Shown here piece after piece: positions 1-52,801 of a stretch of DNA of 52,801 nt. Made by a program: the position numbers and the translations under genes. The notes under the pieces were generated by a model that saw only the letters and a program-made list of their open reading frames with translations, did no database searches and had not been told where the DNA came from. The DNA is taken from NCBI GenBank assembly GCA_947389015.1, contig CANDVA010000020.1:1-52801 (forward strand), in the 5' to 3' direction. The number at the start of each line of letters is the position of its first letter. Within the stretch, counting starts at the first letter, position 1. Source of the stretch: an uncultured Clostridia bacterium (GTDB taxonomy: Bacteria; Bacillota; Clostridia; Oscillospirales; Ruminococcaceae).

Positions 1-126
1 AAACTTGCTAAAATTCTTTGCGTAAATTGTGTCAAGTGATATTGACAAAATCAAACTATGCAAATCTACATACGGTTCTTTAACTTGTAACTTAACAGAA
101 ACTTTAATCAAATCTTTCACATGAAA

Positions 127-211
127 TGGTGCGCCCGACAGGAATCGAACCTGCACTCCTCTCGAAATTGGAACCTAAATCCAACGCGTCTGCCAGTTCC
201 GCCACGGGCGC
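127..211 (-). tRNA. tRNA-Leu (anticodon TAG)
   Basis: Read on the minus strand this is a class II tRNA: a 7-bp acceptor stem (GCGCCCG paired with CGGGCGC), a D-arm, an anticodon stem TTGGA/TCCAA with loop TTTAGGT (anticodon TAG), a short variable arm and a T-arm with GGTTCGATTCC. CCA is encoded at 127-129. The long D-loop/variable-arm pattern and anticodon fit leucine. It lies downstream of duplicated promoter/tRNA-like units (see the repeat at 261-590). Positions 1-126 show no gene I can support. Confidence 0.95.
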
Positions 212-365
212 ATATTAAAATTCTGCCGTTTTTTCCTGCATGACAGCCGCAGGGGAAAACCCCACTATAGTAACGCCGCCAAAATCTATCGCGTATGCCA
301 ATTTCGCCACAGGTGCGTATTATTGGTTCGCTGTATTACATTAAAACGCCGATAACCACAATTAT

Positions 366-394
366 ATTATACAGGATTTTCTTGAATTTGTCAA
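366..394 (-). promoter_or_regulatory. Consensus sigma-A promoter, repeat copy A
   Basis: Minus strand TTGACA (389-394), 17-bp spacer, TATAAT (366-371). It points toward a tRNA-like half and then the intact tRNA-Leu, so it probably drives the tRNA. Confidence 0.75.
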
Positions 395-507
395 GCAAAA
401 ATCTCCACTGGAGTAACGCCACCCAAATCTATCGCGTATGCCGATTTCGCCACAGGTGCATATAATTTTTCGCTGTTTTACATTGAAGCACCGATAATCA
501 CAATTAT

Positions 508-536
508 ATTATACAAGATTTTCGTGTGTTTGTCAA
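508..536 (-). promoter_or_regulatory. Consensus sigma-A promoter, repeat copy B
   Basis: Minus strand TTGACA (531-536), 17-bp spacer, TATAAT (508-513). It is the duplicate, 142 bp upstream, of the promoter at 366-394. Confidence 0.7.
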
Positions 537-780
537 GCAAAAATTCCCACTGAAGTAACGCTATCCAAAAGAGCAGTTTTGCAGTTCCGATATTAAATCT
601 GTTACTGATAATATGTGTTCCTTGATTTCGATTCAAGCTGGTCTAGGGAAAGTATATATGTCGTGTTAGTTGGGCGCGTTTATCGCTTTTAATAAAGGTA
701 TAACTGTTTGAACGCCGCAAACGCGTTTGATACTACACCGAACATCGGCACTAAATGTAACGGCAGTGAGACTAGTCTCT

Positions 781-1515
781 TCATAATACAGCATCAAAAT
801 GATTATAGAAATCTTTTTCATCGGAAAAAGAAATTTCTCCACTCTCAAAACAAATTCTATAAACAGATTTATTGTTTTCACAATTATTACAATGATAATA
901 CATATACACCGAGCAATTCGTCAAATCGCTGTTTTCCGTCCAATATTGGTAAAAATCAAAAAACCATCCCACATTTTTGGGTAAATATATACCATCAATA
1001 TTATCCTGCGTTATTTTAACATTTATTGAGCCCCCAAACCCGTATATATCATCTAATGAGTCAACCCTTATCTTTCCATAGTCGTCAGAGTTATAAATAA
1101 ACGATATTTTCACTTTAGGAGAAAACCCTCTCTCGTTCATAAAACTGTCAATAAAGTTCTCACGAATATATTTTTCGGCTTTTGCCTCGTAATATGTATC
1201 ACGCAGCACCTTTCCTTTTTGTGTAATAAGCGCAAACTCAATCCCGTCAAACTTTAAATAGAATGTATCCATTGGGACAGACATCCAACTGAGTGCTGTT
1301 GATTTATAATCCACATCGACAATTTCGGCGGTCGGGAAATGTTGCGTAATATATTCAAGTACAGCTCTTTTGTTTCTTTTGGCATTCCACTGCCATGGGA
1401 AAAGCGTATTTGCATTAAGAACAAATGCCACTGCAACAATTATAGTTATAATCAATAGAACTCTCAGCCAATTACGTTTAAGCATATGCCCTTTGTATGA
1501 TAAAGTAAAGACCAT
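781..1515 (-). CDS. Membrane-anchored hypothetical protein
   Basis: 244 aa. One hydrophobic segment near the N-terminus (residues ~16-35, rich in I/V/L) is followed by a soluble, probably extracytoplasmic region with a basic stretch just after the membrane (WNAKRNKRA). No family recognised. A short cysteine cluster (HCNNCENN) lies near the C-terminus. The start at 1515 has AAGGG about 6 bases upstream; an internal ATG at 1485 also has AAAGGG but only 3 bases away, so either could be used. It is AT-richer than the core genes to the right. It lies downstream of the HIT gene, separated from it by hairpins. Confidence 0.7.
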   Translation of the reverse strand: MVFTLSYKGHMLKRNWLRVLLIITIIVAVAFVLNANTLFPWQWNAKRNKRAVLEYITQHFPTAEIVDVDYKSTALSWMSVPMDTFYLKFDGIEFALITQKGKVLRDTYYEAKAEKYIRENFIDSFMNERGFSPKVKISFIYNSDDYGKIRVDSLDDIYGFGGSINVKITQDNIDGIYLPKNVGWFFDFYQYWTENSDLTNCSVYMYYHCNNCENNKSVYRICFESGEISFSDEKDFYNHFDAVL

Positions 1516-1564
1516 ATCATCCCTTCGTAAAATTTACGCTAGACTCGAAGTAAAGAAAAAATTA

Positions 1565-1597
1565 AACAGCTGAGCGAGCGCAGCGAGAGAAGCTGTT
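1565..1597 (-). terminator. Hairpin, likely terminator after HIT gene
   Basis: Stem AACAGCT/AGCTGTT with an 18-19 nt GC-rich middle (GAGCGAGCGCAGCGAG). On the minus strand it is followed by TTAATTTTTT. A second stem, TTCAGCG/CGCTGAA (1604-1630), sits just before it. Together they separate the HIT gene from the next minus-strand gene. Confidence 0.55.
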
Positions 1598-1644
1598 CGA
1601 TTTTTCAGCGGCGAATAAAACCGCGCTGAAATGTGTTATATAAT

Positions 1645-2082
1645 TTAGTGCATGATTATTTTTTTGAAAACATCTTCTGCTTTTTGATCGGCTCCTTCAA
1701 AATGCGGCCACGCGTTTATATTATCATTTATTTTTCTTGGAATAATGTGAATATGAAAATGCGGAACTGATTGCCCTGCGCTTTCATCGCTTGCATTAAG
1801 TAAATTAACGCCGCTATAACCGCAATTATCAACCAAATGATTTGAAACTTTCTTTACTGCTTTCATTAGATTTATCAATGTTTCTTCATCACAATCCAAT
1901 ATATTCTTCTTATGTGTTTTGGGAATGACTAATATATGACCGTCAACGTCTCCTGCAATATCCATAAATGCTAAAGTATATTTATCTTCATATATTTTCA
2001 TACATGGTATAATACCATGTATTATTTTGCAGAACAAACATTCTTGAATATTTGTCTCCATATAATTCGATTTATAAAGCAT
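1645..2082 (-). CDS. HIT family nucleotide hydrolase/transferase
   Basis: 145 aa, close to the usual HIT (HINT/Fhit-like) length. The family signature H-phi-H-phi-H appears near the C-terminus as PHFHIHIIPR, giving the catalytic central His, and an N-terminal CLFCKI pair resembles the metal-binding Cys of bacterial HIT proteins. Such enzymes cleave nucleotide phosphoramidates or dinucleoside polyphosphates in the cytoplasm; the true substrate cannot be read from sequence. The start at 2082 is preceded by GAGGGGG; the internal Met (METN) has no Shine-Dalgarno. A degenerate tRNA-Leu-like fragment lies just upstream. Confidence 0.9.
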   Translation of the reverse strand: MLYKSNYMETNIQECLFCKIIHGIIPCMKIYEDKYTLAFMDIAGDVDGHILVIPKTHKKNILDCDEETLINLMKAVKKVSNHLVDNCGYSGVNLLNASDESAGQSVPHFHIHIIPRKINDNINAWPHFEGADQKAEDVFKKIIMH

Positions 2083-2104
2083 ATTTTATTTTCCCCCTCT
2101 CCGA

Positions 2105-2165
2105 CACGAAAATCCCACGGTAGTAATGCGCCCAAATCCAATGCGTTTTCAGATTTAACCATCAA
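2105..2165. repeat. Fourth copy of the tRNA-Leu-like fragment
   Basis: The run of matching blocks (AATCCCAC, AGTAATGCG, CCCAAATCCAATGCG, AGATTT) aligns with the tRNA-half part of the tandem repeat near 405-460, about 1.6 kb away. It is degraded and has no promoter attached. It lies between the HIT gene and the membrane protein at 2185-2727. Confidence 0.55.
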
Positions 2166-2184
2166 TTAAAAACTCTATAATTTG

Positions 2185-2727
2185 TTACTTTGTCGACTTA
2201 GGAACAAGCTTTGAAGGTTTAGCAATAAACAATAGATATATTCCGCATATCAGCTTAGCTGCTGCGTCACAAGTGCATATAACCCAAATGGGTACGCTTG
2301 TGAATATATATCCGACCGCCGCGATAACTATGCATACCGCGCCCAGCATCACCATACTCCAGCCGTGTATAAAGAACCATAAGAAGAAATGCACAGCCGT
2401 TGCCATCAGTACTCCCAGCCATATCTGCCGCCAATGCCATCCGGGGATAAACGGTCCCGCAGCACAAAACATCAGTATGAACAGCGCAGCGATCGAAAAA
2501 TAAATAATCTTTATCTGCTTTTTTGAAATACTTCCTTGAGAAAGCTTTGCTCTTACCTTTTTATTAACATTGATGCTAAAAAAGCTAACGTAATAACCTA
2601 TCAGAAACACAAACGGATTTACCAAAAAATCACCGCCGAAAAAAACGGATATAATTAACACAATGCTGATAGATATAAGCCAAAGACCACATTGTTTTTT
2701 ATGATTAAATTCCAATGGTTCTTTCAT
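2185..2727 (-). CDS. Multi-pass membrane protein, unknown function
   Basis: 180 aa from the ATG at 2727, chosen because GGAGG stands 6-7 bases upstream; the longer open frame to 2907 overlaps the methyltransferase and lacks such a site. About five hydrophobic helices are visible (e.g. LISISIVLIISVFF, FVFLIGYYVSFF, IIYFSIAALFILMF, a helix around LMATAVHFFLWFF, and VCIVIAAVGYIF). The C-terminus is basic and cytoplasmic-looking. No family recognised. It lies 91 bases downstream of the methyltransferase on the same strand and may be cotranscribed with it. Confidence 0.8.
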   Translation of the reverse strand: MKEPLEFNHKKQCGLWLISISIVLIISVFFGGDFLVNPFVFLIGYYVSFFSINVNKKVRAKLSQGSISKKQIKIIYFSIAALFILMFCAAGPFIPGWHWRQIWLGVLMATAVHFFLWFFIHGWSMVMLGAVCIVIAAVGYIFTSVPIWVICTCDAAAKLICGIYLLFIAKPSKLVPKSTK

Positions 2728-2818
2728 TTTTAATCCTCCGCCGTGATAACGCCGTTCAAATTCGGCATGTTTACGGTTATGACATACCCGCATATTTATG
2801 TTCGGGTGATTTTCCTGC

Positions 2819-3445
2819 TCAATGTCCAAGATATGATTTTCGGGCGACGATCTTATTGACCGAGTGCATATGTTTCGGTACTCCAGGGTGCTCGTCCTCA
2901 AAAACATAGGATTGAAAGTTCAATATTTCACAATCATTATACAATTCCTTAAGCTCCCCGTCGTGTGCAAGTCCCACAGCAAACGGAGCGATATCGGCAG
3001 AGGCGGGAACCTCGTCGGTAAATATGTGAATGATATGTATACCGCCGACATTTGTATTGTCCTTCGCATTGACAATAAATTTCCTCCACGCGTCTTTCTC
3101 CGCAAAGCACAACGCCGCAAACGACATGATCAGATCGTATTTTTTCTCAAAGACATATTTCGCCAGATCGCGAACAAACGCGTGCACACTCACACCGTTG
3201 ATTTCGCACAGCCTTTTAAGCTTGGCGATGCCCGCCTCCGAAATATCAAACGCGTCAATATTGCGAAACCCGCGTTTCGCCAGATACAGAACATTCTGTC
3301 CCTCGCCGCAGCCCGCCTCCAGAATATTGGCACTCTTATCAAGCAGGCGCTCATATTCCACAACGGTTTTATTCGGCTCAACAGTAAACGCCATAACATC
3401 GTCGGCGCGGTATAAATCTTCCCAGAACGGAACAGCTTTTTCCAT
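2819..3445 (-). CDS. Class I SAM-dependent methyltransferase (TehB-like)
   Basis: 208 aa from the ATG at 3445, which has GGGAG five bases upstream; a longer start at 3460 is possible but has no good site. Rossmann methyltransferase motif I is ILEAGCGEGQNVLYLA (SAM-binding GCGEG), followed by motif II acid in IDAFDIS and a motif IV-like YDLIMSFAAL. The N-terminal WEDLY resembles TehB/UbiE-type small-molecule methyltransferases. Substrate unknown. Likely cytosolic. The C-terminal region ends with a basic tail. Neighbours give no pathway clue. Confidence 0.88.
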   Translation of the reverse strand: MEKAVPFWEDLYRADDVMAFTVEPNKTVVEYERLLDKSANILEAGCGEGQNVLYLAKRGFRNIDAFDISEAGIAKLKRLCEINGVSVHAFVRDLAKYVFEKKYDLIMSFAALCFAEKDAWRKFIVNAKDNTNVGGIHIIHIFTDEVPASADIAPFAVGLAHDGELKELYNDCEILNFQSYVFEDEHPGVPKHMHSVNKIVARKSYLGH

Positions 3446-3472
3446 ACTTGCTCCCATCATATCAACACCATT

Positions 3473-3590
3473 TCAGCTACAATATTCGCAGAGAGACATG
3501 TTATCCCGAACATACGCAAACATCATGCCGTCGACGACAAGCCTGCTGAAACCAACGATTTCCTCGCTGCCGTAAGTTAGGTATGAGCCC
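3473..3590 (-). pseudogene. Possible coding remnant between DUF4272 and methyltransferase genes
   Basis: One minus-strand frame stays open across the gap with protein-like composition (…EEIVGFSRLVVDG… then …FAYVRDNMSLCEYC, stop at 3473-3475) but has no start with a ribosome site, and it overlaps the end of the DUF4272 gene in another frame. It could be the tail of a lost gene. No family recognised; chance is possible. Confidence 0.25.
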
Positions 3591-4287
3591 TGACGTTATC
3601 CCAGTCCTCCGCGTCAAAGGCGCCTATAAGCCAGTTGAAGCCCTTGTGCTGCTCCATAACGACATCGCTCATAAGATCACCGCATATCGAACGGTCATTC
3701 TTGAGCCGCGCCTCAACGCAAGCCCAGTCCATTCGCAGACAAACGTCGGCGTTGTCGAGAATTTCTGACGGCGTGTGCATCTTGACGTGCGACATGACCT
3801 CCGCAAAGCTGTGACAGCCTCCAAGCAGCTTTATAAGATCGGATGTGTCGGTGATATCGGACGGGAACGGCAGGTCGTCATTTCCGAGAAAACCGCACGC
3901 CCAGAATAACGGCATACACATCTCAATTCGCCATTGAAACTGATTTGCGTCCTCGGGAGAAATGCGCGGCGCATGTTCGTCGGCGAGCGCGAAATATTTT
4001 TTCTCGTCGGCGGTAAGCTCGTTATCCAGACCAAGCTCCCCAATGATATTGGTGAAGAACTCCGCGGATTCCGTACCCGTTTCGCCGTTACAGATGTCGA
4101 TAGCTATCTGCGCCGCCAGAAACGCAGTCACCGCGCGTTTTACCGCATCCTCGGGAGACTTGAACTCCGCGTCTGCCTCGTTTGCGATCTCGGGAAGATT
4201 TGGATTTATCCGAACACGCTGACTTAGAAGGAACTTCTCGGAGCGTTCCTTCCTGCTCTCCGTTTTTCTTGTATTAAAAAGGCTCAT
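3577..4287 (-). CDS. DUF4272 domain-containing protein
   Basis: 236 aa. The pattern RKERSEKFLLSQ, then INPNLP, then SPEDAVKRA, then QWRIEMCMPLFWACG is that of the DUF4272 family, whose function is unknown. It is predicted cytoplasmic and mixed alpha/beta, with no signal peptide or membrane segment. Many family members lie in polymorphic-toxin or accessory contexts, but nothing here shows that. A promoter TTGACA-17-TATAAT (4391-4419, minus strand) lies upstream, overlapping the very end of the next minus-strand gene. Confidence 0.85.
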   Translation of the reverse strand: MSLFNTRKTESRKERSEKFLLSQRVRINPNLPEIANEADAEFKSPEDAVKRAVTAFLAAQIAIDICNGETGTESAEFFTNIIGELGLDNELTADEKKYFALADEHAPRISPEDANQFQWRIEMCMPLFWACGFLGNDDLPFPSDITDTSDLIKLLGGCHSFAEVMSHVKMHTPSEILDNADVCLRMDWACVEARLKNDRSICGDLMSDVVMEQHKGFNWLIGAFDAEDWDNVRAHT

Positions 4288-4390
4288 TCCGTGTAACCTC
4301 CCTCATATTCCGTTGACCGCGTTTTGAACTTCCCGTCAGCGAACAGAACGACGGATATTCCGCTTCAACGACAAAATTATACACAAACAT

Positions 4391-4419
4391 ATTATACCAT
4401 ACTTCACGAAAAATGTCAA
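4391..4419 (-). promoter_or_regulatory. Sigma-A promoter of the DUF4272 gene
   Basis: TTGACA at 4414-4419 and TATAAT at 4391-4396 on the minus strand, 17-bp spacer, about 105 bases before the start codon. The -35 overlaps the stop of the gene ending at 4416. Confidence 0.7.
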
Positions 4420-4841
4420 CACAGGTCCGATAATATCCCGTTTAGTCTTCTTTCGGTATATGTCAAATGCGCCCGTGAAAGAAACGCGTCCACGGTCAGC
4501 GCCGCAAACCGCATAAACAGCGCGTCTCCGTCAAAAGGAGAAAAAGGCTCAAGCACAAACAACAGTTTAAGCGCCAATGCCGCCGAGTCCGCTGCACATA
4601 ATATCCGCCGTGCGTTCCCGCCGACAGCTGCCGACAGCGCATAGCCCGCCATATCGAAATACAGCGACAGCATCGCGCAGGCGCATACTCCCCACACGAA
4701 AATACCAAAACATCGCGCCGCAAACGGCATCGCCGAGCCGTCCGCAAAAGAAATCGCGATAAGCGCCGCCGAAAACGCAAATATCAGCGCCGCTGTGCGT
4801 TTGCAGAAGCCGTCAAAGTTAATATTTTTTATAATGTCCAT
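4416..4841 (-). CDS. Small integral membrane protein, unknown
   Basis: 141 aa with about four hydrophobic helices (TAALIFAFSAALIAISF, CFGIFVWGVCACAMLSLYF, ALALKLLFVL, and a weaker LFMRFAALTVDAFL). No family recognised. The start has GGGGG about 9 bases upstream, and a plausible promoter (TTGTGC-17-TAAAAT, minus strand) lies between it and the divergent ExbB-like operon. Base composition and codon use match the core genes. Confidence 0.7.
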   Translation of the reverse strand: MDIIKNINFDGFCKRTAALIFAFSAALIAISFADGSAMPFAARCFGIFVWGVCACAMLSLYFDMAGYALSAAVGGNARRILCAADSAALALKLLFVLEPFSPFDGDALFMRFAALTVDAFLSRAHLTYTERRLNGILSDLC

Positions 4842-4939
4842 AAAATTGCCCCCTTTTATATATTGCTATTTTACCATATTTTTCCGGAAAGCACAATACG
4901 GAGAATTTACCATAATAAGGCGCTGAAAGCGATTTCGTG

Positions 4940-4968
4940 TTGACAAATGTTGGAATATGTTGTATAAT
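4940..4968 (+). promoter_or_regulatory. Promoter of the ExbB/ExbD-like operon
   Basis: TTGACA (4940-4945), 17-bp spacer, TATAAT (4963-4968). The start codon follows 32 bases later with AAAAGGAG. Confidence 0.8.
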
Positions 4969-5000
4969 AAATATTAAAGTATAATTTAAAAGGAGCGCCT

Positions 5001-5489
5001 ATGGAATTTCTGAAAGCCATTTTCAAGCCCGACTTTATATCCGTTGTGATTTTGATAACCTGCGTTGTGAACGTGCTGGTATATCTCGCGGTTCTGAAGA
5101 ATATCTCAAGGCTCGAAAGCACGGTGCGACCCAAAAGCGACCGCCGAAACGGAGTAATGGCTCAGCTTGCGCTGACCGACAGCGAGAGCAGCGAGCTTGC
5201 CGAATGCTCGGGACGCGCGTCGGGAGCATACGCGCTGTTCACGAATATCACGGCGGTGTTTCCGCTGCTCGGTATTCTCGGTACGGTCACCTCGCTTATG
5301 CGGTTGTCGGGGGCGGACAACCTTTCGGAAAACTTTATGTCCGCGCTCGCGACCACGTTCTGGGGTCTGGTATGTGCTATCGGCTTCAAGATTGCGGACA
5401 GCTTTATAACCGCGCGGCTTGACAGGGCGCTCGACGAAGCGGATTACCTTATTCATGAGCACGACAAGGAAAAGAGGGAGCCGCAATGA
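5001..5489 (+). CDS. MotA/TolQ/ExbB-type proton channel subunit
   Basis: 162 aa with three membrane helices: ~12-32, ~80-100 (NITAVFPLLGILGTVTSL) and ~115-137 (FMSALATTFWGLVCAIG). The PLLGILGTVTSL-to-ATTFWGL stretch is the MotA_ExbB family core that lines the ion channel. It is shorter than TolQ/ExbB (~220-240 aa). Its stop overlaps the start of the next gene (ATGA at 5486-5489), so the two are translationally coupled. Inferred role: a five-subunit stator-like ring working with the ExbD-like products of the next genes. Monoderm cells have no TonB outer-membrane system, so what it powers is unknown. Confidence 0.88.
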   Translation: MEFLKAIFKPDFISVVILITCVVNVLVYLAVLKNISRLESTVRPKSDRRNGVMAQLALTDSESSELAECSGRASGAYALFTNITAVFPLLGILGTVTSLMRLSGADNLSENFMSALATTFWGLVCAIGFKIADSFITARLDRALDEADYLIHEHDKEKREPQ

Positions 5490-6142
5490 GACGCAGGCGT
5501 AAACGCGATATCATCATTGAACTTACCTCGCTGCTTGATGTTATAATGATAATGATATTTATGGTAATGGCGGAGAACAGCAAGCTGATCTCCGAAAAGC
5601 AGTCCGCGCTTGACGCCGCGCAGACCGAGCTGGCGGAAAATAGCGCCGCTATCGGAGAACTGCAGAACGAAACAAACAGCCTTTCCTCGGAGCTTGCCGA
5701 GGCTCTCGGAAAGCTCGACGAGGGAAACGCCGAGGAGCTGCTTGAAAAGTTGCAGGCTGCCGAAAGCCGTCTTGACGCGTATAAATATATGGACGATATC
5801 GTTATAGTGCTGAATATAGGACTTGAGAACAAGTATTTCAACACCGTGCGCTGCCTGTCGTTCAGCAACTCCGCGGAGCTCGGAAAAACGCAGACCGTTA
5901 TCGAGATACGCAATGACGACGAGCTGACCGAGGCGGTGAACCGAATGAGGGTGTTTCTGTCGGAATACACACAGCAAGCGGCGAACGACGAAAGCGGCTC
6001 CACTATCGCGTATATGGTGTTTTCCTATGACACGCGCACCGTCTTTCAGGACGATTATGCCGCCGTCGACCGCGCTCTCAACGAGCTTGAACACAAGGCG
6101 AACAGCGGAAATGTGCGATACCGCCTGAATCCGCTCAACTAA
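5486..6142 (+). CDS. ExbD/TolR/MotB-like membrane protein with coiled coil
   Basis: 218 aa. A basic start (MRRRRKR) leads into one helix, IIIELTSLLDVIMIMIFMVM, containing the single Asp typical of ExbD/TolR/MotB helices that carries the proton. An Ala/Glu-rich coiled coil (~residues 30-95) follows, then an extracytoplasmic globular region. Overall this is the ExbD layout with an inserted coiled coil, reminiscent of MotB or ZorB-type partners, but without a recognisable OmpA-like peptidoglycan-binding motif. Overlaps the ExbB-like gene by 4 bases. Confidence 0.8.
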   Translation: MRRRRKRDIIIELTSLLDVIMIMIFMVMAENSKLISEKQSALDAAQTELAENSAAIGELQNETNSLSSELAEALGKLDEGNAEELLEKLQAAESRLDAYKYMDDIVIVLNIGLENKYFNTVRCLSFSNSAELGKTQTVIEIRNDDELTEAVNRMRVFLSEYTQQAANDESGSTIAYMVFSYDTRTVFQDDYAAVDRALNELEHKANSGNVRYRLNPLN

Positions 6143-6169
6143 AACAAGTTTTACGAAAGGAAGTTTATT

Positions 6170-6655
6170 ATGCCGCATAAAGAAAAACCGATCCCGCACG
6201 ATCCTCATGAACCGCACGGAAAGCCGCCGCGCGGGGAAAAGCCAAGGCGCAGACGGAGGAGATTTCCCGCTGCGTTGCTTCTGTTCTTGTTATTGGCAGC
6301 AATCATTGCCGCGCTGATCATCTTCAAGCCGTTTGGCGGAAACGGCTTCGGTCTCGGCGGGAACGGAAACGGCGGAGACAGCCAAAGCAGCGGTTCCGTA
6401 AGCGACAGCACACCCGAATCCGACAGCTCGGAATCGCATTCCGCAATAATCCGCATTGACGGAAACGACATCTTCCTTGACGGCGAGCAGTGTGAAAACG
6501 CCGCTGTGCTAAAGGATAAGATCACCGCGCTCGGCGTCCAAAAGGATTACGAGCTTGATCATTCCGCCGCGATAAAGTCGACATACGACGAGGTAAAGCA
6601 GGTGCTGTCCGAGCTTGAAAACGCTCTCGACATCAAGGTTAATTACAACGAATAA
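6170..6655 (+). CDS. Single-span protein with ExbD-like extracytoplasmic domain
   Basis: 161 aa. A cytoplasmic His/Pro/Arg-rich tail (residues 1-31) is followed by a helix (~32-52, ALLLFLLLAAIIAALII), a Gly/Ser/Asn-rich linker (~56-90) and a compact domain (IIRIDGNDIFLDG…, then KDKITALG, ending DIKVNYNE) that resembles the periplasmic ExbD/TolR fold. The helix lacks the acidic residue. It sits 27 bases after the ExbD-like gene with GAAAGGAAG upstream, so it is probably the third member of the same complex. Family assignment of the C-terminal domain is inference. Confidence 0.75.
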   Translation: MPHKEKPIPHDPHEPHGKPPRGEKPRRRRRRFPAALLLFLLLAAIIAALIIFKPFGGNGFGLGGNGNGGDSQSSGSVSDSTPESDSSESHSAIIRIDGNDIFLDGEQCENAAVLKDKITALGVQKDYELDHSAAIKSTYDEVKQVLSELENALDIKVNYNE

Positions 6656-6705
6656 CGTGAAAAAACGCTCTTTATGGATATATTGGGAAATATATTTATC
6701 TCAAT

Positions 6706-6780
6706 ATGAGGCATACGGAGCTTGAACAGGCTGTCAAACTTCTTAACGAATACGCCGGAAAGAAACAGCCCGCGGAATAG
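6706..6780 (+). other. Short coding remnant or 24-aa peptide
   Basis: ATG at 6706 opens 24 codons (…ELEQAVKLLNEYAGKK…) with protein-like, helix-forming composition, but no clear ribosome site. Upstream, other frames are open only briefly, so this looks like the end of a frameshifted gene just downstream of the Exb-like operon. The rest of 6656-7079 contains only the chemoreceptor promoter and leader. Confidence 0.3.
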
Positions 6781-6918
6781 GACAGGCCCTACCACGAAGA
6801 CTACGGCGGCGTGAAAAGTTGTAATACGGTAAGAGTAAAGTGAATATTCGTGCGGCGAATTCTTTCGCTGCACATTTTTTGTATAAAAAAGAATATTTTA
6901 CAAAATAAAAAACAGCTA

Positions 6919-6947
6919 TTGACTTTTTTGCGCGTATAATGTATAAT
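6919..6947 (+). promoter_or_regulatory. Promoter of the chemoreceptor gene
   Basis: TTGACT (6919-6924), 17-bp spacer, TATAAT (6942-6947). It leaves a leader of about 125 nt before the start codon, in which I see no riboswitch I can name. Confidence 0.7.
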
Positions 6948-7079
6948 TAAAGTAATGGTTTCCGTACGCTTTATTAGCGTAAGTAATTTGCCGCATTCAG
7001 CACAAGACACCGCGATAGATGCCCTGCGCTTTTTTATAATTTGAATGCCGCATGATACGATTTAAGAAAGGAAAGTTTT

Positions 7080-8738
7080 ATGAGCAAAAGCATTAAGGTA
7101 AACGTTGGGTTACGCGTTGCAGCGACGCTTGCGTCGATGCTTCTTTTCAGCGTTATGACTACCGTCAACTTATTCCGTATTGACAGAACACAGACAACGA
7201 ACACACAGACGAATTCCTTGCTTGCTAAGGCACGTACTGCCGAAACGGCGCATTACAAGTGGTCGGCGAACCTCAGTAACGCATTGTACGCGGACAAGGA
7301 ATTTACGGGAAGCATAGATCCGACGACCTGCGTTCTCGGGCAGTGGCTGTACGGCGAGGCGGGTACGGACGACGCGGAGATACTCAAACTGCGCGGCGAC
7401 CTTGAAACGCTTCACAAGGAGCTTCACGGTTCGGCTTCACAAGTACTCGAGCAGTACGCGAGCAGCCCCGCTGACGCGCAGGCGTATTATCAGAACACCA
7501 TTCAGGGAAACCTCACAACGCTTGTCGGTATGCTCGATAAAGTCATAGAGCGCGGCGAAGCGCTCAGAAGCGAAAGCGAGGAGGCGACCGACAGGACGAT
7601 AAGCATGATGCATATCACCACGCTGGTATGTCTTGTCCTCGCACTGGTGTGCCTCATCTCGCTTATCGTATACGTTCTTAAGCGCGTGGTACATCCTATC
7701 ATTGATATCACAAACAGCAGCAGGGTGTTGCAGAACGGACAGCTTGCGCTGGATATCAAGTACCACTCCGACGATGAGGTCGGCGATCTGGTGGAAACGC
7801 TCAAGGTTTCTACACAGCAGATATACAGTTATGTTTCGGATATCAATAATATCATGAGCGAGCTTTCAAACGGTAACTTCAACATAAGCACAGGCGCGGA
7901 TTACATTGGCGACTTCAGCTCCATACAGATCTCTATCGAGAGCTTTACCGAAACGATGTCGGCAGTTCTTGGGCAGATCGCTGGCGCGGAGCACCGCATT
8001 TCCGAAAACGCGGAACAGCTCTCCAACAGCTCGCAGGCGGTAGCGCAGGGCGCGACCGAGCAGGCGAGCGCCACCGAGGAGCTTTACGCGGCGCTTGACG
8101 AGCTCTACAAGAGCGCTAAAGATAACGTAAAGACCGCGAACGAAGCAAAGGAGCACGCGCGTCTTACGGGTGAGCAGGTCTCCCAGAGCAGCGAGCAGAT
8201 GAAGCAGATGATGGACGCTATGTCCGACGTTAGCAGCTCTTCCGAGCAGATTGGTCAGATAATCGCGACCATTGAGAATATTGCGTTCCAGACGAATATT
8301 CTCGCTCTCAACGCGGCGATCGAAGCGGCAAGAGCGGGAGAAGCGGGCAAGGGCTTCGCGGTAGTTGCCGACGAGGTGCGCAGTCTCGCAATGCAGACCA
8401 ACAAGGCGTCAAACGCGACCAAGGATCTTATTGAGAGCTGTATCAGCGCGGCGGGCAGAGGAAACGATATCGTAAACGGCGTTTCGGAAACGCTTAATAA
8501 GACCATGGAGCTTGTTACCCGTTCAAACGACAATATAAATATGATCGCCGACGCGGTTCACGACGAAGCGGAAGCTATCACGCAGATAAACCAGGGTATC
8601 GGACAGATCGCTTCGGTAACGCAGACCAACTCCGCAAGCAGCGAGGAGGCTGCTGCGGTAAGCGCAGAGCTGTTCGCCCAGGCGCGGCTGCTTCAGGATC
8701 AGACCAAGAGGTTCACACTCAGAAGCTCGCGCGGATAA
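7080..8738 (+). CDS. Methyl-accepting chemotaxis protein with CZB sensor
   Basis: 552 aa. TM1 ~10-30, an extracytoplasmic helical domain ~31-178, TM2 ~179-200, HAMP ~200-255, then a cytoplasmic signalling domain whose hairpin tip is [20 protein letters not shown] followed by [10 protein letters not shown], which binds CheA/CheW. The sensor region matches the chemoreceptor zinc-binding (CZB) pattern: His58 and Trp61, then C84-V-L-G-Q-W, then H112 and H116. CZB domains are often cytoplasmic at the C-terminus; here it lies between the two membrane helices. No C-terminal CheR-tether pentapeptide. GAAAGGAAAG precedes the start. No flagellar or che genes are in the window. Confidence 0.95.
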
Positions 8739-8755
8739 CGGCACATAAAAAAATT

Positions 8756-8786
8756 GCGGCGTCAAGCACTTTTCGCTTAACGCCGC
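8756..8786. terminator. Bidirectional terminator between chemoreceptor and MATE genes
   Basis: Stem GCGGCGT/ACGCCGC with a partly pairing interior, preceded by a run of A and followed by ATTCTTTT. It can serve both converging genes. Confidence 0.8.
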
Positions 8787-8843
8787 GATTCTTTTCGTAC
8801 CACATCTCTTAAAGCCGAACGCTTTAGGGGATTTTTTATGCTG

Positions 8844-10217
8844 TTACGCCTTTTCTTCAACAAGATTGCTCATCCACACGCCCTTTTTCACGAGTATATA
8901 TCCGACCGTTACCTTGATGATGTCCAGAGACTGAACGATAGCGAATATCGGCATTATCGGAAGCGTTGTAAAGGTACATAGCAAAAACGCCGCGGGCACC
9001 GATACCACCCAAGAGAACACGCTGTCGAACAGGAATGTCACCAACGTTTTTCCGCCGCTGCGGAGCGTGAAGTACAGCGCGTTGAGAAAGCCCTGCAACG
9101 GGAAAAACAGCGACGTTATAATAATGAAGCTCGTCGCGTAATTCCTTACTTCGGCGGTGGTGTCATAGCAGTTCGGGAACACTCCCGAGATTGCGATAAG
9201 TATCACGGTCAATATAAACGAGACCCCTCCCGTGAACCACATAAGCCTGAACGCCTCATCCTTAGCGTCCTTGTAGCGACCCGCTCCGAGGGTCTGCCCG
9301 ACGAGTATCCCGACCGCGTTGCCCAGCGCTATGAAAACGACGTTGAGCATATTGCACAGCGCGTTAGAGATGTTCATTCCCGCGACGATATCCAGTCCGC
9401 GCCGTGAGTAGCATTGCGTGAGTACGGCGATACCGCCCGCCCAAAGGAACTCGTTAAAGAATATCGGCAGACTTTTTCTGATAATTTTTATCGTCGCGTC
9501 CTTAGGAACCAGCAAGGTCTTGTACAGCCCGATAAGGAAATCGTGCTTTTTCCTTGCCGAGAACGCCCACAATACGACGATAAGCGTCTCGACAAACCGC
9601 GACATTACCGTCGCAATAGCCGCGCCTCGTACTCCAAGCTGCGGAAATCCGAATTTTCCGTATATCAGCAGATAGTTGAACAAGATATCAACAAAAACGG
9701 ACGCCACTCCCGCTGCCATAGGCTTGAGCGACGCGCCTGTTTCGCGAAGACTTCCCGCGTATATCTGCGTGATGACGAAAGGCGGAAGTCCCCACAGCAT
9801 TACCGAAAGGTATTTTTTCGCGAACGACATTGTAAGAACGGGATCGATATCGCCGCTTTCACCCTTTAGATACAGATCAATAAGAAATTCGCCGCCGAAA
9901 ATAAACGCTGCCAGCCCCGCAAGCAGAACGCCCGCGCCTATCCAATGCTTAACGCGCACTGTGCCGCGAAAGCCCTCGGTGTTCTTCTGCCCAAAGTATT
10001 GAGCGCCGTATATCCCGGGGCCCGACAATCCGCCGAATATCGCCAGATTGAACACGAATATCAGCTGTCCGACTATTGAAACCGCCGTAAACGCTTCCGT
10101 CCCGAGACTTCCCACCATTATATTATCAACCAAGCCCACCGCGTTGGTAATGCCGTTCTGTATCATCATCGGCACAGCCAGCGTCAGAGCGCGTTTAAAT
10201 ATTTGTCTGACTCTCAT
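8844..10217 (-). CDS. MATE family efflux transporter
   Basis: 457 aa, usual for MATE (multidrug and toxin extrusion) carriers: twelve hydrophobic helices in two pseudo-symmetric bundles. Family features include LAVPMMIQNGI at helix 1, VDNIMVGSLG at helix 2 and the repeat of this arrangement mid-protein (SLPIFFNEFLW). It exports drugs or metabolites across the membrane by Na+ or H+ antiport; substrate unknown. The start at 10217 is chosen over 10244 because CGGAGGA lies 8 bases upstream. Its own promoter (10268-10296) lies between it and the upstream RNA unit's terminator. Confidence 0.92.
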   Translation of the reverse strand: MRVRQIFKRALTLAVPMMIQNGITNAVGLVDNIMVGSLGTEAFTAVSIVGQLIFVFNLAIFGGLSGPGIYGAQYFGQKNTEGFRGTVRVKHWIGAGVLLAGLAAFIFGGEFLIDLYLKGESGDIDPVLTMSFAKKYLSVMLWGLPPFVITQIYAGSLRETGASLKPMAAGVASVFVDILFNYLLIYGKFGFPQLGVRGAAIATVMSRFVETLIVVLWAFSARKKHDFLIGLYKTLLVPKDATIKIIRKSLPIFFNEFLWAGGIAVLTQCYSRRGLDIVAGMNISNALCNMLNVVFIALGNAVGILVGQTLGAGRYKDAKDEAFRLMWFTGGVSFILTVILIAISGVFPNCYDTTAEVRNYATSFIIITSLFFPLQGFLNALYFTLRSGGKTLVTFLFDSVFSWVVSVPAAFLLCTFTTLPIMPIFAIVQSLDIIKVTVGYILVKKGVWMSNLVEEKA

Positions 10218-10267
10218 TGTATCGTTCCTCCGAACCGTGCACATTGTTTATGCGGCACAGTTTAATC

Positions 10268-10296
10268 ATTATACCACAAAATATCCCGTTTGTCAA
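10268..10296 (-). promoter_or_regulatory. Promoter of the MATE gene
   Basis: Minus strand TTGACA (10291-10296), 17-bp spacer, TATAAT (10268-10273). It lies downstream of the terminator at 10308-10333, so the MATE gene does not depend on the upstream RNA transcript. Confidence 0.75.
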
Positions 10297-10307
10297 TCGG
10301 TAAAAAG

Positions 10308-10333
10308 AAAAAGGCTGCAATCACAGCCTTTTT
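10308..10333 (-). terminator. Strong intrinsic terminator of the RNA unit
   Basis: Stem AAAAAGGCTG/CAGCCTTTTT with a 6-nt loop; on the minus strand it is followed by CTTTTT. Confidence 0.85.
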
Positions 10334-10736
10334 AATTATCGGCATTACGCCGTTTGTTAGCGGTCACGCTCCGTTCCATATCGGGCAAGCGGCGGCGGGA
10401 TTAAGCACGGCAGCGCAGGGCGCGGGTCTCGGGCAAAGACCAAAGAGCGGCGCAAAGCGTATCCGCACGGTATCCTCCCTCCGGCAGGGCTTGATGGATA
10501 TTTCGCGTAACTTCTGTTCGGCGGCGAACCGCCAAGCCGTCCATCACGCGCGCGGAACGGAGCGATCAAAAATCAGAGTAATCCGTGCTGCTTCTGAGGC
10601 AGGTGGGAATCGAACCCATATGGGCTATTGAGTTTCCTCAACAGCAATTCCGTTTTTCGGTACGATAACGATACGCTGACCTATCGGCGCGCAGTCAGCC
10701 GTTCCTTACCGTGCGGCTCGGAAAACGGCTTCGTAC
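10334..10736 (-). ncRNA. Stand-alone structured RNA, ~400-430 nt, class not recognised
   Basis: The segment has a consensus promoter at its 5' side, a strong terminator at its 3' side and no credible protein. It is GC-rich against its surroundings and full of pairings: an outer GCCGTTT (10721-10727)/AAACGGC pair near both ends; a long-range perfect 11-bp stem (10367-10377 with 10554-10564); a GGCGG-UUCG-CCGCC hairpin; a GNRA-capped hairpin (GCTGTTGAG, GAAA, CTCAATAGC); and a tRNA T-arm-like GGGTTCGATTCCC next to it. I do not see the RNase P GAGGAAAGUCC core or the tmRNA 5' end. It could be a divergent housekeeping RNA, a regulatory RNA, or two adjacent short RNAs, since TCTGATTTTTG near 10567 could end a first one. 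Confidence 0.6.
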
Positions 10737-10742
10737 ACCATG

Positions 10743-10771
10743 ATTATAGCATATCTTTCTCGAAAAATCAA
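10743..10771 (-). promoter_or_regulatory. Promoter of the structured RNA
   Basis: Minus strand TTGATT (10766-10771), 17-bp spacer, TATAAT (10743-10748). Predicted start of transcription is near 10736. Confidence 0.8.
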
Positions 10772-10787
10772 GTGTTTTGTAAAAAAT

Positions 10788-12056
10788 TCAGCCGCTCTCC
10801 TCCCCGCATGCCTCGGGAATATCCTCGATAATGCAGTTTCTCCCGTGGCTCTTTCCGTAATACAGCTTATCGTCCGCGGAGCTTACGAGCGCGTCGACCG
10901 TGCCGCCCGTGTACTCCGATATGCCGAACGTCATAGTCACGGAAAGCTTCATATCATCATATTCGCAGCGGTATTCGCGAATATTATCCGCAATGCCTTT
11001 AAGCGCTTCGACCGCTTCGGCATACGGCACGGCGAATATCAGCAAAAATTCCTCGCCGCCCCATCGCGATACAAAGCCCTTATCACCCACTCCGTCGCGC
11101 AGATGCCGCGCCACATCCTTGAGCACCTCGTCTCCGCAGGCATGACCGTAGTTGTCGTTAAAGCGCTTGAAAAAATCGATATCGCCGATAGCTGCGACAA
11201 ACGGCGTCCCTTCGTTCTCAGCTCCTGCGCGCAGTTCGTTCATCTTGATGTTGCAGGCGCGGCGGTTATACAGACCCGTAAGCGGATCGCTGGATATCAA
11301 AGTCCTGAGCGCCTGTTGGAGCTTTACGGCACTTCTGCCCATATCGCCTATCTCGTCGCCGCGCGTTACCAGTTTTTCCTCGGCGGCGCAATCGGTATCG
11401 CCCATTGATATCTTTTTCAGGAACTCGGCAGCCGACAGCAGCGAGCCAACCATTCCCCTTGCCACGAGCACGCTGATAAACGCCGCTGCCAGAGCCGCGA
11501 GCCAAGACAGCACCAGCGACCCTATGATCGAGCTGACAATGATATTCATTACCGTTTCTCGGCTCTTTCCCGCGAATACCATTCCCGTGACCTCGCCGCC
11601 CTCGGTTACGGGCATATAAAACCCGAAGAACGCCGAGCCGTTAACGTCAACGTTATCGGAGAAGAATTCCTCACCGCCGTCAAGCACCGTGTCGACGACC
11701 TCCGCCGCGGCTTTAGTCCCGACTGCGCGAGAGCCGTCGGGATTGGTAGTGGTGGTTATTTTTCGTTCGTTACCCTCAAACACCGTTATGTAGATATCGG
11801 TCCTTTGAGTTATGCCGTCAAACATATCTTCATTGTTATCAAAATAATCATATCGTGATAATTTATACTGCTCGCTGTGCCCGAGAAGCTCAAACACGCT
11901 CACGCATACGCTGGATAGTTCGTGAGACACCTCGTCATAAATGCTCCGATAGCTTGAATATCCGATAAACGCCGACAAAAATATTGACAATATGATTATA
12001 GGCACAATAGCCATAATAACCATTCTTCCCGTAAGCTTAAGCCCTCTGCGTTTCAT
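10788..12056 (-). CDS. Membrane-bound diguanylate cyclase (Cache-like, GGDEF)
   Basis: 422 aa. TM1 ~12-32, an extracytoplasmic Cache-like domain ~35-175 (with ITVFEGNERKITTTTNPDG and a second strand set around FFGFYMPVTEGGEVTGMVF), TM2 ~177-203, a HAMP-like linker, then GGDEF from DPLTGLYNRR to the end. The active-site loop is RWGGEEF and the metal-binding Asp is in GDIDFFK, so it should make c-di-GMP from GTP. The inhibitory RxxD site upstream of the loop is absent (GDKG), suggesting no product inhibition. Divergent from the EAL protein; promoter TTGCAA-17-TATAAT at 12092-12120. Confidence 0.93.
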   Translation of the reverse strand: MKRRGLKLTGRMVIMAIVPIIILSIFLSAFIGYSSYRSIYDEVSHELSSVCVSVFELLGHSEQYKLSRYDYFDNNEDMFDGITQRTDIYITVFEGNERKITTTTNPDGSRAVGTKAAAEVVDTVLDGGEEFFSDNVDVNGSAFFGFYMPVTEGGEVTGMVFAGKSRETVMNIIVSSIIGSLVLSWLAALAAAFISVLVARGMVGSLLSAAEFLKKISMGDTDCAAEEKLVTRGDEIGDMGRSAVKLQQALRTLISSDPLTGLYNRRACNIKMNELRAGAENEGTPFVAAIGDIDFFKRFNDNYGHACGDEVLKDVARHLRDGVGDKGFVSRWGGEEFLLIFAVPYAEAVEALKGIADNIREYRCEYDDMKLSVTMTFGISEYTGGTVDALVSSADDKLYYGKSHGRNCIIEDIPEACGEESG

Positions 12057-12091
12057 GATTCGCCCCCCTTCGCGATATTCTGCTTATTTAT

Positions 12092-12120
12092 ATTATATAA
12101 CAAACTTTCATTTATTGCAA
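12092..12120 (-). promoter_or_regulatory. Promoter of the diguanylate cyclase
   Basis: Minus strand TTGCAA (12115-12120), 17-bp spacer, TATAAT (12092-12097). Between this and the opposing promoter lies a perfect 8-bp hairpin ATCCGGCT/AGCCGGAT (12191-12222); the rest of 12057-12387 holds nothing else I can support. Confidence 0.6.
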
Positions 12121-12255
12121 GGGCTTTTTCTAAATATACCGAATTATGGTTGAAAAACATACATTTTATTTATTAAAGTCCGCGCGTTTTATCCGGCTCC
12201 CCCTTAAGAGCCGTAGCCGGATCGTCGGCGTTTTGTACAAAAAAAGCAAAAACTC

Positions 12256-12284
12256 TTGACTTTTAACGGAAAATATTGTATAAT
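12256..12284 (+). promoter_or_regulatory. Promoter of the EAL-beta-solenoid gene
   Basis: TTGACT (12256-12261), 17-bp spacer, TATAAT (12279-12284). The long open frame running back into this promoter is therefore not all translated; the start must lie downstream of about 12291. Confidence 0.8.
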
Positions 12285-12387
12285 ATATTGTATTAAGGAA
12301 TTGAATCAAGTAATTCGGTTTATCTTTTCCGACGCAGTGCGCTGCAGCATTGCGTCATATTTATGGAGTCAAGGGAGATGTTCGACT

Positions 12388-14979
12388 GTGTCAGGTTTTG
12401 AGAACATGGGGTGGAAAGAAATCTTCGGCGAGGCATGGCCGAAAATAATAGAGTTTTGTCCCGATATCGGCGGCTTTCTGATAAGTCACGAAACGCGGCA
12501 GGTGTTTCTCGACGGCAATGCCCGCACACTCGCGGGCATGGACGACGTACCCGACTACGACAAAATGCTCGCGTTTCTGAACGGGCTGCCCGAGCATTAC
12601 GAAAACGGAACTCAGCTCTCCGCACAAATAGTTTCTTACAATGATAATAATCTGACCGCGGGCATACTTAAACGCAGCGATGATCTCCACGAGTGGCAGC
12701 GCAAGTCGATGCTGCCCGTCTGCGAGAACTCGCGGTTGGTGCTGGAGATCACGCAAAGTACCGCTCCGTCGCTGCTCGCACTTGTCGAGTTCGGCACAAA
12801 AAGTCAGCGCGAACCGACGAAATATCAGATATTCGACGCGCTTACAGCTTTGATTAAATATTCCCCAAAGGGCACACTTGTGTCCGTTCATTCGGCTAAT
12901 CGTTTCTGGCTGTATATACCTAATTTTATCGGAAAAGGCGTTGAGTACCTTGAGGAGCTGAGCAGGATAGTAAACGAGGAGACCGCCGAGGGCTTCTCCA
13001 AGGACAGGAGGATACAGTTCTCCGCGGGTATAGGTGAGGACAGCGCTCCGCTTGCCAAGAGAATGAGCACTGCCGAGTTCGCGCTGTACGAAGCGGGACT
13101 AAAGGGCATTGGATGTATAGTCGGCTACTCCGTCGAGCAGTATGAGAGCAATAAGGACGAATATGAAAAAATGAGCCGATTTTCAAGGCTTATCGGAGAT
13201 AACCTGTTTTTGTATCATTTTCAACCCATCGTCAGCGCGTACAACGGCGAGATAGTCGCGTATGAAATGCTTATGCGAAGCGATAGCAGCATAGGAATGT
13301 ACCCTCTTGAGATACTCGACTGCGCCGAAAAGGCACGGCGGCTTTACGATATCGAAAAGGCGACTATGAGCAACGCGCTTGACCTTATCGGAAAGCATCA
13401 GGATCTGCTGAAAAACCGCAAGCTGTTTGTAAATTCCATTACCGCGCATATGCTCACCGACCACGACTGGCATTCGCTTGAAGAGAAATACGGCGAGCTT
13501 ATGGAGAAAATGGTCATAGAGTTCACAGAGCAGACCGAAATCGACGACGAACAGCTGACGGCTATACACGAGCGCTTAGGGCGAAGGAACATCAAGCTCG
13601 CGGTCGACGACTACGGCACGGGCTATTCCAACACATCCAACCTTATCCGCTACAATCCCGACTACGTCAAGATAGATCGCGCTCTTATAGAGGGCATAAA
13701 CTCCAAGCCGAAGATTCGCAAGCTGGTATCGGGCATAATCGAATTTATTCACGCGAACGGCTATCAGGCGCTCGCGGAGGGCGTCGAGACTTACGGGGAG
13801 CTGCAAACGATGATACAGCTCGGCGCTGATCTTATCCAAGGCTACTACACCTCCAAGCCCAAGCCCGTTATGCTTCTGGAGATATCCGAAAATATAATCC
13901 GAGACATTGAAAATATCAACCTTGAAAGCTCGGGCAGTATTTCCCGCGCGTATCATCCCGCGGAGGGCGAAACGGTTGATCTGTGCATGATAAAAGCCGA
14001 CAATTACAGTTCGGTATTCGTGGAAACGCCAAACGTTACTCTAAAGGGAAGAAAAGACATTCTCCTCGATACGCTATTTGTTGTCAAGGATGGGATCAAA
14101 ACGAAGATCGTCCTCGACAGCGTGCGCGTTAAGACCGATAAGGACGCTCCAACAATAATGTTAGGAGTTAATTCGGAGGTGGAGATAGAAGCAGTCGGGA
14201 AAAACGAGTTGGACGGCAAGGGAATATATGTTCCGAAGTCCTCGTCAATCAATTTTTCGGGCGGCGGCGAGCTGAAGGTGATCTCAAACAGAGAAGATTG
14301 TTACGCTATCGGCACCGACAGCAAGGAGACTCCCGGCAATATCGTGATATCGATGAAGGGAACGATATTTGTTGAAGCAAACGGAGACAGCGTTGTCGCG
14401 ATAGGCGGTGGCAAAAACGACTGCTCCAATGTTATACGGCTTATCGGCGGCGACATTACAGTTGCCTGCTCGGGAAGAAAATGTATAGCAATAGGCATCG
14501 CCGACGGCGACAGCATTGTCGACGTTGAGAACTGTAATTGCACCATAACGATCAACTCGCCCGATTCGACGGGTATAGGCTCGTACAGCGGTACCGTCGA
14601 TCTGCAAATGAAGAATTTCCTTATGGATATAAGGTTGAGCGGTATCAATATAGCCTGCATAGGTACCCTCGAGAAAGGAACGGGCAGGATAATGATGCGT
14701 AGCGGCAATATCAGCTGCACCGCGAACGGACGCACGATAAACTGCATAGGGACGCGCAGCGGCAATACAAACTGCCGTGTCGGAAACTGTTTCGTAAAGA
14801 TCTATTGCGAGGGCGGCTCGGTATGCGGTATCGGCGACCTGTACGGCGACGGAGAGGTCTGCATTGAAGAGACCGAGATGATCTTCACGTTCCTCGCCGG
14901 AGAGGGCTTAGCTTACGGCAGCCGCAACGGTCAAGTGCAGACAAAGCAGTGCATAGAGCAGATCCGCATAAACGGATAA
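12388..14979 (+). CDS. c-di-GMP phosphodiesterase (EAL) with C-terminal beta-solenoid
   Basis: 863 aa from GTG at 12388, preceded by GGGAG 10 bases away. N-terminus: a PAS-like region (~1-120), then a degenerate GGDEF-like segment (~125-255) with no GG[DE]EF. EAL domain ~268-515: the signature Glu is in YEML (E293), with N349, E378, the DDYGTG pair D407/D408, K428, E465 and IQGYY, so the metal and catalytic set looks complete and c-di-GMP hydrolysis to pGpG is expected. From ~620 to the end there are about eight 28-36-residue repeats with a recurring [AC]IG or GIG step (YAIG, VAIG, IAIG, TGIG, ACIG, NCIG, CGIG), as in a right-handed beta-helix. No membrane segment is seen, so the solenoid is cytoplasmic and probably a binding scaffold. 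Confidence 0.9.
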   Translation: MSGFENMGWKEIFGEAWPKIIEFCPDIGGFLISHETRQVFLDGNARTLAGMDDVPDYDKMLAFLNGLPEHYENGTQLSAQIVSYNDNNLTAGILKRSDDLHEWQRKSMLPVCENSRLVLEITQSTAPSLLALVEFGTKSQREPTKYQIFDALTALIKYSPKGTLVSVHSANRFWLYIPNFIGKGVEYLEELSRIVNEETAEGFSKDRRIQFSAGIGEDSAPLAKRMSTAEFALYEAGLKGIGCIVGYSVEQYESNKDEYEKMSRFSRLIGDNLFLYHFQPIVSAYNGEIVAYEMLMRSDSSIGMYPLEILDCAEKARRLYDIEKATMSNALDLIGKHQDLLKNRKLFVNSITAHMLTDHDWHSLEEKYGELMEKMVIEFTEQTEIDDEQLTAIHERLGRRNIKLAVDDYGTGYSNTSNLIRYNPDYVKIDRALIEGINSKPKIRKLVSGIIEFIHANGYQALAEGVETYGELQTMIQLGADLIQGYYTSKPKPVMLLEISENIIRDIENINLESSGSISRAYHPAEGETVDLCMIKADNYSSVFVETPNVTLKGRKDILLDTLFVVKDGIKTKIVLDSVRVKTDKDAPTIMLGVNSEVEIEAVGKNELDGKGIYVPKSSSINFSGGGELKVISNREDCYAIGTDSKETPGNIVISMKGTIFVEANGDSVVAIGGGKNDCSNVIRLIGGDITVACSGRKCIAIGIADGDSIVDVENCNCTITINSPDSTGIGSYSGTVDLQMKNFLMDIRLSGINIACIGTLEKGTGRIMMRSGNISCTANGRTINCIGTRSGNTNCRVGNCFVKIYCEGGSVCGIGDLYGDGEVCIEETEMIFTFLAGEGLAYGSRNGQVQTKQCIEQIRING

Positions 14980-14994
14980 AATACATAACAAAAT

Positions 14995-15017
14995 GGGAGC
15001 GGTTCATCACCGCTCCC
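14995..15017. terminator. Bidirectional terminator between EAL and GH94 genes
   Basis: Perfect stem GGGAGCGG/CCGCTCCC with a 7-nt loop, flanked by AACAAA and TTTGTT that extend the pairing. Confidence 0.8.
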
Positions 15018-15040
15018 TTAATGCTTTGTTATTCGGTATA

Positions 15041-17563
15041 TCAGCCGAGAACTACCTCGACGGAATGCTCTCCTCCGTCGAATGCGGGAATAACGTTACC
15101 GTCAACGGGCTTGCCGTCGACTGTCATAGATTTGACGCCCGCGCATACGTGGTTCGGGTTGGATACGCTGATGTTGTATGTCGCGCCGCGGAACTGACGG
15201 GAAATCTTGAAGCCGTCCCATTCGTGCGGAATGGACGGATCGATCTGCAAACCGTTGTACTGCGGTTTAACGCCGAGGATATACTGCGAGATCGCAACGA
15301 AATTCCATGCCGCCGTACCAGTAAGCCATGAGTTTTTAGCCTCGCCGTGACGCTTGCCGTCCTTACCCGCGATCATCTGCGCGTATACGTACGGCTCTGT
15401 GCGATGCAGATCGCTAATCTCCTCGCGGAAAGCGGGAGCTATTTTGCTGTAATACTCAAACGCCTTGTCGCCGTGCCCTACGGCAGCCTCCGCGCAGATT
15501 ATCCACGCGTTGTTGTGACAGAACACGCCTGCGTTCTCCTTGTAGCCGCCCGGATAGGTTGATATTTCGCCGTATTCGATCTTATAGGTCGTGAATGCGG
15601 GATTGTTCAACACCAGACCGTGCTTGCTGTTGAGATACTTGTCAACGCTCTCGAGTGTCTTGACGTCGCAGCCCTTGTCCTTGCCGAGACCCGCGAGAAC
15701 ACACCAGCCCTGCGGCTCGATAAATATCTTGCCCTCTTCGCACTCGTGAGAGCCGACCTTGTTGCCGTTGTGATCGTAAGCGCGGAGGAACCATTCGCCG
15801 TCGTAGCCTTTTTCGACGGTAGCAGTGCGCATTTTCTCAATTTCCGCTTCTGCTCGCTTTGCCTCTGCCTCGTCGCCTTTAAGACGGCACATAGCCGCGT
15901 ACTCGGGACCGATAAAGCAGAACATACCCGCGATCATCACAGATTCCGCGTTCTGAGAATAGAACGGAGGATTCGGGAATATTTCCTTGTTGTTGTAGGT
16001 CTGGAAGCTCTCGCCGGGCTTATCGGAGAAGCAGGAGAGGTTAAGACAGTCGTTCCAGTCGGCACGACCAGAAAGCGGCAGACCGTGAGGTCCGATCTTG
16101 GTGCAGACGTGATTGAACGCGCGCTTGCAGTGGTCGAGCATGGTGTCCGCAAGCTCCGCCTTATTCTCGTAGGGAACTTTCTCGTCGAGAATGGAAACGT
16201 CGCCAGTCTCCTTAACGTATTGAGCAACAGCGAGTATCATCCACAGCGGGTCGTCGTTGAAGTTCGAGCCGAGCTCGTGATTGCCCATTTTGGTGAGCGG
16301 CTGATACTGATGATAAGCGCCGCCGTCTTCAAGCATAGTCGCCGCGAGGTCGATAAGACGCTCGCGCGCTCTTTCGGGTATCTGATGAACGAAGCCCAGA
16401 AGATCTTGGTTACTGTCACGGAAGCCCATTCCGCGTCCGATGCCGCTCTCGAAGTAGGAAGCGGAGCGCGACATATTGAACGTAACCATACACTGATACT
16501 GATTCCAGATGTTGACCATACGGTTGACCTTTTCGTCGGGAGAGTCAACGGTATACTGCGTGAGCAGCTTATCCCAGTAATTCTTCAGGCTCTCGAACAG
16601 CTTATCCGCCTTTTCGGGAGTGTTGCAGAGCTCGATCATCTCGAGCGCCTTTTTCTTGTTGATGACGTTCTTGAGTTCCTTTTTGCCGCCTACGCCGTCA
16701 ACGGTATACGAGGCGATAATGCCGTCGTAATTGCCGCTCTTGTCGAACTTTTCGTCAACGGGCATTTCAACATAGCCCAGACAGAAAACAAGCTCCTTGC
16801 TTTCGCCGGGGGCAAGCTCCAGCTCGATATAATGAGAAGCAATGGGCGACCAGCCCTCCGCAACGGAGTTATGCGGCTTACCCTCAAATACCGCGTCGGG
16901 ACGCTCGAAGCCGTTGTACAAACCGAGAAAGCTCTCGCGGTCGGTGTCGAAGCCCTGAACGGGAACGTTTACGGTATAGAACGCGAAGTGATCGCGGCGC
17001 TCTTTGTATTCGGTCTTATGATAGATCGTAGAGCCGACTATCTCGACCTCGCCTGTATTGTAGTTTCTCTGAAAATTTGTGGTATCGTCGTTAGCGTCCC
17101 ACAAGCACCACTCGAGGAAGCTCGTGAACTTGAGCGACTTCTTGTCATTGCTCTCGTTGGTGATGGTGACCTTCTGAACCTCGCCGTTGAAGTCCTGCGG
17201 AACGAAGAACTTCACGCTTGCCTTAACGCCGTTCTTTTTACCCGTGATGATCGTATAGCCCAGACCGTGGCGACACTCGTACTCGTCAAGCTCAGTCTTT
17301 ACGGGCGACCAGCCGGGATTCCACACGGTATCGCCGTCCTTGAGGTAGAAGTATCTTCCGCCCATGTCAACGGGGACGTTGTTGTAGCGGTAACGGGTGA
17401 TGCGGCGCAGACGCGCGTCCTTGTAAAAGCTGTACCCTCCCGCCGTATTGGAGATCAATGAGAAGAACCCTTGAGTTCCCAGATAGTTGATCCATGGATA
17501 CGGGGTACGTGGAGATGTGATGACATACTCCTTTGCCTTGTCGTCAAAATGCCCAAATTTCAT
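15041..17563 (-). CDS. Cellobiose phosphorylase, GH94
   Basis: 840 aa, about the length of Ruminococcus/Cellvibrio cellobiose phosphorylase. It cleaves cytosolic cellobiose with phosphate to glucose-1-phosphate and glucose, saving ATP. N-terminal super-beta-sandwich (~1-300, starting [18 protein letters not shown]), then an (alpha/alpha)6 barrel with [11 protein letters not shown] and [11 protein letters not shown], the latter carrying the proposed general-acid Asp (~residue 502), and a C-terminal jelly-roll (~760-840). The start at 17563 has AAAGGA upstream; the longer frame to 17635 overlaps the promoter. Intracellular: no signal peptide. Its regulation is probably by a LacI-family protein or CcpA through the operator at 17640-17653. 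Confidence 0.95.
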
Positions 17564-17606
17564 AAGATAAACCGTCCTTTCGGTAAGATTATTTTTACCT
17601 AGTTTA

Positions 17607-17653
17607 AGTATACAACAAATGAGAAAAAAATACAAGGTCTGAAAACGGTTACA
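17607..17653 (-). promoter_or_regulatory. Promoter and LacI/CcpA-type operator of the GH94 gene
   Basis: Minus strand TTGTAT (17630-17635), 17-bp spacer, TATACT (17607-17612). Immediately upstream of the -35 lies TGTAACCGTTTTCA (17640-17653), a dyad around a central CG that matches the catabolite-responsive-element pattern at all core positions except an outer W. A site just upstream of -35 may activate or repress. Confidence 0.65.
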
Positions 17654-18008
17654 CGGTTAATATATATGCAACAAATTTTCGTGCCGTTTTATGGTAAAAT
17701 TGACGAAATTCATGCGCTTATTTGCACACGGCTTTGGGCGTTTCGAGATATAATTAAAATTGAGAACAGGTGACGAAGCCTTTAAGAAAACATTGTTTGT
17801 AAAACCCTTGACAAAATAAAAGTATGTAATATATATGGAAAAATTAGTAACCCAAATATACAACAATGAAAATATTACACCATTTGTGAAAGTTTTTTTG
17901 TTTGGCTGTAAGAACCGGAGTGATGTATAGAGAAAATTTATTATGTATGCAATGTTAATTCAATTTCGATTCATTTAACAGCATAGGTTTTAAGAAAATG
18001 ATTTTATT

Positions 18009-18346
18009 ATGAAAAAGATTATTGTAAAAAATTTTCTTGCTTTGTGGCAGGTTTTTAAGCACAGTTATGCGCTTATCTTTTGTTCCTGCAAGTGTGTTTG
18101 CTGATGATGTTAGTAACTGCGATGTATCTATTGAAATGTATATATATTATTTACCCGAGGTTGTTTTTAAAAATTATGAAAATTATGAGCGTATTTGTGC
18201 ACATCCGAATTGTTGAGCGAGATAATCTCAAACGGCTATGTGTCGGACGCCAATCTGCGGATGCGCTAAACCAAGTCAAGGTATTCAACGATGAGGACGG
18301 CAGGATTGACGTGGTGCTGGAGTTTAATGGGGATTTTAGCCGATAA
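18009..18346 (+). pseudogene. Decayed gene for a small secreted protein
   Basis: ATG at 18009 begins MKKIIVKNF-like signal-peptide sequence, which continues after a frameshift at 18067 (…LSFVPASVFADD, a good signal-peptidase site) to a stop at 18214-18216, and again in a third frame to 18346 (…VKVFNDEDGRIDVVLEFNG…). Three frames in series with protein-like content suggest a broken gene. No family recognised. The rest of 17654-18459 is AT-rich with no other feature I can support. Confidence 0.45.
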
Positions 18347-18459
18347 ATGAATGTTTTATTGTCAAACAGATGAAATTACCTCAAATTCAAGCTTATCATG
18401 CATAACGGTAATGCTGCTCTATCTGTGAAAAGTCTCTCAATTCTATTGAGGGAACAGTA

Positions 18460-19515
18460 TTACAGCATAGTTAAACATTCCTGCAGTAAATGAGACACTT
18501 GACGGTCTATTGTAAATAACTCTTGAAATAAGGATTTAAGTTCCGCTCTGGCAGATGAATTATTCAACAACTCAGCGATGTTTTTGGGTACACAAAAGAA
18601 AGTTTCCGATGAAACACCCAGAAGCGCCCAGATTTTCCATGCCTGATCATGGAAATGAAGATGTAAATCCGATGCATCCAAAAGTAATTCCTTACATTTA
18701 TTTTCGCCGACCATAGTTACCAAAGTGTTCCTGTAACATTCGGAGGCATGCCATCTGGTTTCTATGGCGAGACCATTTATTTGATTCAGCCATTTGCCGA
18801 GCTTTTGTCCGTCCGGTTCCGATTCTAATTTTTGATATACCTTTTGCTCCAGCTTATTCCTGCTGCCGGTATTTAAGTGCCGTATCATATGATCGAGAGA
18901 TTCGGACAAGGAGATCGTACTATTATATTTATCTGTTATGAAAACAATATTGCTGAGCTTATTATACCAATCCTTATCGGGCTGCGGCAACCTACGGTGT
19001 TTCATTAGATACGGAAGATTTTTTACATCATCGTATCCTGTTATCACCGCCCACAAATCGCCAAGACTTAATTTTATCAATACAGGCTGTTTGTTTTTTA
19101 TGGACTGCTTTATTCTTTCAAACAGAACATCTTCCTCTGTATCTTTGTTCATTGACTCATAGTGATAACCTGACGCGTATAAAGCCAAGGATAACCGATC
19201 AAGAGCGGTCTCCGAAAATTCGTCCGCCGAGTATGGCTTGTCGAACGAATTACCGATTTCTTTATCTATCCAAAAATATGCGCACCCTGTTATTGTGATC
19301 AAATATTGATATATTTTAAGGTGATGTTTATTGATAAAATGTTCGTTTCCGCAATCGCCGCATTTTATACAGCTGCGTTGATGCTTGCCACAGAAAAAGG
19401 GGGTGTCCTCCGTGTAGGCGTCCCGATATAAAAGAATAGAAGAAAGGGCGCCGAAAAATGAGTTCCTTTGCGCATTTACAGGAAAAGAAACTAAGTTTTC
19501 AATACTTTTTATCAT
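18460..19515 (-). CDS. BtrH/C39-like paralogue with CxxCGDC motif (351 aa)
   Basis: Related along its length to the protein at 22882-24018: both start with a short lead, then N-[SG]-F-x-x-AL-S-S, Y-T-[ED]-DTP, and a cysteine cluster (here SCIKCGDCG); both have a central domain with a WHA[SA]E motif and end with a similar WKIW…ELK.LF helix pair. The fold resembles proteins related to the BtrH N-terminal/C39-like peptidase group, but I cannot assign catalytic residues, so function is open. No signal peptide or membrane helix. The start overlaps the GNAT stop by 4 bases, making it the last gene of the MerR-GNAT operon. Confidence 0.7.
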   Translation of the reverse strand: MIKSIENLVSFPVNAQRNSFFGALSSILLYRDAYTEDTPFFCGKHQRSCIKCGDCGNEHFINKHHLKIYQYLITITGCAYFWIDKEIGNSFDKPYSADEFSETALDRLSLALYASGYHYESMNKDTEEDVLFERIKQSIKNKQPVLIKLSLGDLWAVITGYDDVKNLPYLMKHRRLPQPDKDWYNKLSNIVFITDKYNSTISLSESLDHMIRHLNTGSRNKLEQKVYQKLESEPDGQKLGKWLNQINGLAIETRWHASECYRNTLVTMVGENKCKELLLDASDLHLHFHDQAWKIWALLGVSSETFFCVPKNIAELLNNSSARAELKSLFQELFTIDRQVSHLLQECLTML

Positions 19516-20024
19516 TTGAATTCCTCCATGTGATTGATTGTTTTGCAGAGTTTGAATTGAGCCTCAAATCTGTCTCTGCCGCCTTCAACGCCAACTATAT
19601 GGAACCCGCATTTATTTGTGTAAAAACAGTGATTGCGGTAGGAGACAGCGGGAGTTTCCGCATACCATGTCTTAACCTTCGGATACATATGCTCCACAAA
19701 ACGCCATGTCGTGCTGCCATATCCATTGCCGCTCAGGTCGGTGTCAATAAAAATATTTCCAAGATAGCCTGAGCCTTGTTCCTCATGGATAAATAGTATG
19801 ATTGCGCCTATAGGTGTACCTCTAAGGTCAATGCGATATGATGTGGCTTCGGGATTAAATCCCCATTTCTCTAAAAAGCTGCCGTCATCGTAACCCGGCG
19901 GTCCGCCCGCGGTTTTTTGAAAAAACAGTTGCGAGTCGTTGTCGAAACAACGTTTCATAATGGGAGTCAGAAGCGGAATATCCTTTTTTACCATTGGTGT
20001 AAAGGTCAATTGTTCAAATTCCAT
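19512..20024 (-). CDS. GNAT family N-acetyltransferase
   Basis: 170 aa. The GNAT acetyl-CoA motif A appears as GYLGNIFIDTDLSGNGYGSTTWRF (the R/Q-x-x-G-x-G/A loop is here SGNGYG), followed by motif B around YRNHCFYTNKCGF. An N-terminal GGPPGYDDGSF insert resembles acetyltransferases that act on small amines or peptides; the acceptor is unknown. Cytosolic. GGAGG stands 7 bases before the start; the gene begins 5 bases after the MerR-fusion stop and overlaps the next gene by 4 bases, so the three are one operon. Confidence 0.88.
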   Translation of the reverse strand: MEFEQLTFTPMVKKDIPLLTPIMKRCFDNDSQLFFQKTAGGPPGYDDGSFLEKWGFNPEATSYRIDLRGTPIGAIILFIHEEQGSGYLGNIFIDTDLSGNGYGSTTWRFVEHMYPKVKTWYAETPAVSYRNHCFYTNKCGFHIVGVEGGRDRFEAQFKLCKTINHMEEFK

Positions 20025-20028
20025 TGTT

Positions 20029-22653
20029 TTACCTCCGTATGTTTTTATTCAGTATCTTTACAACCTCGTCGATAATATCACCGCATTCGCGAATTCTTGC
20101 GGCGATCTTTTCACGTCTCTCGGGATTTTGCAGCGTTTCAAGCGTTATATTGAAGCCGCCTCCGAGAGCTTCGAGATCGTTTTCGCCGTCGTTGTGCCAA
20201 ATATCAGCGGTGCGTTTGTACAAGAGACTGATGTCGTAAAGATATGTCATATCAGGATTTAAGTCGTTTGCGCGGTGTAAAAAATTAGGGCAGCAGCAGC
20301 CGTTTGTGGCAAGCACACAAACAAAATTGGTGTACATTGACCACAGGTCGAATTCCTCCGGTTTTATTTTCTCATAATACCCGCTTTCAATGTCATCCGC
20401 CCATTTGCGGAAGGCAGCTGCTCCAAAGCAATATTTTTCGTTGTCTGTTGTAAGAAGTTCCGGAAGCGCGTAAATTGCTTCACGGCAAATTTCCGCAATG
20501 TCTTTTTGTTCTTTTTTCTCACCAACAAATATCCAGCCGCTTTTATCGGTATCCTCGCCTACCGCTTTATCGCACGAAACGCGCTGAGGCTCGCTGTTAT
20601 TTCCCGAAATATATATAAGCGTTTTTCCGTATTCTTCATAACCGACAAACACACCGCAGGGTTGTTCCGAATGTCCTGTGGATATAACGGGAACTCCTTT
20701 GTCAATATAGGAGATAAGCATTTTCAGATACATTTCTTTATTTTTGCGAAGAACGCGGCTGAAAACATACGCGGCAGAATAACCGCACTTTTCAAAAACT
20801 CCCTCAAAGAAATTACCGTCACCGTTGACCTGATAGTGCGCATTCACTCCATCGCCGGCAAAGGGCTGTTTGTAATGCTGGGCAAATATATCTCCTGTAA
20901 GTCCTTCAAAAAAAAGATAATCAAACTCCTTTTCTCCAAGGCATTCCATTACATATCCTGCGCTCCCGTTAAACCAGTAATTTTCGCCGTATTCGTCTGT
21001 AATAAGACGATGAATAACGGGGATCAGGTTATTGCTTCGCCTTGTATTTACGGTAAGTTCCTGGTTCTTTATTTTTTTTGGCTGAGAATACGCAAGCTGT
21101 GATATACTGATTTTTCTGAAATATTTCATTCCCTGACCGCTCGAGCCGATAACGATAGGATATGCTTCTTCACGATTCAGGTCAAGGAACATATACGGAA
21201 AATTAATTCCGCAATATCGTATTTCACCGTTTATTATGACCGCCAAATGCTTTTGTCCGACGATCCATGTGACATGATTATATTCGTTCGGCTTGATACG
21301 ACCTCTGCTCGGGAAATTATAAAGGTCGTGAAAAATCGGCTGATGAAAGCTGATTGCTTCTTCCCGACAGCTCGAATGGTTATTCGTATTGATACCGAAA
21401 TCCATAATTTTCAGATTTACTCCGCTGTTATAGCTGTCGGAACCGTGATAAAAAACAATACTGCTTTCGCTGTCACCGTAGCCGAACTGCTCGTCGTCCA
21501 TCGGTACGCGGAAATCTATATCCACTCTGAACGGCAGCTTTACAGACACGTTTGTATTAAGCGTCCGCGTGGAGATCCAGCCTGTATATTCGGCTTCGCC
21601 GTTGTCAAGTACTCGGTAATGAGGGTCGTTGATAGTCGTAATTTTATCAAGTGCGACATCCTTTTCCCACAATATCGGATTTTGACTGTTGATCTCATCT
21701 TCCGTGATATTCGTGATCTCGACAGGTCTTGGATAAAGCGTTGCGTCCGGAATTCTTTTTTTTACCGGAACATATAACGCAACAAGCTGTCTGCGTTCAT
21801 CGGGAGAGATGAGATTTTCTGTCATGGCGGCATGGCGCAGACTGCCGTCGGCTGCGTAATCTATTTGATAAAATTTATTTTCGTCAAAGCTTTTTATCAA
21901 AGCGTGAAACGACTGGTTCATATCGTCATCAAGATATAAATTTGCCGCGGCAAACAAACCTCCGTCAAAAATAAAATCCGAAAAATCGCTGTCGTTTACA
22001 AAGTCATCGTCAATTCTTGAGATCATAACGTCGTTTTCGTATTCTCGATACTCAAAGCTTTCGTGATAATCTGCTTTCAAACTGTTCATCTGAATATGAC
22101 GTGAAAAGGCGTCGGTGTCAGAGTTTTGCGGATCAGTCTTAAGGTATGAGGACAACACGCGCATTTTCGGCAGCTTTACAATGGAAATATCAAGAGGCCG
22201 CGCAAGCCTTTCCGATACTTCGGAAAGCTGTTCCATACCGACGCTTTCCCGCACGGTGAGCTGCTTGTCCATTTCCTCGTACAAAAGAGGCAGAGCGGAG
22301 ATATGCTTGATGCCCTTTTCGATCATTTTATTCAAAAAATCGTTAATAATGCGTTTAAGTTCAGACAGAGCCGTGACCTCGCGGTCTATTTCACTTAGCC
22401 TGTCCACAAAAACCTGTGTGATGTCCGACGTTTCACGGCTGTCGTAAATTCTTACAATGTCTTTTATCGGTATCTGCATTTTGCGAAGTACCATGATCTG
22501 CCGCAGCCTCTGTACATTCTGCTCATCATAATAGCGGTATTTTTCAAACTGCGGGCGAACGCTTGTGATAAGCCCCGCTTCCTCGTAATAACGCAGTGTT
22601 CTTGACGATAATCCGAGCTGAGTGCTTAGGTCGGTTATTTTGATTAAACTCAT
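20029..22653 (-). CDS. Giant MerR-type regulator fused to GyrI-like, lectin-like and BtrH/C39-like domains
   Basis: 874 aa from ATG at 22653 (GGAGAGG upstream); ordinary MerR proteins are 120-280 aa. Residues ~1-70: MerR winged helix (ITDLSTQLGLSSRTLRYYEEAGL, arm YRYYDEQNVQRLRQI). ~80-125: dimerisation coiled coil. ~140-290: GyrI/AraC-effector-like domain ending VALYVPVKKR. ~300-500: beta-rich segment like a concanavalin/LamG jelly roll (WISTRTLNTNVSVKLPFRVDIDF…). ~520-874: a domain with YWFNGSAGYVME, FDYLFFEGLTGD, CGVFVGYEEYG and CFGAAAFRKWADDIE, related to BtrH/C39-like proteins, including the two stand-alone relatives nearby. No membrane segment. Probably senses a ligand and activates the 19-bp-spacer promoter at 24087-24117. 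Domain names beyond MerR are inference. Confidence 0.82.
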   Translation of the reverse strand: MSLIKITDLSTQLGLSSRTLRYYEEAGLITSVRPQFEKYRYYDEQNVQRLRQIMVLRKMQIPIKDIVRIYDSRETSDITQVFVDRLSEIDREVTALSELKRIINDFLNKMIEKGIKHISALPLLYEEMDKQLTVRESVGMEQLSEVSERLARPLDISIVKLPKMRVLSSYLKTDPQNSDTDAFSRHIQMNSLKADYHESFEYREYENDVMISRIDDDFVNDSDFSDFIFDGGLFAAANLYLDDDMNQSFHALIKSFDENKFYQIDYAADGSLRHAAMTENLISPDERRQLVALYVPVKKRIPDATLYPRPVEITNITEDEINSQNPILWEKDVALDKITTINDPHYRVLDNGEAEYTGWISTRTLNTNVSVKLPFRVDIDFRVPMDDEQFGYGDSESSIVFYHGSDSYNSGVNLKIMDFGINTNNHSSCREEAISFHQPIFHDLYNFPSRGRIKPNEYNHVTWIVGQKHLAVIINGEIRYCGINFPYMFLDLNREEAYPIVIGSSGQGMKYFRKISISQLAYSQPKKIKNQELTVNTRRSNNLIPVIHRLITDEYGENYWFNGSAGYVMECLGEKEFDYLFFEGLTGDIFAQHYKQPFAGDGVNAHYQVNGDGNFFEGVFEKCGYSAAYVFSRVLRKNKEMYLKMLISYIDKGVPVISTGHSEQPCGVFVGYEEYGKTLIYISGNNSEPQRVSCDKAVGEDTDKSGWIFVGEKKEQKDIAEICREAIYALPELLTTDNEKYCFGAAAFRKWADDIESGYYEKIKPEEFDLWSMYTNFVCVLATNGCCCPNFLHRANDLNPDMTYLYDISLLYKRTADIWHNDGENDLEALGGGFNITLETLQNPERREKIAARIRECGDIIDEVVKILNKNIRR

Positions 22654-22676
22654 ACCTGCCTCTCCTTTCTGTAAAC

Positions 22677-22705
22677 AGTATATCACTTAATGTTATAAAA
22701 GTCAA
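22677..22705 (-). promoter_or_regulatory. Promoter of the MerR-fusion operon
   Basis: Minus strand TTGACT (22700-22705), 17-bp spacer, TATACT (22677-22682). The spacer (TTTATAACATTAAGTGA) resembles that of the promoter at 24087-24117 but is two bases shorter, as expected if the same regulator recognises both yet only the longer one needs untwisting. Confidence 0.65.
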
Positions 22706-22881
22706 GGGACGACTTCCGTATGGTCGCCTGTCGTTATAAAGCCGCCTATTTTTAAAATAAATAATTACCATTCATTATATACAAGCCGCAAATGTTAAAA
22801 AAACAAATATTTGCGGCTTTATTTGCGGCTTTACGTATAAAACGTCGGTGCTTTTAGGTGTTTCGAACTTTAATAAATATG

Positions 22882-24018
22882 TTAATTGCGTACAGCGTTC
22901 AAAATTTCCAGAATCCCACCGGCAACCGCGCGGTCGTTGCCAAATACGATTTTAAACAGCCGCTTCAGCTCGTTCTGCACATCTGAGTGCTGAATCAACT
23001 TGAATGACTCCTCCGTGGGGAGATATCCGGTCTGTGGTCCAACATTCAGGCAAGACCAGATTTTCCAGCCTATCCCGTGAGTTTCGTTGTTTCCCTCTGC
23101 GCTATAACGCTTGAAAAACAGATCTGCCAGTTTTTCAGCCGCGGCTTTCAGTTTGTTTGATTCCGCCGAATCAACAAGTGAATACAAAAGATTATCCTTT
23201 GACGTAAATGCTTCCGCCGCGTGCCACCTTGCTTCGATCGGAACGCCGTTTATCCCCATAAGCTTGTACGACAGCATTACAGCGTTTTCGGGCGTAACAT
23301 TTGACAAATCGGACATAATTTCATTCTCCAAGGCGTCGTGCGAGGGATCGCTCAGCACGGCGTATATCCGTTTGAGTATGTCAAAATAAATCTGCTTGCA
23401 AGCTGCACTGTTTGTACGGTCAACTTCACCTGTTATAACAATGATATCCTCATATGCTCCGCTTGTCTCATCGTTCACCTCGCCGCCGTAATTCATAACG
23501 GTGATACCGTCGTTCGTGTATCCGCATACAATCTTCCAGCATGAGACCCACGCCGTTTCATCCGTATATACATTGTGATTTGCCGCCATCGCAGGGTATC
23601 CCGCGTCGATTGAATCTTTTATGATCTCGCGGATCTCTGCAATGGTTTTGTTTTTGAAGCGAATGAACGAAAGTCCCGCAAAACCCATGATATCCGCCAT
23701 AAAACCGTCGTCCCAGCGCCAGCCGACCGGGGTATCGGGAATCGTGTGTGCGCCAACGCTGTCGTCCTCGGGATAATCAAATCCAAACGCCAATCCCGAC
23801 ACGGTGAGCAGGCAATGATAGACGCTTGACTGTGTCTTGCCAAGAGACTGTCCGGTGCAGTCGCCGCATTTTTTGCAGTAGCAGTCTTTTGACGTATACC
23901 AGTAGGGGGTATCGTCGGTGTATTTTTTTGCAGCGCATACCACACTTGACAAAGCCGCGATGAATCCGTTGGATTCTGCGTCGTGTGGGAACGGGTGGGT
24001 GGTAAGTTGTTTTTTCAT
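22882..24018 (-). CDS. BtrH/C39-like paralogue with CxxCGDC motif (378 aa)
   Basis: Paralogue of the 351-aa protein at 18460-19515 and related to the C-terminal part of the MerR fusion. N-terminus: NGFIAALSSVVCAA, YTDDTPYWY, then CYCKKCGDC, a likely metal-binding cysteine cluster. Central: IMGFAGLSF, a HNVYTDETAWVSCWKIVCGY stretch (candidate Cys/His region) and NYGGE. C-terminal: IEARWHAAEAF and GIGWKIWSCLN. No signal peptide. GGAG lies 7-8 bases before the start. It is transcribed separately from the operon to its left, from a MerR-type promoter. Function unknown; a peptidase, acyltransferase or ligand-binding role are all possible. Confidence 0.72.
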   Translation of the reverse strand: MKKQLTTHPFPHDAESNGFIAALSSVVCAAKKYTDDTPYWYTSKDCYCKKCGDCTGQSLGKTQSSVYHCLLTVSGLAFGFDYPEDDSVGAHTIPDTPVGWRWDDGFMADIMGFAGLSFIRFKNKTIAEIREIIKDSIDAGYPAMAANHNVYTDETAWVSCWKIVCGYTNDGITVMNYGGEVNDETSGAYEDIIVITGEVDRTNSAACKQIYFDILKRIYAVLSDPSHDALENEIMSDLSNVTPENAVMLSYKLMGINGVPIEARWHAAEAFTSKDNLLYSLVDSAESNKLKAAAEKLADLFFKRYSAEGNNETHGIGWKIWSCLNVGPQTGYLPTEESFKLIQHSDVQNELKRLFKIVFGNDRAVAGGILEILNAVRN

Positions 24019-24086
24019 ATTGATTCTCCTTTAAAAATTAAATTTAATTAAGATGTTCTCCACATGATCGGTACATCTCTTAAAAT

Positions 24087-24117
24087 AGTATACCACTTGA
24101 CGTTACGTCAAAGTCAA
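24087..24117 (-). promoter_or_regulatory. MerR-type promoter with 19-bp spacer and central dyad
   Basis: Minus strand TTGACT (24112-24117), 19-bp spacer, TATACT (24087-24092). The spacer contains a perfect dyad TTGACGT-A-ACGTCAA (24097-24111). Over-long spacing with a dyad between -35 and -10 is the hallmark of promoters activated by MerR-family proteins through DNA untwisting. It drives the 378-aa paralogue. Confidence 0.75.
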
Positions 24118-24143
24118 GAGCTTGGTTATATAATTTTATATTA

Positions 24144-24314
24144 TTATTGAATCTTCTTATGTGTGCGCACGACACTCAAAAGCATAATCAGAATTATTTT
24201 TGTTAAAACTGTTACGTTAAGCCGTTTGATCTCCTTGTCGTACTCCTTTAATTGCCGCCGCAATTCTTCGTTTTCGGCCGCGAGCGTAAACGCGGTTTCC
24301 GGACGCTTTACCAT
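24144..24314 (-). CDS. Small coiled-coil tail-anchored protein (56 aa)
   Basis: ATG at 24314. Begins MVKRPETAF, then a charged heptad region (AAENEELRRQLKEYDKEIKR) and a C-terminal hydrophobic helix (VTVLTKIILIMLLSVV) followed by a basic end. Codon use is like the core genes. The Shine-Dalgarno is weak (AAAAAG), so it could be a gene end or a pseudogene piece. The rest of 24019-24416 holds the MerR-type promoter and the AGCS terminator. Confidence 0.4.
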   Translation of the reverse strand: MVKRPETAFTLAAENEELRRQLKEYDKEIKRLNVTVLTKIILIMLLSVVRTHKKIQ

Positions 24315-24384
24315 CTTTTTGTATGATGAGTGCTTTTTTTGATTTCGTTACAGTTTCTTAAATTTTTTTCATATTCAGATGAAA

Positions 24385-24410
24385 AACCGCGGGAATTTCT
24401 TTCCGCGGTT
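24385..24410 (-). terminator. Terminator of the AGCS symporter gene
   Basis: Stem AACCGCGG/CCGCGGTT; on the minus strand it is followed by TTTTCAT just after the stop at 24417. Confidence 0.85.
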
Positions 24411-24416
24411 CGTTAT

Positions 24417-25976
24417 TTATGCTTTGGAGTTCTCAAGCTCCTCCTGCTCTTCAAGCTTCACGTCCTTGGCGTGTTCCGCCTGAATAACGGGATCGTAGGA
24501 GAGCAGCGGCTCAACGTCGAGCTTTTTGATACGTCTGTCAACATAATTATTGGTGATTTTGACTACCATAGGCAGGCACGCCAGCACGCCGATAAGGTTC
24601 GGCACCATCATCAGACCGTTGAACGTGTCGGAGATATCCCACGCGAGCGAGCTTGTCATGATCGCGCCCGAGATTATCATCAGCACGAAGAACACCTTGT
24701 AGCCCTTTGCAGCTTTCAGACCAAACAGATACTCGAACGATTTAGAGCCGTAATGCGACCATCCTACCACCGTCGTGAAAGCGAACAGCAGTATCGCTAT
24801 CGATATGAAAACGCTGCCGATAGTTCCGAAAACGTTGCCGAAGCTGTCCGCGACAAGCGTCGCGTCGTTTGTGCCCTCTGCGACCAGACCGGTATCAAGG
24901 TCGATCTTGCCCGAGGAGAGCACTACGACTGCGGTCATGGTGCAGACAACGATAGTATCGGCGAACACCTCGAAAATGCCCCACATGCCCTGCCTTACAG
25001 GCTCGCGAACGTTGGACGCGGAGTGGACCATTACCGACGAGCCGAGCCCCGCCTCGTTGGAGAATACTCCGCGTTTGCAGCCCTGCGTGATAACGGCTTT
25101 GACGCCGATACCGACCGCCGCGCCGCCTACCGCCTCAACGCCGAACGCAAACCTGAAAATGCTCGCGAAGATAGCTCCGACCTGCGTAATGTTCGCGAAG
25201 AACACGATAATGCAGCCGAGAATATACGCGCAAGCCATAAACGGAACTACCTTTTCCGCGAACGCCGCGATACGCTGCAGACCGCCGAGGATTATCAATC
25301 CGCCGAGGATCATCAGCAGTACGCCGATTATGACGTGCGTCCATTTAACGTCGCCGAAAGCGTTGCCGAGGTCGACGTTTTTGAGTATCGCGCTGTCGAG
25401 GTTGATGACGATCTTGTTTATCTGACCCATGTTGCCGATACCGAAGCTTGCCAGAATGGCAAATACCGCGAACAGTCCCGCAAGAAACCGACCTATGTAT
25501 TTGCAGCCCTTGTAGCCGCCCAGACCGTCGCGGAGATAGTACATAGCGCCGCCGCTCCACTCGCCCTCGGCGTTCTTGCGTCTGTAATAGATACCGAGAA
25601 TGTTCTCGGAGAAGTTGGTCATCATGCCGAAGAACGCCGCTATCCACATCCAGAAAACCGCGCCGGGACCTCCAACACATATGGCCGAGGCAACGCCCGC
25701 GATATTTCCCGTTCCGATAGTCGCCGCGAGCGCCGTGCAGAGCGCCTGAAACTGCGATACCGAGCCTTCCTCCTTGTTGTGGCGGGCTTTGCTCTTCTTG
25801 CTGAACATACCGCCGATAGTCCTCATCCACCATTCCTTTATGTGGGTGACTTGGAAGAATTTGGTCGCACATGTCAGCAGTATGCCCGCGCCGATCAGCA
25901 GTACCAAGCCGAGGTTTGTCCACACGAAGTTATATACCGCGTTATTTACTTTGGTAAGCCCCTCCAAAAAATCCAT
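24417..25976 (-). CDS. Alanine/glycine:cation symporter (AGCS family)
   Basis: 519 aa with about eleven membrane helices. The AGCS signature region is seen in FQALCTALAATIGTGNIAGVASAI, GPGAVFWMWIAAFFGM and the ENILGIYYR stretch; these line the Na+ and substrate site. Imports alanine or glycine with Na+. A long soluble acidic C-terminal tail (after ~residue 470) ends in EEQEELENSKA. Promoter TTGAAA-17-TACAAT at 26016-26044 (minus strand). It is divergent from the NAD(P)HX repair gene and has no operon partner. Confidence 0.94.
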   Translation of the reverse strand: MDFLEGLTKVNNAVYNFVWTNLGLVLLIGAGILLTCATKFFQVTHIKEWWMRTIGGMFSKKSKARHNKEEGSVSQFQALCTALAATIGTGNIAGVASAICVGGPGAVFWMWIAAFFGMMTNFSENILGIYYRRKNAEGEWSGGAMYYLRDGLGGYKGCKYIGRFLAGLFAVFAILASFGIGNMGQINKIVINLDSAILKNVDLGNAFGDVKWTHVIIGVLLMILGGLIILGGLQRIAAFAEKVVPFMACAYILGCIIVFFANITQVGAIFASIFRFAFGVEAVGGAAVGIGVKAVITQGCKRGVFSNEAGLGSSVMVHSASNVREPVRQGMWGIFEVFADTIVVCTMTAVVVLSSGKIDLDTGLVAEGTNDATLVADSFGNVFGTIGSVFISIAILLFAFTTVVGWSHYGSKSFEYLFGLKAAKGYKVFFVLMIISGAIMTSSLAWDISDTFNGLMMVPNLIGVLACLPMVVKITNNYVDRRIKKLDVEPLLSYDPVIQAEHAKDVKLEEQEELENSKA

Positions 25977-26015
25977 TGCCGGTCATCTCTCTTTCCGAAA
26001 AATTTTAATATATAA

Positions 26016-26044
26016 ATTGTATCACATTTTGTAAATTATTTCAA
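26016..26044 (-). promoter_or_regulatory. Promoter of the AGCS gene
   Basis: Minus strand TTGAAA (26039-26044), 17-bp spacer, TACAAT (26016-26021). Confidence 0.6.
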
Positions 26045-26090
26045 CCCCTTTTGCATCTTTTCGGGAAAAGGAATTCATTTTTTGAATATA

Positions 26091-26119
26091 TTGACATTTG
26101 GGCAAAGTAGGTGTAAAAT
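26091..26119 (+). promoter_or_regulatory. Promoter of the nnr-lipoprotein operon
   Basis: TTGACA (26091-26096), 17-bp spacer, TAAAAT (26114-26119); the start codon follows about 20 bases later with AGAGGTG. Confidence 0.7.
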
Positions 26120-26139
26120 GTTTACAGAGGTGAAAAATT

Positions 26140-27681
26140 ATGAGATATATTGTCAGTAACATACAGATGAAAGCCGCCGAGGCGGACTGCGATGCGCGGT
26201 TTATAAGCTATTCCGAAATGATGAATAATGCGGGTAATGCTGTTGCAAAAAAGATAATTGAAAGCTATAAGCCCTGTCTTACCGCCGTGATGTGCGGGTC
26301 GGGGAATAACGGCGGCGACGGCTTTGTTATCGCGCGGCTTCTTGGGGAGCGCGGCTTCAGGGTGCGCACGGTGCTCGTGAACGGCGAGCCGCACACCGAC
26401 TGTGCCCGTGAGCATTTCGGCAAATTAAACAAAGAAAACGTCTATTTGTTCAACGAGGAAAAACAGCGCTGTACCGCGTTTGTGCAGAACGCAAAAATAG
26501 TCGTCGACTGCGTGTTCGGAACGGGCTTTCACGGCGAATTGCCCGCGCATATCGCCGAACTGCTTACCGCCGCTAATAACCGTCCCGTGCGCGTTGCCGT
26601 AGATGTTCCGAGCGGCGTGAACTCCAATACGGGCGAACACGACCCGCGCTGCTTCAAGGCGACGGAAACGCACGTCCTCGCGGCTATGAAAAAGGGCTTG
26701 CTTAATCCCGAGGCGCTTGAGCTGTGCGGCGAAATAATTCCGCAGGATATCGGTATCGACCAAAGCTGCTATAAGGAATTTGAGGCGATATTTGGCGGCG
26801 GTTTTTCTCGGGGAGTACTTCCACCGCGCACCTCAGGAGCGCATAAGGGCACGTTCGGGCGGCTGCTGAACATTGCGGGAAGCCTTTCGTATAGCGGCGC
26901 GGCGGTAATGTCGACACGCGCGGCGTTGCGTTCGGGAACGGGATTATGTACCCTCGCGGCGCCCGTATCGACCGTGAAAGCGCTCACGGGAACCCTGATT
27001 GAGAATACGTTTCTGCCGCTCCCCGAAACGCCCGACGGCTTTATCAATGAAAACGCTCAGAATGTTCTCACCGAATTTTTGCCGAAAATGACTGCCGTCG
27101 CGATAGGCAGCGGTCTCGGAAACAGTGAAAATACACGAAAATTGACCGAATATATTATAAGAAATGTACAATGCCCGATAATTATTGACGCGGACGGAAT
27201 AAATTCAATTGCCGATAATATAAATGTATTAAAGGAGCGGACAGGCGATGAGGGCGGCCGGCGTGAAACGATAATAACCCCGCACCCCTTGGAGTTCTCG
27301 CGGATAAGCGGGCTTTCCGTTGCGGAGATACAGCGTGACCGTATCGGCGCGGCAAGGAGTTTCGCCGCCGAATACGGTGTTACCGTGCTGTTAAAGGGCG
27401 CGTATACGGTCGTCTGCGACAGCGCGGGCGACGAGGTCAGCGTGAACACAACGGGCAGCGCGGCTCTTGCAAAGGGTGGCAGCGGCGACGTTCTCACGGG
27501 AATTATCGCGGCTATGCTGGCGCAGGGCATTCCGCCGTATATTGCGGCAAGCTCGGGCGCGTACTGTCACGGTTACGCGGCAGATCTGCTGTGCAGGACA
27601 ATGCACCCTGCGGCAATTCTCGCAAGCGATATTATTGACGTTCTGCCTGAGGTTTTTACAAACGACGCTCCTTTGATCTGA
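26140..27681 (+). CDS. nnr: Bifunctional NAD(P)HX epimerase / ADP-dependent dehydratase
   Basis: 513 aa, the standard fused Nnr length. N-terminal YjeF_N epimerase (~1-215): GSGNNGGDGFVIARLL (NAD(P) loop) and VDCVFGTGFHG. C-terminal carbohydrate-kinase-like dehydratase (~225-513): HKGTFGRLLNIAGS, IIIDADGIN, TPHPLEFSRI and the catalytic AKGGSGDVLTG. It repairs hydrated nicotinamide cofactors formed by heat, acid or GAPDH side reaction. Seventeen bases separate it from the downstream lipoprotein gene, so they probably share a transcript. Confidence 0.95.
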   Translation: MRYIVSNIQMKAAEADCDARFISYSEMMNNAGNAVAKKIIESYKPCLTAVMCGSGNNGGDGFVIARLLGERGFRVRTVLVNGEPHTDCAREHFGKLNKENVYLFNEEKQRCTAFVQNAKIVVDCVFGTGFHGELPAHIAELLTAANNRPVRVAVDVPSGVNSNTGEHDPRCFKATETHVLAAMKKGLLNPEALELCGEIIPQDIGIDQSCYKEFEAIFGGGFSRGVLPPRTSGAHKGTFGRLLNIAGSLSYSGAAVMSTRAALRSGTGLCTLAAPVSTVKALTGTLIENTFLPLPETPDGFINENAQNVLTEFLPKMTAVAIGSGLGNSENTRKLTEYIIRNVQCPIIIDADGINSIADNINVLKERTGDEGGRRETIITPHPLEFSRISGLSVAEIQRDRIGAARSFAAEYGVTVLLKGAYTVVCDSAGDEVSVNTTGSAALAKGGSGDVLTGIIAAMLAQGIPPYIAASSGAYCHGYAADLLCRTMHPAAILASDIIDVLPEVFTNDAPLI

Positions 27682-27697
27682 AATTGGAGGGATAGTA

Positions 27698-28285
27698 TTG
27701 TTTGATCGTACAAATTTCACAAAAAAAATTGCCGCGGGAGCCGCGGCGGTCATAGGTCTTACCTCGTTGTGCGGCTGCTCAAAGCTGCCGTTTAATCCGT
27801 TAACGCCGAGCGCGCCGAATTTCGACAGCACCTACAAGGTCGCGGCGGAGATAGTGTACGACGACCTTACCGCAAAGGCGGACGTTACGCGCAAGGGCGC
27901 GTCGGAGTGGGTGTTCTCGTTCACGGAGCCGAAGCAGCTCAACGGAGTGACCATGTCGCTCGGCGCGGACGGCTGGTCTGCAAAGCTTGGAGAGTTGTCG
28001 TTCAATGTCGGTGATAATGATGTGTACACGCTTATTCCCGAGGTCATAGGCTCGTCTATAGATAGACTTCCCGCGCTCGCGGGCGAGAGCCTGTCCTCGG
28101 AGGACGGCGTGCTGACCGCCGATACGGATTTCGACGGAAAAAAGGTCACTGTCACGGCGAATGAGCGCAGCGGCGATCTTATCTCGCTGAAATGCCCATA
28201 CCACAAGCTGTCGGTGAGCTTCACCGATCAGCAGCCGTACACGCCCTTTGATCCCGAGCAGGGCGGCTTGGTAACGGAGGAATAA
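27698..28285 (+). CDS. Lipoprotein of unknown function
   Basis: 195 aa from a TTG start with GGAGG 8 bases upstream. A type II signal peptide (KKIAAGAAAVIGLTSLCGC) ends in a lipobox-like LCGC, so the mature protein should be lipid-anchored on the outer face of the membrane. The mature part is beta-rich with alternating charged and hydrophobic residues (…YKVAAEIVYDDLTAKADVTR…), somewhat like LolA/LppX-type folds; no family is firmly recognised. It ends in an acidic PFDPEQGGLVTEE tail. Probably cotranscribed with nnr. Confidence 0.85.
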   Translation: MFDRTNFTKKIAAGAAAVIGLTSLCGCSKLPFNPLTPSAPNFDSTYKVAAEIVYDDLTAKADVTRKGASEWVFSFTEPKQLNGVTMSLGADGWSAKLGELSFNVGDNDVYTLIPEVIGSSIDRLPALAGESLSSEDGVLTADTDFDGKKVTVTANERSGDLISLKCPYHKLSVSFTDQQPYTPFDPEQGGLVTEE

Positions 28286-28379
28286 AAAACGCGAAGCCGA
28301 AATGAAATGACCTCCTTTTGTTAGACAGTATGGTATAATAAAAATATACCGAAAGAAGTCTAACGAAGGGGGCATTTAT

Positions 28380-28580
28380 ATGCCTAAGTGAAAATCCAAC
28401 AAGCTATATACACCTGAATTTAAAATCATGGTAATGATGGTAGTGAAAACGATACAATAGGAACATCTGAGTTATGGGGAAGCATAGCGAAAATTCGGGC
28501 TTCCGAATAGCAGCTCAGCGGATTGGAAACGAATATACCTTATGGCTTATCTCCCGTTGTTTTCGGACTTAAAGCCGCAT
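28380..28580 (+). pseudogene. IS3-family transposase OrfA relic
   Basis: One frame from ATG at 28380 reads like the start of an IS3/IS150 OrfA (KSNKLYTPEFKIMV, then SYGEA, RKFGLPNSSSADWKR) but contains three in-frame stops and no OrfB follows. GAAGGGGG precedes the ATG, and short inverted pieces TTAGAC and GTCTAA lie at 28321 and just before the start. A dead insertion-sequence fragment; the rest of 28286-28690 is the terminator below. Confidence 0.7.
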
Positions 28581-28584
28581 AACA

Positions 28585-28614
28585 AAAGCGGCCAAGATCG
28601 CTCTTGACCGCTTT
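28585..28614. terminator. Hairpin between IS relic and TetR gene
   Basis: Stem AAAGCGG-x-CAAGA/TCTTG-x-CCGCTTT with a 4-nt loop and one mismatch. It probably ends the lipoprotein transcript or the TetR gene. Confidence 0.6.
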
Positions 28615-28690
28615 GCATAATTCCTTTTGAATATCTTTGTTTAATTTTTCGGGGTCAATTCAAAAGCTCCGCGTTTTTAATTAAGTAAAA

Positions 28691-29290
28691 TCAACGTGAA
28701 ACCGTTTCACCGACGTTATCCACACACAAACCAACCATACAGCTTGCGAGCTTAGCCGCGCGCTCTATTGGTATCTCGGCGGGGTGGTTATGCCATTCTA
28801 AGTATGTGTTGAAAAAGCCTCCGACAATAAACGCGGATACGACCGCCGCGTCTTGTCCGTGTCTGCTGCAGAAGCTTTCGAGGAGTTTGTCGGTCGAACT
28901 CTTTATTACGTTCTTAAGACGGGACATCAGCATGCCCCGCATATCCACTCTCACGAGGTGGAAGTAATAGTCGAATTCCACGGTAATAAGCTCGTTCAGC
29001 CCCAGAAACAGATTGTAGGTGCTTGCCTCGAAATCGTTCGCGTCGAATTTCTTGACAAGCTCGCTGAGTGCTGCCACCAGATCGCCTTCAATTTCGTTTA
29101 GGATATCCGTTATGTTGCGATAGTGCGTGTAAAACGTCCTGCGGTTGACGTTTGCCTTTTGGGTTAGCTCACTAATGGTGATAGAGGAGATGTCCTTATC
29201 TTCCATGATTCTGAAAAGAGCCGCCTTAATCGCCTTTTTCGTCCGGATGACCCTTTTGTCGGAATCATGTCGAGTAGTGGTCTCGGTCAT
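28691..29290 (-). CDS. TetR/AcrR family transcriptional regulator
   Basis: 199 aa from ATG at 29290, which has GGAAGGG 8 bases upstream. N-terminal TetR helix-turn-helix (~15-65): RTKKAIKAALFRIMEDKDISSITISELTQKANVNRRTFYTHYRN. The C-terminal ligand domain has about 120 residues with the helix LLESFCSRHGQDAAVVSAFIVGGFFNTYLEW, as in TetR_C_7/DhaS-like proteins. It probably represses itself: a fully consensus promoter TTGACA-17-TATAAT (29369-29397) and a dyad TCACAG-N14-CTGTGA (29335-29360) lie upstream. Targets elsewhere are not visible; the anaerobic nrd genes end just to the right on the same strand. Confidence 0.9.
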   Translation of the reverse strand: MTETTTRHDSDKRVIRTKKAIKAALFRIMEDKDISSITISELTQKANVNRRTFYTHYRNITDILNEIEGDLVAALSELVKKFDANDFEASTYNLFLGLNELITVEFDYYFHLVRVDMRGMLMSRLKNVIKSSTDKLLESFCSRHGQDAAVVSAFIVGGFFNTYLEWHNHPAEIPIERAAKLASCMVGLCVDNVGETVSR

Positions 29291-29334
29291 GGCAGATTCC
29301 CTTCCTTTCAAAAAAGTAAATATTTGGTTTTTCC

Positions 29335-29397
29335 TCACAGTGGGAATGATAAATTCTGTGAACAATTACATTATAAATCTATTTCTTCCAAATGTCA
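29335..29397 (-). promoter_or_regulatory. TetR gene promoter and candidate operator
   Basis: Minus strand TTGACA (29392-29397), 17-bp spacer, TATAAT (29369-29374). Downstream of the -10, an inverted repeat TCACAG (29335-29340)/CTGTGA (29355-29360) could be the autoregulatory operator. Confidence 0.6.
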
Positions 29398-29450
29398 AGT
29401 GGGTTTTATTGCACAAATTTCCGAAATTTCGCTTAAAAAGCAACACTTGT

Positions 29451-29939
29451 TCAGTCAAAAAGCACTATTTTTTTGAGACGTATCGTTTCACGAACATCGA
29501 TAACTCTTTGATTTGCACTTCCTTTCCAATGCAATTTCGCGTCAAACTGCGCTTTAACGAACTCTCCGTCGACGATAACGTCCGTCATGGAAACGATTTC
29601 CAGATCCTTTATCTCCTCGAAAAGATAGCCCGTATACAGCCATATTGTTTTGTCGGGAAACTTTTCCTTGAATTTTCGCGCCAGTCTCGTGACCTCGCCG
29701 CGGTTTTGCGGGTGGAGCGGGTCTCCGCCGCTGAATGTCAATCCGCTGATGTAGTCGGGTGCGAGCTTTTCAAACAGCTCCGCCTCCGCTTCCGCGTCGA
29801 ACGGGATTCCTCCGTCGATATCCCACGTATCGGGATTATGACAGCCCTCGCAGCGGTGATTGCAGCCCGCCACCCAGAGCACCGTCCGCAGTCCGTCGCC
29901 GTTGAGCATATCGTCGGTGGTTATGTTATGGTAACGCAT
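29451..29939 (-). CDS. nrdG: Anaerobic ribonucleotide reductase activase
   Basis: 162 aa, typical NrdG length. Radical-SAM cluster motif C-x3-C-x2-C is visible as CNHRCEGC, preceded by GLRTVLWVAG and followed by the GGDPL SAM contact (LTFSGGDPLHP). It uses a 4Fe-4S cluster and SAM to make the glycyl radical on NrdD. It lies 42 bases downstream of nrdD on the same strand, sharing its NrdR-controlled promoter. Confidence 0.95.
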   Translation of the reverse strand: MRYHNITTDDMLNGDGLRTVLWVAGCNHRCEGCHNPDTWDIDGGIPFDAEAEAELFEKLAPDYISGLTFSGGDPLHPQNRGEVTRLARKFKEKFPDKTIWLYTGYLFEEIKDLEIVSMTDVIVDGEFVKAQFDAKLHWKGSANQRVIDVRETIRLKKIVLFD

Positions 29940-29981
29940 TTTAAACTCTTTCTCAGCTAACTTTTATAACTGTCAACTGTA

Positions 29982-32102
29982 TCACATACTCTTCCTATCG
30001 CGTATCTCCGCCATTTTCGCGGCGTTAAGGCGCGTGTCTCCCTTTACTCTTGAATAGCTCAGATAGCCGTTCATGCGGTCTATTTTCGTGAGATTGGTGC
30101 TGCCGCACTTGGGGCACACATCCATTTCGAGCTGCTGATGACCGCAGTCGTCGCAGTATGCGAGCGAGAGATTAACGCCCTCGTAGAAGCCCTTTTGCAT
30201 AGCGCGGCGCACAAGGCTCTTTACAGCGCCCTTGTTGTAGTCGACGGGATAGCGGACATACTGTATCTTACCGCCGTTGAACAGATTCCAGAAGCGTTCC
30301 TCCTTGTTCTGCTTCTCGATAGGCGTGATATCCTCGCGAACGCAGCAGTGGAAGGAATTGGAAACGTACTCGCGGTCGGAGACGTTCTCGACGATACCGT
30401 ACTTCTTGCGGAACTGCTGGATCTGCAGACCGCAGAGGTTCTCGGCGGGAGTACCGTAAATCGCGTAGAGATGCCCGTCCTCGCGCTTAAATTCGTTTAT
30501 GCGCTTGTTGATAAATTCCATGGTTTTCAAAGCGAAGCCGCCGTCGTCCGCGATAGAGTGCTTGGACGCCAATTCCTCGAGTTCGTTGAGCGCGGTTATG
30601 CCGAAGCTTGCGGTCGCCGCCTTGAGCAGGGGCTTTATCTTATCGTGAATACCGAGATGACCGCCGAGGAAACCGCCCTCGCAGTACGCGAGAGGATTGG
30701 TCGAGGCTTTCATCTCACCCAGATAATCGTAGGTGCGCTGATGAATGCGCCTTATGAGGTTAAGGTAATAGTCAAGGACTTCAAAGAAATCCTTGCTCTC
30801 CTGCTGCGCCTTGGCGTAGATCATCGGCAAATGGAGCGACACTGCGCCGATGTTGAATCTGCCGACAAAAATCGGCTTGTCGTCCTCGTCTGCGGGATCC
30901 ATACCGCCGCGCTCAAACCACGGCGACAGAAACGCTCTGCACCCCATCGGACTGATAATTCTGCCGTATTTCTTGTACATATCCGCAACGTAGCCGTCGC
31001 CCGTCAGCGAGAGCCAGTCGGGGTACATTGCTTTCTGCGAGCAGGCGATACCAGCCTCGAACACGTCCTCGAGCTCGCCGCCGGGACCGTGTAAATTCTC
31101 GTCGTACAGGAACACGATCTTCGGAAACAGAACGGGTTTTTTGCAGGACTTCTTACCCTGACCGTTCATGCGGACCTGCAACATAATAATGCTCGCCATT
31201 TTCGCGAATTTTCCCGTACCTGTGCCCGCGGTCATGGTGATGAACGGGTAGTCGCCGCGGCTGGACGACACGGAATTAAACTTGTACTCCCACCCTTGGA
31301 AACCCTGCTCGAAATCAATCCGAACGTCGTTCATAGCCTCGCGGTCGGCGACCTCCTCGGACAATCCGAGACTGATGTAGCGGTTGTACTGCTTCTTGTA
31401 GCTCTTCTCGGCATACGGCTCGAGTAGGATATCCACGCTCGCGACCGTAAAGCCGCCGTATTGCTGCGAAGCTGCCGCCAGGGTCACGTCGCCGATAACG
31501 TCGAACGCCACCGCGAGCGTCTTAGGCTCGTTGTACCAGAGGTTGCCCATCTCGAAACCGCCTTCCATAACGCTCTTCATATCGAACAGGCAGCAGTTCA
31601 TTGTATCGCGGCGCGCGCTCATATCGTGAACGTATATGTAACCGTCGCGGCAAGCCTGAAGCTCCTCGGCGGTCATGAAAAATTTCTTGTACAGTTCCTT
31701 GTTCAGCTCGTTAAATATAAGCGAACGCTTGGTTGAAACGAGCGCCGAATCGGAGTTGGAATTCTCCTTGTCACCGATGTACATTATCGACTGCGACTTC
31801 ACGTAAACCTCATCGAGCATATGCACGAAATCCTGCTTGTAGTTGCGGTAGTCCTTGTAGCTCTTTGCAACGGCAGGGTTAGTCGCCTCAAGAGCGCCCT
31901 CGACGATATTGTGCATTTCTGCGATCGATATTTCGTCGACGTTCTTTTCATATGCCTTATCTGTAACAAACTTACATATATAATCAAGCTCCTCGGGCTT
32001 GAATTTATACATAACACGTGTCGCGGATTTATTCACCGCGTCCACGACCTTCTGAACGTTAAACTCCTCTTTTGTGTTGTCCTTCTTTATAATGCTGATC
32101 AT
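29982..32102 (-). CDS. nrdD: Anaerobic ribonucleoside-triphosphate reductase
   Basis: 706 aa. N-terminal ATP-cone (~1-95; FNVQKVVDAVNKSATRV) for allosteric control, a ten-stranded barrel with the active-site Cys region, a zinc-ribbon (CDDCGHQ…CPKCG, ~640-665) and the C-terminal glycyl-radical loop RMNGYLSYSR with the radical Gly at ~679. It makes dNTPs from NTPs without oxygen, using formate or a similar reductant. Promoter TTGACG-17-TACAAT and tandem NrdR boxes lie at 32132-32185. Confidence 0.97.
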   Translation of the reverse strand: MISIIKKDNTKEEFNVQKVVDAVNKSATRVMYKFKPEELDYICKFVTDKAYEKNVDEISIAEMHNIVEGALEATNPAVAKSYKDYRNYKQDFVHMLDEVYVKSQSIMYIGDKENSNSDSALVSTKRSLIFNELNKELYKKFFMTAEELQACRDGYIYVHDMSARRDTMNCCLFDMKSVMEGGFEMGNLWYNEPKTLAVAFDVIGDVTLAAASQQYGGFTVASVDILLEPYAEKSYKKQYNRYISLGLSEEVADREAMNDVRIDFEQGFQGWEYKFNSVSSSRGDYPFITMTAGTGTGKFAKMASIIMLQVRMNGQGKKSCKKPVLFPKIVFLYDENLHGPGGELEDVFEAGIACSQKAMYPDWLSLTGDGYVADMYKKYGRIISPMGCRAFLSPWFERGGMDPADEDDKPIFVGRFNIGAVSLHLPMIYAKAQQESKDFFEVLDYYLNLIRRIHQRTYDYLGEMKASTNPLAYCEGGFLGGHLGIHDKIKPLLKAATASFGITALNELEELASKHSIADDGGFALKTMEFINKRINEFKREDGHLYAIYGTPAENLCGLQIQQFRKKYGIVENVSDREYVSNSFHCCVREDITPIEKQNKEERFWNLFNGGKIQYVRYPVDYNKGAVKSLVRRAMQKGFYEGVNLSLAYCDDCGHQQLEMDVCPKCGSTNLTKIDRMNGYLSYSRVKGDTRLNAAKMAEIRDRKSM

Positions 32103-32131
32103 TGTTTCCGTTTACCTCTTTTATGTATATT

Positions 32132-32185
32132 GCACAATAAATAGTGCTTGTGTATAATTGTAACACATTTTATTGTGCCCGTCAA
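32132..32185 (-). promoter_or_regulatory. nrdDG promoter with two NrdR boxes
   Basis: Minus strand TTGACG (32180-32185), 17-bp spacer, TACAAT (32157-32162). Two 16-bp NrdR-like boxes: ACACATTTTATTGTGC (32163-32178), filling the spacer, and GCACAATAAATAGTGC (32132-32147) downstream of the -10. They are 31 bp apart, the face-of-helix spacing typical of NrdR pairs, so NrdR should repress when dATP is high. Confidence 0.85.
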
Positions 32186-32307
32186 TACACTTTACGGTTA
32201 TTTTGACCATCTGTGAAATTTTTGTAGTTTTGTACAAATCGGACTGAAGTATTTTGTTTTGCTCGGGTTTTATGGCAAAAAGTAAAATTTTTTACGTGCA
32301 GGGGATT

Positions 32308-32605
32308 ATAAATCGGAATTTAGCGCATAAACTCTACGACCAAAAAATCGGGATTCCAAAGGGACTGGTCCCTTTGGCGGGATGCAAGGGCAGAGCCCTT
32401 GCCGGGTTCGGGCGGAGCCCGAAACGCCGCGTAGCGGCAAAAACAAAAAAGCGCTAAAAGGGCTTGGGGAAAAACAAGAGTTTTTCCCCAAATCAAGGAT
32501 TTTGCCAACAGGCAAAATCCTTGATAAATTAGTTTTTTCTGCCGGTGGCAGAAAAAACTAATCAGCGGCCCAAACAACTCTTTGCTAAGATAAATTCTAA
32601 TTTAC
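32308..32605. repeat. Dispersed element made of consecutive hairpins, with terminal inverted repeats
   Basis: Seven hairpins follow one another: 32356-32377 (CCAAAGGGAC), 32384-32402 (GCAAGGGC), 32407-32423 (TTCGGGC), 32426-32438 (GCCGC), 32464-32491 (12 bp), 32492-32525 (15 bp perfect) and 32529-32561 (15 bp perfect); most loops are 2-4 nt. The ends are imperfect inverted repeats (TAAATCGGAATTTAGC at the left, related to the right end 32589-32605). The left part recurs at 52713-52801 and an end at 34695-34713. No protein is encoded. It looks like a non-autonomous palindromic repeat (REP/MITE-like) copied around the genome. The short stretch 32186-32307 shows nothing else. Confidence 0.8.
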
Positions 32606-32616
32606 GATATAAAAAA

Positions 32617-32636
32617 ACCGCGGCACAAACCGCGGT
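32617..32636 (-). terminator. Terminator of the ECF S-component gene
   Basis: Stem ACCGCGG/CCGCGGT; on the minus strand it is followed by seven T. Confidence 0.85.
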
Positions 32637-32642
32637 CTTTTA

Positions 32643-33197
32643 TCACACTGCATATGCATTCAACTTTTTCAAAACTCCGGTTTTGGCGATGACTTGAATA
32701 AGTATCACCCCTAGCACCAGACCAAACGCTCCCTGAATCGAGCTCCTCACGACTCCGTCCAACGCCGCGGGGATCGCAAGCTGCATAAATACTGTCTCAT
32801 ACAGAAAATACCCGCTTACCATAAATATTTCCGAAGCAATGCCGCTGACGAAGAAACCGACCGTACGGTACTTGGGGGCTTTATTGACGAACGCGCGCAT
32901 TATCAACGCTGCGATCGCCGCCATTGCACCCTTTATAAGTATCGTCCCGGGAACGTACACCGCAAATGGCGAAGTGGCGTCCGCAATCGCCGAACCGATC
33001 GCGCTTGCCGCAAATCCGTACACCGGACCGAGCACCCACGAGCCTATCAGGATAAAGCAGTCGCCGAGGTGCATATAACCGCTCGACGGACCCGGTATCT
33101 GAATTATACGCGTCGCCACGCATATCAGAGCCGCGAACATTGCCGCAAAGCAAAGTCTGATCAGCCTTTCGTGAGTTACCTGTTTTTTCTTATTCAT
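32643..33197 (-). CDS. ECF transporter S component (substrate unknown)
   Basis: 184 aa, six hydrophobic helices, the usual size for energy-coupling-factor substrate binders. The pattern GYMHLGDCFILIGSWVLGPVYGFAASAIGSAIAD is typical of the ECF_trnsprt (DUF3816) group, in which the loop after helix 2 and the G-x-x-x-x-G helix contact substrate and EcfT. The EcfA/A'/T module is not in the window and is presumably encoded elsewhere and shared. No riboswitch is seen in the short leader (a TATAAT -10 lies ~40 bases upstream), so the vitamin or ion cannot be named. Confidence 0.88.
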   Translation of the reverse strand: MNKKKQVTHERLIRLCFAAMFAALICVATRIIQIPGPSSGYMHLGDCFILIGSWVLGPVYGFAASAIGSAIADATSPFAVYVPGTILIKGAMAAIAALIMRAFVNKAPKYRTVGFFVSGIASEIFMVSGYFLYETVFMQLAIPAALDGVVRSSIQGAFGLVLGVILIQVIAKTGVLKKLNAYAV

Positions 33198-33274
33198 TTT
33201 AAATATCTCCTTTCGTATCTGTCGATAATTGTATTATAGCAGATTTTGGAGATATCGCAATGCCCAATTTAATA

Positions 33275-34672
33275 TTATTTGATAAGACCAGTTTTTGTTT
33301 CCTTAACGAAATATTTGCTTTCACGTCGCCTGAGCCGTTTCCATACGACAACATAGCAGATAATATGAACCAAAAGCGTTATTCCCCACGACATGGGGTA
33401 GGAAAGATAAACGGTGCGCGGCGAGTGATATTCGGGAATTTGGAAAACGGTCGCTATCCAAAGTATGCGCAGTCCGCACGCACCTAGCAGCGACACTATC
33501 ATGGGCATTATCGAGTAGCCCAGACCGCGTAGCATTCCGACCATAACATCCATAATTCCGCACAGCGCGTAGGTCGTCGCGATAACGGACAGGCGCGCCA
33601 TGCCCGCGTCAACGACAATTGAGCTGTTGGAGTAGATACCGAGCAGCGGACGACCGAGCATAAACGCCGCCCACCCGAGGATAAGCCCCGTCGCCGTAAC
33701 GCAAAGCAGCGAGCTTATCAGGATCTTCGGTATGCGGGAGTATTTTTTCGCGCCCATATGCTGCCCCGTAAATGAGATAGCCGCCTGATAAAACGTGTTC
33801 ATAGCCATATAAATAAAACCCTCTATCGACGCGGCGGCGGAGTTTCCCGAGACGATAGCGTCGCTTCCGAAGCTGTTTATCGACGACTGTATCACAACGT
33901 TGGACAGCGAGAATATCGTGCCTTGAAATCCCGCGGGCAAGCCCACTCTCATTACCGCAAAGAGTATGCGTCTGCGTATCCTGAGCTGCTTTAAATTAAG
34001 GTGGATCTCCGTGTTGTCTTTGATAAGGCACATTACCGTCAGTCCCGCGGAAATACATTGCGAGATGACCGTCGCCAGCGCAACGCCCGCAACGTCCATT
34101 TTCAGTACGATAACGAAAAGCAGATTTAGCAGCACGTTGATAACGCCCGCCGCGGTAAGGAAGTAGAGCGGACGCTTTGTATCGCCGACCGCGCGGAGTA
34201 TCGCGCCGCCGAAATTGTACACCATCATCGCGGGCATTCCGAGGAAGTAGATACGCAGATACGTTACCGCGAGGGGGAGCAGATTTTCGGTCGCTTCCAT
34301 AAGTACAAGCATTTCGGGAGCTAGAATAAAGCCGATTATTGCCAGCACCGTGCCGCATATCAGCGAAAGCAGCATTGACGTGTGGACGGTGTCGTGCATA
34401 TCCGAGGCGGAGTTTGCGCCGTGTGCGCGCGCCGCGACAACGTTCGCGCCGACCGACAGCCCCACAAACAAATTTGTGAAAAGATTGATAAGCGAGGACG
34501 TAGAGCCGACCGCGCCCATTGAGTTATCCCCCGCGAACTGTCCGACAACGATAACGTCGGCGGCGTTGAACAGAAGCTGCAAAACGCCCGAAGCCATAAG
34601 CGGCAGCGAGAACATCAGCAGCTTTTTAAGCACGGATCCGCTGCACATATCAATTTGATATTGTTTAGACAA
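33275..34672 (-). CDS. MATE family efflux transporter (second)
   Basis: 465 aa, twelve helices. Typical Clostridia MATE opening: VLKKLLMFSLPLMASGVLQLLFNAADVIVVGQFAG, with a matching second half (MRVGLPAGFQGTIFSLSNVVIQSSI). It belongs to a different MATE subgroup from the protein at 8844-10217. Exports unknown drugs or metabolites by ion antiport. It is on the same strand as, and 77 bases upstream of, the ECF S gene, which has its own promoter in the gap. Confidence 0.92.
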   Translation of the reverse strand: MSKQYQIDMCSGSVLKKLLMFSLPLMASGVLQLLFNAADVIVVGQFAGDNSMGAVGSTSSLINLFTNLFVGLSVGANVVAARAHGANSASDMHDTVHTSMLLSLICGTVLAIIGFILAPEMLVLMEATENLLPLAVTYLRIYFLGMPAMMVYNFGGAILRAVGDTKRPLYFLTAAGVINVLLNLLFVIVLKMDVAGVALATVISQCISAGLTVMCLIKDNTEIHLNLKQLRIRRRILFAVMRVGLPAGFQGTIFSLSNVVIQSSINSFGSDAIVSGNSAAASIEGFIYMAMNTFYQAAISFTGQHMGAKKYSRIPKILISSLLCVTATGLILGWAAFMLGRPLLGIYSNSSIVVDAGMARLSVIATTYALCGIMDVMVGMLRGLGYSIMPMIVSLLGACGLRILWIATVFQIPEYHSPRTVYLSYPMSWGITLLVHIICYVVVWKRLRRRESKYFVKETKTGLIK

Positions 34673-34694
34673 TTATATCCCTCTTCCCATACGT

Positions 34695-34713
34695 ATAAAT
34701 CGGAATTTATCGC
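34695..34713. repeat. Solo end of the hairpin repeat family
   Basis: ATAAATCGGAATTTATCGC matches the left end of the element at 32308 (17-18 of 19), with the final TATC matching that element's right end. No hairpins follow. It lies between the MATE and YhfC-like genes. Confidence 0.55.
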
Positions 34714-34731
34714 TTGCTTTGCAAGGATTTG

Positions 34732-35328
34732 TTAGACTTCTTCATTTAAAGAGTTTTTGCATATTAACGCTGAAATTATTATTACCACACATGAAAAACC
34801 GATCATGAACATGGAATCTAAATTATTATTTACATTCAAAAGTTTCATTTCATTAGCATAGAGCACTCCATTCATAATTGCATGAAGCACTACACTTAAA
34901 GCTAAATATACCATTCGTTTTTTTATAATGGAATTATAGTCTATTAAAGTTAATCCCATCAACGCTCCGAAACTCAAAATTCTTCCAATAACAGCAAATA
35001 AACAGCCCCAAATACTCATACGAGTAGCAAAAATTGTCCCAACATCAAATATCGTATGTAAGCTACTGCGCCCTAATCCAAATACGATCGGTGTTTCCTT
35101 AGATTTTTCTTTTTTTAGCATAGTTCTAAATACAAGGTAGTATCCACCTTCCTCAAACAATCCCTGAATTATTCCAACTGCAACACATAGTAATATTGAA
35201 TGTTGTGAAAAAAAATCTTTGATAGGTGATTCAACTAATACCATTATTGCTTGAATTGGCTGTGGCAGTAATAGTCCAAAAATCAATAAACTTACTACTC
35301 CAATCAAGAATATTTTATATTTTTTCAT
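34732..35328 (-). CDS. YhfC-like intramembrane metalloprotease-type protein
   Basis: 198 aa, six to seven helices. The CPBP/YhfC-like metal-ligand pattern is visible: GLFEEGGYYLVFRTM (Glu-Glu and Arg), GRSSLHTIFD (His) and VVLHAIMNG (His), spaced on successive helices. Family members are proposed CAAX-like proteases or membrane-embedded immunity/processing proteins; activity is not proven. The gene is clearly AT-richer than its neighbours, which suggests later acquisition. No partner gene is adjacent. Confidence 0.75.
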   Translation of the reverse strand: MKKYKIFLIGVVSLLIFGLLLPQPIQAIMVLVESPIKDFFSQHSILLCVAVGIIQGLFEEGGYYLVFRTMLKKEKSKETPIVFGLGRSSLHTIFDVGTIFATRMSIWGCLFAVIGRILSFGALMGLTLIDYNSIIKKRMVYLALSVVLHAIMNGVLYANEMKLLNVNNNLDSMFMIGFSCVVIIISALICKNSLNEEV

Positions 35329-35520
35329 CGTTTTTCTACTCCTGCAAATCCCGATTTGTCACTTTTCCTTAAAGCACATATTATAATTATATCACTTTGA
35401 GCACAAACATTCAATATGGTTAAGTTGTGAAAAATGCATAAATTGTTCCTGCGTTTTTCACGCAAAAACTAAAAAAATCACAAAAATAGTCTAAACTAAC
35501 TCAAATATTTTCAAATCCTC

Positions 35521-35609
35521 TTGACTTTAAACGGAAAAAGAGGTATTATATTCTTGGTTAGAAAGTCCTAACCGAATTTTTTAAAGCGCGAGTTAGACAG
35601 ATCTAACTC
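35521..35609 (+). promoter_or_regulatory. feo promoter with two TTAG-N6-CTAA operators
   Basis: TTGACT (35521-35526), 17-bp spacer, TATTAT (35544-35549). Operator 1: GGTTAG-N6-CTAACC (35556-35573), at the start of transcription. Operator 2: GAGTTAGA-N4-TCTAACTC (35590-35609), an 8-bp-arm dyad. Both share TTAG-N6-CTAA, the arms of DtxR/IdeR-class iron boxes but with a wider centre. Iron-dependent repression is inferred. Positions 35329-35520 show nothing else. Confidence 0.75.
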
Positions 35610-35627
35610 AAGCGGGAAGGAGCATTT

Positions 35628-35840
35628 ATGATGCCGCTTACATTTGCGAACGCCGGCGAGGAGTTTATGATAAAGAAAATCGGCGGAAATCCCGAGACGA
35701 AACAGTTTCTGGAAAATCTGGGGTTCGTCGTCGGCGGTGCGGTGACGGTCGTCAACGAGCTTGGCGGTAACGTTATCGTTAACGTTAAGGAGTCGCGCGT
35801 CGCCGTGTCAAAGGAAATGGCGCAGAGAATTATGGTATAA
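35628..35840 (+). CDS. feoA: FeoA family protein (first copy)
   Basis: 70 aa, an SH3-like beta-barrel. Typical pattern: GEEFMIKKIGG, then FLENLGFVVGGAVTVVNELGGNVIVNVKESRVAVSKEMAQRI. FeoA binds the cytoplasmic G-domain region of FeoB and tunes ferrous-iron uptake. GGAAGGAG lies 5-8 bases before the tandem ATGATG. First gene of the operon; duplicated FeoA genes ahead of FeoB are common in Clostridia. Confidence 0.93.
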   Translation: MMPLTFANAGEEFMIKKIGGNPETKQFLENLGFVVGGAVTVVNELGGNVIVNVKESRVAVSKEMAQRIMV

Positions 35841-35858
35841 AGAACGGGAGGAATTATT

Positions 35859-36077
35859 ATGGCAACATTGCGAAGCGCGAAGATCGGCGAAACGGTCACG
35901 GTGAAGAAGCTCAACGGCGAGGGCGCGGTCAAGCGCAGGATCATGGATATGGGCATTACGAAGGGTACGGAGGTGTACGTCCGCAAGGTAGCGCCGCTGG
36001 GCGATCCGATAGAGGTCACGGTGCGCGGTTACGAGCTTTCGCTCAGAAAACAGGACGCGGAAATGGTCGAGATATGA
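35859..36077 (+). CDS. feoA: FeoA family protein (second copy)
   Basis: 72 aa. Classic FeoA sequence: KIGETVTVKKLNGEGAVKRRIMDMGITKGTEVYVRKVAPLGDPIEVTVRGYELSLRK, including the MGI-x-x-G-x-E turn. It is closer to the FeoA consensus than the first copy, so this may be the main FeoB partner. The gap to the first copy is 18 bases with GGGAGG. Confidence 0.96.
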   Translation: MATLRSAKIGETVTVKKLNGEGAVKRRIMDMGITKGTEVYVRKVAPLGDPIEVTVRGYELSLRKQDAEMVEI

Positions 36078-36104
36078 CCGTTCCGCAAAAAGAATGGGTT
36101 TGTG

Positions 36105-36138
36105 TTAGACAAGGCTAATGTAGTTAGTCGGAATTAAC
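36105..36138 (+). promoter_or_regulatory. Two further TTAG-N6-[CT]TAA operators before feoB
   Basis: TTAG-ACAAGG-CTAA (36105-36118) and GTTAG-TCGGAA-TTAAC (36123-36138, one base off), 19 bp apart, in the 84-bp gap between the second FeoA and FeoB genes. They repeat the motif of the main promoter, so FeoB may have a second controlled entry point. Confidence 0.6.
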
Positions 36139-36161
36139 AAATATCGAAAGGAGACATTCAA

Positions 36162-38570
36162 ATGGGGATAAAAATAGCGCTTGCCGGCAACCCCAACGCG
36201 GGCAAGACCACGCTTTTCAACGCGCTTACGGGTTCAAATCAGTTTGTCGGGAACTGGCCGGGGGTCACGGTTGAGAAGAAAGAGGGCAGGCTTAAAGGCG
36301 ACAAGGACGTTACAATTACGGACTTGCCCGGTATTTATTCGCTGTCGCCGTATACGCTTGAGGAGGTAGTCGCGAGAAATTACCTTATCAACGAGCGCCC
36401 GAACGCGATATTGAACATTATCGACGGTACAAATCTCGAGCGCAATCTGTATCTTACAACGCAGCTTGCGGAGCTTGGGATCCCGATGATCGTCGCGATC
36501 AATATGATGGACGTCGTGAACAAGAACGGCGACAAAATAAACCTTGAACAGCTCTCAAATCGTCTAGGCTGCAAGGTATGCGAGATATCGGCGCTTAGAG
36601 GCACGGGTATTTCCGAAGCGGCGAAAATGGCGGTGGAAGTTGCGCAGTCCGCTAAACCGACAATTCCGCAGCACAGCTTCCGCGGCAGCGTTGAACACGC
36701 GCTGGCGCATATCGAGGAGGCGTTCCTCCACAATAAGCCTGCCGAGCAGCAGCGCTGGTACGCGATAAAGATATTTGAACGCGACGAAAAGGTTCTCGAA
36801 ATGCTGAACGTTCCCGCCGATACGCTGCGCCATATCGAGGAGGATATCAAGGCATGCGAGACCGAAATGGACGACGACGCGGAGAGTATAATCACCAACG
36901 AGCGTTATATTTACATAGCCGAGGTCATCAAGGAGTGCTACAAGAAAAAGAATAAGGGCGCGGCAACGCTTTCCGATAAAATAGACCGCATAGTGACCAA
37001 CCGCTGGCTGGCGTTGCCGATATTCGCGCTGGTAATGGTCGTTGTGTACTATATTTCTGTAACGAGCGTCGGCACGCTGCTCACCGACTGGACGAACGAC
37101 GGGATTTTCGGCGACGGCTGGCATCTGTTCGGAATCGGTACAAGCGAATACGAAGCGGCACGGGACGACTTTTCCGCCGAAAACATCTTTACCGAGGACG
37201 TTGCCGCGACCGTGCAAAGAGCTGTGGACGCGAACGTTATCGGCGCGGAGGACATTATGGGTGCTATCGAGGACGGCAGCTTCGGCGACTTCGACGAGGC
37301 TTACGGCTCATACGGCGCGGAGCTGACCGAGCAGGGCTTTGACATCGCGGAGATGGTCGAAGAGCCGCTTGAAGCGATAGGCGACGAGATAGACCCCGCA
37401 AACTACGGCGTTTGGGTACCCGGTATCCCCGTGCTTATCGAAACGGGTCTGGACAATATAAACTGCGTTGAGTGGCTGAGATCGCTTATTCTGGACGGTA
37501 TCGTAGCGGGCGTGGGCGCGGTTCTCGGATTTGTTCCGCAAATGCTGGTGCTGTTTATCTTCTTGGCGTTTCTGGAGGCTTGCGGCTATATGGCGCGTAT
37601 CGCGTTCGTTATGGACAGGATATTCCGCCGCTTCGGTCTGTCGGGAAAGAGCTTTATCCCCATGCTGATAGGCTCCGGCTGCGGCGTTCCGGGAATTATG
37701 GCTTCGCGCACTATCGAGAATGAGCGCGACCGCCGTATGACTATCATGACGACCACGTTTATCCCGTGCGGCGCAAAGCTGCCGATAATAGCGCTCATCA
37801 CGGCGGCGCTGTTCGGCGGAGCTTGGTGGGTAGCGCCCTCGGCGTACTTTATCGGTATCGCTGCGATAGTCGTTTCGGGTATTATGCTGAAAAAGACGAA
37901 GATGTTCTCGGGCGACCCCGCGCCGTTCGTTATGGAGCTTCCCGCATATCATCTGCCGACGTTCGGCAACGTTATGCGCTCGATGTGGGAGCGCGGGTGG
38001 TCGTTCATCAAAAAGGCGGGAACTATCATTCTGCTGTCCTCGATAATCATCTGGGCTGGCAGTTCTTTCGGCTGGGATAACGGAGCGTTCGGCTTCGGTA
38101 CGGAGTTTGAGCTTGCGGATACCGTTCTCGGTAAAATAGGCGCGGCAATCTGCTGGATATTCGCACCGCTCGGTTTCGGCGAGCCTACCGCTGCGGTCGC
38201 GACTATCATGGGCTTGGTGGCGAAGGAAGAGGTTGTCGGTGTATTCGGAGTGCTTGACTTCGCGGCTATGACCGCGCTTGCGGGTTATTCGTTCCTCGTG
38301 TTCAATCTGCTGTGCGCGCCCTGCTTCGCGGCTATCGGAGCTATCCGCCGCGAGATGAACAGCGCGAAGTGGACATGGTTCGCGATAGGCTATCAATGCG
38401 GCTTCGCGTATGTGGTATCGCTGATGATATATCAGTTCGGCAGCCTGTTTACGGGTAACGTTAACGTTATCGGGCTTATCTTCGCGGCGCTCGTTCTGGC
38501 ATTTATGATCTTTATGCTCGCGAGACCCTACAAGGAAAGCAGGAGACTTGACAGAAAGATCAAGGTTTAA
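36162..38570 (+). CDS. feoB: Ferrous iron transporter B
   Basis: 802 aa. N-terminal G-domain: GNPNAGKTTLFNALTG (G1), NWPGVTVEKKEG (switch I), DLPGIYSLSP (G3), INMMD (G4). A helical GDI-like region follows, then the membrane core with two Gate repeats (GFVPQMLVLFIFLAFLEACGYMARIAFVMDR and the GSGCGVPGI-MASRTI loop with its metal-facing Cys). Takes up Fe2+ driven by GTP. An acidic insert of about 110 residues (~310-425) sits between the first helix and the core, rich in D/E and helical. GAAAGGAG precedes the start. Confidence 0.96.
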   Translation: MGIKIALAGNPNAGKTTLFNALTGSNQFVGNWPGVTVEKKEGRLKGDKDVTITDLPGIYSLSPYTLEEVVARNYLINERPNAILNIIDGTNLERNLYLTTQLAELGIPMIVAINMMDVVNKNGDKINLEQLSNRLGCKVCEISALRGTGISEAAKMAVEVAQSAKPTIPQHSFRGSVEHALAHIEEAFLHNKPAEQQRWYAIKIFERDEKVLEMLNVPADTLRHIEEDIKACETEMDDDAESIITNERYIYIAEVIKECYKKKNKGAATLSDKIDRIVTNRWLALPIFALVMVVVYYISVTSVGTLLTDWTNDGIFGDGWHLFGIGTSEYEAARDDFSAENIFTEDVAATVQRAVDANVIGAEDIMGAIEDGSFGDFDEAYGSYGAELTEQGFDIAEMVEEPLEAIGDEIDPANYGVWVPGIPVLIETGLDNINCVEWLRSLILDGIVAGVGAVLGFVPQMLVLFIFLAFLEACGYMARIAFVMDRIFRRFGLSGKSFIPMLIGSGCGVPGIMASRTIENERDRRMTIMTTTFIPCGAKLPIIALITAALFGGAWWVAPSAYFIGIAAIVVSGIMLKKTKMFSGDPAPFVMELPAYHLPTFGNVMRSMWERGWSFIKKAGTIILLSSIIIWAGSSFGWDNGAFGFGTEFELADTVLGKIGAAICWIFAPLGFGEPTAAVATIMGLVAKEEVVGVFGVLDFAAMTALAGYSFLVFNLLCAPCFAAIGAIRREMNSAKWTWFAIGYQCGFAYVVSLMIYQFGSLFTGNVNVIGLIFAALVLAFMIFMLARPYKESRRLDRKIKV

Positions 38571-38584
38571 CGAGGTGGGATAAG

Positions 38585-38785
38585 ACGGAATTCATACAGC
38601 AATATTGGGGTTCGATACTGGTCGGCGCGGGAGTGCTGGTGACAGTCGTGTTCATAATCGTGAACGCCGTTCGCGACAAACGCGCGGGCAAGTCCTCCTG
38701 CGGTGGCGACTGCGCTCACTGCGGATGTTGCCGCCATGCGCAGGACAATGATGAGAGTTCCCTCCAAAACAGTAATACAAAATAA
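38585..38785 (+). CDS. FeoB-associated Cys-rich membrane protein, apparent ACG start
   Basis: 66 codons. The protein reads [start]-EFIQQYWGSILVGAGVLVT-VVFIIVNAVRDKR, then KSSCGGDCAHCGCC: one helix followed by a CxxC-type cysteine cluster, the FeoB_associated family. The upstream AGGTGG sits 6 bases before ACG (38585), where homologues have ATG-Glu-Phe, and no ATG, GTG or TTG lies in frame between the upstream stop and the helix. Either ACG is used or the start has mutated. It follows feoB by 14 bases. Confidence 0.65.
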   Translation, partial: TEFIQQYWGSILVGAGVLVTVVFIIVNAVRDKRAGKSSCGGDCAHCGCCRHAQDNDESSLQNSNTK

Positions 38786-38867
38786 CAATTATCCCCTTGT
38801 TAGGGTGGTAGCTATGTAGAAGTTTTTCAAAATATGGTTATAAGGACAAATACAGCGGGTTATGTAG

Positions 38868-38898
38868 AGCAGACTTCCTATTTTGGTAGAGGTCTGCT
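38868..38898 (+). terminator. Terminator after the feo operon
   Basis: Stem AGCAGAC/GTCTGCT with a 17-nt loop, followed by TTTGCTTTG. A second hairpin, GTTACTTTT/AAAAGTAAC (38907-38927), follows at once. Confidence 0.65.
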
Positions 38899-38959
38899 TT
38901 TGCTTTGTTACTTTTCTCAAAAGTAACGTATAGACGATTTTTAGAGAAAAATATGTTGG

Positions 38960-39016
38960 TTGACTTTTTTTCTGTTTTGTGGTATAATTATTTTGTATCA
39001 TTAAGATGATACAAAA
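38960..39016 (+). promoter_or_regulatory. Promoter with 11-bp dyad at the transcription start
   Basis: TTGACT (38960-38965), 17-bp spacer, TATAAT (38983-38988). A perfect inverted repeat TTTTGTATCAT/ATGATACAAAA (38991-39001, 39006-39016; 4-nt centre) covers the predicted start, as an operator or a 5' RNA hairpin would. Confidence 0.7.
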
Positions 39017-39039
39017 TAATTTGTAAGGAGTGGGGTTTT

Positions 39040-39099
39040 ATGATTTCTATCAAGTTTTTTTCAGCAAGTAACAACTGTACACGAGGTATAATTTTATAA
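39040..39099 (+). CDS. 19-aa leader peptide
   Basis: ATG at 39040 has a strong AAGGAG site 9 bases upstream. The product begins MISIKFFSASNN and stops at 39097-39099. A hairpin AGCTGAGCA/TGCTCGGCT (39098-39128) spans from its stop to just before the methyltransferase ribosome site. This layout resembles leader peptides that control resistance methyltransferases by ribosome stalling; that role here is inference. Confidence 0.55.
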   Translation: MISIKFFSASNNCTRGIIL

Positions 39100-39150
39100 G
39101 CTGAGCAAAGTAATCCTTTATGCTCGGCTATGACAGAAAGGATTGTAATA

Positions 39151-39864
39151 ATGGATTATAAAAAGCTTATTAAAAAACTGCAGGAAAATGAACATCTTAT
39201 AAGCATGACGCCTATCGAGCGTATAGTAGAAATCGGTTATTCGGCGGGAATGAACAGCGGTTCTGCTGTTTTGGATTTATGCTGCGGGTATGGAGAAATG
39301 CTTAAGATATGGCATGAAGCGTTTGACATCAGAGGAATTGGAGTAGACATTTGCAATGAATTTATCGAAGTCGGTAAAAATCGCATTGCAGAGGACGCTG
39401 TTTCAGACATTACCCTTATTGAAGCGGACATTTTCAAATGGCAGACAGACGAAAAATTTGATTATGTATGTTTGTCAGGCGAGGATTTCGGCGGCTTTCA
39501 AAGCACGATTGAGTTGCTTGAAAAGTATGCTAAGTCAAACGGCAAGCTGATTATTGGAATGCGTTATTCAAAGGTTGAAAATCCGCCTAAAGAGTTAATT
39601 GAATTTGAGGGAGAAACTCTCACGCTGATTGAAATTAACCGTATTATCCGCTCAAAAGATTACTACATAACCTCAATGGCAACCGATACGCAGGCAGAAT
39701 GGGAACGGTACATTATGTGGAGTGCAAAGCGGCATTTAAACGATTTGAGAAAAGCTCCCGAAAATCAATCATTCCGCGAATGGTGCGATAAATGGTATGA
39801 TATGTACTTTAACTATCGCAGACCTTATGAGGGATATGTAACCGTTGTGATTGAAAAATTATGA
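39151..39864 (+). CDS. Class I SAM-dependent methyltransferase (mobile-element cargo)
   Basis: 237 aa from ATG at 39151 (AAGGA 8 bases upstream); an ATG at 39130 lies inside the leader hairpin. Motif I is VLDLCCGYGEMLKIW, motif II IRGIGVDICNEFI, then IEADIFKW and FDYVCLSGEDF. The tail has aromatic-rich WCDKWYDMYFNYRRPYEGYV. The group resembles small-molecule methyltransferases of Firmicutes transposons; substrate unknown. It has its own promoter, leader peptide and terminator, is AT-richer than core genes and sits beside a serine-recombinase tail, so it is probably carried by a former mobile element. Confidence 0.85.
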   Translation: MDYKKLIKKLQENEHLISMTPIERIVEIGYSAGMNSGSAVLDLCCGYGEMLKIWHEAFDIRGIGVDICNEFIEVGKNRIAEDAVSDITLIEADIFKWQTDEKFDYVCLSGEDFGGFQSTIELLEKYAKSNGKLIIGMRYSKVENPPKELIEFEGETLTLIEINRIIRSKDYYITSMATDTQAEWERYIMWSAKRHLNDLRKAPENQSFREWCDKWYDMYFNYRRPYEGYVTVVIEKL

Positions 39865-39869
39865 TTGAG

Positions 39870-39900
39870 AAAAACCGTCGGTTTGAAACTGACGGTTTTT
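39870..39900 (+). terminator. Terminator of the methyltransferase gene
   Basis: Stem AAAAACCGTC/GACGGTTTTT with an 11-nt loop right after the stop. Confidence 0.85.
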
Positions 39901-39939
39901 CAATGTTTATTTTAATATATCATTTTATATAGTTCTGGC

Positions 39940-40142
39940 TATGCCCGAACAAAGGGGTGCAGAGGAACTGCTGCCGCCCGTACTTATGATATTAACTTGA
40001 AGCCTGCGGAAAGTCAATGTCATAAGTACTATGGCGTTACCAGCGTCAATGACGTAGGTAAGTTGTGCGGCTTTGCCGCCATATATGTTAAAGCCTGTCG
40101 TGTTATACGGTAGGCTTTTTTAATTTATTCACTATAGTGAAT
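39940..40142. other. Non-coding structured segment of a former mobile element
   Basis: Contains GTACTTATGA/TCATAAGTAC arms (10 bp, about 32 nt apart), a GCGGC-TTT-GCCGC hairpin, an AAGCCT/AGGCTT hairpin followed by T6 (terminator-like) and a perfect TTCACTATAGTGAA palindrome. No open frame of note. It lies between the methyltransferase and the recombinase tail. Confidence 0.45.
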
Positions 40143-40219
40143 AGATTTATATAAGGGAGTGCAGGGGGAACGCCTGCCACACAGACTATTTCCGCAGAAA
40201 TAGTCATACGCCCGGAATC

Positions 40220-40375
40220 ATGCACGAATTAATTGAACGTATAGTTGTCCACGCTCCCGACAAGTCAAGCGGACATAGGGTACAGCAAATTGACATTTAC
40301 TATCGGTTCAACATTGCGGTTTCTACGGCGATTGCTGATCGCGAGGAGTATAACAAAAAGAGAAAGGCTGCGTAG
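40220..40375 (+). pseudogene. C-terminal remnant of a large serine recombinase
   Basis: 51 codons: MHELIERIVVHAPDKSSG, then RVQQIDIYYRFNI, then a basic end. This is the DUF4368-type C-terminus of large serine recombinases (TnpX/Tn4451-like). The catalytic and zinc domains are missing, so the element was largely deleted. A terminator with arms TGCGTAG/CTACGCA (40369-40387) overlaps the stop codon. Confidence 0.75.
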
Positions 40376-40394
40376 GGTTTCTACGCAACCTTTT
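40364..40394 (+). terminator. Terminator overlapping the recombinase stop
   Basis: Stem AAAGG-x-TGCGTAG/CTACGCA-x-CCTTT followed by T, with one internal mismatch. Confidence 0.7.
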
Positions 40395-40456
40395 TAAATT
40401 CAATAAAATACTTCTGTACCGTCCCCTGCCTTTATTTAGGGGGATAATTGTTGTTC

Positions 40457-40552
40457 CGTAACCGTTTTGTAACCAAATTGTAACAATTTGTAACCTGCTT
40501 TTTTATTGAAATTTTTTCATTTATTGAAATTTTTTCAGATATGTGCTAAAAT
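40457..40552 (+). promoter_or_regulatory. Phased TGTAAC repeats and promoter, locus A
   Basis: Four half-sites [TC]GTAAC begin at 40457, 40468, 40479 and 40489 (11, 11, 10 bp apart), the direct-repeat layout bound by OmpR/PhoB/WalR-type response regulators. Downstream: TTGAAA (40524-40529), 17-bp spacer, TAAAAT (40547-40552). An 18-bp tandem duplication (ATTGAAATTTTTTCA twice) makes the -35 region. The same repeats occur at locus B (44067-44125). Confidence 0.65.
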
Positions 40553-40610
40553 ATGTTTGCACTTAACAAAAGTTAAGCAATATTTTACCACAACATTGGA
40601 GGATGACATT

Positions 40611-40709
40611 ATGAAAAAGATCATTACAGCTATATGTGCTGCGTCGTTGCTTGTTTCGCTCACGGGGTTCAATAACGAGATCGCTTTGGACGGCGGTACT
40701 TCTCCGTAA
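40611..40709 (+). CDS. Short secreted peptide, possibly truncated (32 aa)
   Basis: ATG at 40611 with GGAGG 8 bases upstream. Signal-peptide-like MKKIITAICAASLLVSLTG, then NNEIALDGGTSP and a TAA. Past that stop the same frame stays protein-like (IPESTSSESMLR…) up to a TAG at 40773, so it may be a longer gene broken by nonsense codons. It resembles the 43-aa product at 44236-44367 in start and upstream region. Confidence 0.5.
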   Translation: MKKIITAICAASLLVSLTGFNNEIALDGGTSP

Positions 40710-40810
40710 ATTCCCGAGAGCACAAGCAGCGAGAGCATGCTCAGGATAACCGAGACCACCGCAATAAAGGTATAGGCGGAGCTTGTCAGCATCGACGACT
40801 TGGGAAAAAA

Positions 40811-40846
40811 TTTGCCCCGTTTGCCGAATTTGGGCTGCGGGGCAAA
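40811..40846 (+). terminator. Hairpin, possible terminator before the sigma gene
   Basis: Stem TTTGCCCCG/CGGGGCAAA, then A-rich and TTTT. The loop is long (18 nt), so it is a weak call. Confidence 0.4.
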
Positions 40847-40932
40847 AAAATTTTCAAAATATTGTCAGAAATCAAAATAAACGTTGTCATATATAGTGTA
40901 ATGCATTATTGACCGAAAAGGGTGGTGAGACA

Positions 40933-41499
40933 GTGGAGGATAATGAGATATTGAGACTGTTCAACGAACGCGACGAGGAAGCTTTACGCGTCGTCGCTGA
41001 AAAGTTCGGCAGGCTCTGCGGCTCGATAGCGCGCAATATCCTGCACAACAGTGAGGACGTTGAGGAATGTCTCAACGATACTTATTTAAAAGCGTGGGAG
41101 AGTATTCCGCCAGCAAAGCCGAGGGTCTTGTCGGCGTATCTGGCAAAGATAGCGAAGAACATTTCGCTTAACCGCTACAAGAGCGATCACCGAGAAAAGC
41201 GCGGGGGAGGAGAGACCGCGTTCGTGTTCGACGAGCTGTCGGAGCTTGAACCGTTCGCGTCGGACAGCGTGGAGGGTACCGCCGAGCGGCGTGAGCTCCT
41301 CGCGGAGATAAACAGGTTCCTCGGGAGACTTCCCGAGGTCAGGCGCGTGATTTTCGTGCGGAGATACTGGTACTGCGAAAGCGTATCGGAGCTTGCGCGT
41401 TTCTTCGGAATGACCGAGAACAACGTCTCCGCGACGCTTTCAAGAACGCGCGCCGAGCTGAAAAACTACCTGAAGAAAAGAGGTTATTACAATGGCTGA
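40933..41499 (+). CDS. ECF-type RNA polymerase sigma factor
   Basis: 188 aa from GTG at 40933 (AGGGTGG upstream; the TTG at 40909 has no site). Sigma region 2: FGRLCGSIARNILHNSEDVEECLNDTYLKAWESIPP, including the -10 contact helix. Sigma region 4: LPEVRRVIFVRRYWYCESVSELARFFGMTENNVSATLSRTRAELK, a helix-turn-helix for the -35. It directs transcription of a small stress or envelope regulon. Its stop overlaps the next gene (membrane protein) by 8 bases, the usual sigma/anti-sigma arrangement. Confidence 0.93.
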   Translation: MEDNEILRLFNERDEEALRVVAEKFGRLCGSIARNILHNSEDVEECLNDTYLKAWESIPPAKPRVLSAYLAKIAKNISLNRYKSDHREKRGGGETAFVFDELSELEPFASDSVEGTAERRELLAEINRFLGRLPEVRRVIFVRRYWYCESVSELARFFGMTENNVSATLSRTRAELKNYLKKRGYYNG

Positions 41500-43294
41500 C
41501 AATAAGTTTTTCAATTTATTCAACGATATTGACGAAAAATACATCAAAGAGGCGCGGCTTCCGTCGGACGGTCTGGATATGTATCCCGACTATTCCTCTA
41601 AGCCGCTGAAAAGGCGGGCGATACCACTGGCGATAATGGGAGCGGCTGCCTGCGCGGCGCTTGTATTCGGCGTGGTCAAGCTTGGCGGTACGGCTTGGAA
41701 CAACGACCGAACGGAGGGTATGGTGATATCGTCGGGGTTCGGGTCGGATGAGATCGTGTACACGCTTTACGGCACTCCCGTTTCCAACGGCGAGCTGAAG
41801 GAATTCGATTACGGCGCGGCGGCAAGCAGCTATCGGCAGATGTTCCCCGCGGAGCTTAAGTCGGCGCTTGACAGTATCGGCAAGCCCGAGCTTACCGAGG
41901 CGTACTGCAAGGCGCGAACTCTCGCCGACCTTACGGGCTGCGGTATGAACGCTGATCTTATCATAACTGACGCGGTCAAGGAGAAAAAGAACCGAGCGTA
42001 TATAACATTTACCGTTCCGAGCATGGACAGCGGTTTCCCCGACAGCACCTATTATGTATATGAAACGGGCTACCGTTACGACAGCTTTGTGCAAGCCTTC
42101 CGCGAGATATTCGGAGAGGCATCCGCCGATAACTTGATAATGCTCAGCAGGTATGGTTTCTTGAATTACAACGGTCAGCTGTATTGTAAGAAAGGAAACC
42201 CAGCGATAACGGAGGTCTACGGGCTTGTTCATACCGATTACGAGGTCGTCACGAACGAGGACGGCGAGGTCGTTTTCAATACGGTGTGCTATTACGACTA
42301 CGCCGACGAATGGCTGAAAAAGGAAGTCCGCGAGCCCTACGACCCCGCGAACAGGGACACCTACCTCAACAGGGAGGGCAAGCGCTTTATCGGAACGTTT
42401 ACCAACCGCATGGTAAAGACGGACGGCGTGTGGAAAGCGGAGGATATATCCTACGGAGCTCATAATCAGACGCAGAGATATCCCTATGATACCCGCCAAG
42501 CCCATATCACCGACAAGTACGACCTTGACGGCGAGCCGTTCCCGTCAAGCGTTCATACGGATTTTGAATACGAGGAGGAGCTCTCCGAATACACCGAGGA
42601 GCTGAAAAAGGACGAGGCTTTAACGGAGCTGCTTAAAAGTATCGGCGACAGCGGATTTACCGATCATTATTACAGAGCACGCACGCTTGCCGAAATTCTT
42701 GCGCTCAACGACAACGTGGAATTGGACAGATCGGAATGTATGGGTTCCGACATGGGCGCGGGAATATCGTTTTACGACGAATACAATCAAGTATGCGACC
42801 GTTATCTGGAGCTGGGTTACAAATACGACAGCTTCTTTGACGTTACGCACGAGATTTTCAGCAACGATACGTTCAATTATCTTATGTCTCACGGCACTTA
42901 TTACAATTATAATAACGAGCTTTATTACGCCGCCACGTCGTTCACCGAAAGCCCACTGCTCGTTCATTCCGAATACGAGCTTATTGCCCATACCGACGAT
43001 ATGATAGCCTTCGATACGGTATGCTATCATATCCGCCCCGAGGACTACGACCCTTACGTGTATAATAGGTACGTGCATGATATGTATCGTAAGCAGATAT
43101 ACGACCCGTCAAATAAGGATAAATACGAGATAACAAGGGTCGGCAACGTGTTTGTAAAGGTTGACGGAAAATGGATAACCGAGACGATATGCTACCTCGG
43201 CGATAAGTCATCCGCGGGCAAGGACGGCGGCGTTGATATCTTCACCGACGACCGCGGCAATATGTTTAAGGTCAGCGGCGAGCCCCTAGCGTAA
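41492..43294 (+). CDS. Membrane-anchored repeat protein, putative anti-sigma partner (600 aa, truncated by nonsense codon)
   Basis: A cytoplasmic N-terminus (MADNKFFNLFNDIDEKYIKEA, residues ~1-40), one helix (~43-63) and a long extracytoplasmic part with two ~240-residue repeats. Each has Y-x-[KR]-A-[RK]-T-LA[DE], YDSF, YNxxLY and [LV]VH[TS]xYE. A third copy continues in the same frame after TAA at 43292-43294. Aligning repeat junctions, repeat 2 has TCA (Ser) where repeat 3 has TAA, so one C-to-A change explains the stop. Overlaps the sigma gene by 8 bases; no zinc-binding anti-sigma motif is seen, so its role as regulator is inferred from position. Confidence 0.75.
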   Translation: MADNKFFNLFNDIDEKYIKEARLPSDGLDMYPDYSSKPLKRRAIPLAIMGAAACAALVFGVVKLGGTAWNNDRTEGMVISSGFGSDEIVYTLYGTPVSNGELKEFDYGAAASSYRQMFPAELKSALDSIGKPELTEAYCKARTLADLTGCGMNADLIITDAVKEKKNRAYITFTVPSMDSGFPDSTYYVYETGYRYDSFVQAFREIFGEASADNLIMLSRYGFLNYNGQLYCKKGNPAITEVYGLVHTDYEVVTNEDGEVVFNTVCYYDYADEWLKKEVREPYDPANRDTYLNREGKRFIGTFTNRMVKTDGVWKAEDISYGAHNQTQRYPYDTRQAHITDKYDLDGEPFPSSVHTDFEYEEELSEYTEELKKDEALTELLKSIGDSGFTDHYYRARTLAEILALNDNVELDRSECMGSDMGAGISFYDEYNQVCDRYLELGYKYDSFFDVTHEIFSNDTFNYLMSHGTYYNYNNELYYAATSFTESPLLVHSEYELIAHTDDMIAFDTVCYHIRPEDYDPYVYNRYVHDMYRKQIYDPSNKDKYEITRVGNVFVKVDGKWITETICYLGDKSSAGKDGGVDIFTDDRGNMFKVSGEPLA

Positions 43295-44017
43295 AGCAAG
43301 CTCATAGATTTCGGCTATGCGGGAATGGTCGAACATTGCCGCGAATCGTATAACGAGGACGAGCTGCTAACCGAGCTGCTTGACGGTCTCGGAAATCCCG
43401 AGGTCAAGGAGCTGTATTACAAGGCAAAAACGCTCGCGGATATCGCGGCAATGAAAACGGGTGTGGGCTATGAGGCTTTAGCGGCTCATACATATGAGCC
43501 GGAGCATAAGCGTGTGCAGATAACCATGCTTAAGGATACTCCCTTGTCAGTTTACAGCACGACCGAACCGAGCTATACCGAGGGGCAGATATTCCGCGAA
43601 ACGTGCGTCAGCTACGACAGCTTTATCAATGCGCTGAACGACGTTTTTATCGAGGAGTCTGCGGCGCGGCTGCTCGCGCAGTTCCCGTTCTTTTACGGAT
43701 ATAACGGTCAGCTTTACTGCAACAGCGTCACGGCGGGATGGCCGAAAACCCTTGTCCACACGGAATACGAGCTTGTGGAAAACAGCGCCGATACCGTAAG
43801 GTTCACCACAAAAAATTATTACATTCCGTTCGATAACTTGGGCGATCCGGACGACCACGTATACGATCCCGAAAAGAAGGACAGCTATCTCACCTCGGAG
43901 ATAAACAACGAGTTCCGTTATATCGACGGCGAATGGAAAACTTACGAGGTCTGCGCGCTTGCCGACTATTCGTCGCGCGAGGGCAAAATGTTCGATGACC
44001 CTACCGAGGCAAGTTAA
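43295..44017 (+). pseudogene. Third repeat of the sigma-linked membrane protein, cut off by a stop codon
   Basis: Same reading frame as 41492-43294. It contains the third copy of the repeat (YYKAKTLADIAAM, SYDSFINALNDVF, YNGQLYC, LVHTEYELV). The first ATG, at 43325, lacks a ribosome site, so independent translation is unlikely; it is expressed only by readthrough, if at all. It ends normally with a TAA. Confidence 0.8.
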
Positions 44018-44066
44018 TTCACACTACAACAAATTGTGCGTATGTACCTGCCGTTTCCCTGTATTT

Positions 44067-44153
44067 TGTAACCTTTTGTAATAATTTGTAACCAATTTGT
44101 AACCAAATTGTAACCATTTTGTAGTTGATTTCGGCAAAAATATGTGATACAAT
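44067..44153 (+). promoter_or_regulatory. Phased TGTAAC repeats and promoter, locus B
   Basis: Six half-sites near TGTAAC begin at 44067, 44077, 44087, 44098, 44109 and 44120 (steps of 10-11 bp). The last overlaps the -35 TTGATT (44125-44130); TACAAT follows (44148-44153) after 17 bp. Class II activation by an OmpR-family response regulator fits. A CTCCGAT/ATCGGAG hairpin lies in the leader (44173-44200). Confidence 0.7.
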
Positions 44154-44235
44154 AAGAGCATAAGAAAAGCGGAGCTCCGATAAGTCAAAGCTTGATCGGA
44201 GAACCTAGACAACATTATAACAGGGGGAATTCATC

Positions 44236-44367
44236 ATGAAAAAATTTGCAGCAGTATTCGCAGCGGCGGTTCTCGTAGTTACTCTGTTCGCAAGCGCGGA
44301 TAAAACCAACCTTTCGGAAGATATTTCCGAAACGGCGAGCGTAAGCTCGGGGATCACAGACTTGTAA
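44236..44367 (+). CDS. Small secreted peptide (43 aa)
   Basis: ATG at 44236 with AGGGGG 8 bases upstream. Signal peptide MKKFAAVFAAAVLVVTLFASA with a good cleavage site (ASA-D), leaving an acidic, Ser/Thr-rich mature peptide of about 22 residues (KTNLSEDISETASVSS…). No family recognised. Its upstream control region matches locus A. Confidence 0.6.
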   Translation: MKKFAAVFAAAVLVVTLFASADKTNLSEDISETASVSSGITDL

Positions 44368-44377
44368 AAATTTCAAC

Positions 44378-44683
44378 CTGCACGCAGAGGTGTGAGGACG
44401 GGGCGGCATATCATTCCGTTTACGTCATGAAAACACTTTATTAGTAGGATTAACATCATCAGGCTAATATTTCACAAAAGTTTAAGCTGCTTTTCGCTAA
44501 TGTCACGCTCACACCGCAAAAACGCATACATAATATAACGGCAAGGTCATACCAACATATCGGTACTGTTACGGTAATATCACGGAACTATCTCACTTAC
44601 ATCTCACGAAAGCTTTGTTTACATCTCGGTCCACGTCACAGTATAGTCCGCACCGACCACCGTTCTCAGACCTCTGCGTGCAG
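44378..44683. mobile_element. MITE-like element with long terminal inverted repeats
   Basis: A perfect 14-bp inverted pair CTGCACGCAGAGGT (44378-44391)/ACCTCTGCGTGCAG (44670-44683) extends inward as imperfect pairing (TGAGxACGG) to about 30 bp each side. The ~306-bp unit has no open frame of note and contains repeated TTACATCTC pieces. No clear target-site duplication is visible. It starts 10 bases after the 43-aa peptide stop. Confidence 0.55.
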
Positions 44684-44710
44684 TCGGCAAATCAAACCAT
44701 GGGGAAAAAT

Positions 44711-44737
44711 AAAACGCGGCTCAATGAACCGCGTTTT
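44711..44737. terminator. Terminator of the YdbC operon
   Basis: Stem AAAACGCGG/CCGCGTTTT with a 9-nt loop, flanked by A- and T-runs, so it works on both strands. Confidence 0.85.
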
Positions 44738-44766
44738 TTTGTATAGCCGATACTTTAATTTGCCGT

Positions 44767-45006
44767 TTACTCCTCGAAGCTGTCTTCTTCGTCGCGGGAG
44801 TTGAAGAGCTCGACGAGCTTTTTCATCTCCTCCTCGGTAAGGGAAACGCCCTTGCTCATGCGGGTGTGGTCGGGAGACCAGTCGCGGATATCGAACTTGG
44901 GCTCGCGGTCGTTCCAGCTTACCATATTCAGCTCGCGCGTCCAGCCTTTTGAGGTCTCGGAGATGACCCCCAGCTCCTTGGTGATCTCAAATGTAATTTC
45001 AGCCAT
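44767..45006 (-). CDS. YdbC/PC4-like ssDNA-binding protein
   Basis: 79 aa. Pattern KELGVISETSKGWTRELNMVSWNDREPKFDIRDWSPDHTRMSKGVSLTEEEM is that of YdbC, a homodimeric beta-sheet ssDNA-binding protein related to eukaryotic PC4 coactivator. It probably binds melted DNA during transcription or repair. It lies 26 bases downstream of the phosphoesterase gene, with GGAG 6 bases before the start, so they form one operon ending at the hairpin 44711-44737. Confidence 0.9.
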   Translation of the reverse strand: MAEITFEITKELGVISETSKGWTRELNMVSWNDREPKFDIRDWSPDHTRMSKGVSLTEEEMKKLVELFNSRDEEDSFEE

Positions 45007-45032
45007 TGTAATTCTCCTTTTCTCTTGTCGGT

Positions 45033-45725
45033 TTACTTATCTTTTTTCTTTGCTATTTTAGTGTTATCGGCGGTGACTATACCGTCGTAAACAGCGTAAT
45101 ACTTCGGCGGTATCAGCTTGTTCATATGCAGCTTGCCGAAAAACCATGATCTGAACTCGATCTTTTCGTATATTTCGCTCAGATAGGTGTTTATATGGTT
45201 GCGCTCACTGTTGCCGAGCAGGAAGTCCTGCATCTTCGAGGGCGGTTCGTAAGTGACTATAAAATCCACCTTATTGCCCGCGCGCTCTAGATTTTTCAGC
45301 CCCTCGGCGAGCTCCTCCTCGCTCGGGATCTCCCGCGCCCACCAGTTGGAGCCCTCTGTCAGCTCGTAGATGTCCTCGGTCTGTCCGCCGCCGAACGCGA
45401 ACACCGTCTTTTCCGCGATCTCGAATACCTGTCCGCGCATAAGCTGGCGCAGTCTGCCGCTGATAAGACGCGTCTTTCCGCCGCACCACTCGCTCACCTC
45501 GTACTGCTCGAGCAGGTCGTAGTTCTCGTGAGTGCCCTCCACGAACAGCACGTTATACGGGAGCTTTCCGATTTTTTTCAGCAGCTTGCGCTCCTTTGGA
45601 CTTCCGTCCCATATAAACCCGAAGTCGCCGCAGATGATCAGCGCGTCCTGTTTCCTCAGCTTTTTCAGCGCGGGATCCTTAAAGCGCGAGAAGTCCGCGT
45701 GGATATCGCCCGTTATGTAAATCAT
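45033..45725 (-). CDS. Metallophosphoesterase-like protein with degenerate metal site
   Basis: 230 aa. The calcineurin-like order of motifs is recognisable: GDIHADF (D-x-H), ICGDFG (GD), VEGTHENYD, then TYEPPS and FFGKLHMNK. Usual versions are GNHE, THxPP and GHxH; here Asn is Thr, one His is Glu and another is Lys, so several of the metal ligands are lost. It may be a pseudo-enzyme or use altered ligands. Cytosolic. GGAGG lies before the start. Cotranscribed with YdbC. Confidence 0.85.
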   Translation of the reverse strand: MIYITGDIHADFSRFKDPALKKLRKQDALIICGDFGFIWDGSPKERKLLKKIGKLPYNVLFVEGTHENYDLLEQYEVSEWCGGKTRLISGRLRQLMRGQVFEIAEKTVFAFGGGQTEDIYELTEGSNWWAREIPSEEELAEGLKNLERAGNKVDFIVTYEPPSKMQDFLLGNSERNHINTYLSEIYEKIEFRSWFFGKLHMNKLIPPKYYAVYDGIVTADNTKIAKKKDK

Positions 45726-45793
45726 TATAACCTCCGTTTTCGGCGAAAAAAACGCCGAAATATTACAAAAATCTTACAATTTTAAAAAACCTC

Positions 45794-45823
45794 TTTACAA
45801 CAGGTGTGAGAATTTGGTATAAT
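45794..45823 (+). promoter_or_regulatory. Promoter of the carboxypeptidase-rlmH operon
   Basis: TTTACA (45794-45799), 18-bp spacer, TATAAT (45818-45823). A TTTCGGCG/CGCCGAAA hairpin (45738-45760) lies between it and the divergent phosphoesterase gene. Confidence 0.65.
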
Positions 45824-45901
45824 ATATAAGATGGGGGAAAATCTTTAAACTATAAAATATCCCCTTATAATATAATAACCGAAAAAAGGTGATTTGTCTA
45901 T

Positions 45902-47353
45902 ATGTTAAAACGAAAAATTTTCACAATCTTTTTTGCGATATTTCTGTTATTTTCAACATTTGATCTAAGTTTAACCGGATATGCGGCATTTTCTTTCCCC
46001 TTTGAGCTGCTCAGCGAGGGGGCTTACATGGTAAATCTTGACACGGATATTGTTGTTATGTCGAAAAATCCCGACAAAAAGCTGTATCCCGCGTCTACCG
46101 CGAAGATCATGACCGCGCTGGTCGCGCTTGAGAACGTCCGCGACTTCAACGCAAAGGTGGAATGTCCCTACGAGTGCTTTGACGAGTTCTCGTGGAACTA
46201 TGAGCCGTTCGACCCGAATTTCGTCGGAGCGTCCACCGCCGATATACAGCCGCTTCAGGAGAACGTAACCTATTGGGACTGCCTGTACGCGCTTATGCTG
46301 GCTTCGGGCTGCGAGGCGGGCAATATCCTCGCCTACAACGTCGGGGAGGGCGATATCAAAAAGTTCATCAAGATGATGAACGATACCGCCGACAAGATAG
46401 GCTGCACCGGCACGCACTTCACCAACGCGCACGGTCTCTTTGAGGAAAACAACTACACCACCGCGAAGGATATGTATCTTATCACGAGATACGCCATGGA
46501 TAAGTATCCAGGGTTTATGAAGATATGCAGTACATACGAATACGAGATGCCCGCCAACGAAGCGTTCCCCGACGGCTATACGATCACACATACCAACGCT
46601 ATGATGCGCGAAAACAGCGATTATTACTACGAGGGCGCCGAGGGTATCAAGACGGGCAGTATATACGAATACAACCTGAAAAAGGACGGCGAGTGGCAGG
46701 ACGCTGTTCCCGGGTTCTGCTCGCTGGTCACGACTGCGGAGCGTAACGGGTACAGATATCTGGTAGTTACGTTACAGTCGCCGTATGAGGACGAGGAGGA
46801 CGAGGGGAGAACTCACTACCGCGACCACATAAATCTGTACGACTGGGCGTTCGACGAGTTTGAGTACTCGCAGATAATCGGGAAAAATCAGCAGGTCATG
46901 CAGGTCGACGTGGAAAAGGGTCTGGAGGTCGACAAGGTGGGCATAATTACCACCGAGGATTTCTACACGCTGCTCCCGAAATCGCTCGACCCGTCCACTA
47001 TACAGCAGATCAAGCCGACAGTGGAGACGTTTGTCGCTCCCGTTGAAAAGGGCGTTTCGGTCGGGGATCTGGAGCTTCGGCTTAACGGCGAGACCCTTAC
47101 CAAGATACCACTTGTCACGGAAACGCGCGTCGAGCTTGACGTTATCGAGGATTACAAGGAAAAAGCGGTAAAAATAATTGAATCGCCGCAGTTTACAACG
47201 AGTATTGTCGTGCTCGTCCTGCTAATAGTAACGTATATCGTGGCAAGCACTATCATCAGGAAAAAGAAGCGAAAAGCCGCTGAAATGGAGCGCCGCCGCA
47301 AGATACAGATGGCGCCGCGCAATAACAACGGCAAGGGGAACAGGCGCAGATGA
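45902..47353 (+). CDS. D-alanyl-D-alanine carboxypeptidase (S11), unusual SxN motif
   Basis: 483 aa. Signal peptide (~1-28), S11 transpeptidase-fold domain (~35-290), beta-domain and a C-terminal helix (~435-455) with a basic RKKKRK tail. Active site: S65-T-A-K68 (SxxK) and K250-T-G-S (KTG). The middle motif reads S135-G-C, with Cys where Asn is normal. It trims peptidoglycan stem peptides at the membrane surface. Its stop overlaps the rlmH start (ATGATGA), so the two are coupled. GAAAAAAGG precedes the start. Confidence 0.93.
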   Translation: MLKRKIFTIFFAIFLLFSTFDLSLTGYAAFSFPFELLSEGAYMVNLDTDIVVMSKNPDKKLYPASTAKIMTALVALENVRDFNAKVECPYECFDEFSWNYEPFDPNFVGASTADIQPLQENVTYWDCLYALMLASGCEAGNILAYNVGEGDIKKFIKMMNDTADKIGCTGTHFTNAHGLFEENNYTTAKDMYLITRYAMDKYPGFMKICSTYEYEMPANEAFPDGYTITHTNAMMRENSDYYYEGAEGIKTGSIYEYNLKKDGEWQDAVPGFCSLVTTAERNGYRYLVVTLQSPYEDEEDEGRTHYRDHINLYDWAFDEFEYSQIIGKNQQVMQVDVEKGLEVDKVGIITTEDFYTLLPKSLDPSTIQQIKPTVETFVAPVEKGVSVGDLELRLNGETLTKIPLVTETRVELDVIEDYKEKAVKIIESPQFTTSIVVLVLLIVTYIVASTIIRKKKRKAAEMERRRKIQMAPRNNNGKGNRRR

Positions 47354-47829
47354 TGACGGTCAACTTTATCGCTATGGGAAAGCTAAAGGAGAGCTATTTC
47401 CGTGAGGCGTGCGCGGAGTACCAAAAACGGCTGAGTTCGTTCGCGAAGGTAACGGTAAAGGAGCCCGAGCCCGTCGACCTGCCGCAGGATCCGAGCCGCG
47501 CGCAGATCGACAGGGCGCTGGAGCGCGAGGCGGAGCTGATACGCACGCAGATAAAGGGCGGCTTTAAAGTTGCGATGTGCGTGGAGGGCAAAACGCTGCC
47601 GAGCGAGGAATTGGCGGCGAAGCTCGAAGGTATGGCGGGCGGCGGAATATCGACGGTGAACTTTATCGTCGGCAGCTCGTTCGGTCTTGCTGAGAGCTTA
47701 AAAAAGGAATGCGATCTGCGGCTGTCTATGTCGCCGATGACGTTCCCGCACAGTCTCGCAAGGGTCATGCTGTTTGAGCAGGTGTACAGGGCGTTCTCCA
47801 TTATCAACAATTCAAAGTATCATAAGTAA
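47350..47829 (+). CDS. rlmH: 23S rRNA pseudouridine-1915 N3-methyltransferase
   Basis: 159 aa, standard RlmH length. SPOUT knot features: FKVAMCVEGKTLPSEELA, then NFIVGSSFGLAESLKKECDLRLSMSPMTFPHSLARVMLFEQVYRAFSIINNSKYHK; the last residues are the near-invariant YHK/YH end. It methylates Psi1915 in helix 69 on assembled 70S ribosomes. The start overlaps the carboxypeptidase stop by 4 bases. Terminator follows at 47836. Confidence 0.97.
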   Translation: MMTVNFIAMGKLKESYFREACAEYQKRLSSFAKVTVKEPEPVDLPQDPSRAQIDRALEREAELIRTQIKGGFKVAMCVEGKTLPSEELAAKLEGMAGGGISTVNFIVGSSFGLAESLKKECDLRLSMSPMTFPHSLARVMLFEQVYRAFSIINNSKYHK

Positions 47830-47835
47830 TAACTT

Positions 47836-47869
47836 AATAATGCCGAGCCTTAACGGGTTCGGCATTATT
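47836..47869 (+). terminator. Terminator of the carboxypeptidase-rlmH operon
   Basis: Stem AATAATGCCGA/TCGGCATTATT with a 12-nt loop, followed by TTTT. Confidence 0.9.
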
Positions 47870-48012
47870 TTTTGCCAAAACAATAGAATAGTATCGGAAC
47901 AAAATATTATTGTACTAGACTGATTTGATTTGGTGATGTAAAATTGATAAAGTCGTTAAAAAACAATGTTCGTATAGCCGCTTAACGTTTATGATTTTTT
48001 TCAATATTCCTC

Positions 48013-48043
48013 TTGACTTTAACGCGGTGTCATATGCTATAAT
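48013..48043 (+). promoter_or_regulatory. Promoter of the ABC exporter pair, 19-bp spacer
   Basis: TTGACT (48013-48018), 19-bp spacer, TATAAT (48038-48043). The long spacer could mean weak basal use or control by a DNA-distorting activator, but no dyad is obvious. The rest of 47870-48106 shows nothing else. Confidence 0.55.
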
Positions 48044-48106
48044 GAAAGCGCAACGGAAAAAGACCGCGCCGCAAGGCGCACTTTACTTTTAAATAAGGTG
48101 ATAATT

Positions 48107-49846
48107 ATGTTTCTTTTAAGATGGTTATGGAAAAATATGGAGGGCGCACGCGGGCTGTACATCTGCGGAATGCTCTTTACGATATTGTCGCAGTCGATGT
48201 ATATCATCACGCCGCGGATAACGAGCGAGATCACGGATACGTTTATCGTCAACGAGAACGCGGTCGCAAATCTGGAGACGCGGTCAGATTACCTTATCGG
48301 TCTGCTGATTGCTATGGTGGGATTTACGGTGCTCCGCGGCGCTCTTGAGTACGGGAGCACGATGATGTACGAGCACTCGTCGCAGTCGATGATATATAAG
48401 ATAAGGAACGTCGTGTTCAAGAATATCGAGGATCAGGACGCGAAATTCTACGATTACTACCGCACGGGCGATATTATGACGAGAATTTCGGGCGATCTGG
48501 ACATGGTAAGGCATTCTATCGCGTGGATACTCCGCGCGGTGCTGGAGTGCGTGGTGATGTTCATAGCGTCGCTTATCTTCTTTTTCAGTATCGACTGGCT
48601 TATGGCGCTGTGTCTGTCAGGGCTTACTCCCGTGATACTGCTGATAACGGTCGTGTTCCGCAAGAAAGTCGCGCCGAAATATCAGGTACAGCGTGAAAAG
48701 CTCTCGAATCTGAACACCCGCGCCGAGGAGAATATTTCGGGAAACAGGGTGGTAAAGGCGTTTGCCCGCGAGGACTATGAGACAGAGCGTTTTGACGAGC
48801 TGAGCCGCGGTTTCCGCGACGCTTCAAAGGACGCGGCGTTCACGTGGCTGAGGTTTTTCCCGTTCTTGGAGGCGTGCGCGTCTTCGCTGTCGGTGGTAAT
48901 GCTGGTATGCGGCGGATTGTTCGTCATTCTCGGGCGGCTCACTTTCGGCGAGTACATAGCGTTCTCGGGTCTCGTATGGACTATGAGCAACCCCATGAGA
49001 CAGCTTGGCAATATCGTCAACGACTGGCAGAGATTTACCGCCTCGGCGAACAAGATAATCGAGATATACTACGGCAGACCGCGTATCGCGACGCGTGAAG
49101 ACGCTGTCGATATGCCGCGCAGATTCAAGGGCAAGGTCGAATTTGATAAGGTAACGCTGAAATTCGACGGCGAAAAGATTATCGACGACGTGAGCTTTAC
49201 GGTAGAGCCGGGCGAGACCGTTGCCATTATGGGCGAAACGGGTGCGGGAAAAACCATGCTTACCGAGCTGATACCGCGTATTTACGACGTGAATTCGGGC
49301 GCGGTGAGGGTCGACGGCGTGGACGTGCGTATGCTTAAACTCGAGCAGCTTCGCGGGAATATCGGCGTGGCGACTCAGGACGTGTTCCTGTTCTCGGACA
49401 CTATCGATGGCAACATCAGCTACGGCGACACCGAAATGCCCGAGGAGGACGTTGTAAAGGTCGCAGAGCTCGCCGACGCGGACGGTTTTATACGCAGACT
49501 TTCCGACGGCTATGACACGATAGTCGGAGAGCGCGGAGTGGGGCTTTCGGGCGGACAGAAGCAGCGTATCTCGCTGGCGCGTGCGCTCGCGGTAAAGCCC
49601 GCGATACTGATACTTGACGACACCACCTCGGCGGTCGACCTCGAAACGGAAAAACATATTCAGCACTCGCTGAAAAATCTGGAGTTCGACTGTACAAAAA
49701 TAATCGTAGCGCAGAGAATTTCCACCGCAATGTACGCGGATAAGATAATAGTACTGAAAAACGGTAAAATACTCGAGCAAGGCTCGCATAAGGAACTTAT
49801 CGCGCGGAACGGGTATTATAAAGAAGTCTACGAATTGCAGAAATAA
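48107..49846 (+). CDS. ABC exporter half-transporter, degenerate ATP site
   Basis: 579 aa from ATG at 48107, with AAGGTG upstream; the GTG at 48098 lies inside that site. Six-helix exporter domain (~1-310), then NBD: Walker A GETGAGKT, Q-loop VATQDVF, signature LSGGQKQR, Walker B ILILDDTTSAVD (the catalytic Glu is Asp) and switch IVAQRIST (His is Gln). So its ATP site is degenerate, as in one half of heterodimeric exporters (LmrC, TM287-like). Fifteen bases separate it from the partner gene. Confidence 0.93.
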   Translation: MFLLRWLWKNMEGARGLYICGMLFTILSQSMYIITPRITSEITDTFIVNENAVANLETRSDYLIGLLIAMVGFTVLRGALEYGSTMMYEHSSQSMIYKIRNVVFKNIEDQDAKFYDYYRTGDIMTRISGDLDMVRHSIAWILRAVLECVVMFIASLIFFFSIDWLMALCLSGLTPVILLITVVFRKKVAPKYQVQREKLSNLNTRAEENISGNRVVKAFAREDYETERFDELSRGFRDASKDAAFTWLRFFPFLEACASSLSVVMLVCGGLFVILGRLTFGEYIAFSGLVWTMSNPMRQLGNIVNDWQRFTASANKIIEIYYGRPRIATREDAVDMPRRFKGKVEFDKVTLKFDGEKIIDDVSFTVEPGETVAIMGETGAGKTMLTELIPRIYDVNSGAVRVDGVDVRMLKLEQLRGNIGVATQDVFLFSDTIDGNISYGDTEMPEEDVVKVAELADADGFIRRLSDGYDTIVGERGVGLSGGQKQRISLARALAVKPAILILDDTTSAVDLETEKHIQHSLKNLEFDCTKIIVAQRISTAMYADKIIVLKNGKILEQGSHKELIARNGYYKEVYELQK

Positions 49847-49861
49847 GGCAGGTGAACAGCA

Positions 49862-51631
49862 ATGGCACGTAACAAATACGACATAGACGAAACGCTTGAA
49901 ACGCCGTTCGACGTGCGGCACTTAAAGCGTTCGCTGAAATACGCGGCGAAATACAAGGGCAAAATAATCGCCGCCATGCTGCTGAGCACGCTCGCGGCAA
50001 TTATCGGATTGCTCTCGCCTATCATCGTCAAGAACGCCGTCGACAACTATATGGACAGCCGCGACGATATCCCCATGCTGCTGCTGAGCGGCGCGGGAGT
50101 GCTCGCTTGTATCATCGTGAGCGTCGCGTTCACAAAAAAGCGCGCAAAGCTGATGACCGAGGTCGGACAGAATATCGTCTACGATATCCGCCGCGACCTG
50201 TTCGAGCATATGCAGCTCCTGTCGTTCGACTTTTACGACAGCCGTCCGCATGGCAAGATATTGACGAGAATAATAAACTACATAAATTCCATAGCAGACC
50301 TTATGACGAACGGTCTTATAAACTTTGTTCTCGAGATATTCAATCTGTTGTTCATCACGGTGTTTATGTTTATCGTATGCTGGCAATTGGCTCTGGTAAC
50401 GCTCTGCGGACTGCCGATTTACTTCGGCGTTATGTTGTTTATTAAGAACCGTCAGCGCAAGGCTTGGCAGTCGGTATCGAACAAAAGCTCAAACCTTTCC
50501 GCCTATCAGCACGAGAATATTGTCGGCGCGAAGATAGCGCAGATGTTCGTCCGCGAGGAGGAGAACGAGGAGATACACGACCGTCTCGCCAAGGCTTACC
50601 GTAAGAGCTGGATACGCGCGGTAAGCTTCTCAAACCTTGTCTGGCCGTCCACCGACGTTATCAGCATAACCGTTCAGGCGGCCATTTACGCGGTCGGGCT
50701 GCTGGCGTTCCGCGGTATGCTCTCGCTCGGTACGATACTCGCCATGACCGACTACACCGCGCGTTTCTGGCAGCCGCTTATGAACCTGTCCAACCTTATG
50801 AACACGGTGATAAACGCGGTCGCGTATCTGGAGCGAATTTTCGAGCTTATGGACGAGCCCGTTTCCGTCCACGATATCGAGGGCGCGGAGGAAATGCCCC
50901 CGATACGCGGCGACGTGCATTTCGAGAACGTAACGTTCGCGTATGAGGAAGGGATAACCGTCCTCGAAAATCTCTCGTTCGACGTCAAGGCGGGACAGAG
51001 CATTGCGCTCGTAGGTCCCACGGGCGCGGGCAAAACGACTATCGTCAATCTGATATCGCGCTTTTATAACCTCAACGGCGGTACTGTGCGGATCGATGAA
51101 AGCGATATTTCAAAGATGACTTTGAAGTCGCTCCGCTCGCAGATGGGCATAATGCTTCAGGACAGCTTTATTTTCAGCGGAACGCTGCTCGATAATATCC
51201 GCTACGGCAGACTTGACGCGACGCTCGAGGAATGCCGCGAGGCGTGTAAGATAGTCGGTATCGACGACTACATAATGAGCCAGAAAGACGGCTACAACAC
51301 GATAGTAAACGAGCGCGGCGGCGGACTGTCGCAGGGTCAGAAGCAGCTTATCGCGTTCGCAAGAACGATAGTCTCCGACCCGAAAATTCTCGTGCTGGAC
51401 GAGGCCACAAGCTCCATAGACGCGAAAACCGAGCGCTATCTGCAAAACGGCTTGAACCACCTTTTAAAGGGAAGAACAAGCTTTATTATCGCGCACAGGC
51501 TCTCGACTATCCGCAGCTGCGACAAGATAATGTACGTGTCCAACAAGGGCATTACCGAGGCGGGTACTCACGACGAGCTTATGGAGAAAAAAGGAGATTA
51601 TTACAAGCTGTATACGGCACAGAGCTTCTAA
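49862..51631 (+). CDS. ABC exporter half-transporter, canonical ATP site
   Basis: 589 aa. Six-helix exporter domain (~25-325), then NBD: Walker A GPTGAGKTT, Q-loop MLQDSF, signature LSQGQKQ, Walker B ILVLDEATSSID and switch IIAHRLST. It supplies the catalytic Glu and His missing in the upstream partner, while the partner offers a good LSGGQ for this site, as in asymmetric exporters such as LmrCD or BmrCD. Substrates likely drugs or lipids. AAGGCAGG lies before the start. Confidence 0.95.
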   Translation: MARNKYDIDETLETPFDVRHLKRSLKYAAKYKGKIIAAMLLSTLAAIIGLLSPIIVKNAVDNYMDSRDDIPMLLLSGAGVLACIIVSVAFTKKRAKLMTEVGQNIVYDIRRDLFEHMQLLSFDFYDSRPHGKILTRIINYINSIADLMTNGLINFVLEIFNLLFITVFMFIVCWQLALVTLCGLPIYFGVMLFIKNRQRKAWQSVSNKSSNLSAYQHENIVGAKIAQMFVREEENEEIHDRLAKAYRKSWIRAVSFSNLVWPSTDVISITVQAAIYAVGLLAFRGMLSLGTILAMTDYTARFWQPLMNLSNLMNTVINAVAYLERIFELMDEPVSVHDIEGAEEMPPIRGDVHFENVTFAYEEGITVLENLSFDVKAGQSIALVGPTGAGKTTIVNLISRFYNLNGGTVRIDESDISKMTLKSLRSQMGIMLQDSFIFSGTLLDNIRYGRLDATLEECREACKIVGIDDYIMSQKDGYNTIVNERGGGLSQGQKQLIAFARTIVSDPKILVLDEATSSIDAKTERYLQNGLNHLLKGRTSFIIAHRLSTIRSCDKIMYVSNKGITEAGTHDELMEKKGDYYKLYTAQSF

Positions 51632-51633
51632 AC

Positions 51634-51667
51634 AACAGGCACGGCGAATTAGTCCGCCGTGCCTGTT
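51634..51667. terminator. Bidirectional terminator
   Basis: Perfect 13-bp stem AACAGGCACGGCG/CGCCGTGCCTGTT with an 8-nt loop between converging ABC and dehydrogenase genes. Confidence 0.9.
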
Positions 51668-51668
51668 T

Positions 51669-52652
51669 CTATTCCTTCGGCTTTACTTCATTGGCTAACG
51701 GCTTGCCCTGCAGGAAATCGTCGAAGTTCTGCAAGGTCACCTCGGCGATGCCCCGCAGAGCCTCCTCGGTAAGGAACGCCTGATGCGACGTAATAATGAC
51801 GTTCGGGCGCGAGACAAGCAGCGAGATGATCTCGTCGGTGACTATCTTGTCGGAATTATCCTCAAAGAACAGTCCGCTTTCCTCCTCGTAAACGTCGAGC
51901 GCCGCGCCGCCTATGCGCTTTTCGTTCAGCGCGGAGAGAAGTGCCTCGCTGTCGATAAGCTGACCGCGCGAGGTGTTCACGATAAGCACGCTCTTTTTCA
52001 TCAGTGCGATCGCGCTCTCGTCAATGATATATCGCGTGTCGTGCGTGAGCGGACAGTGCAGCGAGATAATATCGGAGCGCTTGAAAAGCTCGTCCTTGTT
52101 GACGTATTCTATTCCCGCGTTTTCGGCGGGGTGAGGGTCGTAGGCTATGACCTCCATCCCGAAGCCCTTACAGATGTCGATAAACACTCGCCCTATTTTA
52201 CCCGTGCCGATAATTCCCGCAGTCTTGCCGTGGAGATCGAAGCCCGTTAGTCCGACAAGGCTGAAATTGAAGTCGCGCGTCCTGATATAGGCGCGGGGAA
52301 TTTTTCGGTTGAGCGCGAGTATCATTCCCATTGCGTGCTCGGCGACGGCGTAAGGGGAGTAGGCGGGCACGCGGAGTATTTTCAGTCTGCCCTTGGCGGC
52401 GTTCAGCGCGATATTGTTATATCCCGCGCACCGCATAAGGATGACTTCAACGCCGAGCTCGGACAGACGGTCGATAGTCTTGGCGTTGATGACATCGTTC
52501 ACGAACGCGCAGACCGCGCGGCAGCCCTCCGCGAGCCCCGCGCTCTCGGGGCGAAGCCTTCCTTCAAAGTAGCGTATTTCGTAGTCCTTGTTGATCTTGT
52601 CGAACCATTCTTTATCGTAAGGCTTTGCGTCAAAGAAAGCGATTTTCTCCAT
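51669..52652 (-). CDS. D-lactate dehydrogenase (D-2-hydroxyacid dehydrogenase family)
   Basis: 327 aa, usual LdhA size. N-terminal substrate domain with RCAGYNNI; NAD-binding Rossmann loop GIIGTGKIGRVF; then NTSRGQLID (substrate Arg), LDVYEEE (Glu of the relay) and TSHQAFLTEEA (catalytic His). Reduces pyruvate to D-lactate with NADH, regenerating NAD+ in fermentation. AAGGAG precedes the start at 52652. Single gene, convergent with the ABC pair. Confidence 0.93.
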   Translation of the reverse strand: MEKIAFFDAKPYDKEWFDKINKDYEIRYFEGRLRPESAGLAEGCRAVCAFVNDVINAKTIDRLSELGVEVILMRCAGYNNIALNAAKGRLKILRVPAYSPYAVAEHAMGMILALNRKIPRAYIRTRDFNFSLVGLTGFDLHGKTAGIIGTGKIGRVFIDICKGFGMEVIAYDPHPAENAGIEYVNKDELFKRSDIISLHCPLTHDTRYIIDESAIALMKKSVLIVNTSRGQLIDSEALLSALNEKRIGGAALDVYEEESGLFFEDNSDKIVTDEIISLLVSRPNVIITSHQAFLTEEALRGIAEVTLQNFDDFLQGKPLANEVKPKE

Positions 52653-52712
52653 TGTAATTCTCCTTTTTATTTTTATTGTGATATTGTGTGCGGAATTGGT
52701 GATTTTATGCCG

Positions 52713-52801
52713 ATAAATCAGAATTTAGCGCAGTAACGCTATGACAAAAAAATCGGGATTCCAAAGGGACTGGTCCCTTTGGCGGGATGCAAGGGCAGAG
52801 C
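52713..52801. repeat. Second copy of the hairpin repeat, cut by window end
   Basis: From ATAAATCAGAATTTAGCG it runs parallel to 32308 onward: nearly identical through the first hairpin (CCAAAGGGAC) and into the GCAAGGGCAGAGC hairpin where the window ends. About 20 kb from the first copy, it also lies upstream of a minus-strand gene. Confidence 0.85.

Follow-up and report, generated by a model that had tools for sequence, protein, structure and literature searches.

The TipAL/TipAS pair of Streptomyces is described as a minimal autoregulated resistance system of the MerR family that uses two start codons and a cysteine that traps the drug covalently (PMC7762955). TipAL/TipAS and AlbA, as reported, join a MerR helix-turn-helix (HTH) to a drug-binding effector domain, are autoregulated, and also make the effector alone. 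BmrR, BrlR, and EcmrR, whose chains span about 250–277 residues, consist of an HTH and a GyrI-like fold; EcmrR is reported to use a promoter logic built on a 19-bp spacer (PMC8113463). P0001, a MerR-type regulator encoded in the 52,801 nucleotides of uncultured Clostridia DNA analyzed here (the window), shares the HTH and GyrI-like fold with these three proteins, and its predicted operator, which lies before P0003 in the window, has a 19-bp spacer as with EcmrR, but it is some 575 residues longer, in two further domains. Compared with TipAL/TipAS, its effector is not TipAS but a stack of GyrI-like, jelly-roll, and BtrH-like folds; its short product is a prediction, and in the window clade a separate gene takes the place of that product. 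Because the TipAS domain (PF07739) is absent from Pfam matches of P0001 at E ≤ 1, the protein would work like TipA but is not classed as a TipA protein. From the domains, kinship, operator-like sites and their positions, and internal start signals computed here, we infer with a probability of about one half that P0001 is an autoregulated, ligand-responsive MerR activator with a disarmed binding module, the free form of which soaks up ligand.

The first-pass annotation had proposed an 874-residue MerR protein with stacked domains, a reading that we confirm, with the gene on the minus strand (Table 1). The MerR HTH scores 54.9 bits against a Pfam cut-off of 21.6, and no other Pfam family exceeds its cut-off in P0001. 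NCBIfam yielded no match to the C-terminal domain, and PDB profile searches with the C-terminal, jelly-roll, and P0003 alignments returned nothing usable (best E 0.45–1.1). The AlphaFold model and fold comparison resolved P0001 into four domains rather than one continuous known domain: the HTH, the GyrI-like effector domain characteristic of the BmrR-like MerR family, a lectin-like jelly roll, and the C-terminal domain. The annotation's GyrI-like, jelly-roll-like, and BtrH/C39-like segments were correctly assigned. Structures similar to the jelly roll include CBM66, lectins, and enzymes acting on 3-keto-glycosides; the Foldseek lists contain lectins, lyases, and some toxin lectin-like domains, to all of which only the ConA-like fold is common (PDB 1oq1 is YesU). 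The ligand of P0001 is most likely an antibiotic-like natural product, as the BtrH-type fold and the GyrI-like domain suggest, and the jelly roll points to a sugar part within it.

Table 1 Features of the P0001 locus, in window positions
Feature	Position	Strand	Basis or remark
P0002, stand-alone protein of 351 aa related to the C-terminal domain	18460..19515	-	4-bp overlap with P0004
P0004, GNAT acetyltransferase	19512..20024	-	begins 4 bp past P0001
P0001, MerR-type regulator, 874 aa	20029..22653	-	ORF call and full-length relatives
C-terminal BtrH/CtaG/CcbD-like domain, residues 545-874	20032..21021	-	Ser564 at nucleophile position
Disordered linker, residues 526-539	21037..21078	-	pLDDT <50
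Jelly-roll (ConA/LamG-like) domain, residues 316-523	21085..21708	-	AlphaFold and fold comparison
GyrI-like domain, residues 152-300	21754..22200	-	AlphaFold and fold comparison
MerR HTH and linker/dimerisation helix, residues 1-125	22279..22653	-	Pfam MerR_1 5-70; helices in model
P0001 own promoter-like sequence	22677..22705	-	17-bp spacer, degraded dyad
Possible terminator or attenuator hairpin in the P0003–P0001 intergenic region	22783..22819	-	RNA fold
P0003, stand-alone protein of 378 aa related to the C-terminal domain	22882..24018	-	CxxCGxC motif
Predicted MerR-type promoter/operator of P0003	24087..24117	-	TTGACT, 19-bp spacer holding 15-bp dyad, TATACT

Fold comparison of the model revealed that the C-terminal domain has the whole fold of CtaG, CcbD, and one chain of the AziU2/U3 complex, a papain-like fold with a helical C-terminal part. 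CtaG, which acts in closthioamide assembly, CcbD, the AziU2/U3 complex, and BtrH_N are grouped here as BtrH-type enzymes. Identity of the P0001 domain to this group is 7–10%. Neither of two related Pfam families matches the window domain; BtrH_N reaches 1 of 27 members at E 0.02, and Peptidase_C39_2 reaches 8 of 27 at E ≤ 1 (best 0.0039). The catalytic positions were surveyed in 67 aligned rows (11 of the P0003 type and 56 others), which are not all independent because the window gene is represented by overlapping fetches and a few rows are fragments; L101 is unaligned there. The nucleophile column of the 56 rows holds Cys in 26, Ser in 15, Ala in 5, Val in 4, Gly in 1, Glu in 1, and a gap in 4; the window residue is Ser, not Cys. 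A His lies no more than 8 residues before the conserved GY in three of these rows (L021, L104, and L024), none stands near the usual place in the other 53, and L021 alone combines Cys with a nearby His. P0003-type rows have Ala in seven cases and a gap in four, with no Cys where the column is covered; three of the 11 have a His at another spacing, each without a Cys in the nucleophile column.

The Ser in place of Cys in the window and the lack of a nearby His in 53 of the 56 rows make sensing likelier than catalysis. The C-terminal domain most likely serves to bind ligand, its amide-synthase fold of the BtrH/CtaG type having been disarmed; unlike CtaG, CcbD, AziU2/U3, and BtrH_N, it does not keep the catalytic Cys and His and is fused to DNA-binding domains. 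It is very improbable that this domain and P0003 are active enzymes (amide synthase or peptidase) that modify the ligand with another set of residues. Such an enzyme would fit the whole-domain fold of CtaG and CcbD, the Cys of 26 rows, the Cys and His of L021, and the displaced His of three P0003-type rows, but it is opposed by Ser564, by the 53 rows without His, and by the reported reliance of CcbD on a Cys-His-Glu set (PMC12945683). The suggestion in the first-pass annotation that a cytoplasmic factor with an enzyme-like fold senses its ligand directly therefore fits, whereas its alternative of ligand processing is disfavored, as the catalytic residues are not kept. Inactive families that act in transcription networks, such as eukaryotic menin, appear in a classification of papain-like proteinases in which the term helix-turn-helix does not occur (PMC10318531).

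The kinship that had been proposed between the C-terminal domain and two stand-alone neighbors holds, P0003 and P0002 being distant relatives (approximately 25% identical to each other); the accompanying structural match is weak for P0003. Its model (pLDDT 77, from 10 sequences) has an AziU2/U3 complex chain as the first PDB match (E 3.1e-3); PCAT1, a peptidase-containing transporter, comes after it with E values of 0.08 and worse. P0003-type proteins carry the CxxCGxC motif. The block of operator, P0003, and P0001 is a conserved unit with 82–84% nucleotide identity to the window in L004, L006, L007, and L009, and the sequences that flank it vary among relatives. P0003 is present in five of the six window-clade members; in the exception, L005, the operator directly adjoins P0001, and P0002 and P0004 are present. 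P0001 lies 38 bp after P0003 in L006. RNA folding of the entire stretch 22654–22881 gave a z of −2.88, and the hairpin within it may put cotranscription of P0003 and P0001 in doubt.

Other genes were observed around these proteins. A complete GH94 (cellobiose-phosphorylase-like) gene (15041–17635) lies downstream of the cassette in the window. The window also encodes a 907-residue EAL-domain protein (12256–14979); its C-terminal part, beginning near residue 540, is matched by no Pfam family at E 0.01 and looks repetitive by eye. One P0003 relative lies near GlcNAc-2-epimerase-type and Gfo/Idh/MocA-type genes. In L062 (202–2610), a P0003-type domain is joined to an apparent (by eye) SGNH hydrolase and a further domain, next to an MFS transporter gene; the protein has no Pfam match at E 0.01. 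GyrI-like genes recur as neighbors: a Cass2/GyrI-type gene adjoins the long MerR in L010 (by Pfam), as does a relative of it in L018, L032 has a weak GyrI-profile match beside its long MerR, and a GyrI-like gene just under the cut-off adjoins a P0003 relative.

Alignment of upstream regions revealed the sequence TTGACTTTGACGTAACGTCAAGTGGTATACT before P0003, comprising a −35 element, a 19-bp spacer with a dyad, and a −10 element, almost invariant in all five aligned sequences (the window included). This site and its counterparts in relatives conform to the promoter expected of BmrR-like MerR regulators, with a dyad in a spacer of 19–20 bp. The operator before P0003 is the single match in the window when up to three mismatches are allowed, and 100 shuffles gave none. 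Elsewhere in the same genome, two matches lie at a short MerR paralogue and one, with three mismatches, at another MerR gene. A relaxed pattern with at most one mismatch was then applied to 23 genomes with long MerRs (those of L015, L017, L027, and L028 were left out). It gave 37 matches against one for the reversed pattern, numbers that show position and scarcity rather than independent discovery since the pattern was drawn from the same genes. Twenty-six of the matches stand shortly before one of two genes, the long MerR or, within the window clade, P0003: 21 precede a long MerR, 6–207 bp from the first start codon counted (including L026, whose gene is split into two ORFs), and five precede a P0003-type gene (window, L004, L006, L007, and L009). 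One match stands before a decayed window-type gene (L108), six before other MerR genes, two before non-MerR genes (L102 and L112), and the remaining two are at a contig end (L100) and at G000:C1:23167. Similar sites before other MerR genes indicate that the operator is not specific to the P0001-type regulator.

Three further loci have operator-like sites. G000:C1:23167 marks one such site, the second of its kind close to the short MerR paralogue L002. L108 (3141–4303), already counted above, is a decayed window-type P0001/P0003 cassette, the operator-like site of which still fits the pattern. L106 (2193–3356) encodes, behind a similar operator, a MerR protein with a methyltransferase part apparent by eye.

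In the window, the promoter-like sequence of P0001 itself no longer contains the 19-bp operator; its spacer measures 17 bp in the window and L009 and 18 bp in L007. These positions are consistent with a model in which a ligand binds the GyrI-like, lectin-like, or C-terminal domain of P0001, and the ligand-bound dimer would twist the 19-bp-spacer promoter into a usable form. P0001 would switch on chiefly its own transcription unit, which means the regulator itself in most relatives and P0003 in the window clade. They also bear on a different proposal, that P0001 detects a carbohydrate with its lectin-like domain and regulates sugar utilization, the adjacent GH94 gene being a possible target. 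The resemblances of the jelly roll, the GH94 gene, and the sugar-related genes near a P0003 relative would accord with it; nevertheless, the sole operator match in the window precedes P0003, the other matches in the genome are at MerR genes, and the flanks of the conserved block differ among relatives, which leaves this proposal improbable. Because the GH94 gene has no operator, we rejected a carbohydrate regulon as the main reading.

Many relatives of the autoregulated activator that we favor may also yield a second product. An internal start site at the boundary of the C-terminal domain was noticed first by inspection and tested afterwards. An exploratory scan of 23 long MerRs found a Shine-Dalgarno sequence and start codon exactly at the beginning of the domain in 11; away from that point it detected four sites, distributed over three genes. 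A start codon occurs at the boundary in 20 of 27 long MerRs (19 of 26, plus L025), and in 19 of them the Shine-Dalgarno duplex energy averages −7.95 against −1.7 at 462 other internal ATGs. The boundary start beats every other internal ATG of its gene in 14 of these 19 (GTG and TTG were not compared). Signals are weaker in L010, L020, and L029 (about −5) and in L025 (−4.1), and L032 has a GTG at the boundary without a Shine-Dalgarno sequence. The window, five close relatives, and L021 lack the boundary start; window codon 535 (21049–21051) reads GTA, a position at which the majority of other lineages carry ATG or GTG in frame.

Codon alignment revealed that the signal persists while its reading frame and the encoded residues vary, for example as AAA GGA GAA, AAG GAG GAA, AAA GAA GGA, or AAG GAG AAC, each followed by ATG at a similar distance. 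Synonymous-codon shuffles average −5.9 against the observed −7.95, with a borderline combined p of 0.056, so that protein constraint could explain part of the signal. It is conceivable, if rather unlikely, that the signals are by-products of the linker amino acids (often Gly-Glu-Leu-x-Met), that the fused protein is the sole product, and that P0001 is large but otherwise an ordinary autoregulated MerR sensor. The near-equal strength of the shuffles in many genes and the absence of the signal from the window clade, L021, and some fusions described below are in keeping with such an origin; its survival across frames and residues, its excess over other internal ATGs, and its presence in AraC and WYL fusions are not.

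The C-terminal domain also occurs behind other DNA-binding domains. One profile matched 18 of 398 phylum genomes at E 1e-4 (the window's included), and a second matched 10 of 391 class genomes at E 1e-15. The domain is C-terminal to an AraC HTH in L116, L118, L120, and L122 and is fused to a WYL regulator in L130; stand-alone domain proteins were also found, three of them (L126, L127, and L128) beside genes that are AraC-like by eye. The second profile added AraC fusions with HTH_18 above the cut-off (L140, L141, L142, and L144), and L143 and L145 were counted with them by similarity. L149, L150, and L134 (526–727 residues) carry the domain behind a Cro/CI (HTH_3)-type start, assigned by Pfam for L150 and by 37% (L149) and 57% (L134) identity to it for the others. 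Further AraC or WYL fusions were not found in the small genome groups searched. No Pfam or NCBIfam family exceeded its cut-off in the domain region of the ten proteins scanned; by these sequence comparisons, the C-terminal domain is an unnamed sensor-domain family without a model in the libraries searched. Rob-type AraC regulators combine an N-terminal AraC HTH with a GyrI-like domain. Their HTH part resembles that of the AraC fusions, below family cut-offs, and the second domain of the fusions is BtrH-like, not GyrI-like.

Sixteen fusion genes were scored on all ATG, GTG, and TTG codons, the boundary being defined as the stretch from 75 residues ahead of the domain start to 15 residues past it. 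The strongest start signal of the gene lies at the boundary in nine of ten AraC fusions, the single WYL fusion, and none of three HTH_3-type fusions, the exceptions being L122 and L134, L149, and L150; boundary candidates make up 15–27% of all start candidates in the AraC and WYL genes. These and the other counts are not independent since the sequences are related: the ten AraC fusion genes represent six lineages at 70% identity, five of which are positive. Six genes (L116, L118, L120, L122, L130, and L134) were inspected before the boundary rule was fixed; among those that were not (L140–L145, L149, and L150), six of six AraC fusions and zero of two HTH_3-type fusions are positive. Two rows fall outside these counts: the boundary start is second best in L151, a long MerR, and the best start is not at the boundary in L115, an acetyltransferase-like fusion. 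The start signals suggest dual products, as with TipAL/TipAS, in most MerR and AraC fusions. Many other members of the P0001 family would probably also make the free C-terminal domain from the internal start, and in the window clade P0003, as a separate gene under the operator, would supply the free module in its place. The free or stand-alone module may soak up ligand as TipAS does beside TipAL. The operator, the probable autoregulation, the reappearance of the domain with other kinds of regulator, and the putative internal start extend beyond the first reading of the locus.

A pattern-based search of one genome per species recovered relatives of P0001 at 25 loci, most of them full length, in answer to the survey of homologues that had been proposed. 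The window's own genome has one full copy. Matches at E 1e-20 were found in 22 of 391 class-sample genomes, near-full-length copies in five (G000, G012, G049, G084 twice, and G201); the others are short MerRs or, in G011, a fragment. Four of 41 genomes of the genus match, with the long form in the window's genome only. In a tree of 51 rows built from the first 330 residues (L017, L028, and one stand-alone row omitted), the 26 long proteins all fall on one side of a single branch (support 99/99; none of 500 shuffles as low), in keeping with a single origin. The records that contain the nearest relatives (80–85%) bear the titles Lachnospiraceae, Oscillospiraceae, or uncultured bacterium; together with the absence from sampled genus mates, this pattern suggests that P0001 may have spread horizontally. 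Carriage on plasmids or phages was rejected, as no record in the collections searched holds 80% of P0001; the plasmid matches listed (20 of 55) and one phage record cover 12–14%, and other mobile elements are possible. Searches of viral contigs confirmed no relative of the C-terminal domain. A role in anti-phage defence was also rejected, PADLOC returning a single HTH match for P0001 and nothing else better than E 0.003. In a separate observation, the long MerR of L010 (5983–9135) ends in an additional C-terminal segment, the counterpart of which in L029 (3497–4015; 78% identical over 169 residues) is encoded downstream as a gene of its own.

Literature searches for MerR with BtrH, MerR with GyrI-like and LamG domains, and peptidase C39 with AraC returned no description of this architecture, and none of the literature matches listed shows the dual-product pattern beyond TipA and AlbA. 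It is tempting to propose, though only tentatively, that a disarmed antibiotic-biosynthesis fold serves Bacillota as a general detachable sensor in MerR, AraC, WYL, and Cro/CI regulators, with an internal start in three of the four families. A single gene would then give both the switch and a free sequestering domain, and so an inducible protection, encoded by one gene, against natural products of the amide or aminoglycoside type. Should the dual-product layout of TipA indeed return in MerR, AraC, and WYL regulators, built there on another domain, it would represent a general design. The fold ties these sensors to enzymes of natural-product assembly, CcbD for lincosamides and CtaG for closthioamide, and this kinship suggests the first ligands to try; if the proposal is true, a sensor family without a library model would become testable.
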